The notes below the pieces were generated by a model that saw only the letters and a list, made by a program, of their open reading frames with translations, had not been told where the DNA came from and ran no database searches. Made by a program: the position numbers and the translations under genes. DNA of 48,725 bases from an uncultured Selenomonadales bacterium. Its GTDB lineage: Bacteria > Bacillota > Negativicutes > Selenomonadales > Selenomonadaceae. The stretch's first letter is position 1. Each line of letters starts with the position of its first letter. The DNA is taken from positions 1-48,725 of the forward strand of contig CAMUZG010000018.1 of assembly GCA_947165145.1 (NCBI GenBank), in the 5' to 3' direction. Shown in pieces: positions 1 to 48,725 of the stretch.

Positions 1-552
1 AGCCGCGTGAAAAATTTCGGGCTAAAGGGTATCAAAATTCATCCCGTTTATCAAGCCGCAAACCTTGACGACGTGAAATTTATTCGGATACTTGACCGCG
101 CCGCCGAACTCGATTTGATTGTCGTGACGCACGCGGGCTTGGACATCGGTTTTCCTGGCGAAGTTCGTTGCAGTCCTCAGATGATTAAAAACGTCGTTGA
201 GACCGTCGGGAATTTCAAATTCGTTGCGGCGCACATGGGCGGTTGGAAAAATTGGCGCGACGTCTTGAAGATTTTGGGCGACACGAAAATTTTTATCGAT
301 ACGTCCTTTTCGACGGGCGAAATTATTCCGCGCAACGATTTCGCTTGGAATGCCGACGATTTGAAACTTTTGGACGCCGCACAGTTCATGGAGTTTGTAA
401 AAATTTTCGGCGTGGACAGAATTCTTTTCGGCACGGATAGCCCGTGGACATCTGCGCGGACTTCGATTGACTTCATAAAAAATTTGCCGCTCAACGACGA
501 CGACAAATCTAAAATTCTCGGACTAAACGCTAAACATTTGCTGAACATCTGA
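1..552 (+). CDS. Amidohydrolase family protein (Amidohydro_2-like), 5' end missing
   Basis: The frame is open from the first base of the window, so the start lies upstream; 183 codons remain. This appears to be the C-terminal part of a metal-dependent TIM-barrel hydrolase of the amidohydrolase 2 type. Visible hallmarks are a GIKIHPVYQ strand near the start, a THAG strand, an AHMGG strand (probable metal-binding His) and a late GTDSPW motif holding the conserved Asp. The family includes hydrolases and decarboxylases acting on cyclic or aromatic substrates, so the substrate cannot be named. The gene ends about 50 bp before a converging aminotransferase gene, with a shared hairpin terminator between them. 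Confidence 0.8.
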   Translation, partial: SRVKNFGLKGIKIHPVYQAANLDDVKFIRILDRAAELDLIVVTHAGLDIGFPGEVRCSPQMIKNVVETVGNFKFVAAHMGGWKNWRDVLKILGDTKIFIDTSFSTGEIIPRNDFAWNADDLKLLDAAQFMEFVKIFGVDRILFGTDSPWTSARTSIDFIKNLPLNDDDKSKILGLNAKHLLNI

Positions 553-565
553 TTGCCACAAAAAA

Positions 566-587
566 AGGGCTCGCCGTCGCGAACCCT
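566..587. terminator. Hairpin terminator between converging genes
   Basis: Arms AGGGCTCG and CGAACCCT pair with one C-A mismatch. T-rich sequence follows the hairpin on the plus strand and a run of seven A precedes it, which reads as a T-run on the minus strand. It can therefore serve both the amidohydrolase and the aminotransferase gene. Confidence 0.6.
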
Positions 588-599
588 CGAAAATTTTTA

Positions 600-1730
600 T
601 TAACGCCGAAAACTTTTGATTATCGCGCAAATTTTTCGCACGGTATCTTCGTCCAAATCGCCATACATCGGCAAGCTTAAGACCTGTTGCCCGACGACGT
701 TTGCAATCGGCAAATTCTCCGCCCGCGACGAATTCAGCTGCCTGTAGCACGTGAATTCACTGCAAAGCGGATGAAAATATTTTCGCGCATAGACGTTGTA
801 ATTTCTGAGCTCGTCATAAACAAAATCCCGCGACCGCCCGAAAATTTTCTCGTCCACGCGCACGACGTAATATTGATAATTCAGCTTGACATCCGCCGCA
901 ACCTTCGGCATGAGCGTCAAACCTTCGACATCGGCAAATTCTTCGTTGTAAATTTCGTGCAGACGAATTCGCTTGCGACGTTCGCTTTCAACGTAATTCA
1001 GCATGATTCGCCCGATTGCCGCGCGAACTTCGTCGAGCTTGCCGTTAATGCCAGGCATGACAACTTCTTCCTCGTTCTTGATACCGAAATTTTTCAGCAG
1101 GTCGATTCGCTGTTTGACGTGATTATCTTTCATGACGAGCGCGCCGCCTTCAACCGTGTGATAAAGTTTCGTGGCGTGGAAGCTGAACATTGAAATATCG
1201 CCGAAAGTGCCGATACCGCGATTGCCGAGTTCGACGCCGAACGCATGAGCCGCATCGTAAACCACGCGCAAGCCGTAACGGTCGGCGACTTCCTGAATCT
1301 TTTCGACGTTGCAGGGCGTCCCGAAGACGTGCACAGCCAAAATCGCGGTCGTTTGCGGCGTTATCATCGATTCGATTTTATCAGCGTCAATGTTCATCGT
1401 TTCGGCGTCAATGTCGCAGAAAATCGGCGTGATGTTGTTCCAATTCAAAATATGCGGTGTTGCGGCGAATGTGAACGGCGTAGTGATTACGTCTCCGCTC
1501 AACCGCAGACTTTGACAAGCGACAATCAGCGCGATTGTTCCGTTGTTGAACAGCGACAGGCACGGGACTTTTAGAAAATCGGTGAGTTCGCGCTCAAGCA
1601 TGGTGTGTTGCGGACCGTTGTTGGTGAGCCACTTTGCCGCCCAGATGTCGCGCAATTTCTCTGTGACTTCGTCGATTGTCGGGAAGACGGGGCGTGTCAC
1701 GTAAATTCTTTCTTTGAACGGTTCAAGCAA
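600..1730 (-). CDS. DegT/DnrJ/EryC1/StrS-family PLP aminotransferase
   Basis: A sugar aminotransferase of the DegT/DnrJ/EryC1 family (fold type I, PLP-dependent), typically converting a nucleotide-linked keto-sugar to an amino-sugar for surface polysaccharide. Visible features are the FNNGTIAL cofactor loop, TTPFTFAAT, the VVYDAAHAFG segment carrying the PLP-contacting Asp, and SFHATKLYHTVEGGA with the Schiff-base Lys. I place the start at a TTG because an exact GGAGGAGG lies 7 nt upstream; this gives 376 aa. An upstream in-frame TTG at 1793 would add 21 residues unlike the family. The gene stands alone, with no other sugar genes adjacent, so the substrate is not inferable. Confidence 0.85.
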   Translation of the reverse strand: MLEPFKERIYVTRPVFPTIDEVTEKLRDIWAAKWLTNNGPQHTMLERELTDFLKVPCLSLFNNGTIALIVACQSLRLSGDVITTPFTFAATPHILNWNNITPIFCDIDAETMNIDADKIESMITPQTTAILAVHVFGTPCNVEKIQEVADRYGLRVVYDAAHAFGVELGNRGIGTFGDISMFSFHATKLYHTVEGGALVMKDNHVKQRIDLLKNFGIKNEEEVVMPGINGKLDEVRAAIGRIMLNYVESERRKRIRLHEIYNEEFADVEGLTLMPKVAADVKLNYQYYVVRVDEKIFGRSRDFVYDELRNYNVYARKYFHPLCSEFTCYRQLNSSRAENLPIANVVGQQVLSLPMYGDLDEDTVRKICAIIKSFRR

Positions 1731-1790
1731 ATTGAGACCTCCTCCGTTAAAGTAGCGACTTGTGCGTTTAATCCGTTTAACGTTGTTGAT

Positions 1791-1956
1791 CAACTTTTCT
1801 TTGCATGCCCAAAGAAAAGTTGCAAAAGAAAGGGCACCTCGCGGGGGCGTTCAAGTCCAAATAATTCCAACGTTGAGACTACCCGTGGCTCGTAGTTGTC
1901 GCCTTCGAAAACATCCTGTTTTCTGGGCGACGGGACGGCCGTCATCCATGACGGCC
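1791..1956 (+). repeat. Dispersed structured intergenic repeat, copy 1
   Basis: A 166-bp element with three hairpins. The first has arms CAACTTTTCTTTG and CAAAGAAAAGTTG (13 bp). It is followed by GGGCACCTCGCGGGGGCG. The second is built on GTCGCC...GGCGAC with an inner AAAAC/GTTTT. The third is the palindrome GGCCGTCATCCATGACGGCC. A second copy lies at 27288-27449 in the same orientation, with several stem changes compensated. The third hairpin abuts the stop codon of the M48 protease and could terminate its transcript. No protein product is evident. Confidence 0.85.
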
Positions 1957-3717
1957 TCAACTTTCTTCAGGCTTTGAGCTGTCTGCGGTCGTTTTGCGCA
2001 ATTTGTCGGCTGCTTTAGCGTCAATCTTCTCCAAGTAAGTCAGCGGGATTGAATGCGGATTTTTTTTCGTCAGCTCGTAGACTTTGCGATAACTTTCCGT
2101 CGCGAGATCGGTTTTGCCCTGCTCGTCGAGAATGTCGCCCTGCAACTTGTACGCGATTGCATTTTTCTCGTCAATCTTCAAGGCAAGCGCAATGTCCGCC
2201 AACGCAAGGTCAGTTTCGCCGCGCATGTGTCGAACGTCCGCACGATTCAAAAAGTTGTAAAGGTTCTTCGGGTCTTGAGCAATGGCAGCGTCCGTGTCAG
2301 CAAGCGCACCGTCATAATCGCCGCAAATCGCCTTCGCACGTCCGCGAATCGCCAAACATTCCGCAAGGTCGTCTTGGTTGGCGGCACGAATCGCACGTTC
2401 GATTTCCTTCAAGGCAAGTTCGCCCTGCCCGTGGTCGTTGTAGATGTCGGCATTGACGCGCAATTTCACGGCGTATTTTTTTTTGGCGGTGTCGGCGTCG
2501 TCACGAATTTTTTGCCAACGAAGTTTACGTTCCTCGTCCGCCTCACGAATTCTTTGACGTGTGCGCGGATTTTCGTTTTTGTAGGCAAGTTCGACTAAAG
2601 TTTGAAGTTTGTCGCCGAGATTGTACAGCTTGACCAAATGGCGCACTTCGCGGTAGGCAAAGTCATCGTTGAGCAAATCGGTTTGATTGTCGACGCGCCG
2701 AAAATTCCAGACGTCAATCGTGTCGTAATCGTGAAAAGCCTTCGATAAGCCGCCCGCCAAGTAATAAGCATTGGTCGCCGCTGAAGTCGGATTGTCGCCC
2801 GTGTTCACGGAATAAAAAATTTCGCGCCCGTCAATGAAGACTCGATAAGCCCTGTCGCTTTTGCGAACCGTGACGTGCCCGCCGCCGTAATTCGACATGA
2901 GCTCCGACATTTTTGCCTCGCGACGTTCGGTATCGGGGTGGTCGCTGAAAGTTTCTTCGTCGGGCTTATCGTGAGCGTTGAACTCCAAAAAATCTTGCGT
3001 CTCGTAACGAACGTAGTAATCAAGCCGATGCATAGCAGCCGCGCCGCCGCCAGGATTAAATCCCGCGCTTGTCATTATGTAGAAGCCGCCTTCGTCCGCC
3101 TCGTATTCTGCAGGCACGCTGATACTTTTGGCGATTGAGTAGTCGACCATCGCGGAAAATTTATTCCAATCGATATTGTTGCCTCTGTCGAGATTAGCAC
3201 CAATCATCATCGCGCCGAGAGATTGAGCGGCGGCTTGAGCGTAACTTTTGGCGGAATGCTGTTCAATGCCGTGAATCATTTCGTGAGCCAAGACTGCGGC
3301 AAGTTGGTTTTCGTCGCAATTCATGCCGCGCACGAGCCCGCGATTTATACTGATGTAATTCATCGGGTAGCAAGCGGCGTTGAACTTTTCGCTGTCGTTG
3401 ACGTTCCACACGAAGGGCAGAGAGTTCACGCGCAATTCGTATTGTCCGCCGTTGATTAACCGCGTCATCACCGAGTCGACAATTTCAACGTCGCGTTTGT
3501 TGCTGTCAATGCCGTTTTCTTTGATGTCCTGCTTGCGAACCGCCATTTGAGCGTCGACGTTGTTGCCGAGCGCGAGAATTTGATTGAGCGTGGATTGGTA
3601 AGCCGCCAAAACGCCGAGAGCTTCCGCCGCGATTGCCCAAGCATCCGTTGCGAAAACCTGCGCGGGTGTCAGAGCAGTCGCGACAGCCACGAGTATTGCG
3701 ATTAAAATTTTTTTCAT
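1957..3717 (-). CDS. Secreted M48-family metalloprotease with C-terminal TPR repeats
   Basis: 586 aa. A signal peptide (KK, a hydrophobic stretch, then PAQVFA) predicts export to the periplasm or outer membrane. The zinc motif HEMIHGIEQH is near residue 141 and the third-ligand region EYEADEGGF lies downstream, both diagnostic of M48 (BepA/LoiP-like) peptidases. The C-terminal 150 or so residues hold tetratricopeptide repeats, with NRADVRHMRG and YKLQGDILDEQG helical pairs, as in BepA-type quality-control proteases of outer-membrane proteins. A KENGID/TRLINGGQYELRVNS segment before the active site is also typical. ATG is chosen over an in-frame GTG 9 nt upstream because GGTGG lies just ahead of it. 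The substrate is not known. Confidence 0.9.
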   Translation of the reverse strand: MKKILIAILVAVATALTPAQVFATDAWAIAAEALGVLAAYQSTLNQILALGNNVDAQMAVRKQDIKENGIDSNKRDVEIVDSVMTRLINGGQYELRVNSLPFVWNVNDSEKFNAACYPMNYISINRGLVRGMNCDENQLAAVLAHEMIHGIEQHSAKSYAQAAAQSLGAMMIGANLDRGNNIDWNKFSAMVDYSIAKSISVPAEYEADEGGFYIMTSAGFNPGGGAAAMHRLDYYVRYETQDFLEFNAHDKPDEETFSDHPDTERREAKMSELMSNYGGGHVTVRKSDRAYRVFIDGREIFYSVNTGDNPTSAATNAYYLAGGLSKAFHDYDTIDVWNFRRVDNQTDLLNDDFAYREVRHLVKLYNLGDKLQTLVELAYKNENPRTRQRIREADEERKLRWQKIRDDADTAKKKYAVKLRVNADIYNDHGQGELALKEIERAIRAANQDDLAECLAIRGRAKAICGDYDGALADTDAAIAQDPKNLYNFLNRADVRHMRGETDLALADIALALKIDEKNAIAYKLQGDILDEQGKTDLATESYRKVYELTKKNPHSIPLTYLEKIDAKAADKLRKTTADSSKPEES

Positions 3718-3747
3718 ATCAACCACCGCGATGATAGTAGCTGACAG

Positions 3748-4566
3748 CTAAACGTTTACGTCGAGCTTGTAGCCGATTGCCGTTGTCACAACGTTGCCGT
3801 GTTTGCCTTTATCTTTGTGAATCGCGGCGGAATGCGGCACTTTGTCGACTTCAGCGATTTTTTCGGGCTCAGCAGATTTTTCGTCAACGGGAATTTTTTC
3901 GAGCACCTCAAGAAGATGATCGGCGTTGCTCAACACGAAAGGTATTTCATCAAACTGTTCGTCGTGCGCAATGAACTTCAACAGCTTGACGCCTTCAACA
4001 AATTTCATGTCCGCGTAGGCGACGACAAGTGAAATATCGTCCTCAAGCAAAATTTCGGCGGCTTCGTCGGCGGAAGGTGCTGTTGTGACTTCGCAGGAGA
4101 AATTTTTTTCCAACACGGCACGCATTAACTGCAATTCGGTCTTGTCGTCGGCAACGAGCAAAACTTTTTTCGGCGGCTCAACGTCGATGAGTTTTTTGCT
4201 GACGCGTTCGATGAGTTCGGCGGGCATGAACGGCTTGCGGATGTAATCGGTCACGCCCAGCGCATGAGCTTTCTTGACGTTCTCCATTTCGCCCGAAGCC
4301 GTCAGCATCATCACGGGAATATCCTTGAGCTTTTCGTCAGCGCGAATTTCCTGCAACGTCTCTATGCCGTCGAAATCTGGCATCATTATGTCAAGCAGAA
4401 CGACACACACGCGTTGTTTGCGAAGGCGGCTTATCGCCTCGGAGCCGTTGTTCACGCCGATAACTTTGCAGTCGAGTTTCCGCTCCAAAATCATTTTGGC
4501 GATTTGCAAATTCATCTCGTCGTCGTCAACGACCATAACAAATTTTTCCGCAGCTTGTTTCTTCAT
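3748..4566 (-). CDS. Double-receiver response regulator, second receiver degenerate
   Basis: 272 aa with two CheY-like receiver domains in tandem and no DNA-binding or enzymatic output domain. Receiver 1 (about residues 9-128) is complete: VVDDDE acidic pocket, VVLLDIMMPDFDG with the phospho-acceptor Asp, MLTAS, and KPF Lys. Receiver 2 (about residues 134-235) keeps VADDKTE but has Tyr where the phospho-Asp should be (LVVAYADMKF), so it is probably not phosphorylated. A charged tail follows. The start ATG overlaps the stop codon of the upstream hybrid kinase (ATGA), so the two are translationally coupled and this protein is the likely terminal acceptor or a modulator of that phosphorelay. Confidence 0.9.
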   Translation of the reverse strand: MKKQAAEKFVMVVDDDEMNLQIAKMILERKLDCKVIGVNNGSEAISRLRKQRVCVVLLDIMMPDFDGIETLQEIRADEKLKDIPVMMLTASGEMENVKKAHALGVTDYIRKPFMPAELIERVSKKLIDVEPPKKVLLVADDKTELQLMRAVLEKNFSCEVTTAPSADEAAEILLEDDISLVVAYADMKFVEGVKLLKFIAHDEQFDEIPFVLSNADHLLEVLEKIPVDEKSAEPEKIAEVDKVPHSAAIHKDKGKHGNVVTTAIGYKLDVNV

Positions 4567-7500
4567 GAGTCACCCTCCAACCATTTTGAAATTTGCGAGC
4601 GAACGTTTTCGTAATCGCTCATCAGTTCCGCGTGACCAGCCAAAATTTTTTCGACGTCGTCAGCTTTGGCGGCCAGCTCCAAACTTTTTGCCCGTGCACT
4701 CAAATTTTCCGCGCCGATTGACAGCGATGTTGACTTGAGCGCGTGAACGAGTATCTGATAATTTTTTATGTCCTGCGCGTCGAAGGCTTCTTGAATTTTT
4801 TCAACGCGTTTGGCATCAATGAAAGTCATCAACATCTGCGTGAGGAAACTTTTGCTGTCCATGCAGTATTGCAGGGCGACATCAAGATTAATGTCTGGAC
4901 AAACCGCGGCGAAATGTTTACGTTCGCGCTTGCTGAATTCGTCTTCGCCGACTTGCTCTTCAACGTCGGGAATTTCTTCGGGCGGCTGAATCTGCGCGGG
5001 CTCCGAAATTTTTTCGACGGACTTTTTCGTGGCGGGCGGCTCGGAAATTTTTGGTGATTCGTCGCTCTCGAATGAAACGATTTCCGCGGGCAAATGGTGT
5101 TCCAAAATCAATTCGAGTTCGCGCACGTCGATAGGTTTGCTCAAATAATCGTCGAAGCCTTCACGCAGATAAACTTCCCGCATACCGGCAATCGCGCCCG
5201 CCGTGAGCATGATGACCCGTGTCTTAGCGTCGAGAATTTTTTCGCGCCGCATGAGTTTCAAAGTTTCAACACCGCTCATGCCAGGCATCATGTTATCAAG
5301 AAAGATTATGTGATAAAAATTTTTCTTAGCGAGCTCAATGCCGTCTTGACCGCTCTCGGCGAGGTCGGGAACGATTTTGTTGCGCTTGAGCAATCCCGTC
5401 ACGACTTTCAAGTTCATGTCGTTGTCGTCCACGGCAAGAATTTTAGCACCCGCCGCCGTCAAAAATTTTTTCGTCGCGTTCTTGTCGACGTGTTCAAGGT
5501 GTTGTTCGTCGTAATCGCCGATTGGCGTCTTGTCGATAATTTTCTGCCGCAACGTGAACGAAAATACGGAGCCTTCGCCGTACACGCTGACGACTTCAAG
5601 CTTGCTGTCCATCATCGTCAACAACTTCTGCACAATCACGATACCCAAGCCCGTGCCTTCGATATTGCGATTTTTCTCTTCATCGAGCCGCTGAAAAGAT
5701 TTGAACAGCTTGTCCATATCCTCGTCACGAATGCCGATACCCGTGTCGCTAACTTTGACTTGCAGATTAAAGGTGTCGCTGTCGAGTTCGGTGCCGCTCA
5801 TCGCGAGAGTTACGGAGCCTTCGTGCGTGTACTTGACGGCGTTCGTTAAAATGTTCGTGATGATTTGCCGCAAGCGCACATCGTCGCCGTAAAGACTTTT
5901 CGGCAATGTCGGATCAATTTCCATGCGGAATTCGAGTTTCTTTTTGCGCGCTTTCTCGGAAATCATGTTGACCAAGTCGGCAATCAGCGTCGTCATTTCG
6001 TAGCGCACGGGGACAATTTCCATTTTGCCGTCCTCAATCTTGCTGAAGTCAAGGATTGAATTTATCAGCGTCAACAGCGTTCGTCCCGCGCTTTGAATGT
6101 TCGTTGCGTAATCCAAAATGTCGTTCGATTCGCATTCGCGCAGAATCATTTCGTTCATACCGAGCACCGCGTTAATCGGTGTGCGAATTTCATGGCTCAT
6201 TTGTGCAAGGAATTGCGACTTCGCTTGACTTGCCGCGACCGCCGTATCCGATGCCGCCTTCAGCTGACGATTAACCGATTCTTGCCAACGCAGTAGCCGA
6301 TTGATGAGCACGCTGACTATCCCGATACAAATCCCAAGCAGAATCACGAAGATGCCGCCAAGCATGATGACGTTGCCGTAAATGTTCCACAAGCTGTTCG
6401 CGACGACAACGGTAAATTCGCCCGCCTTATTCTTTTTGGCAAGACAAGCGACGTAATTGCCGCTGAAATCCTTCAACGTCTCGACGGTGCCGCTTGAATA
6501 GACGTGGCGATATTCCGTGCCGGCAATGTCCGTCATGCGGTTCATTGACATCTGATAATTGCCGTTCGGGTGGTTGATGATGATACCGTTCCTGTCGACG
6601 AGAAAAGCGTAACCGTCGCGGGTGTAGCTCTCGTCGAGGACGTGCGTTAAGCGGTCAATGTAGAAGTCAATGCCGAAGACGCCGAGGAATTCGTCGTTGT
6701 TACCGTAAACCATCTGCGCCATCGTGACGCAATAAAGACCAGTCTGCGCGTCCCAATACGGCGACGAGACGTTAAAGCCGTTATCAGATTTTTCCGTGTC
6801 GATGTACCACGGACGCGTTTCAGGGTGAAAATCTTCGGGCGGCTGCCAACCGTTGTTCATGATAACCCTGTGTTCCTTGTACGGATTGACCAAATAGCAA
6901 ACGGAAATTTCTGGGTAATTCTTCGCCAAATCGTTGAGGAACTTGACGGCGGCGGGGTAATCGTTCATGTAGTCGGGGTGCTCCGCGATGAGATTGACGA
7001 ACATGCTTAAAATACTCCGCTGATTATCAATCCAGTTGTTGAGCTGATGTTCGTAGTTGTCGACTTCGCGCGCCATCTTCGTGTCGCCATTCGTGACCGT
7101 CGTCGAAATGCAAATGCCCAAGCTCAACGCCATAACGACAATCAACACCGCGATTATCCCGAAGCGGGCGTATCGGCTGACTTTGGCAAGTTCGTTGTCG
7201 CTCAAAACTTTTTCGGAAAAATTTTTCCCCGTGCTTGAAACGATTGTCGAGAATGAAAACAGGTTGTCGAGCATACCAGAGAGTTTCAGCGCAGATTCGC
7301 GAACTTCGGCGGCTTTTTCGGCAGGGTCAGCGTCGGATTTGATTGTCTCCATGCTTGACGCGTCGAGAATTTTTCTGAGTGGGTCACGCAATTCGCCGCT
7401 CAATCGCGACAAAAATTCTTCCTTGACGCTCAAAGCCTTTTGCGCCTGCAAGCCGTTTTTCATTGCGTTCAGGTAGAAAATTATTATCGCGAGCATCATC

Positions 7501-8399
7501 GCCAAACTCATGAGCGTCGTAAAAATTATTTGGCGGTAGCTGTCGCTGTAAAACGCCTCGTTATCCACGCTCAAAATCATGAACCAACCGTTGTCAGTCT
7601 CGGAGCTGAAAATGGTATGTTCTATGCCGTCGATTTGTTCGGTAAAAATTCTGTGATGCGTCGACTTCACTACGCGATTCAAAACGTTTTCATATTCGGG
7701 CAATTTATTGGCGACGTGTTCTCCGACAAGATCCATGTCATTGTAGCCGATTATCATTCCGGTTTTCGTGACAATCAACGCCTTGCTGGAACTCGTGCCG
7801 CTCATTCGCCGTATCGAATATTGCACGGCGGAAAAGTTGAAATCGAGCGCGACGACCGTTTCGCCGTCTTCAAGCGTCTTCGACATTGTGTAGCACATTA
7901 TGCCCGTAATTACGTCGATATAAGGTTCACTGATGAAAATTTTGTTGGGATTCGCCAAAGCACCTTTGTACCACAGACGTTCCTGCGCATGAAATTCGGG
8001 CGGCATATCGAAATCGGGGATAATCGACCAATCTTTGCCGGCAATGTAGACGTTGAAGCAGACGCCACCGGTTGAGGTCTTGCGCTCACGTTTGCGCATG
8101 TAAAAGAATTTTTCCATGTCTTCGTGCGATGTGCCCGACTTCAAAAGTTGTTCTGCTTCCATTGCCACGCGCAATGTCACGCCTTCCGCGTCAGTGATTG
8201 TGCTTTGGAAGTCGCTGCGAATCACTTCAAGGCGCGTTTTGCCAATTTCTTCCGTTTGGTTTGAAGTCATTTGAAAAATAAGACGGACGTTCGCCGCAAT
8301 GACGAAAAGGAAAATCGCGGTGATGACGATGATAATTGCGAAGTCGATACGTCTGCCGCTCTTGAGTATATTCCAATCCCGAAAAAAATTTTTGAACAT
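4563..8399 (-). CDS. Hybrid histidine kinase with duplicated Cache/HisKA-like input half
   Basis: 1278 aa. Order: TM (about 18-40), extracytoplasmic Cache-type sensor (45-285), TM (291-312), a HisKA-like helix FLSRLSGELRDPL (329-341) with Gly where the phospho-His belongs and no ATPase after it, TM (411-434), second Cache sensor (440-670), TM (675-700), true HisKA MSHEIRTP with His736, HATPase (N-box NILTNAVKYT, DTGIGI, GTGLGI), receiver with Asp1035 (IIFLDNMMPG), and a C-terminal HPt with His1219 (HALKSTSLSIGA). The protein therefore carries a full His-Asp-His relay. I start it at the ATG preceded by AGGTGATT; longer in-frame starts add a non-conserved stretch. The ligand is unknown. The double-receiver protein overlaps its end. 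Confidence 0.9.
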   Translation of the reverse strand: MFKNFFRDWNILKSGRRIDFAIIIVITAIFLFVIAANVRLIFQMTSNQTEEIGKTRLEVIRSDFQSTITDAEGVTLRVAMEAEQLLKSGTSHEDMEKFFYMRKRERKTSTGGVCFNVYIAGKDWSIIPDFDMPPEFHAQERLWYKGALANPNKIFISEPYIDVITGIMCYTMSKTLEDGETVVALDFNFSAVQYSIRRMSGTSSSKALIVTKTGMIIGYNDMDLVGEHVANKLPEYENVLNRVVKSTHHRIFTEQIDGIEHTIFSSETDNGWFMILSVDNEAFYSDSYRQIIFTTLMSLAMMLAIIIFYLNAMKNGLQAQKALSVKEEFLSRLSGELRDPLRKILDASSMETIKSDADPAEKAAEVRESALKLSGMLDNLFSFSTIVSSTGKNFSEKVLSDNELAKVSRYARFGIIAVLIVVMALSLGICISTTVTNGDTKMAREVDNYEHQLNNWIDNQRSILSMFVNLIAEHPDYMNDYPAAVKFLNDLAKNYPEISVCYLVNPYKEHRVIMNNGWQPPEDFHPETRPWYIDTEKSDNGFNVSSPYWDAQTGLYCVTMAQMVYGNNDEFLGVFGIDFYIDRLTHVLDESYTRDGYAFLVDRNGIIINHPNGNYQMSMNRMTDIAGTEYRHVYSSGTVETLKDFSGNYVACLAKKNKAGEFTVVVANSLWNIYGNVIMLGGIFVILLGICIGIVSVLINRLLRWQESVNRQLKAASDTAVAASQAKSQFLAQMSHEIRTPINAVLGMNEMILRECESNDILDYATNIQSAGRTLLTLINSILDFSKIEDGKMEIVPVRYEMTTLIADLVNMISEKARKKKLEFRMEIDPTLPKSLYGDDVRLRQIITNILTNAVKYTHEGSVTLAMSGTELDSDTFNLQVKVSDTGIGIRDEDMDKLFKSFQRLDEEKNRNIEGTGLGIVIVQKLLTMMDSKLEVVSVYGEGSVFSFTLRQKIIDKTPIGDYDEQHLEHVDKNATKKFLTAAGAKILAVDDNDMNLKVVTGLLKRNKIVPDLAESGQDGIELAKKNFYHIIFLDNMMPGMSGVETLKLMRREKILDAKTRVIMLTAGAIAGMREVYLREGFDDYLSKPIDVRELELILEHHLPAEIVSFESDESPKISEPPATKKSVEKISEPAQIQPPEEIPDVEEQVGEDEFSKRERKHFAAVCPDINLDVALQYCMDSKSFLTQMLMTFIDAKRVEKIQEAFDAQDIKNYQILVHALKSTSLSIGAENLSARAKSLELAAKADDVEKILAGHAELMSDYENVRSQISKWLEGDS

Positions 8400-8506
8400 G
8401 TTAATTGAATCACCTGCCGTGTTTGATTTATCACTGCGCGGGCAGTTTATCACAATGTTACTCACATTTAAAGTTTGGCATGAAATTTTCGGCATATGCG
8501 GCGCGG

Positions 8507-8535
8507 TTTACTTTTTTATGACTGCGTGCTATAAT
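8507..8535 (+). promoter_or_regulatory. Sigma-70-type promoter of nifJ
   Basis: TTTACT at 8507 and a perfect TATAAT at 8530 are separated by 17 nt, ending 47 nt before the nifJ start codon. No operator-like repeat is obvious. Confidence 0.75.
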
Positions 8536-8582
8536 CGCCCGAAAAATATTTTTCCAATTTGAGAGGAGAGCTTCGAGAGTTT

Positions 8583-11500
8583 ATGGCAAAAAAAATGAAG
8601 ACGATGGACGGCAACCAGGCAGCGGCGTATATCTCTTACGCGTTCACGGATGTCGCGGCGATTTATCCGATAACCCCGTCGTCACCGATGGCTGAAGATG
8701 TGGACGTCATGGCAGCACGCGGCGTCAAAAATATTTTCGGGCAAAAAGTCCGTTTGGTCGAATTGCAATCCGAAGGCGGCGCGGCAGGTACGGTTCACGG
8801 CTCGTTGCAGGCGGGCGCACTCACGACGACTTACACGGCATCGCAGGGCTTTTTGCTGATGATTCCCAATTTGTACAAAATCGCGGGCGAACAACTCCCC
8901 GGTGTCTTCCATGTGTCTGCGCGGGCACTTGCAACATCAACTTTGAGCATTTTCGGCGATCATCAAGACGTTATGGCGGCTAGACAGACCGGTTGCGCGA
9001 TGTTCGCCGAATCAAGCGTGCAAGAAGTTATGGATTTGTCGGCAGTGGCACATCTTGCGGCGATTAAAGGCAGAATTCCGTTTATAAATTTCTTTGATGG
9101 CTTCAGAACGTCGCACGAGATTCAAAAAATCGAATTGATTGACTATGCAGACCTCGAAAAGCTTTTGGACGCCGATGCGGTAGAAAAATTCCGTAGAAAT
9201 GCTTTAAATCCCGATCATCCCGTCATGCGCGGCACCGCAACTAATCCCGACGTCTATTTCCAAATTCGTGAGACCGTCAATAACAATTATGAGCAACTTC
9301 CCGACCTCGTAGAAGAAATTATGGCTGATGTCGCTAAAATTACGGGGCGCGAACATCATATTTTCGATTATTTCGGCGCAAACGACGCTGAACGCGTAAT
9401 AATTGCTATCGGCTCCGGTTGTCAAACGGCTAACGAGGCGGCGGCTTATTTGAACGCTAAAGGCGAAAAAGTCGGCGTCGTCAGCGTGCATTTGTATCGT
9501 CCGTTCAGCGTAAAACATTTTCTCAACGCAATTCCTAAAACCGTCAAGAAAATCGCCGTCCTAGACCGTACAAAAGAGTCCGGCGCAGTCGGTGAACCGC
9601 TTTATCTCGACGTGAAGTCTGCATTTTATGATTCGGACGTTAAACCCGTGATTATCGGCGGACGTTTCGGAATTGGCGGCAAAGATACCACTCCCGACCA
9701 AATGCTTGCGATATTCGACGAACTTAAGAAAGATTCGCCGCTCAACGGCTTCACAATCGGCATTAACGACGACGTGTCGCATAAATCGATTGACTACGCG
9801 CAATACGACGTTGACCTCACGCCCGAAGGAACGACGGCTTGCAAATTCTGGGGACTCGGCTCGGACGGAACTGTCGGCGCAAATAAATCCGCCATTAAAA
9901 TCATCGGCGACAACACAAATCTCTACGCGCAGGCTTATTTTGCTTACGACTCGAAAAAATCGGGCGGAATTACAATGAGCCACCTCCGTTTCGGGAAATT
10001 GCCCATAACTTCCCCGTATTTAATCACTAAACCCGATTTTGTCAGCTGTTCGCAGAAAAGTTACGTTCACCACTACAATTTAATCGCTGGTATGAAACGC
10101 GGCGGAACTTTTTTGCTCAATACCGACTGGAGCGACGAAAAACTCGGCAAAAAACTCAAACCGGCTATGAAACGCTACATAATCGACAATAATATCAACG
10201 TTTACACCGTCAACGCCGTCAAAATCGCTGGCGAACTCGGTCTCGGCGGGCGTTTCAATATGGTTATGCAAGCCGCTTTCTTCAAACTCGCCAATATTAT
10301 TCCGATTGACGACGCTGTTAAGTATTTAAAGGACGCTATCGAAAAATCTTACGGTTCAAAGGGTCAAAACGTCGTCGATATGAACTGTGCCGCTGTTGAC
10401 GCTGGCATTGAGGCACTTCACAAGGTTGATATTTCCACTTGGGACGTTGAAGATACCTCCATGAACCAAAAATCTCAGCAAATCGACCCGCCCGCGTTTA
10501 TCAGCGAAATTCAAAACGTTATGAACCGTCAAGAGGGCGATAATCTCCCTGTAAGCAAATTTGTCGGGCTTGCGGACGGAACTTTCCCCGTTGGCGGCAC
10601 TGCTTACGAAAAACGCGGCACTGCGATTAAAGTTCCCGCGTGGGATAAGGAAAAATGTATCGGTTGTAACCAATGTTCGTTCGTTTGCCCGCACGCGGCG
10701 ATTCGTCCGATTTTGACGACGGCTGAAGAACGTAAAAATGCTCCCGAAGGTTTCGAGTCGATACCGTCGAAAATTTCTCGCGGCGCATATGACTTGACGA
10801 TTGCAGTTTCGACTTATGACTGCTTAGGTTGCGGGAATTGCGCTCAAGTTTGCCCGAAACAAGCCTTAACTATGGTTAAATTCGACGATAAAGCTAAATC
10901 TCGGCAAAAAATCTTCGATTTCGGCGTTAAACTCGCTCCAAAAGCTAATCCGACTAAAAAAACGACCGTTATTGGCTCCCAATTTGAAAAACCGCTATTT
11001 GAGTTCAGTGGAGCCTGCGCGGGTTGCGGTGAAACTCCTTACGCGAAGCTTTTGACGCAACTTTTCGGCGACAGAATGATGATTGCCAATGCTACGGGTT
11101 GTTCGTCGATTTGGGGCGCGTCTGCACCTGCAATGCCCTATACTAAGAATCAATTCGGGCGTGGTCCCGCTTGGGGCAACTCACTTTTTGAAGATAACGC
11201 CGAATATGGGCTTGGAATGTTCCTCGGCGTCAAAGCTGTGCGCGAAACTCTTGCAAACGACGCTGAAAAAGCTCTCGAACTCGAAATTTCCGACGAACTT
11301 AAAGCCGCATTGACTGATTGGCGCGAAAATCTTAACGTCAGCGAAAATACTCGCGAACGTGCAGATAAACTGACTGCATTGCTTGAAGTTCAAAAGGGCG
11401 ACGACGTTTTACTCAACAAAATCTATAATAATCGCGACTTTTTCGTTAAACGTTCGCAATGGATTCTCGGCGGCGACGGTTGGGCTTATGACATCGGCTA

Positions 11501-12101
11501 CGGCGGACTTGATCACGTTCTTGCCAGCGGCGAAGACGTTAATATTTTCGTTTTCGACACCGAAGTTTATTCAAATACCGGCGGACAAGCCTCAAAAGCC
11601 ACTCCTGCCGCCGCGATTGCTCAATTCGCCGCTACTGGCAAGAAAACTAAGAAAAAAGACCTCGGCAAAATGGCTATGAGCTACGGTTATGTCTATGTTG
11701 CGCAAGTTTCTATGGGTGCCGACCAAAATCAGCTCATAAAAGCCATTACGGAGGCTGAATCTTATCCTGGCCCGTCGCTGATTATCGCTTATTCGCCCTG
11801 CATTAACCACGGCATACGAAAAGGCATGGGTTCTTCGCAGTTGGAAGGAAAATTGGCTGTTCAGTGCGGTTATTGGGCAAATTGGCGTTACAATCCGCAA
11901 CTCGTCGGTACGGGCAAAAATCCGTTCACTTTGGACAGTAAAGACCCCGATTTTAGCAAATTCCAGGAATTTTTGATGGGCGAAGTCCGTTACTCGTCTC
12001 TTAAACGCAATTTCCCAGACGCCGCGCAGGAATTATTCGAAAAAACTCAACGCGACGCTGAAGATCGCATTGCGGGCTATAAAATTCTTGCGGGCAAATA
12101 A
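8583..12101 (+). CDS. nifJ: Pyruvate:ferredoxin (flavodoxin) oxidoreductase
   Basis: 1172 aa, full length for the single-chain homodimeric enzyme. It oxidatively decarboxylates pyruvate to acetyl-CoA and CO2 and reduces ferredoxin, the central step of anaerobic pyruvate use. Seen in order: N-terminal YPITPSSPMAE (pyruvate/TPP site), the domain II-III region, two [4Fe-4S] ferredoxin-type clusters CIGCNQC...CP near residue 692 and CLGCGNC...CP near residue 750, the proximal-cluster motif CAGCGETPY, and the TPP-binding stretch GDGWAYDIGYGG followed by DTEVYSNTGGQ. GAGAGGAG lies upstream of the ATG, somewhat far (about 15 nt), so a TTG at 8559 is an alternative that adds eight residues. It is monocistronic, with its own promoter and terminator. 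Confidence 0.97.
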   Translation: MAKKMKTMDGNQAAAYISYAFTDVAAIYPITPSSPMAEDVDVMAARGVKNIFGQKVRLVELQSEGGAAGTVHGSLQAGALTTTYTASQGFLLMIPNLYKIAGEQLPGVFHVSARALATSTLSIFGDHQDVMAARQTGCAMFAESSVQEVMDLSAVAHLAAIKGRIPFINFFDGFRTSHEIQKIELIDYADLEKLLDADAVEKFRRNALNPDHPVMRGTATNPDVYFQIRETVNNNYEQLPDLVEEIMADVAKITGREHHIFDYFGANDAERVIIAIGSGCQTANEAAAYLNAKGEKVGVVSVHLYRPFSVKHFLNAIPKTVKKIAVLDRTKESGAVGEPLYLDVKSAFYDSDVKPVIIGGRFGIGGKDTTPDQMLAIFDELKKDSPLNGFTIGINDDVSHKSIDYAQYDVDLTPEGTTACKFWGLGSDGTVGANKSAIKIIGDNTNLYAQAYFAYDSKKSGGITMSHLRFGKLPITSPYLITKPDFVSCSQKSYVHHYNLIAGMKRGGTFLLNTDWSDEKLGKKLKPAMKRYIIDNNINVYTVNAVKIAGELGLGGRFNMVMQAAFFKLANIIPIDDAVKYLKDAIEKSYGSKGQNVVDMNCAAVDAGIEALHKVDISTWDVEDTSMNQKSQQIDPPAFISEIQNVMNRQEGDNLPVSKFVGLADGTFPVGGTAYEKRGTAIKVPAWDKEKCIGCNQCSFVCPHAAIRPILTTAEERKNAPEGFESIPSKISRGAYDLTIAVSTYDCLGCGNCAQVCPKQALTMVKFDDKAKSRQKIFDFGVKLAPKANPTKKTTVIGSQFEKPLFEFSGACAGCGETPYAKLLTQLFGDRMMIANATGCSSIWGASAPAMPYTKNQFGRGPAWGNSLFEDNAEYGLGMFLGVKAVRETLANDAEKALELEISDELKAALTDWRENLNVSENTRERADKLTALLEVQKGDDVLLNKIYNNRDFFVKRSQWILGGDGWAYDIGYGGLDHVLASGEDVNIFVFDTEVYSNTGGQASKATPAAAIAQFAATGKKTKKKDLGKMAMSYGYVYVAQVSMGADQNQLIKAITEAESYPGPSLIIAYSPCINHGIRKGMGSSQLEGKLAVQCGYWANWRYNPQLVGTGKNPFTLDSKDPDFSKFQEFLMGEVRYSSLKRNFPDAAQELFEKTQRDAEDRIAGYKILAGK

Positions 12102-12131
12102 ATTTTTAGTAAATCAGCACGTAATATCAAA

Positions 12132-12167
12132 ATGGTTGGCGTTTTTTACAGCGTCAGCCATTTTTTT
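12132..12167 (+). terminator. Rho-independent terminator after nifJ
   Basis: Arms ATGGTTGGCG and CGTCAGCCAT pair over 10 bp with two G-U wobbles, followed directly by a run of seven T. The T-run overlaps the -35 box of the next promoter. Confidence 0.8.
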
Positions 12168-12194
12168 GTACTTTGCGCTGTTACGTGATATAAT
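12166..12194 (+). promoter_or_regulatory. Promoter of the small coiled-coil/TM gene
   Basis: TTGTAC at 12166 and TATAAT at 12189 with a 17-nt spacer. The -35 box uses the last bases of the nifJ terminator T-run. An AAAGGTGATG ribosome site and ATG follow. Confidence 0.65.
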
Positions 12195-12218
12195 TTGCGT
12201 CGAAAGGTGATGATTGAC

Positions 12219-12494
12219 ATGGCAACCGCAGATGAATGAGTTGATAAACTCGAAACGCGATTTTTGACGCCGTCTGAACAGTTTGAGTTGACAATGGCAA
12301 AGGTTGATACTTTTATTGGCGAAATGCGCGACTTCAAAACTGAAATGCGAGGTCGCGACGCTCAGCACGTGGCAGGTATTAAATCCCTTGAAGCGAAGAT
12401 TGACAAACTCGGCGATAAAATTCAAAATATGATTATCGCGGCTGTTGTCGGATTCGGCGCGATAGTATTTGCCGCAGTTTCGACGTTGAAATAA
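12219..12494 (+). pseudogene. Small coiled-coil membrane protein gene with in-frame UGA at codon 7
   Basis: A promoter, an AAAGGTGATG ribosome site and an ATG at 12219 introduce MATADE, then TGA at 12237, after which the same frame stays open for 85 codons to 12494. The downstream part reads as a coherent protein: a charged helical region with heptad-like spacing (about residues 30-65) and a C-terminal hydrophobic helix, IIAAVVGFGAIVFAAV. No good ribosome site precedes the later in-frame TTG (12264) or ATG (12294). The likeliest reading is a recent nonsense mutation in a 91-aa gene; recoding or readthrough is possible but I see no convincing SECIS-type hairpin beyond a short GAGTT/AACTC stem. 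Function is not recognised. Confidence 0.65.
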
Positions 12495-12565
12495 GTTAAA
12501 TCGGCAGGAATTTATCTTGCTGAATCGAAATGGTCAACATTTCTTTCGACAGAGGAGATTTGTTC

Positions 12566-13630
12566 ATGAAAAAAATAATCGTCATACCCGGCGACGGTAT
12601 CGGGCAGGAAATTACAGCCTCCGCCGTCAAAGTTCTTAAAAAAGTCGATGAAAAGTTCAATATCGGCTTAGAATTCGATTATCGCGACGCCGGCGGCACT
12701 TCCTACGAAAAATTCGGCACACCGCTCACCGACGAAGCTCTCGACGCTTGCAAAAAAGCTGACGGCGTGTTGTTCGGTGCTGTCGGCGGAAAAAAGTGGG
12801 ATTCGTTGCCCGTTCATCTGCGTCCCGAAAAAGCTATCTTCGGCTTGCGCAAAGGTCTCGGATTGTTCGCGAACCTGCGTCCCACGAAAGTTTATCCCGA
12901 ATTGATTAATTCGTCGCCACTCAAGCCCGAACTCGTCGGCGGCAGTGATTTGCTTATCGTCCGCGAACTTGTCGGCGGAATTTATTTCGGTCCACGCTGT
13001 GAATCCGAACTTAAAGACGGCGTCGAACAGGCTTGGGACACAGAAATTTATTCCGTGCCCGAAATCGAGCGAATCACGAAGCTTGCGTTCGAGACAGCCA
13101 AAATTCGTCGCGGAAAAGTCACTTCGGTCGACAAAGCCAATGTTCTCGCCGCAAGTCGTCTCTGGCGCAAAGTTGTCAACGATGTGGCAAAAAATTTCCC
13201 CGATGTCGAACTCAGTCATCTGTACGTCGACAATGCCGCAATGCAACTCGTCCTTAATCCGAAGCAATTCGACGTTATCGTCACGAACAACATTTTTGGC
13301 GATATTTTGAGCGATGAGGCGTCGGTTATCGGCGGTTCAATCGGTTTAATGCCCAGCGCGTCAATCGGCGAACTCACCAGCCTTTACGAACCGATTCACG
13401 GCAGTGCGCCCGATATTGCCGGCAAAGGCATTGCAAATCCGATGGGCACGATTCTCAGCGCGGCAATGCTCCTGCGTTACAGCCTCAATCGCGACGACGC
13501 GGCACAGGCTATCGAAAACGCGATTGACAAAACGCTTGCTGACGGCTACAGGACGGCGGACATTTTCACTGACGGCTTTAAACGTGTCGGCACGGACGAA
13601 GTCACGGAAATCATTTGCAACAATCTTTGA
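12566..13630 (+). CDS. leuB: 3-isopropylmalate dehydrogenase
   Basis: 354 aa. It catalyses the NAD-dependent oxidative decarboxylation of 3-isopropylmalate in leucine synthesis. Family signatures: IPGDGIGQEIT at the N-terminus, the LRKGLGLFANLRP substrate loop, RELVGGIYFG, SVDKANVL with the catalytic Lys, the metal-binding Asp region IFGDILSDEASVIGGS, and YEPIHGSAPDIAGKGIANP (NAD site). ATG is chosen because AGAGGAGA lies 8 nt upstream. No leuA, leuC or leuD is next to it, so it is separated from the usual leu operon. It runs into the MATE gene after 37 bp and may be co-transcribed with it. Confidence 0.96.
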   Translation: MKKIIVIPGDGIGQEITASAVKVLKKVDEKFNIGLEFDYRDAGGTSYEKFGTPLTDEALDACKKADGVLFGAVGGKKWDSLPVHLRPEKAIFGLRKGLGLFANLRPTKVYPELINSSPLKPELVGGSDLLIVRELVGGIYFGPRCESELKDGVEQAWDTEIYSVPEIERITKLAFETAKIRRGKVTSVDKANVLAASRLWRKVVNDVAKNFPDVELSHLYVDNAAMQLVLNPKQFDVIVTNNIFGDILSDEASVIGGSIGLMPSASIGELTSLYEPIHGSAPDIAGKGIANPMGTILSAAMLLRYSLNRDDAAQAIENAIDKTLADGYRTADIFTDGFKRVGTDEVTEIICNNL

Positions 13631-13667
13631 GAACAAATTCCTACACCAATAAACTCGGAGGATTTCT

Positions 13668-15014
13668 TTGAACGCAAGAGATATAGACATGCTGCGCGGC
13701 TCGCTGTGGGATAAAATAATCCTGTTCGCCCTGCCGCTGGCATTGACGGGCGTCATGCAACAACTGCTTAACGCGGCGGACGTCGTGACGCTCGGCAAAT
13801 TCGTCGGCAAAAACGCAATGGCGGCGGTCGGCAACAACATCTCAATGGTCGGGCTTATCGTCAGTCTGCTTATGGGGTTGAGTCTCGGCGCAAACGTAGT
13901 CATTGCCCAAAATATCGGCGCAAAAAGAATTGACCGTGCTCACTTGGCGGTAAGCACGGCTTTTGTTTTGGCGAGTGTCGCGGGAATTTTTTTCTGCGTC
14001 GTCGGCGAAACGTTGGTCGCACCGATTTTCTATCTGCTTGAAGTGCCCGAACTCGTCGTCGACATGGCGGAAACGTACCTGCGAATTTTCCTGCTCGGTC
14101 TGCCCGCAATGAGCCTTTACAACTTCCAAGCGGCAATTTTCCGCAGCAAGGGCGACACGCGAACTCCGTTAATTGCTTTGGCGATTGCGAGCGGCGTCAA
14201 CATCGTGCTGAACCTGCTGTTCGTGTTGGAATTCGATTGGGGAATTGCGGGCGTCGCGGCGGCAACCGTCATTGCCAACATCGTCAGCGCGATAATTTTG
14301 TTCCGCGAATTGCTCAACGTCGACGGCGTCATCAAACTCAACCTGAACGCGCTGATTGTCGATCGCGACGAACTGTTCGAGATTGTGCGAATCGGATTGC
14401 CGGCGGGCGTTCAAGGCATGGTCTTTTCGCTGTCGAATTTGCTGATTCAAGCGGCGATAAATTCACTCGGCGCGGACGCAATGGCGGCATCGGCGGCGGC
14501 GTTCACGATTGAAATCAACGTTTTCTGCGTGGTGAACGGCTTCGGACAGGCGGCAACAACTTTTGTCGGACAAAATTACGGCGCGGGAAATTTGCAACGT
14601 TGCAAGCGCGTAACGTGGCTGTCAATGGGATTGAGCGCGGCTTTCATGCAGACGTTGTGCCTCGTGATTCTGTTTTTTGCCGAAGAAATTTTAAGTCTGT
14701 TCAATCGCGACCCCGAAGTCATAAGATTGGGCGTGATTCGGCTGTGGTACATCGTTGCGCCCGAATTAATCAACGTCTTAATGGAAGGACTGTCGGGTGC
14801 TCTGCGCGGCTACGGCATTTCGCTGACGCCAGCGGTGATAACGTTGATATGCGTGTGCGGCGTGCGTGTGACGTGGATTTTCACGGCGTTCAGGAACATT
14901 CCGACTTACGCGACGCTGATGGCGGTTTACCCGATAAGTTGGCTCATCACAACGATAATTTTGATTGCGGCTTATTTTTATCACGTCAAACACCTCAAGC
15001 CCGCGAGAGCTTAA
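13668..15014 (+). CDS. MATE family efflux transporter
   Basis: 448 aa, inner-membrane, about twelve hydrophobic segments in two similar halves, as expected for multidrug and toxin extrusion (MatE) proteins that export cationic compounds or metabolites by Na+ or H+ antiport. Seen: PLALTGVMQQLLNAADVVTLGKFVG in helix 1-2, SLLMGLSLGANVVIAQNIGAKR, and the second-half counterpart GQAATTFVGQNYGAGN. The start is TTG with GGAGGA 5 nt upstream. The substrate cannot be inferred. A heptanucleotide-repeat hairpin follows the stop codon and separates it from htpG. Confidence 0.92.
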   Translation: MNARDIDMLRGSLWDKIILFALPLALTGVMQQLLNAADVVTLGKFVGKNAMAAVGNNISMVGLIVSLLMGLSLGANVVIAQNIGAKRIDRAHLAVSTAFVLASVAGIFFCVVGETLVAPIFYLLEVPELVVDMAETYLRIFLLGLPAMSLYNFQAAIFRSKGDTRTPLIALAIASGVNIVLNLLFVLEFDWGIAGVAAATVIANIVSAIILFRELLNVDGVIKLNLNALIVDRDELFEIVRIGLPAGVQGMVFSLSNLLIQAAINSLGADAMAASAAAFTIEINVFCVVNGFGQAATTFVGQNYGAGNLQRCKRVTWLSMGLSAAFMQTLCLVILFFAEEILSLFNRDPEVIRLGVIRLWYIVAPELINVLMEGLSGALRGYGISLTPAVITLICVCGVRVTWIFTAFRNIPTYATLMAVYPISWLITTIILIAAYFYHVKHLKPARA

Positions 15015-15090
15015 TTAGGAATGTGGAATTTGGAATTTGGAATTAAAAACGCCTTCTCATTCCCAATTCCTAATTCCTAATTCCAAATTG
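15011..15090. repeat. Heptanucleotide repeat, inverted arms, between MATE gene and htpG
   Basis: Left arm: four 7-nt units of the GGAATTT type. Right arm: units of AATTCCT/AATTCCA. The arms are complementary around a 15-20 nt centre, so the array can fold into a long AT-rich hairpin. The same unit recurs at 18604, 28795, 33661 and 38574. Confidence 0.8.
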
Positions 15091-15111
15091 TTAAAAGGGG
15101 GAGAAATTTTT

Positions 15112-17013
15112 ATGTCTGTTGAAAAAATGCAGTTCCAAGCCGAGACCAAACGCTTGCTTGATTTGGTCGTCAACTCGATTTACACGAACAAAGAAATTTT
15201 TCTGCGCGAACTCATCAGCAACGCCAGCGACGCACTCGACAAACTCCGTATCGAATCGCTGACGAACACTGAGCTTGCGCAAGACGAAGAGCCCGAAATT
15301 TTTGTTATTCCCGACATCGACACGAAGACAATCACAATCAGCGACAACGGTATCGGCATGACGCGCGACGAAGTCATCAGCAATATCGGCACAATCGCGA
15401 AGAGTGGCACCAAAGATTTTCTCGACAAACTCCGCGAATCAACTGCTGCCGCCGCGCAGGAACTTATCGGTCAATTTGGCGTGGGATTTTACAGCGCGTT
15501 CATTGTCGCCGACAAAGTTGAGCTCATCACGCGAAAAGCCGACACCGATTCCGCCGTCAAATGGACTTCCGACGGCGCGGGCGAATACGAGCTTGAAGAC
15601 TGCGACAAAGATTCTCACGGCACGATTATCGTCCTGCATCTCAAGCCCGAATTCACGACCGACAACGAATATAATTTCCTTGACCGCTACGAGATTGAAA
15701 GGCTTGTCAAAAAATATTCCGACTTCGTGCGCTACCCGATTAAAATGAATTTTGAAGTCAGGGACAATGCCGACGCCGAGCCGACGATTGAAATCCGCAC
15801 CGTCAATTCAATGAAACCGCTTTGGACGCGTTCAAAATCCGAAATTACCCGCGAAGAGTACGACGAATTTTTCAAGCAACAGTTGCACGAGTGGGAGCCG
15901 CCGCAGGAAATTTTCCACGTCAAGGCTGAAGGCACCGTCGAATACACCGCGCTACTTTGCATTCCGAAACACGCCGCGCAGAATTTGTATTACTCCGATT
16001 ACGAAGCGGGATTGCAACTTTATTCGCGCCACGTCTTCATCATGGACAAGTGCAAAGATTTTCTGCCGGATTATCTGCGTTTCGTCAAAGGTTTGGTTGA
16101 TTCGCCCGATTTGCCGCTGAACATTTCCCGCGAACTTCTTCAACAGAGCGTCGAAGTCAAAGTTATCGGCAGGGCGTTGGAAAAAAATATTCTCAAGCAG
16201 CTTGGCAAACTTCTGCACGACGAACGCGACAAGTACGAGGAATTTTGGCGCGAATTCGGCAAATCGCTCAAAATCGGCGTGTATAACAGCATGTTCGACA
16301 AAAAGACGCAGGACGGCTTGAAAGATTTGCTCCTGTTCCAAACGTCGCGGGACGGGAAATTTTCCACGCTTGCCGAGTACGTTGAACGTATGCCCGAATC
16401 GCAGAAGAAAATTTACTGCGCGGCAGGCAAAGACGCCGCCTCAATCGAACGGTTGCCGCAAATGGAATTGTTGCGTGAACGCGGGCTTGAAGTCATTTAC
16501 ATGACAGATCCCGTCGACGAGTTTACGATTGACATTTTGCGCACTTACGCCGAAAAAGAATTCCAATCAATCACGCGCGAGAATTTTGAGCTTGACGACG
16601 CCGAATCGCAGAAAGTCAAAGCTGAAGTCGACGAGATTGCCAAATCGCACGAAGACTTGCTCAAGGACATCAAAGACGCAATCGGCGACAACGTCAAGGA
16701 AGTTCGACTGACTTCGCAACTTAAATCAAGCGCGGTGTGTCTCGTGACGGGCGAGGGTGGACCTTCGCTGACAATGGAAAAAACTTTCGCGGCGATGAAC
16801 AACCCGATGTTCAAGGCGACGCAAATTTTGGAGCTCAACCCGAATCATGCGGTGTTCAAGAAACTCGAAAATCTTCACGCGCTCGGCAAGGACAATTCTG
16901 AATTCGAAGACCTGTGCACGACGCTTTATTCGCTGGCACTGCTGATTGAAGGCGTCATGCCTGCCGACCCAGTTGAGCTTGCGAACAAAGTAACGGCGTT
17001 GCTTACGCGGTAG
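15112..17013 (+). CDS. htpG: Chaperone protein HtpG (Hsp90)
   Basis: 633 aa, full length for bacterial Hsp90, a cytosolic ATP-dependent chaperone dimer. GHKL ATPase motifs are clear: ELISNASDALDKLR (catalytic Glu and Asn), DNGIGMT, and GQFGVGFYSAF. The middle domain holds NISRELLQQS with the catalytic-loop Arg. The C-terminal dimerisation domain is present. The start ATG has GGGGGAG 8 nt upstream, just after a heptanucleotide-repeat hairpin. No CIRCE or other heat-shock operator was recognised upstream. A bidirectional terminator follows. Confidence 0.97.
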   Translation: MSVEKMQFQAETKRLLDLVVNSIYTNKEIFLRELISNASDALDKLRIESLTNTELAQDEEPEIFVIPDIDTKTITISDNGIGMTRDEVISNIGTIAKSGTKDFLDKLRESTAAAAQELIGQFGVGFYSAFIVADKVELITRKADTDSAVKWTSDGAGEYELEDCDKDSHGTIIVLHLKPEFTTDNEYNFLDRYEIERLVKKYSDFVRYPIKMNFEVRDNADAEPTIEIRTVNSMKPLWTRSKSEITREEYDEFFKQQLHEWEPPQEIFHVKAEGTVEYTALLCIPKHAAQNLYYSDYEAGLQLYSRHVFIMDKCKDFLPDYLRFVKGLVDSPDLPLNISRELLQQSVEVKVIGRALEKNILKQLGKLLHDERDKYEEFWREFGKSLKIGVYNSMFDKKTQDGLKDLLLFQTSRDGKFSTLAEYVERMPESQKKIYCAAGKDAASIERLPQMELLRERGLEVIYMTDPVDEFTIDILRTYAEKEFQSITRENFELDDAESQKVKAEVDEIAKSHEDLLKDIKDAIGDNVKEVRLTSQLKSSAVCLVTGEGGPSLTMEKTFAAMNNPMFKATQILELNPNHAVFKKLENLHALGKDNSEFEDLCTTLYSLALLIEGVMPADPVELANKVTALLTR

Positions 17014-17040
17014 AAAATTTTTTAATCGGTTCCAACGAAA

Positions 17041-17076
17041 AAGACCGTTTCCAATCACGGAGACGGTCTTAAATTT
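17041..17076. terminator. Bidirectional terminator between htpG and nitroreductase
   Basis: Arms AAGACCGT and ACGGTCTT form an 8-bp stem, followed by AAATTTTT on the plus strand and with GAAAA before it, giving a T-stretch on the minus strand. The genes on either side converge on it. Confidence 0.75.
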
Positions 17077-17090
17077 TTGTCTAACGTTTA

Positions 17091-17615
17091 TCAATCGACG
17101 AAGCTCACCTTGTCAAAGTTCAGCTTGTCGAGTTCGCGAGCACGTGGTTCTTTCGCAGGAATGCCCAACGATAACACCGATTGACACGCAAAATTTTCGG
17201 GGAAGTTCAGCAGTCCGCGCAGAAAATTTTCGCTTGCCGAATCGTCTTCAGCCTCACGTCCGCGAATTTGAATCCAACAGTTGCCAATGCCGAGCGACGC
17301 CGCCATTAACTCCATATTCATCATCGCAACGGACGAATCCTCGATAATCGTGTCGGATTTGTCTTTGTCGGCAATGACGACGACAGCCGCCGCCGCGTCG
17401 CTCAACATCTTGGCGATATTCGATTTGCGGCAGTGAGACATTTTGGCAAGCAGTTCACGATTGCGCACGACGATAAATTCGCACGGATATTTTGAATGAC
17501 CACTCGGCGCAAGAAGTGCCGCGCTCAAAATTTTTTTCAGCTGCTCGTCGGTGAGCAAATCGTCCGTGTAACGTCGAACGCTCCGCCGCGAACGCATTAT
17601 GTCAAGCAATTCCAC
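17091..17615 (-). CDS. Nitroreductase family protein
   Basis: 174 aa, an FMN-dependent NAD(P)H nitroreductase-fold enzyme. Seen: RSRRSVRRYTDD (phosphate/FMN-binding Arg residues), APSGHSKYPCEFIVV, a central SVAMMNMELMAASLGIGNCWI helix at the dimer/FMN interface, and a C-terminal LSLGIPAKEP strand. The start is GTG with GGAAAGG about 9 nt upstream. Family members reduce nitroaromatics, quinones or flavins; the physiological substrate is open. It lies just downstream of an unknown secreted protein gene on the same strand. Confidence 0.9.
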   Translation of the reverse strand: MELLDIMRSRRSVRRYTDDLLTDEQLKKILSAALLAPSGHSKYPCEFIVVRNRELLAKMSHCRKSNIAKMLSDAAAAVVVIADKDKSDTIIEDSSVAMMNMELMAASLGIGNCWIQIRGREAEDDSASENFLRGLLNFPENFACQSVLSLGIPAKEPRARELDKLNFDKVSFVD

Positions 17616-17642
17616 ATTGGCACGACCTTTCCGCGAAAAATT

Positions 17643-18584
17643 TTATTTGGGCATGCTGACGCCCGTGAGATCTTTGACAGGTTTTGCCCTGAGAACTTCT
17701 TTCGGAATGATGAATTTCTTTTTGGCGGCGGGGTCAGCGGGATAAGTCGTGTAAGCGCGAATTTCGCTGTAATATGCGATTGTCTCCAGAACGTTGCTGA
17801 TTTGGTCGGACCATTGCTGATTCGGGTCGTTGAGCGCGGCGCGTGCCATTTCCTGTAGAATTCCGCTGAAATTGTACTGCATGGCGACGGTATGCCAATC
17901 GCGTTTGTCAATCGTCCACATGTACCAAATGTCGGCTTTGCGGAGCGCAGTGTCCAAATATCCCATGAAGGTTTCTTGGAACGCGCCGTCGTCGGCTGTA
18001 CCGTTGTCGGCGGGGTGCATGTCGCTCATCGCCTTAACAGAATCTGCCAAACGGTCGCCGTCGAGCGTGACGAGCATAATGCGGCGATAATCGTTTTCTT
18101 GCAGAATCGTGACGGATTTTGTGTCAGCGATAATTTCTTCAATCTCGTTGGCGTCCGGCGTGGCGATAATGTCCATGATTACGGCTGCGAGTGTCGGCGC
18201 GGTGAATTTGTTCCACTGCTTGCCGTTCTTGCAATAAATCGTCATGTCCTTGCCGCTTTGCGTCATGTAGAACGGAATAACGGTTTCAGTCTCGCTGCCG
18301 TCGTCGTTGTACGTCCAGACGGAGAAATCGCCCGTGGAGCGGAAGTCTTGACCTTCAACGGTGCCGTAAATCTCCAACTCGCTCAAAATGAACGGCGACG
18401 CGAAGAAGATGTCTTGACGGAAAATCCTGTCGAGCGCGTCAGAATCTTTGGTGAGAGCTTCGCGGAAAGCCTGCACGCCTTCCGAGTTCGGATCGTCCGC
18501 CGCAAACGTCTTGACGGGGAAGATCGTCGCGCACAACAGCAAAACTACCGCACACAGGCACGACAACATTTTAAAACTTTTCAT
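17643..18584 (-). CDS. Secreted protein of unknown function
   Basis: 313 aa. A clear signal peptide (two Lys, a Leu-rich core CAVVLLLCATIF, then a KTFAAD cleavage region) predicts export; there is no lipobox at the cleavage site. The mature part is acidic and alternates predicted beta segments (FRSTGDFSVWTYND, VIPFYMTQSGKDMTIYCKNG) with helices, which is broadly reminiscent of LppX/LolA-like lipid carriers, but I see no diagnostic motif and make no functional claim. AAGGAGGT precedes the ATG. The neighbour upstream is another small secreted protein, from which it is separated by heptanucleotide repeats. Confidence 0.75.
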   Translation of the reverse strand: MKSFKMLSCLCAVVLLLCATIFPVKTFAADDPNSEGVQAFREALTKDSDALDRIFRQDIFFASPFILSELEIYGTVEGQDFRSTGDFSVWTYNDDGSETETVIPFYMTQSGKDMTIYCKNGKQWNKFTAPTLAAVIMDIIATPDANEIEEIIADTKSVTILQENDYRRIMLVTLDGDRLADSVKAMSDMHPADNGTADDGAFQETFMGYLDTALRKADIWYMWTIDKRDWHTVAMQYNFSGILQEMARAALNDPNQQWSDQISNVLETIAYYSEIRAYTTYPADPAAKKKFIIPKEVLRAKPVKDLTGVSMPK

Positions 18585-18603
18585 GAGAAAACCTCCTTTT
18601 GAT

Positions 18604-18643
18604 AATTTGGAATTAGGAATTAGGAATTAGGAATTTGGAATTA
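18604..18643. repeat. Heptanucleotide tandem repeat (GGAATTA type)
   Basis: Five consecutive 7-nt units of GGAATTA or GGAATTT lie between two secreted-protein genes, just upstream of the ribosome site of the 313-aa protein. Confidence 0.85.
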
Positions 18644-18648
18644 CAATC

Positions 18649-19353
18649 TTAGCCGCGAATTTTTTTGCCGACATCTTCAAAGAAAGAGTTCGTGATTCGT
18701 CCGAACATGCCTTTCTGCGCTTGATATTCTTGACGGTCGCGAACGTCTTTGCGGGCGAAAATAACTGCGCCTGTTCGAGCCTCGTAAACCTGCATCGACA
18801 TTTGAATCGAAGTCACGTCAACGCGGCGCGGCGGATAAGTCACGGGCACTTGAATATAATGAACTTCCTCGTGCCGACGACCGCGCGAATCGTAATAGTA
18901 ACTGGTCTCGCGTCTTTCTTCCCAAACAGTTCGCGCCGGCTCAACGTAATACGTGTTCGCCAAATTGTCGACGTTGGCGAGAACCCACGCGTCCGCAATG
19001 CGATAGGCGTTCTGCATGATGATTTGCCGAGCCTGCGCGGGATTGGAATACGCCATTGAATCAAGATTTATGCCGAGTTCATAGCCGATTGTGCGACGAG
19101 CTTGCGCCTCCGTGATGACGTTGCACTTGAGTTTCCGCGAATTCTGTTCGTAAGTGTCTTGCAAGTTCCGCGCCTCGATTGAATTGCCGTAGCCTAAGCT
19201 GGGATTGAACGTCGTATCGAAAAGGATAATCGTCCTGATGTTGCGGAAGTTGTAGCCTCGCTCGAACCAGTCGGTTTTTTCGGCGGAAGTCGTCTGCGGC
19301 AGAGCAATCATCGCCAACAGGAGCAACACGCCGAAAATTTTTTTGATTAACAC
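18649..19353 (-). CDS. Small secreted protein of unknown function
   Basis: 234 aa with a signal peptide (LIKKIFGVLLLLAMIALPQTTSA). The mature part begins EKTDWFERGYNFRNIRTIILFD, contains QARQIIMQNAYRIADAWVLANVDN, a Tyr/Arg-rich linker, and ends with a strand SIQMSMQVYEARTGAVIFARKDVRDR. The pattern of a surface strand ending in T-G-x-x-[VI]-[FW] resembles periplasmic lipoproteins of the DUF4136/LPP20 style, but this is a weak similarity. Start GTG is preceded by GAGGAGGTG. It follows hldD by 38 bp on the same strand, so co-transcription with the heptose gene is possible. Confidence 0.75.
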   Translation of the reverse strand: MLIKKIFGVLLLLAMIALPQTTSAEKTDWFERGYNFRNIRTIILFDTTFNPSLGYGNSIEARNLQDTYEQNSRKLKCNVITEAQARRTIGYELGINLDSMAYSNPAQARQIIMQNAYRIADAWVLANVDNLANTYYVEPARTVWEERRETSYYYDSRGRRHEEVHYIQVPVTYPPRRVDVTSIQMSMQVYEARTGAVIFARKDVRDRQEYQAQKGMFGRITNSFFEDVGKKIRG

Positions 19354-19391
19354 TGTAGCACCTCCTCAAAATTTTTTTTATTAGCAATAGC

Positions 19392-20369
19392 CTACTTTCC
19401 GAGCGTGTAATATCCGCCCGCCTCAAGGAATTTGCAATACTCTTCGACAGCCAAAACAAAATTCGTGAATCCGCCTTTGTAGCCCGCCGCAGTAAGTTTT
19501 TTCATGTCCGCCTCGGTGAAACTCTGATACTTGCCACGCAGTTCGTCGGGGAAATCGCAATAGGTCGTGCGCATTTTGGAGTGCATAGACTCAATCATTG
19601 CCTTCGCGACGGCGTTGAAAGTGTGCGCGTGCCCCGTGCCGCAGTTGTAAATTCCGCTCTCAACGTCGTTATCGAGACACCACAAATTAATTTTTGCCAC
19701 GTCCTTGACGTAGATAAAGTCGCGCTTTTGTTCGCCGTCGTCGAAACCATCAGTGCCTTTGAAAAGTTTGGGACCGCCGCCGTGTTTCATGCGACGATAA
19801 ATTTGATAGAAAATGGAAGCCATCTTGCCTTTGTGCGATTCTTGCGGACCGAAGACGTTAAAATATCTCAGCCCGATAATTTTGCTCTTCGACGCGGTCA
19901 AAAATTGTCGAACGTAACGATCGAACATGAGCTTTGAAAACGCGTAGGGGTTAATCGGATTTTCGCAAGCCTCGTCTTCGCGGAAACCTTTCTTGCCCAT
20001 GCCGTAAACCGACGCACTCGACGCGTAAATCAGCGGAATTTGTTTACGCAGGCAGAAGCGCAGAATTTCTTTGGAGTAATCGTAGTTCGCCTTCATCATG
20101 AAGTTAACGTCGTAAACCATAGTGTCGGAGCACGCGCCTTCATGGAAAATCGCCTCGACGTTGGAGCCGAACGTGCTGTTGCCGGTGATAAGTTTCAAGA
20201 AATCGTCTTTGTGTTGATAGTCGATGAAGCGCAGTCCGATGAGATTTTTATATTTGTCGCCCTCGCCGCCCAGGTCGTCGACGATAAAAATGTCGTTGCG
20301 CCCGCGTTCGTTGAGAGCTCGAACGATATTGCTACCGATAAATCCTGCGCCGCCCGTCACGATAATCAT
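19392..20369 (-). CDS. hldD: ADP-L-glycero-D-manno-heptose 6-epimerase
   Basis: 325 aa, an extended SDR enzyme that makes ADP-L-glycero-D-manno-heptose for the LPS inner core. Seen: VTGGAGFIGSN Rossmann motif, DDLGGEGDKYKNL typical of HldD, IFHEGACSDT, YASSASVYG with the catalytic Ser and Tyr (YAFSK), FNVFGPQESHKGKMAS, and RDFIYVKDV. Its presence implies a heptose-containing outer membrane, which with the Firmicutes-type genes here points to Negativicutes. A promoter with TATAAT lies about 75 nt upstream of the ATG, and the leader carries 7-nt repeats. Confidence 0.95.
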   Translation of the reverse strand: MIIVTGGAGFIGSNIVRALNERGRNDIFIVDDLGGEGDKYKNLIGLRFIDYQHKDDFLKLITGNSTFGSNVEAIFHEGACSDTMVYDVNFMMKANYDYSKEILRFCLRKQIPLIYASSASVYGMGKKGFREDEACENPINPYAFSKLMFDRYVRQFLTASKSKIIGLRYFNVFGPQESHKGKMASIFYQIYRRMKHGGGPKLFKGTDGFDDGEQKRDFIYVKDVAKINLWCLDNDVESGIYNCGTGHAHTFNAVAKAMIESMHSKMRTTYCDFPDELRGKYQSFTEADMKKLTAAGYKGGFTNFVLAVEEYCKFLEAGGYYTLGK

Positions 20370-20389
20370 ATTTGCTCAACTCCGTTCTA

Positions 20390-20433
20390 ACAATTTGGAA
20401 TTACAATTTCTGAAAGCTGACAGCTGACAGCTT
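20390..20433. repeat. Heptanucleotide repeats (GGAATTA and GCTGACA types) in the hldD leader
   Basis: AATTTGGAATTA is followed by AGCTGACAGCTGACAGCTT, i.e. the 7-nt unit GCTGACA more than twice. They lie between the hldD promoter and its ribosome site. Confidence 0.7.
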
Positions 20434-20442
20434 AACGCCGCG

Positions 20443-20471
20443 ATTATATCATGCGCCAAACGAAATAACAA
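20443..20471 (-). promoter_or_regulatory. Promoter of hldD
   Basis: Reading the minus strand: TTGTTA, 17 nt, TATAAT. Confidence 0.65.
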
Positions 20472-20488
20472 AAATTTTTTCGGCGATG

Positions 20489-21538
20489 TCAGTTGTCCGC
20501 GAGCCGTCGAATCAAACCGCAAGCTCTGTAATTTTTCAGCGGGTAGACTTCAAGCGGCGCGTTCTTCTCGTGCGCAAGCTGATACAAATGCCCAAGATGT
20601 TCTTCGTCGTCGAGACTGCGCACCAAAATTTTCCACGGCACGCGGCGTAACAAAACTCTGGTCGCCTCGCCAATACTCGGCTTGATTAAATTTATGTCGG
20701 CAATCTCAAAATCTGCGGCAATTCGTCTAACTTCAGCCATTCCGTTGCCGTCGTCGATGAAAATATTTTTTATCGGCGGGCAGACGTCGAAATTTTTTTC
20801 AATCGCGTCGATGAACTGGTACGTCAAATCCTTGTCGGCAAGTTCGCGATAAAATGCCGCGCCGTGAAAGTCATTCGCGCCGATGATGTCACTGCGTAGA
20901 AAAGTTCGGCTCAAAAGCCCACTGACCGTCGAATTCAGCAACGAACTTGCAATCAAAAAATCTTCGCGCGTACCAAATTTTTCGGCGACACCGGCAGGGT
21001 CACTCAACACGGCAAGTCCCGCGCTCACGTTCGGAAAATTTTTCATTGCGGCGGAAAGTTCGCGTTGAATCGCACCTTTGCCCGTCCAGCCGTCGACAAA
21101 TTGAATCGTTTCGGACTTGTGTCGCGACAAAATAAAATTCACGGCATTTTGGTCGATACCGACGCCGCGAATAATTGAAATCGTGTAGTGAGCGACCTCG
21201 CACGGAAAATTTCGCTCAAGGTAATGTTTAATCAAAATTCCAATCGGCGTGCCCGCGCGTGCCAACGAAATTAACGTGACGTTGCGCCCTTTGTCAGCGA
21301 AAATTTTTTCGGCAACGGCTTTGACGGCGGCGGCTGTGATCGTCGCGTAACGTTTCAGCGCGTCGAAGTAGGCTTGCAGATATTTTTCCGACGGCTCGTA
21401 CTCAACCGGCAACATTTCCGAATAGTGGCGTCCCGCTTGAATTAATTTTTCGCGTTCGGCGGTTCCGAGCGGCTCAACCAATCCGCTTATGTCCTTCAGC
21501 AAAATCGTCACGTCTTGCGGTTTATAAGTTCCGAACAC
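20489..21538 (-). CDS. StiP family protein (predicted cysteine protease of Ter-type modules)
   Basis: 349 aa, matching the StiP family found next to phosphoribosyltransferase-TRSP and HpcH-like lyase genes in tellurium-resistance (Ter) style operons. Recognisable stretches are GTYKPQDVTILLKDI at the N-terminus, SEMLPVEYEPSEKYLQAY, LARAGTPIGILIKHYLE, HYTISIIRGVGIDQNAV and FVDGWTGKGAI. The database name cysteine protease is a family prediction; I cannot point to a proven catalytic triad. Start GTG sits just after the upstream stop codon, with GAGGTG inside the upstream gene, so translation is coupled. It is the last gene of the three-gene operon. Confidence 0.85.
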   Translation of the reverse strand: MFGTYKPQDVTILLKDISGLVEPLGTAEREKLIQAGRHYSEMLPVEYEPSEKYLQAYFDALKRYATITAAAVKAVAEKIFADKGRNVTLISLARAGTPIGILIKHYLERNFPCEVAHYTISIIRGVGIDQNAVNFILSRHKSETIQFVDGWTGKGAIQRELSAAMKNFPNVSAGLAVLSDPAGVAEKFGTREDFLIASSLLNSTVSGLLSRTFLRSDIIGANDFHGAAFYRELADKDLTYQFIDAIEKNFDVCPPIKNIFIDDGNGMAEVRRIAADFEIADINLIKPSIGEATRVLLRRVPWKILVRSLDDEEHLGHLYQLAHEKNAPLEVYPLKNYRACGLIRRLADN

Positions 21539-21539
21539 T

Positions 21540-22622
21540 TCAGCACCTCACAACAAAAATTTTGTCGACGCCGTGAATTTTCAGCGCGGCAACCAAATCG
21601 CTCAATCCCGCCGAAAAATTTTGTGCGTCCGTCACGATAATCGCCACATCGTAGCGTCTCAAGTTGTATATAAACGTTGTGCGCGTCGAGTCGTAGAAAC
21701 TGCGGAGCTTGAAGCCTTCGCGAATCGGATAATTTTCGTCTGTAGAAATTCCAATCGGACTGCGCGTCGTCGAGTACGTGACGACCGAAAAATTTTCGCG
21801 CTCAAGCCGATTTGCAACGATAATCGCGGGCAACATGCATTCTTCCGTGCCGAGAACGACAACTTCAGACGCGCCGCCAATCCGTTCGACAGAATCAGCA
21901 ATCGCCGCGCATTGAGCAAAGTAATCACCGATTTTCACGCCACGCCGAGGATTTGACGTGATTTTAACCGTGTGAACGTCCGCAAAATTTTTGACAGGCT
22001 CAACGTTTTGCGCCTCCGTGACTGTGAAATTTTCCGCGTCAAAATTTTGGTTGAGTTCGACGAGACTGACGCACGAAATATTTTCAGCCGACAACGACGC
22101 TAAATTTTCTGCAGACAGCCGATTGATTATCGACGCCGCGCAGATTTTTTTGTCGTTGAGCGCAGGGAATTGCCTTTTGAGTTGCCGGACGATGTTCAGC
22201 AGAGTTTTACCCGTCGAAAATTCATCGTCGACGAAAATAATTGACGGCGACTGCTTAACCATTGCGGCAAAGTTTTCGGCGAAAAGTTTTTGTTCAGGCG
22301 CGTGACTGTGCTCCTCCAAAAATTCCACGAATTCGCCCGAAAATGTTTCACGCGTCGTTTGAATGTAAAAGCAATCTTCCGACAAATTTTTCGCGACGAC
22401 TGCGCCGATTGCCGTTGCCGTTTCAGCGAATCCGATGACCAGTCGCGACGACGAAAATTTTTCTGCGACACGTGAGCCGAGCGCGTTCATCATTTCGAGT
22501 GCGGCGGAAGGTTTTGTCGGCAGATGTTTGCCCTGCAACGGATTGACCAGCAAATAATTTCGCCGCGAGTTGTTGAAACGTTTGGCGACGCGCAACACGT
22601 CATTTGAGCTGAAAATTTTCAT
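21540..22622 (-). CDS. Phosphoribosyltransferase with TRSP-type C-terminal domain
   Basis: 360 aa. The N-terminal half is a type I phosphoribosyltransferase: PRPP-binding loop IIFVDDEFSTGKT at about residues 128-140, and GFAETATAIGAVVA before it. The C-terminal half (from about residue 215: TSNPRRGVKIGDY, VLGTEECMLPAIIVA, TYSTTRSPIG) matches the TRSP domain that accompanies such PRTases in Ter-linked modules. Published comparative genomics predicts that these enzymes help build a nucleoside-like metabolite; that role is not shown here. The start ATG overlaps the HpcH-like gene's stop codon (ATGA). A longer in-frame start at 22682 lacks a ribosome site. Confidence 0.87.
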   Translation of the reverse strand: MKIFSSNDVLRVAKRFNNSRRNYLLVNPLQGKHLPTKPSAALEMMNALGSRVAEKFSSSRLVIGFAETATAIGAVVAKNLSEDCFYIQTTRETFSGEFVEFLEEHSHAPEQKLFAENFAAMVKQSPSIIFVDDEFSTGKTLLNIVRQLKRQFPALNDKKICAASIINRLSAENLASLSAENISCVSLVELNQNFDAENFTVTEAQNVEPVKNFADVHTVKITSNPRRGVKIGDYFAQCAAIADSVERIGGASEVVVLGTEECMLPAIIVANRLERENFSVVTYSTTRSPIGISTDENYPIREGFKLRSFYDSTRTTFIYNLRRYDVAIIVTDAQNFSAGLSDLVAALKIHGVDKIFVVRC

Positions 22623-23560
22623 TGCGTCACCCCGTAAATTTCGCTGAGGATTTTGATTCGTCGTGCCCAATTCAAATGGCATTTAACTTCGTTCATGCGC
22701 GAACCGTCGGAACTTTTCATCACGCCGTGCGTCGTCGACTTCCAATCGAGCAAAATTTTCGCGTCGTTAAGGTCGGTCTGCGAAACTTTCATGCTGTCGA
22801 AAATAATCGGCAACTGCGCGGGGTGAATCGCGGTTTTGCCGATAAAACCGTTCGCCTTGTCAAGCTCAAGTTCGCGTTTCAAACCGTTCGCCCAAAATTT
22901 TCCGCTGAAATAATTCCACACGGAGCCAGAAATGACGTACTCCGCCGCAAAGACGTTCAAAATGTCAATCAGCACGTCGCGGACAATGCCGATGTCGTAA
23001 ATCGTTTGATTGATGTTGCGGCGCAGACCGTACAGCTTGCAAAAATCGTTGACGCCGACGCGAACGTTGAGCACGATTGATTTGACTTCGTCGAGAGCCT
23101 GCTTGAGCGACAAAATTTCCGTTCGACGTGTCAGCAAATTTGCGACGCGACTACTTTCAAGTGTCGGCATGATGTAAATCGGTCTTTCGACGTTGATTGA
23201 CTTCGCGACTTGGATAAACGCGCTGACGTTGCTCATGTCGACTTTCGGCAAGATGTAACCCGTCAAAATTTTTGAGCGCGAGCCGATTTCTTCGTGGAAA
23301 ATTTCCAAATGACGCGGCGAACGAATTCTCACGAAGATTAACGGCAGATTTTCCAAACTTTCGAGTTCGCGCAGGATACTTTGCAAAGATTTTTCCGCCT
23401 CGTCGAGTGAACTGTCTTGAATTGAATCTTCCAAACAAAAAGCCGCAGAATTTAGGCGCGGCATTCGGTTTTCGGAAATTTTTTGGACGATATTTTTTTG
23501 AAACGCGGGCATGTAAAGCAAACCGCCAACTTTGTACTGCAAAATTTCTTTGTCGAGCAT
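22619..23560 (-). CDS. HpcH/HpaI (CitE-like) aldolase/lyase of the StiP-TRSP module
   Basis: 313 aa, a TIM-barrel C-C lyase of the HpcH/HpaI/CitE superfamily. Seen: LYMPAF at the N-terminus, SAAFCLEDSIQD (CitE-type metal-site Glu/Asp), FVRIRSP substrate Arg, a YIMPTLES strand, VRVGVNDF, and late GKTAIHPAQLP typical of CitE-like proteins. GGAGGT precedes the ATG and a TTGACA promoter lies upstream, so this is the first gene of a three-gene operon (lyase, PRTase-TRSP, StiP). The substrate is unknown. The TerD, HAD and ATP-grasp genes that often accompany such modules are not in this window. Confidence 0.87.
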   Translation of the reverse strand: MLDKEILQYKVGGLLYMPAFQKNIVQKISENRMPRLNSAAFCLEDSIQDSSLDEAEKSLQSILRELESLENLPLIFVRIRSPRHLEIFHEEIGSRSKILTGYILPKVDMSNVSAFIQVAKSINVERPIYIMPTLESSRVANLLTRRTEILSLKQALDEVKSIVLNVRVGVNDFCKLYGLRRNINQTIYDIGIVRDVLIDILNVFAAEYVISGSVWNYFSGKFWANGLKRELELDKANGFIGKTAIHPAQLPIIFDSMKVSQTDLNDAKILLDWKSTTHGVMKSSDGSRMNEVKCHLNWARRIKILSEIYGVTQ

Positions 23561-23587
23561 TTTGACCTCCGAAAAAAATTTTTACGC

Positions 23588-23616
23588 ATTTTATACGCGG
23601 CGATAAGTCTTGTCAA
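23588..23616 (-). promoter_or_regulatory. Promoter of the HpcH-PRTase-StiP operon
   Basis: On the minus strand: perfect TTGACA, 17-nt spacer, TAAAAT, ending about 28 nt before the start codon. Confidence 0.8.
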
Positions 23617-23631
23617 TAATTCGGCTGTTCA

Positions 23632-23666
23632 AATCAAAAGAGCGGGCAACGATTGTCGCTCGCTCC
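23632..23666 (-). terminator. Terminator after the S1-domain gene
   Basis: On the minus strand an imperfect stem with outer arms GAGCG and CGCTC and further internal pairing is followed by TTTTGATTT. It separates the ispH-S1 pair from the next operon. Confidence 0.5.
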
Positions 23667-23692
23667 TAAATTTTCGTGAGTCAGAAAAATTT

Positions 23693-24862
23693 TTAATTTT
23701 CCTCTTCGACAGTCTCCGCCGCTTCCGCAGGTTGATAGCGTCTGAAATTGGCGTTGGCGGACTCGCGGCGTGCGCGATTAATCGAAAGGGAAATGCGTTT
23801 GCGTTTGAGGTCGATACGCAAAACTTTGACCTTGACGATGTCGCCGACGGCAACAGCTTCGTCCGCGTTTTCGATACGACGGTCGCTGAGTTCGCTCATA
23901 GGAATCAAGCCGTCAAAATTGGGCTCAATTTCCATGAACGCGCCGAACTTCGCAAGCTTGACTACTTTGCCTTCAATGAATTCGCCTTCGCGATATTGTT
24001 CCGCACGATCAAGCCAAGGGTCGCGTTGAGTCTGCTTGACGGACAAAGAAATTCTGCGTGTATCGGGGTCAACGTTCTTGACGTAAACATCAACTTCCTG
24101 TCCGACTTTGAGCACGTCCGACGGGTGCGAAACGCGTTCCCACGACAAATCTGAAATGTGCGCAAGACCGTCGACGCCACCAACGTCAATGAACGCGCCG
24201 TACTCGACGAGACGTTTGACGGTTCCTTTGACTATGTCGCCTTCGTGAAGTTTGCCGAAAACTTCTTGCTGTTTGAGTTCGCGCTCACGTTCGAGAAGTT
24301 GACGGCGGCTCAAGACAAGGCGACGTTTGTGCGATTCTATTTCAATCGGCAGAGCTTTGACGGTTTGTCCGACGTAGCCGCTGAGATCTTTGACGAAGTA
24401 CAGTTCCATTTGCGACGCGGGAATGAAACCGCGCAGTCCGTTGACAGTTGCAGTGAGTCCGCCTTTGACGACGCTGACAACATGTGCGTCAACAGTTTCA
24501 ATGTCTTCGGCTTCGGGATCGTCATTGTGAGCTTTGACGGCACGCAATTCGTCCCAAACGATTTCGTTGTCGGCTTTGACTTTGGAAAGAACTCCGCCGT
24601 TTTCGCCGCCGAGAGATTGAATGTAAACTCTGATTTTGTCGCCCGCTTTAACGACATCTTCTGCCGAATCGGGCTCGGGATAACGCAGTTCTTTCTTCGG
24701 AATAGCGATTTCTTGCTTGTAACCTATGTCGACGTAGGCTTCGTCACGATTGACCAAAACGACCGTGCCTTCGACTACTTCATGTTCGCGAATGTCTTTG
24801 AGCCCTTCGGATTCTTCAAGCCAGTTGCTCATATCATCAACATTTTTCACATCATCTGACAC
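23693..24862 (-). CDS. S1 RNA-binding domain protein (RpsA-like, four S1 repeats)
   Basis: 389 aa with four S1/OB-fold repeats, beginning around GTVVLVNRDEAYVDIGYKQE, DAHVVSVVKGGLTATVNG, GTVKRLVEYGAFIDVGGVDG and GKVVKLAKFGAFMEIEPNFDG. Repeats 3 and 4 are the most canonical (GAF[IM], G-L-[IA]-[HP]). Firmicutes and Negativicutes commonly carry such an S1-like protein next to, or fused with, IspH; here the two are separate but the S1 start codon (GTG) lies inside the ispH end with a 16-bp overlap, and GGAGGTT is 8 nt upstream. It probably binds mRNA or ribosomes; whether it serves as ribosomal protein bS1 is unproven. Confidence 0.92.
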   Translation of the reverse strand: MSDDVKNVDDMSNWLEESEGLKDIREHEVVEGTVVLVNRDEAYVDIGYKQEIAIPKKELRYPEPDSAEDVVKAGDKIRVYIQSLGGENGGVLSKVKADNEIVWDELRAVKAHNDDPEAEDIETVDAHVVSVVKGGLTATVNGLRGFIPASQMELYFVKDLSGYVGQTVKALPIEIESHKRRLVLSRRQLLERERELKQQEVFGKLHEGDIVKGTVKRLVEYGAFIDVGGVDGLAHISDLSWERVSHPSDVLKVGQEVDVYVKNVDPDTRRISLSVKQTQRDPWLDRAEQYREGEFIEGKVVKLAKFGAFMEIEPNFDGLIPMSELSDRRIENADEAVAVGDIVKVKVLRIDLKRKRISLSINRARRESANANFRRYQPAEAAETVEEEN

Positions 24863-25668
24863 TGTTTGTAAACCTCCCCGATAATCCAGTCCGGCGTTGA
24901 GGCTCCGGCTGTGATACCAACTTTCGTGGAATTTTTTAACCATTCAGGTGAAAGTTCGTGCGCTGTTTCTATGTGGTAAGTCGTACATTTTTTTTCGCAA
25001 AGTTGAGCGAGACGCGTTGTATTTGCACTGTTGCGACCGCCGATAACGAGCATGACATCAACCATTGACGCAAGCTCCAGAGCCGCTTTTTGACGCTGAT
25101 CCGTTGCCGTGCAAATAGTTCTTAGAACTCGGATGTCGTGAGATTTTCCGAGCAGGTGCGACACGATTTTTACAAAATTTTCATCGCTCATCGTCGTTTG
25201 AGAAACAATGCCGAGTTTGGGGCAGGGCGCGAAGTTTTCGGCGTCCGCTTCCGTCTCCAAAATGATTGCTGTCTTGTTCGACCATTCAAAGATGCTTTTG
25301 ACTTCGGGATGATTTTTTTCGCCGACAATGACAACTTGGCGTCCGTCCTGTGACAATTCTTTGGCAGAAAGCTGCGCCTTTTTCACGTGCGGACAAGTTG
25401 CGTCGACGATGTTCAATCCCCGAAATTTGGCGTCTTCGTAGACTTGTGGTCCCACGCCGTGTGAGCGAATTATTATCGTGCCCTCCTCCATAGCCGTCAA
25501 ATCTTCGACCATGCCGATTCCCTCGGCTTTCAGTCGCTCGACCATCTGCGGATTATGGATTATAGGTCCTAATGTGCAACTTTTCCCATCCGCGTGCTCT
25601 TCGGCAATTTTAATCGCCCGTTTGACGCCGTAGCAAAAACCCAAACACCCCGACAAGATAACTTCCAT
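24847..25668 (-). CDS. ispH: 4-hydroxy-3-methylbut-2-enyl diphosphate reductase
   Basis: 273 aa. It is the last enzyme of the non-mevalonate (MEP) isoprenoid route, converting HMBPP to IPP and DMAPP with an Fe-S cluster. The three cluster cysteines are in GFCYGVKRA, DATCPHV and TICTATDQRQ; also seen are GPIIHNPQ, RSHGVGP, EKNHPEV and the GGRNSANT loop. AGGTGG precedes the ATG. The gene ends inside the start of the S1-domain gene, forming a translationally coupled pair as often seen in Firmicutes. Confidence 0.96.
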   Translation of the reverse strand: MEVILSGCLGFCYGVKRAIKIAEEHADGKSCTLGPIIHNPQMVERLKAEGIGMVEDLTAMEEGTIIIRSHGVGPQVYEDAKFRGLNIVDATCPHVKKAQLSAKELSQDGRQVVIVGEKNHPEVKSIFEWSNKTAIILETEADAENFAPCPKLGIVSQTTMSDENFVKIVSHLLGKSHDIRVLRTICTATDQRQKAALELASMVDVMLVIGGRNSANTTRLAQLCEKKCTTYHIETAHELSPEWLKNSTKVGITAGASTPDWIIGEVYKQCQMM

Positions 25669-25734
25669 TGATTACCACCTGTCTGATCGGTTTCGGCAAA
25701 TAAAAAATCCTCAACCTGCCGATAACTGCCGCCT

Positions 25735-25763
25735 AATATAGCATAATCGTTTTTTGCAGGCAA
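25735..25763 (-). promoter_or_regulatory. Promoter of ispH
   Basis: On the minus strand: TTGCCT, 17 nt, TATATT, with a leader of about 65 nt containing a weak TCGGCA/TGCCGA hairpin. Confidence 0.5.
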
Positions 25764-25812
25764 TAACTTTTGGAAAAATTTTTTGTTAAATTTCTTTGTG
25801 CGAACCTTAAAA

Positions 25813-27129
25813 TCAAGAATCGACAACCGCCCATTCGTTCGTGAAGTAGAAGTTTTTGCTTTCGAGAAGATTGCCCCAATTTTCGACGACACGGTCAATG
25901 GCGCGCGTGACATCGTGATGACCGTCCGTGTTTGACAGTAGGACAAGGAACTGATTGGAGCCGTTCTGCGAAACAATATCGCCCCGCCGAAACGTATCCT
26001 TCAGACACTCAACAAATTTTTCGCCCGCGTATTTTAGCGGAATTGTCCCGTCGTCTTCAGCAGTCCTTTTCAGCGCAAACAGCACAAGGCAAATCGTCTT
26101 GCCGTAACCTGCGCGGGTTCGCTTGAGAAATCGATAAACAATGCGGAAACTCTCGAAGGGAATGACGTACGCGCCAGGTTCCTTGTTGCGTTCGTTCAGA
26201 ATCATTTCGACTTGAGCGAGCGTAACGACGGTTTCGACTTTTTCTTCAATGGCGTCGTCGCTGAAAATGTTGTAGCCGTGCTTGCCGTTCTGCTTGACGA
26301 CGTAAAGAGCCTTGTCCGCCTTTTTGTACAGGTCAGCAAAATCGGTGCCGGCTTGGGGAACGAGCACGCAACCTATCGACGCGCCGAGCGGAATGTTCAT
26401 ATCTTCGCCCATGAGCTGTTTAGCGACCTCGGTGATTTTCTCGTTGATGAATTGAGTTTTCGCGGCAATGGCACCGCTTTCTTGCACGCCGTAGCAGAAT
26501 GAAACGAATTCGTCGCCGCCCATGCGCCCGATTAAATCTGATGAACGCATCGCCGCACGAAGAATATCCGCGAAGGCAATCAGAATTTTGTCGCCCATTG
26601 CGTGCCCGTACAAGTCGTTGACGAGTTTGAAGCTGTCAAGGTCAATCATCATCAGCGAGCCGTGAGACTTCTTGCAAATTTTTTTAAGCTCTTCTTCGGA
26701 CGAACCTTTATTGAACAGACCAGTGAGCGCGTCCGTTGTCGAAGTCTTTTTCAAGTCTTGAATTTCGCCGACGGTTTGGAGAATGTTAGCCACGCGCCGC
26801 AAAAGAACTTCGGGCTTGAAAGGTTTGCGGATAAAGTCCATTGCGCCGTTATCGAAGCCTTTGCTCTCGACCTCGTCGCTTCTGTCCGCCGTCATGAACA
26901 TGAACGGGATTTTTTTATGGAACTCGTTTTGCAGTGCGATTTGCATGTCGTAGCCCGTCATGCCTGGCATTCGGAAATCTGACAGGATCATATCGGGCTT
27001 TTCCTTGCGATAAACTTCCATTGCTTCTTTGGCGGAAGACGCGCAGAAAGTTTGATATTGTCCCGCGAGCATATTTTCCGTTATCATCAGCGAGACAAGC
27101 ATATCGTCGACAATCAGAATTTTTTTCAT
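25813..27129 (-). CDS. Response regulator with GGDEF domain and a second degenerate GGDEF-like domain
   Basis: 438 aa. Receiver domain residues 1-120 (VDD, phospho-acceptor Asp51 in MILSDFRMPGMTG, KPF). GGDEF domain residues about 130-290 with DALTGLFN, DLDSFKLVND and an intact GGDEF at 204-208, so diguanylate cyclase activity making c-di-GMP is expected. The C-terminal 130 residues resemble another GGDEF fold (RRGDIVSQNGSNQFLVLLSN, residues 381-400) in which NGSNQF replaces YGGDEF, so it is probably inactive. ATG at 27129 is preceded by GATGAGGT; an upstream start adds 17 unconserved residues. A TATAAT lies at 27184-27179 on the minus strand with a poor -35. Confidence 0.92.
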   Translation of the reverse strand: MKKILIVDDMLVSLMITENMLAGQYQTFCASSAKEAMEVYRKEKPDMILSDFRMPGMTGYDMQIALQNEFHKKIPFMFMTADRSDEVESKGFDNGAMDFIRKPFKPEVLLRRVANILQTVGEIQDLKKTSTTDALTGLFNKGSSEEELKKICKKSHGSLMMIDLDSFKLVNDLYGHAMGDKILIAFADILRAAMRSSDLIGRMGGDEFVSFCYGVQESGAIAAKTQFINEKITEVAKQLMGEDMNIPLGASIGCVLVPQAGTDFADLYKKADKALYVVKQNGKHGYNIFSDDAIEEKVETVVTLAQVEMILNERNKEPGAYVIPFESFRIVYRFLKRTRAGYGKTICLVLFALKRTAEDDGTIPLKYAGEKFVECLKDTFRRGDIVSQNGSNQFLVLLSNTDGHHDVTRAIDRVVENWGNLLESKNFYFTNEWAVVDS

Positions 27130-27287
27130 CGCCAAAACCTCATCGTCTGAAAAATTAACTGCGTTGAATTTTGACGGCATTATAACTTTTTGTTGCGGCG
27201 AAGGGAAGAAAAATTTTTTGTTGTTGCGTGCGTGATTTGTGGTCGTGCGCGTCCGAAGCGTTGAATTTCACTTTAATCTTATTGTTC

Positions 27288-27449
27288 TTACTTTCTTTGC
27301 TTGCCCAAAGAAAGTAAGCAAAGAAAAGGCACCTCGCGGGGGCGGCTAATTGTAACACTCATCTCACCGTTCGATAACCGCGAGTCGTAGTGTCGCCTTC
27401 GAAAACATCACGTTTTCTGGGCGACGGGCGGCCGCCGTCCTTGGCGGCC
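27288..27449 (+). repeat. Dispersed structured intergenic repeat, copy 2
   Basis: Same architecture and orientation as the copy at 1791-1956. Hairpin 1 arms are TTACTTTCTTTG and CAAAGAAAGTAA. GGCACCTCGCGGGGGCGG follows. Hairpin 2 is GTCGCC...GGCGAC around CTTCGAAAACATC. Hairpin 3 is GGCCGCC / GGCGGCC. Stem differences from copy 1 are paired changes. It occupies most of the spacer between the divergent GGDEF regulator and obgE, ending 11 nt before the obgE promoter. Confidence 0.85.
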
Positions 27450-27459
27450 TCTCTTTAAC

Positions 27460-27488
27460 TTGACGCTGAAAAATTTTTCAGGCATAAT
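27460..27488 (+). promoter_or_regulatory. Promoter of obgE with palindromic spacer
   Basis: TTGACG, 17-nt spacer, CATAAT. The spacer contains the perfect 16-nt palindrome CTGAAAAATTTTTCAG, which could be an operator but is also composed of an AAAATTTT string common throughout this genome. Confidence 0.6.
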
Positions 27489-27504
27489 TTTTTTTAGGAG
27501 GTAG

Positions 27505-28791
<1,287 letters not shown>

Positions 28792-28794
28792 TTT

Positions 28795-28873
28795 CAATTT
28801 GGAATTGGTAATTAGGAATTTGGAATTAAAAGTCTAACACCTAAATGCTAAAAGCTGATAGCTGATAGCTGAC
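28795..28873. repeat. Heptanucleotide repeats between obgE and cheX-like gene
   Basis: A GGAATTT-type array (four units) is followed by an array of AGCTGAT (TGATAGC) units ending next to the cheX-like stop codon. Two unrelated units share the 7-nt period. Confidence 0.75.
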
Positions 28874-28875
28874 CC

Positions 28876-29343
28876 CTAAAAAGTGTAGTCGACGGAAAGA
28901 GCAATGTCGATTCTATGCTCGCCCAACGCCATTTCGACGTTCAGATAGTGCGTGTCGCTGATTCTGGTTGTGATGTCTTCGCCGATAACGAGTGACGGCG
29001 TGGTAATGTCGACATCAACCCCCAACAATGTGAAATTCGTGGCGGCTCTTGCGGTCAACATGTTACACATCTCGCGAATAGCACTTTGCACCAAGTCGCC
29101 GAATTTGGTAACGGGCACGCCCATCATCATCGTCGACGCAATAAATTTTGCGGTGTCCTCCGACATGTTATAGATTACTTTGCCGTGCATTTGCTTCGTA
29201 AAACCAACCGTTACCGTTACGCCGTTGCTTATGACGTTTCTGTCTTGCAAGTAGACTCTGAGTCGCCGCGGGAGAGGGAAACCCATCTGCGGCATGACTT
29301 CCATGAATGCATCGATTATCGGGTTGACGAGTTTCGCATCCAC
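28876..29343 (-). CDS. CheX-like chemotaxis phosphatase family protein
   Basis: 155 aa, a full-length single-domain CheC/CheX-family protein. The family dephosphorylates CheY-P; the helix SAIREMCNMLTARA (about residues 87-100) supplies the conserved Glu and Asn of the E-x2-N active-site signature, and VDVDITTPSLVIGEDI is a typical strand. Start GTG is preceded by AAGGAGA. No cheA, cheY or flagellar gene adjoins it; it is divergent from the GTPase cluster. Free-standing CheX proteins may act on other receiver domains, for example those of the regulators in this window, but that is speculation. Confidence 0.82.
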   Translation of the reverse strand: MDAKLVNPIIDAFMEVMPQMGFPLPRRLRVYLQDRNVISNGVTVTVGFTKQMHGKVIYNMSEDTAKFIASTMMMGVPVTKFGDLVQSAIREMCNMLTARAATNFTLLGVDVDITTPSLVIGEDITTRISDTHYLNVEMALGEHRIDIALSVDYTF

Positions 29344-29500
29344 TGTATCTATCTCCTTCCGCGAAAAAGTTCTGGTTGGATTTCTATGCCGAGACGATTT
29401 TTACCTGCCGAGCCGCAAATTTTTTTGCAGCCCGCGCGTTGAAAGGTATCAGCGATAAAGCAGTTTTCTCTTGTCGTTTATCTGAAAGGTGGAAAATTTT

Positions 29501-30800
29501 ATGGAGACAATCACTCAACGCATTGATTCGATTGTTGCGGCAAGAGGCGTGAGCCTAGCGAAGGTTACCGCCGCTTCCGACACGTTGGCAAAATGTCTGC
29601 AGGTCGTCAAGGAGTTTGGACGGTTTCAAGCCAAAATTTCCAACGACGCCGCCTGTCAGCAACTTTTCGGATGTCGATTGCAAAGACCCGCAAGCCGTTG
29701 CGTCCGAACTGTTGATACCGATACTCAATCAACTGTCGCAGAGGACAAGGAACGTTGATGAATTTTTAATCGGGCGATTGAACGCGGCGGGCGAAAAGCT
29801 TTATGACGAATATCGCGCCATTGCCGACGCTCTCGATAAAATTTTGGTCGTTGCCGCCAGCGATGACATCAAACGCTCTTTTCACGGCGACATCGAGATC
29901 ACTTACAGAACCAAAGTACTAAACGCCCTGCGCACGCTTTACAAAGACAAATATTACGCCGTTCGCGAAAATTCTTGTCCAGAGTGGACGGCGGCGACTA
30001 AACTCTCGCTCAAATACATTTTCAAAACCATTCCCACCAAAGACGAGATTATCGCCCTGCTCAACGACGGCACAATCAATCCACACAACGCCGTGGAATT
30101 TTGCACCGACTTAATGCGTATACGAATCATCAATCGTTTCATGGAACTCGACGGCGCACTTGCCGATTTGGTGCACGAGACCAAGGCGGAAGCTGTTCAC
30201 ATTCTTGCTGACGACGACAAGGGACGTTTAGGCAAAATTTTCCCGCTCGACAATCTTTCGCCCGAAAAGTGGATTGACGGATTCATTGCCAAGACCGACT
30301 GCGAAAAAAATTATCCGCTGATTGCAAAAGCGTTGTCTGCTTTGAAAAATTTTACCATTAACGTGCAGGGCTTCCTTATCTACGAAATTCGCAACAACTT
30401 GGACGTGATTGATTTCAGTCTGCAACCGAAGACGCCAGAAATTTCCACGGTGTTCGGCGAAAACGACTTGATTGCCGACGAAATTATAACGTGGCTTAGA
30501 GTTTACGTCGAGAAAGTGCACGATGGTATTGACTTGACGCTGAAAAAATTGAACTCCGTGCCGAACAAAGCGAGATTTGCCGCGCTGAAAGATTTTTATG
30601 ACCGTGCGACATATGCTGGCAGAGGCGAGCCCGAAAGCGTCCTTGACCAGTGGAATTTCCTTTACCAGACTTGGACAAGCATCATTTGGGCGGACAAATA
30701 CAGAAGTCGGCTCTCGTTGAAGGGACAAGCTCAAGCTTGGGACGACATGATCGCGCAGTTCAAAGCTCAAAATAAAAAAGGATTGTTCACGGTGCAATGA
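29501..30800 (+). pseudogene. Unrecognised helical protein gene, frameshifted after codon 39
   Basis: ATG at 29501 follows AAAGGTGG and codes 39 residues (METITQRIDSIVAARGVSLA...VVKEF), then the coherent frame switches by one base near 29615-29617 and continues to 30800. Removing one T from the TTT there joins KE to LDGFKPKF and restores a 432-aa protein. The protein is mostly predicted helix with no signal peptide or membrane segment; I recognise no family. The second part has no ribosome site of its own at a usable distance from the TTG at 29616. It lies 11 bp upstream of the GTPase gene on the same strand, so both probably belong to one operon. A sequencing error in the T-run is an alternative to a real lesion. 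Confidence 0.75.
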
Positions 30801-30811
30801 GGTGATTTTTC

Positions 30812-31233
30812 ATGGCGAACAAACCGCTTGAAGTAAACGTACTGATGTTCGGCGGCAGACGTTGCGGCAAAACTAGCGTTTTGGCGGCAATGCAGTCCTG
30901 TTTTGAAAAAGAATTCGGCAGGAGCAACTTGACAATCTCGGCGGCGGACGAGGACACGCTTTTTACCATTGAAGAGAAGAACCGCGAAATTGCTGGCTAC
31001 TTTCACAATCAAGGACGCAGTCGCGAATTCACGCCCGACAGCAACGCCACGCTTGACTTGATGGAATACAAGTTCAACATCGGGCTCAAGAACAAGACAA
31101 CCGACGGCATCGAAGTCAACTTTATCGATTATCCTGGCGAATGGCTCAACGATAGGGAAAAGGTAAAAAAAATTACGCCGCTGATGAAACAGAGCAACAT
31201 AATAATCATCGCCATTGATTCGCCGCATTTAAC
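30812..31233 (+). pseudogene. P-loop GTPase, 3' part lost at an IS605-derived insertion
   Basis: AGGTGA precedes the ATG. About 140 native residues remain: P-loop GGRRCGKTS at residues 14-22, a helix, then Walker B/G3 VNFIDYPGEWL near residue 105 and IIIIAIDSPHL. The DYPGEWL string resembles YcjX-type and related TRAFAC GTPases. After SPHL the frame enters the inserted element and stops at 31273, so the NKxD nucleotide-specificity motif and the C-terminal half are missing. The sequence right of the element does not resume the gene but starts the next one, implying a deletion with or after insertion. The product is likely non-functional. Confidence 0.8.
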
Positions 31234-31287
31234 CCTCTTAGCGCGAGAATTCCCCCGCCGAGCGGCGGGATGAATCGCGCTTTTGCG

Positions 31288-31316
31288 TAGACATTATTGG
31301 TTCTTTGTGATAAAAT
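31288..31316 (+). promoter_or_regulatory. Promoter inside the IS605-derived element
   Basis: TAGACA, 17 nt, TAAAAT, followed by AAGGAAAGGAG about 20 nt on. In an intact element this would drive tnpB; here it would transcribe the residual omega-RNA-like region and the downstream gene. Confidence 0.55.
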
Positions 31317-31439
31317 TAGCATAACAAGTAACAAGGAAAGGAGAAGACCTGCGAAAAACTTATAGATTGTTGTACTACAATCTTCACGGAGTCTGAAACG
31401 TCGAAAACCAAGACAGTAAGCTCCCAGCAGGTATTATAA

Positions 31440-31632
31440 GGGTTTTGTGATTATCCTCTCTTTCCCGTGACCATTCGGGATGTAACATGTGCGAAGTCAG
31501 CTAAGCAGACAAATCACAACTACCGTAGGGACTACGGGAAGTAAAGCCTGTATGAGAGGAAATAAGACGCAACCTCGGCGCAACCTCGTTGATTCAGGAA
31601 GCTCCCGCCTCTTCAGGCGGCGAGTAGTTCAC
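31440..31632 (+). ncRNA. Candidate omega-RNA (TnpB guide RNA) scaffold remnant
   Basis: The 3' 190 bp of the element contain hairpins CCCG-TGACCATT-CGGG, CCGTAG-GGA-CTACGG and the right-end CCGCC/GGCGG stem in the positions expected for the tnpB-overlapping guide RNA of IS605 elements. The natural guide would be the flank starting GGAGTGATGAAC. This is inferred from position and folding by eye; expression is unknown and no tnpB is present in the window. Confidence 0.4.
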
Positions 31633-31644
31633 GGAGTGATGAAC

Positions 31645-32253
31645 ATGCGCGCTTATGTTTACTGCTCCTACAAATTTTCGCCCGCTGGCTTCAAGATTGG
31701 CACGATTACATACGACGCCGCGCAGAAAGGATTTTATTTGCCGACAAAGACGCGGCTCAATAAATTCGTCGTCAACGCTTTTGAAGAAGGCATCGTCAGC
31801 AAAATTTACGGTCGACTGCCCGACAGCGGCAAATATACTTTTCTCGTGAAGAATCTCAAGCAAACCGACATTGACGACCCGAAACTAGGCTTGATTGATT
31901 TTCAAATGAATTTCGCGTTCGAGTTCGACACGTTCACCGAGTTCAATAATTTTTGCGGGAATTTCAACGCGCTTGCGGAAGACGGTTTAATTGCCGCAAA
32001 GTGCGCCAAATTCATCGTGCCCGACAAAAATGTCGAAACCTTCGCGCTGAAGATTGACGCCGCCGCATTTAACGACTTTGTCGAGGAAATGTTGAGCCCT
32101 TCCGACGGTGAGCAAATCGACAAAAAAATTTTCGTCGAAGTCATTTCCGCAAAGATTGAAAACTCCAAGCTGAGTGAAATTTTCGGTTGCGAATTCGAGA
32201 AAGTCGACGCTAAAAAATTTTGTCATCCTGCCGTTGACGAAAAAAAAATATAA
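31645..32253 (+). CDS. Unrecognised protein; C-terminal membrane helix lies in a second frame past an A9 tract
   Basis: 202 aa as read, starting at the ATG 8 nt after GGAG, which directly abuts the end of the inserted element. The sequence (RAYVYCSYKFSPAGFKIGTITYD...) is mixed alpha/beta without a recognised domain. It stops at DEKKI* immediately after nine consecutive A (32240-32248). With one A fewer, the frame continues as [25 protein letters not shown] to a stop at 32320, a convincing transmembrane anchor. So the gene either carries an indel or makes two forms by slippage on the A-run. It is the third gene of the GTPase cluster. Function is unknown. Confidence 0.7.
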   Translation: MRAYVYCSYKFSPAGFKIGTITYDAAQKGFYLPTKTRLNKFVVNAFEEGIVSKIYGRLPDSGKYTFLVKNLKQTDIDDPKLGLIDFQMNFAFEFDTFTEFNNFCGNFNALAEDGLIAAKCAKFIVPDKNVETFALKIDAAAFNDFVEEMLSPSDGEQIDKKIFVEVISAKIENSKLSEIFGCEFEKVDAKKFCHPAVDEKKI

Positions 32254-32348
32254 TTTGCTCGTCCCTGCGACGATTGCGCTTATAGTTATTTTGCTGGCGG
32301 CATGGTTTTTCATACAGTAATGAATCACGGCGACATTTTCTCCCGTCA

Positions 32349-32376
32349 TTGCAAAATTTTCGGCGCGTGTTATAAT
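32349..32376 (+). promoter_or_regulatory. Promoter of the rubredoxin gene
   Basis: TTGCAA, 16 nt, perfect TATAAT, 34 nt before the start codon. Confidence 0.7.
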
Positions 32377-32409
32377 CGACACAACAAAAATTTTTCGGAG
32401 GCGATTGAC

Positions 32410-32568
32410 ATGAAGTGGGTTTGCAACATTTGCGGTTACGAGTACGACGAGGAACAGGGCGACATCGATAACGGCATTGAGCCTGGCACGAAGTTTGAAG
32501 ATTTGCCCGAAGATTTTGTCTGCCCGCTGTGCGGCGTCGGCAAAGACGATTTCTCCGAGGCAGAATAA
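32410..32568 (+). CDS. Rubredoxin
   Basis: 52 aa, the standard size for rubredoxin, a small cytosolic electron carrier with one Fe(Cys)4 centre. The two ligand pairs are CNICGY and [11 protein letters not shown], and the conserved [12 protein letters not shown] segment with aromatic residues sits between. The ATG has GGAGG 8 nt upstream. In anaerobes it donates electrons to superoxide reductase, rubrerythrin or flavodiiron proteins; none of these is in the window. It has its own promoter. Confidence 0.97.
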
Positions 32569-32585
32569 AAAATTTCTCCGCCGTG

Positions 32586-32614
32586 TGGCAAATTATCGCC
32601 CGCTGTGTTAAAAT
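32586..32614 (+). promoter_or_regulatory. Possible promoter of mdh
   Basis: TGGCAA, 17 nt, TAAAAT, 34 nt before the mdh start codon. The -35 match is partial. Confidence 0.45.
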
Positions 32615-32648
32615 GAATTCAGCAAAATATTCGAGGAGGCAATTCTAA

Positions 32649-33599
32649 ATGAAAGTAACTGTAGTTGGTTCCGGCAATGTCGGCGCGACCGTGGCGAACG
32701 TCCTCGCGACGAAAGGTTTTGCAAGTGAAGTCGTCCTCATCGACATCAAAGAAGGTCTGTCCGAAGGCAAAGCAATGGACATCATGCAGACGGCGCACAT
32801 GCTCAATTTCGACACGACAGTCACCGGCGTGACCAATGACTATGCGGCGACGGCAGGCTCGCAAGTCGTTGTTGTCACAAGCGGTATCCCGCGCAAACCT
32901 GGCATGACCCGCGAACAACTCATCGGCACCAACGCCAAAATCGTCAAAAGCGTCGTCGATCAAATCTTGGCACATTCGCCCGAAGCGATTCTGATTATCG
33001 TGTCGAATCCTATGGACGCAATGACTTATCTCACGCTGAAAGACACCAAGCTCCCGCGCAACCGTATCATCGGTCAAGGCGGCATGCTCGACAGCTCCCG
33101 TTTCCGCTACTATCTCGCCGAGGCTCTCAAAGAGGCTGGTTATCCTGCAACGCCCACCGATATTGACGGTATGGTCGTCGGCGGTCATGCAGATAAAACA
33201 ATGGTTCCGCTCGTCAGCTTGGCAACTTATCGCGGCATTCCCGTCACGCAATTCCTCAGCGACGAAGCGATTCAAAAAGCTGTCGAGGCTACCAAGGTCG
33301 GCGGCGCAACCTGCACGAAACTTTTGGGAACTTCCGCGTGGTATGCACCTGGTGCGGCGGCTGCGGCTCTCGTTGAGGCGATTGCTCTCGACGCAAAGAA
33401 ACTCATTCCCTGCTGTGTCTATCTCGACGGCGAATATGGCGAAAAAGATCTTTGTATCGGCGTTCCCGTCATTCTCGGCAAAAACGGCGTTGAAAAGATT
33501 GTCGAAGTTGAATTCTCCGCCGCTGAAAAAGCTAAATTCGCAGAAAGCGTCGCTGCGGCTCGCGAAGTCAACAGCAAGCTCGGTGAAGCTCTCGCCTAA
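32649..33599 (+). CDS. mdh: Malate dehydrogenase
   Basis: 316 aa, an LDH-like malate dehydrogenase interconverting malate and oxaloacetate with NAD(H), probably in the reductive branch to succinate/propionate usual in this group (inference). Seen: VVGSGNVGATVA Rossmann motif, the substrate loop SGIPRKPGMTR whose Arg after the loop Pro marks malate rather than lactate specificity, VSNPMDAMTY, the RNRIIGQGGMLDSSRF segment and the catalytic His in VVGGHADKTMVP. GGAGG precedes the ATG. A strong terminator follows. Confidence 0.95.
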   Translation: MKVTVVGSGNVGATVANVLATKGFASEVVLIDIKEGLSEGKAMDIMQTAHMLNFDTTVTGVTNDYAATAGSQVVVVTSGIPRKPGMTREQLIGTNAKIVKSVVDQILAHSPEAILIIVSNPMDAMTYLTLKDTKLPRNRIIGQGGMLDSSRFRYYLAEALKEAGYPATPTDIDGMVVGGHADKTMVPLVSLATYRGIPVTQFLSDEAIQKAVEATKVGGATCTKLLGTSAWYAPGAAAAALVEAIALDAKKLIPCCVYLDGEYGEKDLCIGVPVILGKNGVEKIVEVEFSAAEKAKFAESVAAAREVNSKLGEALA

Positions 33600-33626
33600 T
33601 TCAAAACTCAACATCGCAACAAATAA

Positions 33627-33659
33627 GGAACTCTGCCGTAATCGGTGGAGTTCCTTTTT
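33627..33659 (+). terminator. Rho-independent terminator after mdh
   Basis: GGAACTC and GAGTTCC form a 7-bp stem, extended internally by CCG/CGG around TAAT, followed by TTTTT. Confidence 0.85.
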
Positions 33660-33660
33660 C

Positions 33661-33716
33661 AATTAGGAATTAAACGGCGTCATCATTCCACATTCCTAAT
33701 TCCTAATTCCAAATTA
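33661..33716. repeat. Heptanucleotide repeats (AATTCCT type) before the 87-aa gene
   Basis: A left AATTAGGAATTA and a right array of four 7-nt units (ATTCCAC, ATTCCTA, ATTCCTA, ATTCCAA) form inverted arms, as at 15011-15090. Confidence 0.8.
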
Positions 33717-33792
33717 ATTAAAGGAGGTGAAATGTTTTGACGATATTTTTGGTGAAGGATACGACACGATTTTTTCCAAGGAGGAGATTACC

Positions 33793-34056
33793 ATGTTGGA
33801 GCGAGTTGAAAGAATTGAACGGGTCGCTCGCGTCAAGGGCATCGCCAACGACAACAAGCACCGCTTCAACAGCGGTCGCAATCGCCGCGATGAGACCGGC
33901 TCTTTCGCCGAAGAACTCCGGCGCGTGATGAATAAAAAGGACGAACCCGTCAAAAAAACCGAACTCCCCGAAGCTTATGCGCTCGACCTTGTGAACTGCG
34001 GGACGCATTCGCTGTTCTATGCAAGCGGTTTGAGTCTCGACCTGTTGCTTGCATGA
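33793..34056 (+). CDS. Small charged protein of unknown function upstream of tadA
   Basis: 87 aa from the ATG preceded by CAAGGAGGAG. The N-terminal half is strongly basic and helical (VERIERVARVKGIANDN, FNSGRNRRDETG), followed by SFAEELRRVMNKK and a hydrophobic C-terminus, LFYASGLSLDLLLA. I recognise no family. An alternative GTG at 33727 in the same frame adds 22 residues, but its own ribosome site AAGGAGG overlaps the start codon. The stop codon is 12 bp from the tadA start, so they are probably co-transcribed. Confidence 0.65.
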   Translation: MLERVERIERVARVKGIANDNKHRFNSGRNRRDETGSFAEELRRVMNKKDEPVKKTELPEAYALDLVNCGTHSLFYASGLSLDLLLA

Positions 34057-34068
34057 GGAGGCGCAATC

Positions 34069-34524
34069 ATGACTGACAAATATTTTATGAAGCTCGCACT
34101 AGCCGAGGCGCGGCGGGCTTATGACGAAAACGAAGTTCCAATCGGAGCCGTTCTCATCGACGAGGACGGTCTTTTGATTTGCGGCGAACACAATCGAATT
34201 GAACAGCTCAACGACGCCACGGCTCATGCGGAATTGTTGACGTTACGGGCGGCAAGTCACAAGCTTAATCGTCGACGGCTGACAACGTGCACGCTTTATT
34301 CAACGGTTGAACCTTGTGCAATGTGTGCTGGCGCGTTGATTTTATGTAGAGTCAAGCGATTGGTTTACGGCGCAACTGATTCAAAGTTCGGGGCGGCAGA
34401 ATCGCTTTTCAACGTGGTGAACAATCCCGCGCTCAATCATCAGCTGCTCGTGACGGCGGGCGTGCTTGAGGACGATTGCCTTGCGCTGATGAAAAAATTT
34501 TTCGCTGAAGTTCGGTCGCGATAA
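34069..34524 (+). CDS. tadA: tRNA(adenine34) deaminase TadA
   Basis: 151 aa, a zinc-dependent deaminase converting A34 to inosine in the anticodon wobble position of tRNA-Arg(ACG). Zinc-site signatures HAELLTLR (His and catalytic Glu) and PCAMCAGAL (two Cys) are intact; VPIGAV and a VYGATDSKFGA strand are typical of TadA. The size is normal. GAGGAGG precedes the ATG. It converges with the heptose-kinase-like gene with only 5 bp between stop codons. Confidence 0.93.
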   Translation: MTDKYFMKLALAEARRAYDENEVPIGAVLIDEDGLLICGEHNRIEQLNDATAHAELLTLRAASHKLNRRRLTTCTLYSTVEPCAMCAGALILCRVKRLVYGATDSKFGAAESLFNVVNNPALNHQLLVTAGVLEDDCLALMKKFFAEVRSR

Positions 34525-34529
34525 ACAAT

Positions 34530-35513
34530 TCAGCCTGCCAATTCGTTCAGAACGTCTTCGCGAGTGATGGCGTAGGTGCCCGATTTGCGCAGGACAATTC
34601 CCGCCGCAACGTTCGCAATGAACGCGCCGTCAACAGGTTTCAATCCGCCCGCAAGAGCCATTGCGAAGACAGCCGCAACCGTATCCGCCGCACCTGCACT
34701 GTCGAAAACTTCTTGAGCACGCGTGGGCAGATGAAAGACATCATCTTCCGTGACAAGCGTGATGCCCGAAGCCGAGCGTGTCGCCAAAACATTTTTAATC
34801 TTGAATTTGCGCATGACGTATCGTCCAGCACGTTCCGCGGCGTCGTTGTCGTCGGTGGGAATCGGACTGAGCAAAATTTTATTTATCTTCGCGACGTTCG
34901 GCGTAATGTAATCGGCTTGCGAATATTTAATCCACTGCTGACCGTAAGGCATGACGACGACTGGCACGCCGTGATTGTGAGCCGCTTTGATGACTGCCGC
35001 GCAGAATCGTTCGGTGCAGACGCCTTTTTCGTAATCGGCAAGGATAATCGCGTCGAGACTGTCATTGAGCCGCCGTTTGACGAATTCTTCCAACGCGATG
35101 AATTGTTCTTCACTGCGCGGCGCGAGGTCTTCAAAGTCCATGCGGAACATTTGAACGTGCCCGCTCATGATTCGGACTTTCGTCGTCGTGGGCCACTCCG
35201 TTGCAATTAAGCCGTCCTGGTCAATGCCGTTCTCGTAAAGTTGCGTGCTCAACGTCTCGAAATTGTGATCATCGCCGACGAAACCTGCAACCGCTGTTTG
35301 GCAGCCGAGATTCGCTAAGTTGTTGGCAATGTTCGCCGCCGCACCGAGCGAAGTTTTGCGGTTGACGATTTTGGCAACGGGAACGGGCGCGTCACTGGCG
35401 AACTTCTTAACGTCGCCGTAATAGTACTTATCCATCATCACGTCGCCGATAACCAGCACCTTGCACTTGCCGACCTTCGTCGCGAAAAAATTTTTCCAAT
35501 CGGTCTTGTTCAT
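34530..35513 (-). CDS. PfkB-family kinase, RfaE1/HldE-N-like (heptose-7-phosphate kinase type), atypical motifs
   Basis: 327 aa, a ribokinase-fold protein closest by eye to the kinase half of HldE/RfaE, which phosphorylates D-glycero-D-manno-heptose 7-phosphate on the way to ADP-heptose. Seen: VLVIGDVMMDKYYYG, PVPVAKI, SLGAAANIANNLANLG, LADYEKGVCT and ITPNVAKI. Two key places differ: the usual DTTGAGDT anion hole/catalytic motif reads DSAGAADT (catalytic Asp kept, one Gly replaced) and the DPKG element reads MPYG. It may be a functional variant or a divergent paralogue. GGAGATGA precedes the ATG. hldD is 15 kb away, and no RfaE2 nucleotidyltransferase is seen. Confidence 0.8.
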   Translation of the reverse strand: MNKTDWKNFFATKVGKCKVLVIGDVMMDKYYYGDVKKFASDAPVPVAKIVNRKTSLGAAANIANNLANLGCQTAVAGFVGDDHNFETLSTQLYENGIDQDGLIATEWPTTTKVRIMSGHVQMFRMDFEDLAPRSEEQFIALEEFVKRRLNDSLDAIILADYEKGVCTERFCAAVIKAAHNHGVPVVVMPYGQQWIKYSQADYITPNVAKINKILLSPIPTDDNDAAERAGRYVMRKFKIKNVLATRSASGITLVTEDDVFHLPTRAQEVFDSAGAADTVAAVFAMALAGGLKPVDGAFIANVAAGIVLRKSGTYAITREDVLNELAG

Positions 35514-35604
35514 TAAATCATCTCCAAAAATTTTCCGCCATTATATCACGAACTCTGCAGGGTTGAAGGCAGTCGCGCAGAATTTTTCCGCCGAGGTGAT
35601 TTTG

Positions 35605-36762
35605 ATGAATGAATTGGAATTGAAGTACGGCTGTAATCCGAATCAGAAGCCCGCTCGCGTTTTCGTCGAAGGTGAACTTCCCTTTGAAGTTTTGAACGGG
35701 CGACCAGGCTACATCAATCTGCTTGACGCGCTCAACGGTTGGCAACTCGTCAGCGAATTGCGCCAAGCAACGAATTTACCTGCCGCCGCATCATTTAAGC
35801 ACGTGAGCCCTGCAGGTGCCGCCGTCGCCGAACCGCTTGACGATGTGCTGAAGAAAATTTATTTCGCCGAAGGTCTTGAGCTGTCCGCGCAGGCAACGGC
35901 TTACGTTCGGGCACGCGGTGCAGACAGAATGAGTTCCTACGGCGATTTCGCGATTCTCTCCGACGAGTGCGACGAGACGACTGCCGCTTATCTCAAACGC
36001 GAAGTTTCGGACGGCGTCATTGCTCCTAGCTATTCGGCAAAAGCGTTGGAAATTCTCAAGTCGAAACGCAACGGCAATTATCTCGTGCTGAAGATGAATC
36101 CCGACTACGAACCGCCCGAAATTGAACGCAAGCAGGTTTTCGGCGTGACGTTCGAGCAACGACGCAATGACGTTAAAATTTCCGACGACTGCTTGAGTGA
36201 CGTACCGACCCGCAGTAAAAATTTCACGCCCGAAGCTCGTCGCGACCTTTTGACCGCGTTGATAACTTTGAAGTACACGCAATCGAATTCAGTTTGCTAC
36301 GCGAAGGGCGGGCAGGCAATCGGTATCGGTGCCGGACAACAAAGCCGCGTTCACTGCACAAGACTTGCCGGTAACAAAGCAGATTTCTGGTTTCTGCGCC
36401 AAAGTCCGCAAGTTTTGGAGCTGCCGTTCCTGAAAAATGTTAAGCGTCCCGACCGCGACAATGCCATTGACGTTTACATGGGCGGCGAAACTTTTGACGA
36501 CACGTGGCAAGATTTGTTCACCGTCAAGCCCGAACCGTTCACTGCCGACGAAAAAATTTCTTGGCTGAAAAATCTGCGCGGCGTCTCGTTGGCATCGGAT
36601 GCGTTCTTCCCATTTGGCGACAACATCGAACGGGCTCACCTTTCAGGCGTGGATTTCATCGCGCAAACGGGCGGCTCAATTCGCGACGACAACGTAATCG
36701 AGACCTGCGACAAATACAACATCGCAATGGCTTTCACGCACATCAGACTTTTCCACCATTAA
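35605..36762 (+). CDS. Stand-alone AICAR transformylase (PurH C-terminal type)
   Basis: 385 aa, matching the stand-alone phosphoribosylaminoimidazolecarboxamide formyltransferase of several Firmicutes rather than bifunctional PurH (about 510 aa); the IMP cyclohydrolase domain is absent. It would formylate AICAR in purine synthesis. Seen: LKYGCNPNQKPA at the start, FKHVSPAGAAVA, YGDFAILSDECD, and the signature KYTQSNSVCYAKGGQAIGIG followed by QQSRVHCTRLAG. GAGGTGA lies 7 nt before the chosen ATG. Its last 20 bp overlap the end of the converging glycosyltransferase gene. Confidence 0.92.
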   Translation: MNELELKYGCNPNQKPARVFVEGELPFEVLNGRPGYINLLDALNGWQLVSELRQATNLPAAASFKHVSPAGAAVAEPLDDVLKKIYFAEGLELSAQATAYVRARGADRMSSYGDFAILSDECDETTAAYLKREVSDGVIAPSYSAKALEILKSKRNGNYLVLKMNPDYEPPEIERKQVFGVTFEQRRNDVKISDDCLSDVPTRSKNFTPEARRDLLTALITLKYTQSNSVCYAKGGQAIGIGAGQQSRVHCTRLAGNKADFWFLRQSPQVLELPFLKNVKRPDRDNAIDVYMGGETFDDTWQDLFTVKPEPFTADEKISWLKNLRGVSLASDAFFPFGDNIERAHLSGVDFIAQTGGSIRDDNVIETCDKYNIAMAFTHIRLFHH

Positions 36763-37831
36763 GCAACATCACATCAACGACAATATCTTTCGCGGCTGAC
36801 GGTCGCGAAATTTTTTTTGCACAACATTTCATCTCGTCAAGCCGAGCGGGATTGTTCAACAGTTCCGCCACGACTGCCGAGATTTTTTTTTCGCCGACGG
36901 AAATTGCCGCGCCGTGAGAGACTGCGTAAGTCGCGTTGAGTGCTTCGGGACCCGGAATCGGTGCGTGCAAAATCAACGGTAAACCCGCCGCGAACGCCTC
37001 CGACATCGTCAACGCGCCTGGTTTCGTGATGAGCAAGTCAGCCGTTGCCATGAGCTTGTGAACGTCCGTGACGAAGCCGAGCACTTCGACGGGGTGAGAA
37101 ATTTTTTCACACAACTTTTTCAGCCGAGACAGAAGTTTTTCGTTCTGACCAGCGACGATTACGATTTTCAGCGGCAAGGAAATTTTTTCGAGCTCCGACA
37201 AAGTTTCTTCGATTGAGCCGAGACCTAAGCCGCCGCCCATGATTAAAATCGTCGTGCGTGACGTGTCGGAAGTTCGTGTGATTGAGCCAAATTCTTCGCC
37301 GATTGGAATGCCCGTTGCGAAAATTTTTTGTCCCGCGCGACAATGTTCGGCAAGTTCGTCGGACATCTCTCGTGTCGCCACAAAGTACGCGTCGACTTCC
37401 TCGAATATCCAAATTTCGTGCAGTGAATAATCCGTAAGCACCGCCGCCAAAAAAAATTTTTCGGGCGATTTGGCGTGCAGGAACTTCCACAGCGACGCCG
37501 CCGCTTCGGGGAATGGGTGCGTGCAAATCACGATGTCGGGGCAAAATTTTTTCAGCAGTCGGGCGAATGGCAAATACATCAGCGCGGAGCTCAAAAATCT
37601 TGCCGTGACGCCAACACGCCGTCCGTCCGCAAATTTGTAAATTCTGTCGTAAAGGTCGGGGATAAACCGCAGTGCCGCCAGATAAAATTTTTTCGTCAGC
37701 CAATTCAGCGTCGATACGTCCCGCGCCATGAAGTCAATTACCGCCGCATTTTCGCCGAAAATTTTTTGGAGAGCCTGCGCTGCCTTCGTGTGACCCGAAC
37801 CGATTGACGCCGACAAAATCAGCACGTTCAC
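36743..37831 (-). CDS. MGDG synthase/UgtP-type glycosyltransferase
   Basis: 362 aa, a GT28-like glycosyltransferase of the monogalactosyldiacylglycerol synthase/processive diacylglycerol glucosyltransferase type. Seen: ILSASIGSGHTKAAQAL at the N-terminus (the family's GxGH motif), CTHPFPEAA, LTDYSLHEIWI, ILIMGGGLGLGS, and the nucleotide-sugar site GFVTDVHKLMATADLLITKPGALTMSEA. It likely makes a membrane glycolipid; the acceptor is uncertain. Start GTG overlaps the stop codon of the upstream SDR gene (GTGA) and GGAGGATT precedes it, so the two are coupled. Confidence 0.88.
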   Translation of the reverse strand: MNVLILSASIGSGHTKAAQALQKIFGENAAVIDFMARDVSTLNWLTKKFYLAALRFIPDLYDRIYKFADGRRVGVTARFLSSALMYLPFARLLKKFCPDIVICTHPFPEAAASLWKFLHAKSPEKFFLAAVLTDYSLHEIWIFEEVDAYFVATREMSDELAEHCRAGQKIFATGIPIGEEFGSITRTSDTSRTTILIMGGGLGLGSIEETLSELEKISLPLKIVIVAGQNEKLLSRLKKLCEKISHPVEVLGFVTDVHKLMATADLLITKPGALTMSEAFAAGLPLILHAPIPGPEALNATYAVSHGAAISVGEKKISAVVAELLNNPARLDEMKCCAKKISRPSAAKDIVVDVMLLNGGKV

Positions 37832-38553
37832 GCGGTTAATCCTCCGTCAACGCTCAAGATTGCGCCCGTGATGAAACTTGCCGCTTCCGACGCCAAAAAG
37901 TAAATTGCCGCCGCAACTTCTTCAGCCGTAGCGATTCTGCCGAGCGGATAAATTTTCGCCAGTTCGTCAAGTGTCGTGCCCGAAATTTTCATTTGAGCCG
38001 AAGTCAACGGCGTCAACACGTCACCTGGTGCAACGCAATTCACGCGAACGGGGAAACTCGCCAACTCCAACGCAAGCGACTTCGTGAACGCGACGACCGC
38101 ACCTTTCGACGCCGCATAAGCCGCGCAGAAATAGTTGCCGCGAATGCCAGCATCACTCGCGACGTTGACGATTGAGCCGCGCTGCTTGATGAGTGCGTTG
38201 ACCGCCGCTTTCGACGCGAAAAACGTGCCCTTGACGTTCGTGGCAAAAATGTCGTCGAAAAAATTTTCGTCCGTGTCGACAATCGCGCCCTCGCCGTAAA
38301 TTCCCGCGCTGTTGACGAGAACATCGACGCCGCCGAAAATTTCAATCGTCCGCGAAATAATTTTGTCGCAGTCGTCGACGCGCCGAACATCAGCCGCAAC
38401 GAATTCAAAGTTGCCGCCGAGCTCCGATTTGATTTTCTCGAAACGTTCGCGACACCTGCCGACGAGCACGCAATTAAAACTGTTCGCGAGAAAAATTTTC
38501 GCCGCTGCCAAGCCGATACCCGATGTGCCGCCCGTGATAATTGCCGTTTTCAA
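37828..38553 (-). CDS. Short-chain dehydrogenase/reductase
   Basis: 241 aa, a classical SDR with TGGTSGIG cofactor loop, NSAGIYG, catalytic Ser in VNVASDAG and YAASK (Tyr, Lys), and PGDVLTPLTSAQ, ending in the usual ITGAILSVDGG. The fold resembles FabG and glucose-dehydrogenase-like SDRs; substrate is not inferable. GRCRER after beta-2 suggests NADP. Start is TTG with GGAG 10 nt upstream. Translational overlap with the glycolipid glycosyltransferase suggests a linked role in lipid or sugar metabolism. Confidence 0.88.
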   Translation of the reverse strand: MKTAIITGGTSGIGLAAAKIFLANSFNCVLVGRCRERFEKIKSELGGNFEFVAADVRRVDDCDKIISRTIEIFGGVDVLVNSAGIYGEGAIVDTDENFFDDIFATNVKGTFFASKAAVNALIKQRGSIVNVASDAGIRGNYFCAAYAASKGAVVAFTKSLALELASFPVRVNCVAPGDVLTPLTSAQMKISGTTLDELAKIYPLGRIATAEEVAAAIYFLASEAASFITGAILSVDGGLTA

Positions 38554-38573
38554 AAAATCTACTCCTCAGATTT

Positions 38574-38606
38574 TTAATTCCAAATTCCTAATTCCACACT
38601 TCAAAT
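38574..38606. repeat. Heptanucleotide repeats (AATTCCA type)
   Basis: Three 7-nt units AATTCCA, AATTCCT, AATTCCA followed by a decayed copy, upstream of the SDR gene. Confidence 0.7.
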
Positions 38607-38628
38607 TGAATCAAATCTACTCCTCAAT

Positions 38629-38661
38629 CAAAAACGGAGCCGAGCAAAAAACTCGACTCCG
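38629..38661 (-). terminator. Rho-independent terminator after the HU gene
   Basis: On the minus strand CGGAGTCGAG and CTCGGCTCCG form a 10-bp stem with one G-U pair around TTTTTTG, followed by a T-run. Confidence 0.85.
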
Positions 38662-38674
38662 CGAAAAATTTTCC

Positions 38675-38950
38675 TTACTGATTGCAAGCTTCTTTCAAGC
38701 TTTTGCCGGCTTTGAAGGACGGGAGATTTGACGCCGCGATGTTGATTTCTTCGCCGGTGCGGGGATTGCGACCTTTGCGGGCAGCGCGTGTACGATTTTC
38801 GAAGGTGCCGAAGCCCAAAACTTGGACTTTGTCGCCTTTAACCATGGACTCCCTAATCGTATCGAAAGTTGCCGCGACAGCCTTCTCTGCGGTCTTACGA
38901 TCGATTCTCGCCTTGTCGGCGACGGCAACGATAAGTTCAGCTCTCGTCAT
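38675..38950 (-). CDS. HU family DNA-binding protein
   Basis: 91 aa, the size of bacterial HU/IHF. It begins MTRAELIVAVADKARID, contains the dimer core VLGFGTFENRTRAARKGRNPRTGEEI with the DNA-intercalating Pro in RNPRTG, and ends FKAGKSLKEACN. It is a nucleoid-associated architectural protein. AAAGGAGGAG precedes the ATG, and it has its own promoter and a strong terminator. A 7-nt repeat array lies upstream of the promoter. Confidence 0.96.
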   Translation of the reverse strand: MTRAELIVAVADKARIDRKTAEKAVAATFDTIRESMVKGDKVQVLGFGTFENRTRAARKGRNPRTGEEINIAASNLPSFKAGKSLKEACNQ

Positions 38951-38985
38951 ATAAATGACTCCTCCTTTGGAAAAATTACCTGCAG

Positions 38986-39014
38986 AATTTAGCAGAATGC
39001 CGATGAAAAATCAA
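38986..39014 (-). promoter_or_regulatory. Promoter of the HU gene
   Basis: Minus strand: TTGATT, 17 nt, TAAATT, about 36 nt before the start codon. Confidence 0.6.
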
Positions 39015-39022
39015 GTACTTTT

Positions 39023-39107
39023 TATTGATTGTTGATTGTCGATTGTTGATTGTCGATTGTCGATTGAGCTTTAAGCTTTAAATCTAAAACCTAAAACCTA
39101 AAACCTA
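39023..39107. repeat. Compound heptanucleotide tandem array
   Basis: About twelve consecutive 7-nt units in three blocks: [T/C]GATTGT six times, CTTTAAG/CTTTAAA twice, then CCTAAAA three to four times. The block ends exactly at the stop codon of the YjfB-like gene. This is the longest such array in the window. Confidence 0.9.
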
Positions 39108-39287
39108 TTAAGCCTTGATGTCGATGTTGTTGCCGAGCGCGGGGTCAAGGCTTTCGACTGATTGCAAAACTTCTTCGACTCCAGCGGTATCCGTTTCCAT
39201 TGCCATTTTCAGCACCGAAACGCCAAGCTCCTGTTGTGTGCGCGCCATGCTCATATCGACCGACAATGCCGCGATGCTCATATCCAT
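39108..39287 (-). CDS. YjfB-like putative motility protein
   Basis: 59 aa from the ATG preceded by AAGGAG at 9 nt (a TTG 9 nt upstream is possible). The sequence begins MDMSIAALSVDMSMARTQQELGVSVLKMAM, the hallmark of the YjfB family (Met-rich helix, QQxLxxxVSxxVLKMAMD). The family occurs in flagellated Firmicutes and is annotated as putative motility protein without known mechanism. No flagellar genes adjoin. Confidence 0.85.
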   Translation of the reverse strand: MDMSIAALSVDMSMARTQQELGVSVLKMAMETDTAGVEEVLQSVESLDPALGNNIDIKA

Positions 39288-39317
39288 TGATGCCAACTCC
39301 TTCCGTGTTTTGCGGGT

Positions 39318-39346
39318 ATATTAGCACAGCTTTTTTTTCTGCGCAA
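39318..39346 (-). promoter_or_regulatory. Promoter of the YjfB-like gene
   Basis: Minus strand: TTGCGC, 17 nt, TAATAT. Confidence 0.55.
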
Positions 39347-39387
39347 TAGATTTCCGCGTTATTACGCAACTTTTTGCTGATGTGACA

Positions 39388-39735
39388 TTAACCGGGCGGC
39401 CAAGTCATTTTTCTTCCGCCGAGCAAATGAACGTGCAGATGATTGACGGTTTGTCCGCCGTCGTCGCCCGTGTTCATCACAAGCCGAAAACCACCGTCAG
39501 CAACGCCGAGTTCCGTGGCAAGTTTGGGTACCACGTCAACGAAAATGTGTGCGGCAAGGTCTTTGTCGTCCGCCGTGAAATGTGCCACGCTCTGAACGTG
39601 TTTCTTCGGGACAATCAGCACGTGCACGGGAGCTTTCGGGCTCAAGTCTTTGAACGCGATAACGCTGTCGTCCTCGAAAACTTTCTGTGCGGGAATTTCG
39701 CCCGCCGCAATTTTGCAAAAGATACAATCGCTCAT
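39388..39735 (-). CDS. HIT family protein (HinT-like)
   Basis: 115 aa, a histidine triad nucleotide hydrolase. Seen: CIFCKIAAGEIPA (Zn/N-terminal region), FKDLSPKAPVHVLIVPKKH and the catalytic HLHVHLLGG triad near the C-terminus. HinT-type enzymes hydrolyse AMP-lysine/phosphoramidates. AGGAGGTTG precedes the ATG. It follows a polytopic membrane protein gene after only 9 bp and is the likely last gene of that run. Confidence 0.93.
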   Translation of the reverse strand: MSDCIFCKIAAGEIPAQKVFEDDSVIAFKDLSPKAPVHVLIVPKKHVQSVAHFTADDKDLAAHIFVDVVPKLATELGVADGGFRLVMNTGDDGGQTVNHLHVHLLGGRKMTWPPG

Positions 39736-39744
39736 GGCAACCTC

Positions 39745-41181
39745 CTATTTTTCTTCGACGCCGACAACATGTCGCACGCCGTAATATTGCGCGATAAGAA
39801 GATTTAAATTGTAGTTCGGATTTTCAATCATTCCGCCGAGAAAATGCAGGTAAGGTACAGCCGTCCTGTCGCCGTGAATTTTATCGAAACGATGACGCAC
39901 GGGCAACGGTGGCAGTTGAATCGGATCAAGTTCGGCATTGCGCTGAATGTAGCGTACTTGTCGCCGCGACGCATTGAAAACCGAAATGTCGACGTAAATC
40001 AGCGTGCCGAAGTAGACGACCAATAGCGTTGTCAAAGTTATCGACGCGCCGCGCAGAAATTTTTTCGGTAAATTAAACGTGAACTTGAAGTCGGAGCGTT
40101 CAAGCGACAGGATTGCACTCGTCGACGCCACGAGCGTGAACGCCATTGACGGCATTGACATGCGCAGATTGAATTCGGGCGAACAAAGCATAATCACCGG
40201 CACGAGGAATCCGCCTGCCGCGAACGCTAACATCAAAAACTCCGACGTGTTCAATTTGCCAGGCGTGCGTTTCGCGAAGTACAGGAACATCGGCACGAGC
40301 GCGATTAAATCGGCGGCGATGATTCGCGGAAATGGTTTGGTCAAGTAGTCGATTAAAAGTTCCGACGTGTAATGGAAGTTCGGGTGCGCCATTTCGAGCC
40401 GAGCAAAATTTCCTGGCGCGAGTATCATGAACGCACAGCTTATCGTTAACGTGACGAGACCCGCGAGCATCCACGGGCGAAAAAGTCCGCGACTCTTGCA
40501 CATAACGACCATAAAGACCGTCAAGCAGATTGTCACCAACGCGCCGACTTCGTTCGACCAGCCCGCCAAAATTCCAAGCACCATCATTATCACGATATTC
40601 AGCGCGGAATTGCCCGCTTCGTGCGACCGCAATGCTTTGACGTACGGCGTCAGGAAAAACAGTTGGAAGAACGACATCCACATGTAATTGCACGAGCCCG
40701 TAAGCCAGAACATTGTATTCATTGACCACGCGGCAATCAAGTTCAAGCACAGGAAAATCCACACGAGAGCCTTCCGCGAAATTTTCAGCCAAGTGTTCGC
40801 CAGATTGATTATGACGAGTATCAGCGCGATAAAAATTATCGTGTTGGCAATGTTGAAGTACGGCTTGCCAATCCACATGAAAAATTGAACGAGCGTGTGT
40901 GCGAAGACTCTGCCGCCCCACGTGAAATAATGCGACCACTGCGACTGAAAAATATCGCTGAGAGAATCGACGCGCTCACGGTGTTCAAGTTCGGGCGAAC
41001 CGAATTGCATTGCCGCCAAATTCCCGCCGTGTTCGCCGTCCCAAATGAACGCGTAACAAAAATCATCGTGCACAATCGGCAACAGCGACGTCCGCACGAA
41101 GAAATACAGCGCGAACATTGCGAACAGAATCATCGACCGCGACGAATTCATTGTTCGATTGATGTATTGCAGGAAACTCAA
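39745..41181 (-). CDS. DUF6056-like polytopic membrane protein, paralogue C
   Basis: 478 aa with about ten to twelve hydrophobic segments. The first outside loop has HDDFCYAFIWDGEHGGNL, and the next has SQWSHYFTWGGRVFAHTLVQFF. The acidic DD pair after helix 1 is what GT-C-fold glycosyltransferases show, so a lipid-linked glycosyl transfer role is plausible but not proven. Start TTG with GGAGGTTA upstream. It is the most divergent of three paralogues in this window and lies directly between sir2-like and HIT genes, 13 and 9 bp from them. Confidence 0.8.
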   Translation of the reverse strand: MSFLQYINRTMNSSRSMILFAMFALYFFVRTSLLPIVHDDFCYAFIWDGEHGGNLAAMQFGSPELEHRERVDSLSDIFQSQWSHYFTWGGRVFAHTLVQFFMWIGKPYFNIANTIIFIALILVIINLANTWLKISRKALVWIFLCLNLIAAWSMNTMFWLTGSCNYMWMSFFQLFFLTPYVKALRSHEAGNSALNIVIMMVLGILAGWSNEVGALVTICLTVFMVVMCKSRGLFRPWMLAGLVTLTISCAFMILAPGNFARLEMAHPNFHYTSELLIDYLTKPFPRIIAADLIALVPMFLYFAKRTPGKLNTSEFLMLAFAAGGFLVPVIMLCSPEFNLRMSMPSMAFTLVASTSAILSLERSDFKFTFNLPKKFLRGASITLTTLLVVYFGTLIYVDISVFNASRRQVRYIQRNAELDPIQLPPLPVRHRFDKIHGDRTAVPYLHFLGGMIENPNYNLNLLIAQYYGVRHVVGVEEK

Positions 41182-41194
41182 TCAATAACCTCCT

Positions 41195-41932
41195 TCATTT
41201 GAGCAGGGCGACCGCTTCCGCCAACGTTTTGCCGATATTTTCGCGAATGACAAGTTCGGCGTCATCGTCGGCACGCGTGGCAGTCTTGTTAATCAAAATC
41301 AAGTGTGGGCCGTTGAAACAGTCGATCAGTCCCGCCGCAGGATAAACGATTAAACTTGTGCCGCCGACAATCAACGTGTCCGCCGACGCAATCGCCAAGA
41401 CCGCCGCGCGTACTGTGGCATTGTTGAGCTGTTCGCCGTAGAGAACGACATCCGGCTTGACGATACCGCCGCAACGTGAGCAACGTGGCACGGGAATATT
41501 TTTCATCACGAAGTCAATATCGTAGTCGGTGCCGCACTTCAAACAGAAATTGCGCCGAATTGAGCCGTGCAGTTCGTGGACAACGTTCGAGCCCGCCGCT
41601 TGATGAAGTCCGTCAATATTTTGTGTGACGATTGCGTTTAAAATGCTGCGACGTTCCAATTCAGCCAACGCAAAATGTCCGGCATTTGGTTTGGCGTCAA
41701 GATGAACGATTCGCTCACGATAGAACGCGAAAAATTCTTCGGGGTGCGCCATGAAAAAATCATGCGACGCCATTTCTTCCGGCGAAAAAGTTTGATTGAG
41801 CTTCTGGCTGTAAATGCCGTTCGCGCTGCGGAAATCGGGAATGCCCGACTCGGTAGACATGCCTGCGCCGCCGAAGAACACCGCGTTCTTGCTCCGCGAC
41901 AAAATTTCTGAAAGTCTCTCAATGTCCGTCAT
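41195..41932 (-). CDS. NAD-dependent protein deacylase, sirtuin (CobB/Sir2)
   Basis: 245 aa. It removes acyl groups from protein lysines using NAD. Seen: GAGMSTESGIPDFRS (NAD site), TQNIDGLH, catalytic His in ELHGSI, a Zn ribbon with CLKC and CSRC, KPDVVLYGE, and VGGTSLIVYPAAGL. It lacks the Y/R pair typical of SIRT5-like desuccinylases at the usual place: YRER is present nearby, so acyl preference is left open. GGAGG precedes the ATG. It is wedged between paralogues B and C of the membrane-protein family, an unusual location. Confidence 0.93.
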   Translation of the reverse strand: MTDIERLSEILSRSKNAVFFGGAGMSTESGIPDFRSANGIYSQKLNQTFSPEEMASHDFFMAHPEEFFAFYRERIVHLDAKPNAGHFALAELERRSILNAIVTQNIDGLHQAAGSNVVHELHGSIRRNFCLKCGTDYDIDFVMKNIPVPRCSRCGGIVKPDVVLYGEQLNNATVRAAVLAIASADTLIVGGTSLIVYPAAGLIDCFNGPHLILINKTATRADDDAELVIRENIGKTLAEAVALLK

Positions 41933-41988
41933 ATCATATCGCCTCCAAATCAGTTAGGAATGTGGAATTAAAAACTCAAAGCTGAAAA

Positions 41989-43407
41989 CTAATTGTCGAC
42001 AGCGTAGACGTATTTTGCGCCGTAATACTGTGCGGCACAAGAATTGCGGCAACTATCGTTCTTCGCCTCGACGCCCGCGAAATATTCCATATACGGCGCA
42101 ACGCTCCTATCTCCATGAATTTTTTCAAAGCGGTGTCGAATATGCATCGGCGGCATCGGCACGGGATAAAGTTCGGCGTGTTCGTGAATGTACTGCGCTT
42201 GACGATTTGCTTCGCGGAAGATTGACACGTCAACATAAATCAGCGACAAACCGTAAGCCGTGAACAGCACAATCAACGACAACGACAGCCCGCGCAGAAA
42301 TTTTTTCGGCAAATGAGCGGCAAAATTTATCGGCGACGATTCGAGAATTGCGCTCGTTGTAGCAACCAAGACGAATACCAACGACGTGAACGAAACTTGC
42401 AAGTTGAATTCGGGCGAAAATAACATTGCCGTCGGCACAAGCAAACCCGTCGCCGCGAACGCAATCATCAAAATTTCCGACGTGTTCAATCGTCCGTGAG
42501 CCCGCCGCAAAAAATATGCAATCATCGGCAACAAAACGATTGTGTCGACGCCGACGATTGTCGCGAACGAGTTTGTCAGATGTTCAAAGAAAATTTCCGT
42601 CGTGTAATGATAGCCCGCGTGAGTGAGTCCGAGCCGCACGAAATTTCCTGGCGCGAACATCATCAACGCACAGCCGACAATCGCCGCCAATAAACCTGCC
42701 GTCATCCACGATCGTAGCAATCCGCGCGATTTGCTCAAGCCGATTAAAAATCCCGTCAAACAGATTGTGACTAAAGCTCCAGCCTCGTTTGACCAACCGG
42801 CAATCAATCCAAGCAAAATCATCAGCGCGACGTTGCCGCTTGACGACTTCGACCGCAAAGCCTTGACGTAAGGCGCGAGAAATAAAAGTTGGAAGAATGC
42901 CGCCCACATGTAATTGCATGAGCCCGTCAGCCAAAACAGCGTTACTGCCGACAACTTCATCAAGATGAACACGCTGAAGAAAATCCACAGCAATGCCGCC
43001 CGCGACACGTGTTGCCACAAGTTCGCAAGGAAAATTATCAGCAGGACGAGCGCGGCGAAAATTATCGTGTTGGCAATGTCGAACCACGGCTTGCCAATCC
43101 ACACGAAGAATTGAATTATTGTGTGCGTCAAAATTCTGCCGCCCCACGTGAAATAATGTGACCACATGGATTGCGCAATGTCGCTGAAAGAATCAACACG
43201 TTCACGCCGCTCAATGTCGAACGAACCAAATTGCATGCCCGCCAAATTCCCGCCGTGTTCGCCATCCCAAATGAACGCGTAGCTGTAATCGTCGTTGGAC
43301 AACGGCATCAAAATCGTCCGCACGAGAAAAAATATCGTGAACAGCGCGAAAATGCCCGTAGCCTGCGCGGCGTTAAGCGATTCGATTATGCGGCGGAAAA
43401 TTTTCAC
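41989..43407 (-). CDS. DUF6056-like polytopic membrane protein, paralogue B
   Basis: 472 aa from the GTG preceded by GAGGAGGAC (a longer frame to 43479 reads into the upstream gene's end and lacks a ribosome site). About ten to twelve membrane helices. Signature strings NDDYSYAFIWDGEHGGNL, SMWSHYFTWGGRIL, WLTGSCNYMW, GLIAGWSNEAGALVTICLTG, and a C-terminal cytosolic or periplasmic segment RHRFEKIHGDRSVAPYMEY. Large blocks are nearly identical to paralogue A, indicating recent tandem duplication. Confidence 0.82.
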   Translation of the reverse strand: MKIFRRIIESLNAAQATGIFALFTIFFLVRTILMPLSNDDYSYAFIWDGEHGGNLAGMQFGSFDIERRERVDSFSDIAQSMWSHYFTWGGRILTHTIIQFFVWIGKPWFDIANTIIFAALVLLIIFLANLWQHVSRAALLWIFFSVFILMKLSAVTLFWLTGSCNYMWAAFFQLLFLAPYVKALRSKSSSGNVALMILLGLIAGWSNEAGALVTICLTGFLIGLSKSRGLLRSWMTAGLLAAIVGCALMMFAPGNFVRLGLTHAGYHYTTEIFFEHLTNSFATIVGVDTIVLLPMIAYFLRRAHGRLNTSEILMIAFAATGLLVPTAMLFSPEFNLQVSFTSLVFVLVATTSAILESSPINFAAHLPKKFLRGLSLSLIVLFTAYGLSLIYVDVSIFREANRQAQYIHEHAELYPVPMPPMHIRHRFEKIHGDRSVAPYMEYFAGVEAKNDSCRNSCAAQYYGAKYVYAVDN

Positions 43408-43423
43408 GGCAAGTCCTCCTCGA

Positions 43424-44821
43424 TTAATCTTCGCGACCAATGACGTACTGCACGCCGTAATATCGCGCGACGAGAGCATTTAAGCTGACGTTCGGCTTGT
43501 CGTCTATGTTCGCGAAAAATTTCAGATAGGGCGCAACGCTTGCGTCCGAGTGAATCACGTCGAAGCGGTGTCGCAAATTCAGCGGTGGCAGTTCAATCAC
43601 GCCAAGTTCCCTGCGGCTTTCGATTTGCTGAATTTGTCGACGCGACTCCTTGAACAGCGACAAGTCGGAATAAATCAGCGTGGCGAAGTAAATCAGCAAA
43701 ATCATCGTCAACGTCGCGGCAATCGGTTTGACAATCGGCAATCGCGGTTCGAGTTCGGCAATCGCGCACGTCGACGCCACTACCGCGAATATCATCGAGC
43801 TCAGCGACAAGTACAAGGCGAATTCGGGCGAGAACAACATTATCGTCGGCACAAGCAAACCCGTCGCCGCGAACGCAATCATCAAAATTTCCGACGTGTT
43901 CAATCGTACGTGAGCCCGCCGCAGGAAATACGCAATCATCGGCAACAATGCCATGAAGTCCGCGCAGATTATCGGCAGGAACGAGTTCGACAGGTGCGCA
44001 AAGAAAATTTCCGTCGTGTAATTGAAATCGGGATGAATGAGCTCAAGCCGCACGAAATTTCCTGGCGCGAATATCATCAATGCACAGCCGACAATCGCCG
44101 CCGATAAACCCGCCGTCATCCACGAACGCAATAATCCGCGCGATTTGCTCAATCCGACTAAAAATCCCGTTAAACAGATTGTCACCAAAGCTCCCGCTTC
44201 GTTCGACCAGCCGGCAATCAATCCGAGCAAAATCATCAGCGGGACGTTGCCTTTCGACGAATTCGACCGCAAAGCCTTGACGTGCGGCAACAAGAATAAA
44301 AGTTGGAATGTCGCCGCCCACATGTAATTGCACGCGCCCGTTAAGCAAATCATCGACACGACCGAGAATTTCGTCAGCACGAACAGACAGAAGAAAATCC
44401 AGACGATTGCCGCCCGCGAAAATTTTTTCAGTCCGTCGGCAAGATGTAGCGTCGTCAGCACGAGCGCGGCGAAAATTATTGTGTTGGCAATGTCAAAGTA
44501 CGGCTTGCCAATCCAAACGAAGAATTGAACGATTGTATGCGACAAAATCCGTCCGCCCCACGTGAAATAATGCGACCACATGGATTGCGCAATGTCGCTG
44601 AAAGATTCGACACGTTCGCGATTTTCAATGTCAGCCGCGCCGAATTGCATTGCGTCCAAATTCCCGCCGTGTTCGCCGTCCCAGATGAATGCGTAGCCGT
44701 AATCGTCGCCCATCATCGGCGTCAAGGCATTGCGGACGAAAAATAATCCCGTGAACAGCGCGAACAGAATCGTTGCCTGCGGACAGCTCAGCGATTGAAT
44801 CACGCGGCGGAAATTTTTCAC
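43424..44821 (-). CDS. DUF6056-like polytopic membrane protein, paralogue A
   Basis: 465 aa, GTG start with GAGGAGGTC upstream, first gene of the run. Signature GDDYGYAFIWDGEHGGNL after helix 1, SMWSHYFTWGGRILSHTIVQFF, CLTGACNYMW, and RHRFDVIHSDASVAPYLKF at the C-terminus. Predicted inner-membrane protein with GT-C-like topology; function unassigned. The stop codon is 16 bp before paralogue B. No obvious partner such as a polyprenyl-phosphate glycosyltransferase is adjacent, though an O-antigen ligase gene lies 2 kb away on the other strand. Confidence 0.82.
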   Translation of the reverse strand: MKNFRRVIQSLSCPQATILFALFTGLFFVRNALTPMMGDDYGYAFIWDGEHGGNLDAMQFGAADIENRERVESFSDIAQSMWSHYFTWGGRILSHTIVQFFVWIGKPYFDIANTIIFAALVLTTLHLADGLKKFSRAAIVWIFFCLFVLTKFSVVSMICLTGACNYMWAATFQLLFLLPHVKALRSNSSKGNVPLMILLGLIAGWSNEAGALVTICLTGFLVGLSKSRGLLRSWMTAGLSAAIVGCALMIFAPGNFVRLELIHPDFNYTTEIFFAHLSNSFLPIICADFMALLPMIAYFLRRAHVRLNTSEILMIAFAATGLLVPTIMLFSPEFALYLSLSSMIFAVVASTCAIAELEPRLPIVKPIAATLTMILLIYFATLIYSDLSLFKESRRQIQQIESRRELGVIELPPLNLRHRFDVIHSDASVAPYLKFFANIDDKPNVSLNALVARYYGVQYVIGRED

Positions 44822-44896
44822 GCGGCGACCTCCTCAAAAATTTTCTTTGCGAATTTTAATTCATTGCAGGAACTTTTACAACGCCGAAAAAAATTT

Positions 44897-44921
44897 GACG
44901 CCCGATTTTTGGTCGAGCGTC
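44897..44921 (-). terminator. Terminator after the LysR gene
   Basis: GACGC and GCGTC with inner CGA/TCG pairs form the stem; on the minus strand AAATTTTTTTC follows. Confidence 0.7.
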
Positions 44922-44942
44922 GTTTTTGTTACGGATAAATTT

Positions 44943-45812
44943 TCAAAGTGGATTTGCGCAAAAATCTATGAACGCTTGAGCCGCCTTAGAGACGTACTTT
45001 CCCTTTTTCCACGCTAAGCCAATGTCAACGAAAATCGGATCGTAGAACGGGATTGCTTTGATGTTCGGCGAATCGTCGCAGATGAAGTCGAGCAGAAACG
45101 CGATACCGACTTGGTGTTCGACGAGCCCTTTTATCGTGACGATTTGCCCGCTTTCAAGCACGGTGTGCGGCGAAATTCTCAGTTCGGACAATTTGCTTTG
45201 AACGACTTTGCGCAGGTACGAGCCTTCCTTCATCATGATTAAATCGGATTCGGCAATGTCTTGCGGCGTGATTTCGTCAGCCGAAGCAAGCGGACTTTTC
45301 TGCGACACGCAAGCCATCAGCTGATTGCGGCTCATTCGCAGGACGTTGAGATTCGGAGTTTTCTCCGGCACGATTATAATCCCAAAGTCGAGTTCGTCGC
45401 TTTCGAGTTTTTCGCGGATTGTCAGCGAACCTTCCTCGTAAAGTAGCACGTCAAGATGCGGGTGTATGCGGCGGAAATCGGAAAAGACTTTCGGGAAAAG
45501 ATACGCGCCCATCATCGGCGGGATACCGATTTTGATTGTGCCTTTCTGCAACTGCTTGTAATCGTTGAGTTCAAGTACAGCGTCTTCGATGTTGCGCAAC
45601 GCTAATTCTATTCGCTTGAGGAAGACTTTTCCTTCGGGCGTCAAGCTTAGTTGTTTTTGACTGCGGTCGAAAAGTTGAACGCCGAGTTCCGCCTCAAGTT
45701 TTTTTATTGCAACGGTGATGTTCGGCTGCGAGACGCGAAGTCTTTGCGCCGCGCGAGTTAGATTTTTCAGGCGACTTGCCATCTGAAAATATTCAAGCTG
45801 TCTCAGTTCCAT
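44943..45812 (-). CDS. LysR family transcriptional regulator
   Basis: 289 aa. Winged helix-turn-helix at residues 1-60 (LRQLEYFQMASRLKNLTRAAQRLRVSQPNITVAIKKLE), then a periplasmic-binding-fold effector domain (KIGIPPMMGAYLFPKVFSDFRRIHP...). It is related to the CynR/GltC type. AAGGAGTGA precedes the ATG. It is divergent from the ABC ATPase gene with interleaved promoters, the usual arrangement of a LysR regulator and its target; the effector is unknown. Confidence 0.93.
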   Translation of the reverse strand: MELRQLEYFQMASRLKNLTRAAQRLRVSQPNITVAIKKLEAELGVQLFDRSQKQLSLTPEGKVFLKRIELALRNIEDAVLELNDYKQLQKGTIKIGIPPMMGAYLFPKVFSDFRRIHPHLDVLLYEEGSLTIREKLESDELDFGIIIVPEKTPNLNVLRMSRNQLMACVSQKSPLASADEITPQDIAESDLIMMKEGSYLRKVVQSKLSELRISPHTVLESGQIVTIKGLVEHQVGIAFLLDFICDDSPNIKAIPFYDPIFVDIGLAWKKGKYVSKAAQAFIDFCANPL

Positions 45813-45828
45813 GTTGTCACTCCTTCGA

Positions 45829-45857
45829 TTGAAGAACGTGAGCCATTCGGCTATAAT
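45829..45857 (+). promoter_or_regulatory. Promoter of the ABC ATPase gene
   Basis: TTGAAG, 17 nt, perfect TATAAT; the leader to the GTG is about 70 nt. Confidence 0.7.
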
Positions 45858-45870
45858 AACTGCGATTTAT

Positions 45871-45899
45871 ATTTTACACGTTGAAATTGCGCCTTGCAA
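45871..45899 (-). promoter_or_regulatory. Promoter of the LysR gene
   Basis: Minus strand: TTGCAA, 17 nt, TAAAAT. It faces the ABC ATPase promoter only 13 bp away, so transcription from the two can interfere. Confidence 0.65.
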
Positions 45900-45927
45900 C
45901 GAAAATTTTTTCTGGAGGACGATAAAC

Positions 45928-46632
45928 GTGATTGAGCTTCGTGACGTGACAAAATTTTTCGGCGAGACGCTTGCCGTCGACAAAATAAATTTCACGATTG
46001 AACGCGGCGAAGTCTTCGGCTTACTCGGCAAAAACGGCGCGGGCAAAACCACGACGATTAAAATGCTCACGTTGCAACTGAAGCCGACGTCGGGCGAAAT
46101 TTTTTTTGAGGGGCAACCGATTTTCGGCAACGAAATTTCCGTGAAAAGTTTGCTTGGACTCGTGCCGCAACATTTGAACTTCGACCAAGATTTGACCGTC
46201 GAGGAAAATTTGGAACTTCATGCGCGACTGCATCATCTGCCGAAATCGGAACGGCGCACGCAAATTGATGAGCTGTTGAAATTCGTTGAGCTGGAAAAAG
46301 TTCGGCGTTCAAATGTTCGTGAGCTGTCGGGCGGCATGAAACGACGATTGTTGATTGTCCGCGCACTGATTCATCGCCCGAAAATTTTGCTACTTGATGA
46401 GCCGACCGTCGCGCTTGATCCGCAAGTTCGTCGAAAAATTTGGGAGCTGATAATTGATTTAAAGTCGCGAGGAATCACAATCGTTTTGACGACGCATTAC
46501 ATCGAGGAGGCGGAATTTCTCTGCGACCGCGTGGCGATACTCAATCACGGAAAATTAGTTGCGCTCGACACGACGAAAAATCTTTGCGCGGGTCGTCCGC
46601 TTGAAGAAATTTTTATCGCGCTGACAAAGTGA
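45928..46632 (+). CDS. ABC transporter ATP-binding protein
   Basis: 234 aa. Walker A GKNGAGKTTT, Q-loop VPQHLNFD, signature ELSGGMKRR, Walker B ILLLDEPT and switch His in TTHYIEEAE; the overall pattern is that of CcmA/NatA-type exporters of drugs, sodium or polysaccharide. The start is GTG with TGGAGGA 9 nt upstream. No permease gene follows: the next gene is an O-antigen ligase with its own promoter, so the membrane partner must be elsewhere or lost. Likely controlled by the divergent LysR regulator. Confidence 0.92.
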   Translation: MIELRDVTKFFGETLAVDKINFTIERGEVFGLLGKNGAGKTTTIKMLTLQLKPTSGEIFFEGQPIFGNEISVKSLLGLVPQHLNFDQDLTVEENLELHARLHHLPKSERRTQIDELLKFVELEKVRRSNVRELSGGMKRRLLIVRALIHRPKILLLDEPTVALDPQVRRKIWELIIDLKSRGITIVLTTHYIEEAEFLCDRVAILNHGKLVALDTTKNLCAGRPLEEIFIALTK

Positions 46633-46651
46633 ATCGCTGAACGCGGTAACT

Positions 46652-46679
46652 TTGCAATGACCGCCATTTATGTTATACT
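46652..46679 (+). promoter_or_regulatory. Promoter of the O-antigen ligase gene
   Basis: TTGCAA, 16 nt, TATACT, 29 nt before the ATG. Confidence 0.65.
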
Positions 46680-46708
46680 TGCGCCATCATCAATGAGGAG
46701 AACGAATC

Positions 46709-47899
46709 ATGGCGACAAAAATTTCTCTCGACGCGGCAATGTACCAAGTCGTATTGCTGTTGGCGTTCGTGGTGCCGTTATCGACAGCCGCCGCAAGTAT
46801 CGCCGTCGGAATCGGGACGCTGTTTATCATCGTCTACTGCGTGCGCAATCGGACGACGCTGACCTTCGACGTGAAAATTTTGGAAGTGCTTGCGGTTTAT
46901 ATCGTCTGCCAAATTTTTATCGCGGCAATGTCCTGGAATCCGTTGATAAGCATTCGCGAGGTTATCGGCGAAGTTCATCGCTTCTTCCCGCTGATTTTCG
47001 CAATGACGTTCATCAAACAGCGCGAACAACTTTGCGGCGTCTTAGTCGCGACATTAGTGGCATCGCTGATAAACGACGCGGCGGGCATTTGGCAGGTCAT
47101 CAACGGCGAGCCGAGAGCTTACGGTTTCAACCACACGCCGACGTTTCACGGTTCGTTCATGCTCATTCAGTTGCCGATGATGATTTTTATCGCACAGCTT
47201 GAAATTTTGCCGACGATTTGGCGGAGATTGGCAATCGTTGCGGCGGGCTTGAGCTTAATTTGTCTCGTGCTGTCAATGACGCGCGGCGCTTGGTTAGCGT
47301 TCGTGGCGGTCGTGATGATTTTCATTGCGTTGGAGAAAAATTATCGCGTCGTGACAACAAAAATCTGCGCGGCTTTGACGACGGCGTTCATAATCGCGGC
47401 ATTGTTCTCGACGACAATTCAAGCACGAATTTTCACGCTCACTGACGCAAACTTTCAAAGCAACAGCGAACGGCTCTTGATGTGGGAATCGGCGACGGAA
47501 ATTTTTGCTGACTACCCGATTTACGGCGTCGGGCAGAAAATGTTTTTCACGGCGTACAACGAACATTACATTTCTGATGAGGCGCGTGAACGTCCCGACG
47601 AAGACAGGCGCGGGCACACTCATCCGCACAACAATTTTCTTCATCGCGCGGCGGAAGGCGGCATAATCGGTCTGGCGGCATTCGTCGGGCTCTACGCTTA
47701 CTTCCTGTGGAAATTTTTCACTCAACTGCGGCGTGAGAAAAATTTTTCATTCGGCGCGGGCATGACGGGCTTGCTGATATTGTCGGGGCTACTGCTTGAA
47801 GGCTTGACCGACACGAACATGAACCAAGTACCGATAATGCGCGAATTCTGGCTGTTGGCGGGCACGCTGATTGCGGCGGAAAACATTCTTAAGAGGTGA
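46709..47899 (+). CDS. O-antigen ligase family protein (WaaL/Wzy_C)
   Basis: 396 aa with about ten to twelve membrane helices and a large periplasmic loop (about residues 245-320). The loop contains NSERLLMWESATEIFADYPIYGVG and HTHPHNNFLH, the Wzy_C/WaaL signature with the catalytic-loop His residues. It would transfer O-antigen or another glycan from undecaprenyl diphosphate to lipid A-core in the periplasm, consistent with the heptose genes in the window. GAGGAGAA precedes the ATG. Its end overlaps the ribosome site of rnc, so rnc is probably expressed with it. Confidence 0.88.
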   Translation: MATKISLDAAMYQVVLLLAFVVPLSTAAASIAVGIGTLFIIVYCVRNRTTLTFDVKILEVLAVYIVCQIFIAAMSWNPLISIREVIGEVHRFFPLIFAMTFIKQREQLCGVLVATLVASLINDAAGIWQVINGEPRAYGFNHTPTFHGSFMLIQLPMMIFIAQLEILPTIWRRLAIVAAGLSLICLVLSMTRGAWLAFVAVVMIFIALEKNYRVVTTKICAALTTAFIIAALFSTTIQARIFTLTDANFQSNSERLLMWESATEIFADYPIYGVGQKMFFTAYNEHYISDEARERPDEDRRGHTHPHNNFLHRAAEGGIIGLAAFVGLYAYFLWKFFTQLRREKNFSFGAGMTGLLILSGLLLEGLTDTNMNQVPIMREFWLLAGTLIAAENILKR

Positions 47900-47904
47900 C
47901 TTGT

Positions 47905-48675
47905 TTGACAATCGACGAAAAAATTTTTGAAGAACCCGAAGGCGAAGGCGTCACGGTCGAGGAACCTTTAACCGACAAACGACGCGCTGCCTTACAGAAA
48001 TTTGCTGACGAACTCGGCGTAAAATTTTCACGGCTTGAATTGCTCAATCGTGCGCTTACACACAAATCTTACGCAAAAGAATTCGAGCCGCGTCTGAAGT
48101 ACAATGAACGTCTAGAATTTTTAGGCGATGCTGTCTTAGGCTTGGCGGCAGGCACTTACCTTTTCGAGCACTTCCCGAACTTGACGGAGGGCGAACTGAC
48201 TAAAATGCGTTCAAGCGTCGTCCGTCAATCAACGCTCACTCGGCAGGCAAAAGAAATTGGAATAGGCGAATTGATTTTGCTTGGTCCGACGGAAGAGGCG
48301 ACAACTCGCGGTCTTGAATCGAACCTTGAAGACGCAATGGAAGCTGTTATCGGAGCGATTTACTTGGAAAACGGCTGGGAAGTCGCCCGCGATTACGTCT
48401 TCCGCCAATTTGCCCACGAATTCGAGCACGTCAAAATCACGGGCATTCCGAAGGATTATAAAAGCAAGTTGCAAGAGGTCATTCAACGCGACCCGTCCCG
48501 CAAGCTCACTTACACCGAACTGAACGTTATCGGACCGCCGCATGATAGAACGTTCGAGGCAGCCGCGTTGCTTGACGGTAGATTTATCGGTCGTGGTGTC
48601 GGACGTAGCAAAAAATCTGCTGAACAGGAGGCCGCTAAAGCCGCGCTCCAAAAACTTGGTGAATTAAGCGAGTGA
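47905..48675 (+). CDS. rnc: Ribonuclease III
   Basis: 256 aa, a dsRNA-specific endonuclease for rRNA and mRNA processing. The catalytic signature NERLEFLGDAVLGL and the later metal-binding EDAMEAVIGAIYL are intact, followed by a C-terminal dsRBD (KDYKSKLQEVIQ, GRGVGRSKKSAEQEAAKAAL). An N-terminal acidic extension of about 25 residues is present. TTG at 47905 is chosen, 5 nt after GAGGTGA; a GTG at 47896 overlaps that ribosome site. The TGA stop codon lies inside the terminal bases of an IS605-type right end, so the last residue(s) may have been set by the insertion. Confidence 0.95.
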   Translation: MTIDEKIFEEPEGEGVTVEEPLTDKRRAALQKFADELGVKFSRLELLNRALTHKSYAKEFEPRLKYNERLEFLGDAVLGLAAGTYLFEHFPNLTEGELTKMRSSVVRQSTLTRQAKEIGIGELILLGPTEEATTRGLESNLEDAMEAVIGAIYLENGWEVARDYVFRQFAHEFEHVKITGIPKDYKSKLQEVIQRDPSRKLTYTELNVIGPPHDRTFEAAALLDGRFIGRGVGRSKKSAEQEAAKAALQKLGELSE

Positions 48676-48725
48676 ACTACTCGCCGCCTGAAGAGGCGGG
48701 AGCTTCCTGAATCATCGAGGTTGCG
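48672..48725 (-). mobile_element. Right end of a second IS200/IS605-family element (truncated by window end)
   Basis: On the minus strand, 53 of 54 bases match the right end at 31579-31632, including the CCGCC-TCTTCA-GGCGG hairpin and terminal GTAGTTCAC. The rest of the element lies beyond the window, and whether it carries tnpA or tnpB cannot be seen. Its end abuts and supplies the stop codon of rnc. Confidence 0.85.

Follow-up and report, generated by a model that had tools for sequence, protein, structure and literature searches.

The two related intergenic stretches at positions 1791-1956 (copy 1) and 27288-27449 (copy 2) of the window, the whole 48,725-nucleotide stretch of DNA that we analysed, are best read, at a probability of roughly one half, as copies of a dispersed non-coding mosaic intergenic repeat that is BIME-like and whose head acts as a folded single DNA strand. 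We propose that the head has the layout of an intrastrand-triplex pseudoknot, in which the linker behind the first hairpin could lie along that hairpin as a third strand. Behind the head comes a tail of two more hairpins, whose stems vary and whose loop is mostly TCC, or GGA when read on the opposite strand.

Two copies in the window and a mosaic repeat in the genome

Both copies are where the first-pass annotation had put them from the letters alone and share one orientation, here the plus strand. In copy 1, hairpins H1, H2 and H3 occupy 1791-1822, 1898-1931 and 1937-1956. An A/T-rich conserved 5' flank (1771-1790; consensus about TTTAAWTTTGWTGAT, from position frequencies in 38 of the 39 own-genome copies) leads into H1, which sequence and covariation divide into a pyrimidine 5' arm CAACTTTTCTTTG (1791-1803), a loop (1804-1809) and a purine 3' arm CAAAGAAAAGTTG (1810-1822). 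Covariation and loop-strand pairing mark TGCC at 1806-1809 as the 5' strand of a pseudoknot helix and GGCA at 1833-1836 as its 3' strand. Between them lies the linker AAAAGAAA (1824-1831), placed by its match to the arm, a mirror image of the purine arm and a putative third strand. There follow a conserved box CCTCGCGGGGGCG (1837-1849; box search and copy alignment) and, by sequence and copy comparison, an H2 of type a (GTCGCC...GGCGAC, loop TCC) and H3 GGCCGTCATCCATGACGGCC (loop TCCA). The neighbours of copy 1 are a DegT/DnrJ/EryC1-type aminotransferase gene and an M48 peptidase/TPR gene.

The sequence of copy 2 follows the same order: H1 (TTACTTTCTTTG / CAAAGAAAGTAA; 27288-27317) with its loop at 27300-27305; a linker AAAGAAA (27320-27326), of the class A3GA3 and shortened together with the stem; and GGCA (27328-27331), which pairs with the loop TGCC at 27302-27305. 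Comparison of the copies places H2, again of type a and with the loop ATCAC, at 27392-27425 and H3 GGCCGCCGTCCTTGGCGGCC at 27430-27449. Copy 2 lies between obg and a diverging response-regulator/GGDEF gene, upstream of a promoter-like site before obg (TTGACG-17-CATAAT, 27460-27488, plus strand) that stands just outside the copy and has similar counterparts ahead of obg at several of 21 loci from relatives. An obg leader element was rejected: judged by eye, one of 21 same-genus obg loci (of 60 genomes with a match) has a head, and that head is of a different type. It lies upstream of obg in G021 (locus L228) and faces the other way; its pseudoknot strands are GCAG/CTGC, and its triplex layout is shorter.

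The stem changes quoted earlier proved correct, with GGCCGTC/GACGGCC in copy 1 against GGCCGCC/GGCGGCC in copy 2, and CAACTTTT/AAAAGTTG against TTACTTT/AAAGTAA. Copy 1 has a folding z-score of -5.09 on the plus strand and -3.92 on the minus strand, and none of 200 dinucleotide shuffles was as stable on either. The three hairpins of the first-pass annotation are present, but they do not make a plain three-hairpin array, and paired change is only part of what happens to the stems, since H2 is also swapped whole. The annotation had missed the pairing of the H1 loop with 1833-1836 and the mirroring of the purine arm by the linker.

The own assembly (1.94 Mb in 43 contigs, 83% complete) holds this one mosaic non-coding repeat at 39 places by blastn, two of them fragments, so identity is not limited to the two named loci. 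The places were reduced from 66 blastn rows by leaving out palindrome-arm rows and one 18-nt row; beside the fragments they comprise 36 copies near full length (query included) and one split by a foreign H2. The query itself scored an E-value of 5e-96 and the best other copy 1e-74. The box GGCACCTCGCGGGGGCG occurred 35 times in the genome at no more than two mismatches, and its backward control not once. Read on the plus strand, the order is an A/T-rich flank of about 20 nt, H1, the purine linker, the box CCTCGC(A/G)GGGGCG, a variable stretch, H2 and H3, with H1 a 13-bp hairpin of pyrimidine 5' arm and purine 3' arm. H2 is exchanged entire among at least four unrelated stems that combine with different H1 and H3 forms, which makes the repeat a mosaic. 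Each own-genome copy carries a single head, not two inverted ones.

The window contains other repeats as well. Positions 31579-31632 and 48672-48725 form a 54-nt inverted pair, 98% complementary (CGCAACCTCGTTGATTCAGGAAGCTCCCGCC...), which resembles an end of an IS200/IS605-type tnpB element. Seven-nucleotide units (AATTAGG / AATTTGG) are repeated on both strands at 15013-15111, 18590-18660, 28782-28845, 33663-33737, 38572-38608 and 41952-41987, mostly in or near inter-ORF gaps. Three related DNA copies extend over neighbouring ORFs at 39745-44821; the one tested, 43424-44821, is DUF6056.

Loop pairing and the mirrored linker of the head

The H1 loop pairs with a strand past the linker to give a pseudoknot, and the two strands covary: TGCC occurs with GGCA, TGTC with GACA and CGCA with TGCG. 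Pairs were counted over 37 aligned own-genome heads (34 distinct, the two fragments left out), whose kinship by descent means that the shuffle tests overstate independence. Of all cells, 94.6% pair, against 87.8 when shuffled (0 of 500 shuffles reach this) and 36-59 when slid. Both sides change at 7 of 17 pairs (reached by 5 of 500 shuffles) and in 39 cells (0 of 500), and the covariation score is 0.202 against 0.081 shuffled (0 of 500). A fifth measure in these heads, the number of further pair types, did not exceed the shuffles (7 against 9.0; 496 of 500 reach it). Columns 26-29 pair with 55-58 in all 34 distinct rows, three of the four pairs changing on both sides. Columns 30/54, once assumed to be a pseudoknot pair, fail in 17 of 34 rows; the C there closes H1 with the G before the loop. 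Of the 83 hairpin-forming heads chosen by the box, 77 have a loop that forms 4 bp with the downstream strand, and 27 of 33 distinct loop/strand combinations pair (shuffled mean 14.4, maximum 23). The hairpin and pseudoknot pairing is very probably real. The earlier proposal that paired change implies selection on the folding of RNA or single-stranded DNA is supported, for single strands, by the covariation of stem, loop and linker across genomic copies, a check that the proposal itself had suggested.

The linker mirrors the purine arm of H1, and stem length, linker length and the place of the inner G shift together through the classes A3GA3, A3GA4, A3GA5, A4GA3, A4GA4 and A3GAGA3; all 37 own-genome linkers could be classified, as could 52 from the same genus, all with a matching inner run. 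We compared arms and linkers in heads selected on the downstream box and on nothing else, 85 distinct copies of which 83 have a hairpin, scoring a match when at most four base-side arm letters were dropped and at least six letters agreed exactly. In 81 of 83 heads the linker and the arm of the same copy matched (shuffled mean 51.4, maximum 60), and 22 of 24 distinct arm/linker pairs matched (mean 9.9, maximum 17), neither count being reached in 5000 shuffles; a direct, unmirrored match was found in 27 of 83. The result is carried by the own genome (29 of 29) and the same genus (37 of 39), each with 0 of 5000 shuffles. The 15 copies from other MAGs are uninformative, as the A3GA4 pattern itself had been used to collect their loci (their count is reached in 1316 of 5000 shuffles).

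Inverted arms, loop pairing and a mirrored linker fit an intrastrand triplex pseudoknot, and they fit neither an ordinary hairpin nor a mirror repeat of double-stranded DNA only. The linker probably serves as a third strand, and the three strands may form an actual triple helix, as predicted from the layout. The minus strand would then contain T.A-T and C.G-C triplets with the third strand parallel to the purine arm, and the plus strand A.A-T and G.G-C triplets with an antiparallel third strand; in the scheme given in the main text of PMC4666352, the plus strand of the head would be class II and the minus strand class IV. In G111 and G353, from another genus of the same family, the mirrored linker is kept and the loop is short, and we saw no pseudoknot partner for that loop in their heads. 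Natural three-way covariation that joins a mirrored third strand to both arms is unusual as evidence that selection acts on a triple-helix layout and not on a hairpin alone, and the six linker classes are ready natural variants for structural work.

Orientation, tail loops and the case for an RNA

Gene orientation was read from uncurated calls made by codon or hexamer scores, with gap edges that sometimes overlap predicted ORFs; '--' marks genes antisense to the element's plus strand. Among 38 own-genome heads, 24 were '--', 4 '++', 7 '-+' and 3 '+-' (p 0.0002 for 24:4), and a cruder count (n=39) gave 23, 4, 8 and 4. The minus strand is thus the sense strand in 24 of 28 codirectional gaps, as expected if it were a structured RNA co-read with its operon, capped by the triplex pseudoknot and binding CsrA through the GGA loops of H3 and H2, the roughly 40 copies acting as 3' UTR stabilisers or CsrA sinks. 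We consider this account doubtful, and the evidence for it lies in the tail as well as in orientation. H3 is present in all 37 box-bearing own copies, with TCC in every loop although the stem takes several forms, and its two variable core pairs remain Watson-Crick in each of 35 parsable rows (37 less two); tail stems were found by requiring perfect arms, so that this completeness is partly by construction. TCC also forms the H2 loop in 27 of the 37, the other 10 having ATCAC, which gives no GGA on the minus strand. Tail hairpins with TCC loops numbered 64 of 77 in the own genome, 78 of 106 in the same genus, 18 of 28 in G111/G353 and 39 of 60 in other Selenomonadaceae, a total for the family of 199 TCC against one GGA. 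Samples from Kordia, Thermodesulfobacteriota, Chitinophaga, other Bacteroidota, Paraburkholderia and Ilyobacter had no TCC loop. The own-genome bias and the TCC/GGA asymmetry point to one strand mattering, as it would in an RNA.

CsrA binds GGA, the minus-strand reading of the TCC loops. The own genome carries csrA, as do 12 of 16 genomes tested, all 12 being among the 13 Selenomonadaceae; the gene was absent, among those 16, from G380, G381 and G382 and from the 60%-complete G005. The lineage samples of G380, G381 and G382 also have no TCC loops, but this contrast sets one clade against the others and hence counts as about one event, and csrA also occurs in same-genus genomes with no element matches (G003, G006 and G034). 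The link between csrA and the GGA loops is therefore a lead. RNA can form only the third strand of the pyrimidine motif (main text of PMC4666352), which in this element belongs to the minus strand.

The orientation was not constant elsewhere. In the same genus, 14 heads were '--' and 18 '++' among 51 (from 88 loci, the rest falling outside the regular expression; four of the 51 lacked one neighbour). G111 and G353 have both csrA and TCC loops, but their orientation is reversed, with 7 '++' and no '--' among 12 heads, two of the seven depending, at a low gene threshold, on right-hand genes of weak score (8 and 12); in 9 of the 12, TTTCTTTG of the head begins no more than 16 nt from the predicted stop of the plus-strand gene. 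GGA stands in hairpin loops of the minus strand, and by gene direction the sense strand is minus in the own genome and plus in G111/G353. Further '--':'++' counts were 7:2 in other Selenomonadaceae MAGs and 5:2 in Kordia, a weak lean towards the own-genome sense, 1:3 in Thermodesulfobacteriota and 1:1 in the Chitinophaga type; a cruder gene model put these four at 10:2, 10:4, 1:2 and 1:0. Loci of the exact-pattern search outside the listed matches gave 6:5. New loci, which like those of G111/G353 came from the looser-pattern search described below, gave 1:3 in Kordia, 1:2 in G383 and 1:1 in G381, several of these rows having weak gene scores. On contig 1 of Kordia algicida (G380), elements seem to be oriented by replichore: with GC skew sampled at 20 places, the counts are 12:2 on one side and 4:7 on the other (p 0.017, for a split drawn after the data had been seen).

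Because the bias differs between genera, there is no constant strand relative to genes, and 24:4 in the own genome against 0:7 in the sister genus and 14:18 in the same genus does not support a one-strand RNA role. A minus-strand RNA as a general rule, favoured by the own-genome bias, is weakened by the same-genus and G111/G353 counts, and copy 2, between two diverging genes and upstream of the obg promoter-like site, does not suit it either. The three ratios suit a DNA element better. For the folded DNA head, this difference in orientation to transcription is why we take the form under selection to be single-stranded DNA, presumably a strand made at replication or strand transfer.

Distribution, mobility and likeness to known repeats

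An exact-pattern search of genome contigs found at least 112 stretches. The 80 among the matches listed come from Selenomonadaceae, Quinella, Kordia, Mesonia, Chitinophaga, other Bacteroidota, Thermodesulfobacteriota and Desulfobacterales, with one listed match each from a MAG of Christensenellaceae and a MAG of Blackburnbacteria, the latter without a matching 5' arm; the pattern is also present in two viral contigs. Bacteroidota, Thermodesulfobacteriota, Fusobacteriota and Pseudomonadota have the head, with other tails. The first-pass suggestion of a recurrent intergenic repeat in bacteria is supported and much widened. The element is narrow within its own phylum: a looser pattern matched 3 of 299 genomes, the own genome (29 matches) and two of its family (10 and 2). 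That pattern also gave 25 matches in Kordia algicida, 34 in a Thermodesulfobacteriota MAG, 2 in a Chitinophaga MAG, 21 in a Selenomonadaceae MAG and 6 in an Ilyobacter plasmid, and the backward-read control gave none in the 299 genomes and five further genomes or records. By blastn, 23 of 36 other same-genus genomes matched, several weakly, and none of 23 genomes from other families of the class did. Part of the head matched 11 of 72,556 plasmid records, all of at least 0.96 Mb (Paraburkholderia 7, Pseudoalteromonas 2, Aeromonas 1, Ilyobacter 1). In the Aeromonas (L339) and Pseudoalteromonas (L338) loci, palindromes with a central ATCC (GGCCATCCATGGCC, GACATCCTGTC, GCCCATCCATGGGC) adjoin the heads. 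The 63-nt head had no match at E 0.01 in 50,697 phage records, and a phage origin was rejected.

The first-pass annotation had suggested looking for a linked transposase. A Y1/RAYT gene was found neither in the own assembly, 83% complete, nor in any of 12 relatives rich in the element (at least five blastn matches each), and a REP with its RAYT was rejected on this ground. Six of 60 same-genus genomes have Y1 transposases (G002, G014, G027, G028, G061 and G080); none is among the 12 others with at least five matches, and G014 has three matches and a short Y1 fragment. A recurrent neighbour gene as autonomous partner was also rejected, all-against-all blastp of ORFs beside heads giving clusters of at most three at the 80 listed loci.

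If the head were a DNA triplex like that of BoxC/PIT, it might stall replication forks and raise local rearrangement, the copies being by-products of the instability. The strand order (pyrimidine, purine, purine third strand) is that of a class II intrastrand triplex, the main text of PMC4666352 describes triplex formation in vitro by the related TM_ECO and its presence as a mark of variable loci, and the tails here are mosaic. However, G-G-C triplets, from which purine-motif triplexes draw their stability according to the same text, are few here, and TM_ECO has neither pseudoknot nor tail hairpins, which leaves this explanation improbable.

Less plausible still are the ends of a classical MITE whose DDE transposase recognises the head as a terminal inverted repeat. 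What favours them comes from P. caribensis MBA4, where 48 of 51 full-length heads among the matches listed can be grouped into 24 inverted pairs; the starts are 515-531 bp apart in 21 of these and 1.70-1.90 kb apart in the other 3, and one long pair (NZ_CP012748.1, heads 427936 and 429794, about 1.9 kb apart) encloses a 425-aa Mutator-family transposase (PF00872, E 5e-126; gene at 2585-3862 of L337). Inverted pairs were seen in P. caribensis only, and the own-genome copies are single-headed. Eight short pairs, when aligned, had mosaic interiors and only about 530 bp between heads. In the one long pair that was read, what follows the purine linker is unlike its counterpart in the short pairs, which would suit the landing of an IS in a short pair, and the Mutator-family gene is perhaps such an IS inserted into a short composite. 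At three filled P. caribensis sites, two other strains of the species matched along the whole query; Paraburkholderia sp. PGU19 did so at two and was rearranged at the third, where P. largidicola aligned on a single flank. At two of the sites in P. phymatum and at one in Caballeronia, the intergenic stretch measures 57 to 291 nt, against 792 to 1,027 in P. caribensis; these shorter sites are diverged and could be losses. Related repeats without present function, their pairing kept by gene conversion between inverted arms and not by selection on folding, are largely refuted, for the copies are indeed related and recombining, but such conversion leaves the loop-to-strand pairing and the mirrored, not inverted, linker unexplained.

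We return to a folded single-stranded DNA head, whose copies would spread and swap modules through trans-acting machinery that acts on the fold and is other than a Y1/RAYT enzyme. More tentatively, and with odds somewhat against it, the heads may represent one class of signal shared across phyla, a single strand of DNA folded into a pseudoknotted, A/T-rich triple helix. A putative enzyme or replication factor would recognise it and would spread and recombine short intergenic repeats, to which lineages add specific tails for local use, such as GGA-loop hairpins in CsrA-bearing Selenomonadaceae. A head found in several phyla, absent from the phage records searched and without the usual REP transposase raises two testable questions, the role of intrastrand-triplex repeats and their mover.

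Several known systems resemble the repeat in part. No known Rfam RNA accounts for it, with no match at gathering score in the window (the only one at E of at most 10 was RF02941, E 2.9, 14.9 bits against 71.8) and, in 15 other loci, only tRNA and Flavo-1, the latter 2.7 kb from a head. CsrB/RsmY-type RNAs bind CsrA and, like the minus strand here, have variable-stem hairpins with GGA loops; the repeat differs in having two hairpins per copy, dispersed copies, inconstant gene orientation and 10 of 37 H2 loops without GGA. H-type triplex pseudoknots exist in RNA, for example in telomerase RNA, and the pyrimidine loop of the minus strand would likewise be parallel to the purine arm, the arrangement of a major-groove triplex; unlike them, this is a repeated DNA element, known here from its sequence. 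With REP and BIME sequences it shares short, palindromic, mosaic units in many copies between genes. The earlier label REP/MITE-like therefore holds loosely, in that the repeat is short, intergenic, palindromic, mosaic and patchy, and fails on the missing Y1/RAYT gene in the genomes searched and on the single head, which lacks the terminal inverted repeats of a MITE.

The closest likeness is to the BoxC/PIT/TM_ECO repeats, which, on the main text of PMC4666352, have the same order of pyrimidine arm, loop, purine arm, short spacer and mirrored purine strand and are likewise intergenic, dispersed and patchy between relatives, their mover not known. The class II strand order with mirrored third strand is found here in the 81 of 83 heads. 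TM_ECO is described there as G/C-rich (CCCTCNCCC...), about 36 nt long and drawn from 262 proteobacterial genomes, and many A/T-rich potential triplexes were counted in general; the word 'pseudoknot' is absent from that main text, and a pseudoknotted A/T-rich triplex repeat was not found in the parts of the open-licence literature covered by our search. The heads are A/T-rich and do not follow the G/C-rich consensus CCCTCNCCC-N3-6-GGGNGAGGG-N3-GGGNGAGGG. Unlike TM_ECO, the repeat also has a loop-strand pseudoknot, occurs in several phyla and, in the own genome, adds a box and a two-hairpin tail. A non-member by consensus, it is in layout a new variant of these bacterial intrastrand-triplex repeats.
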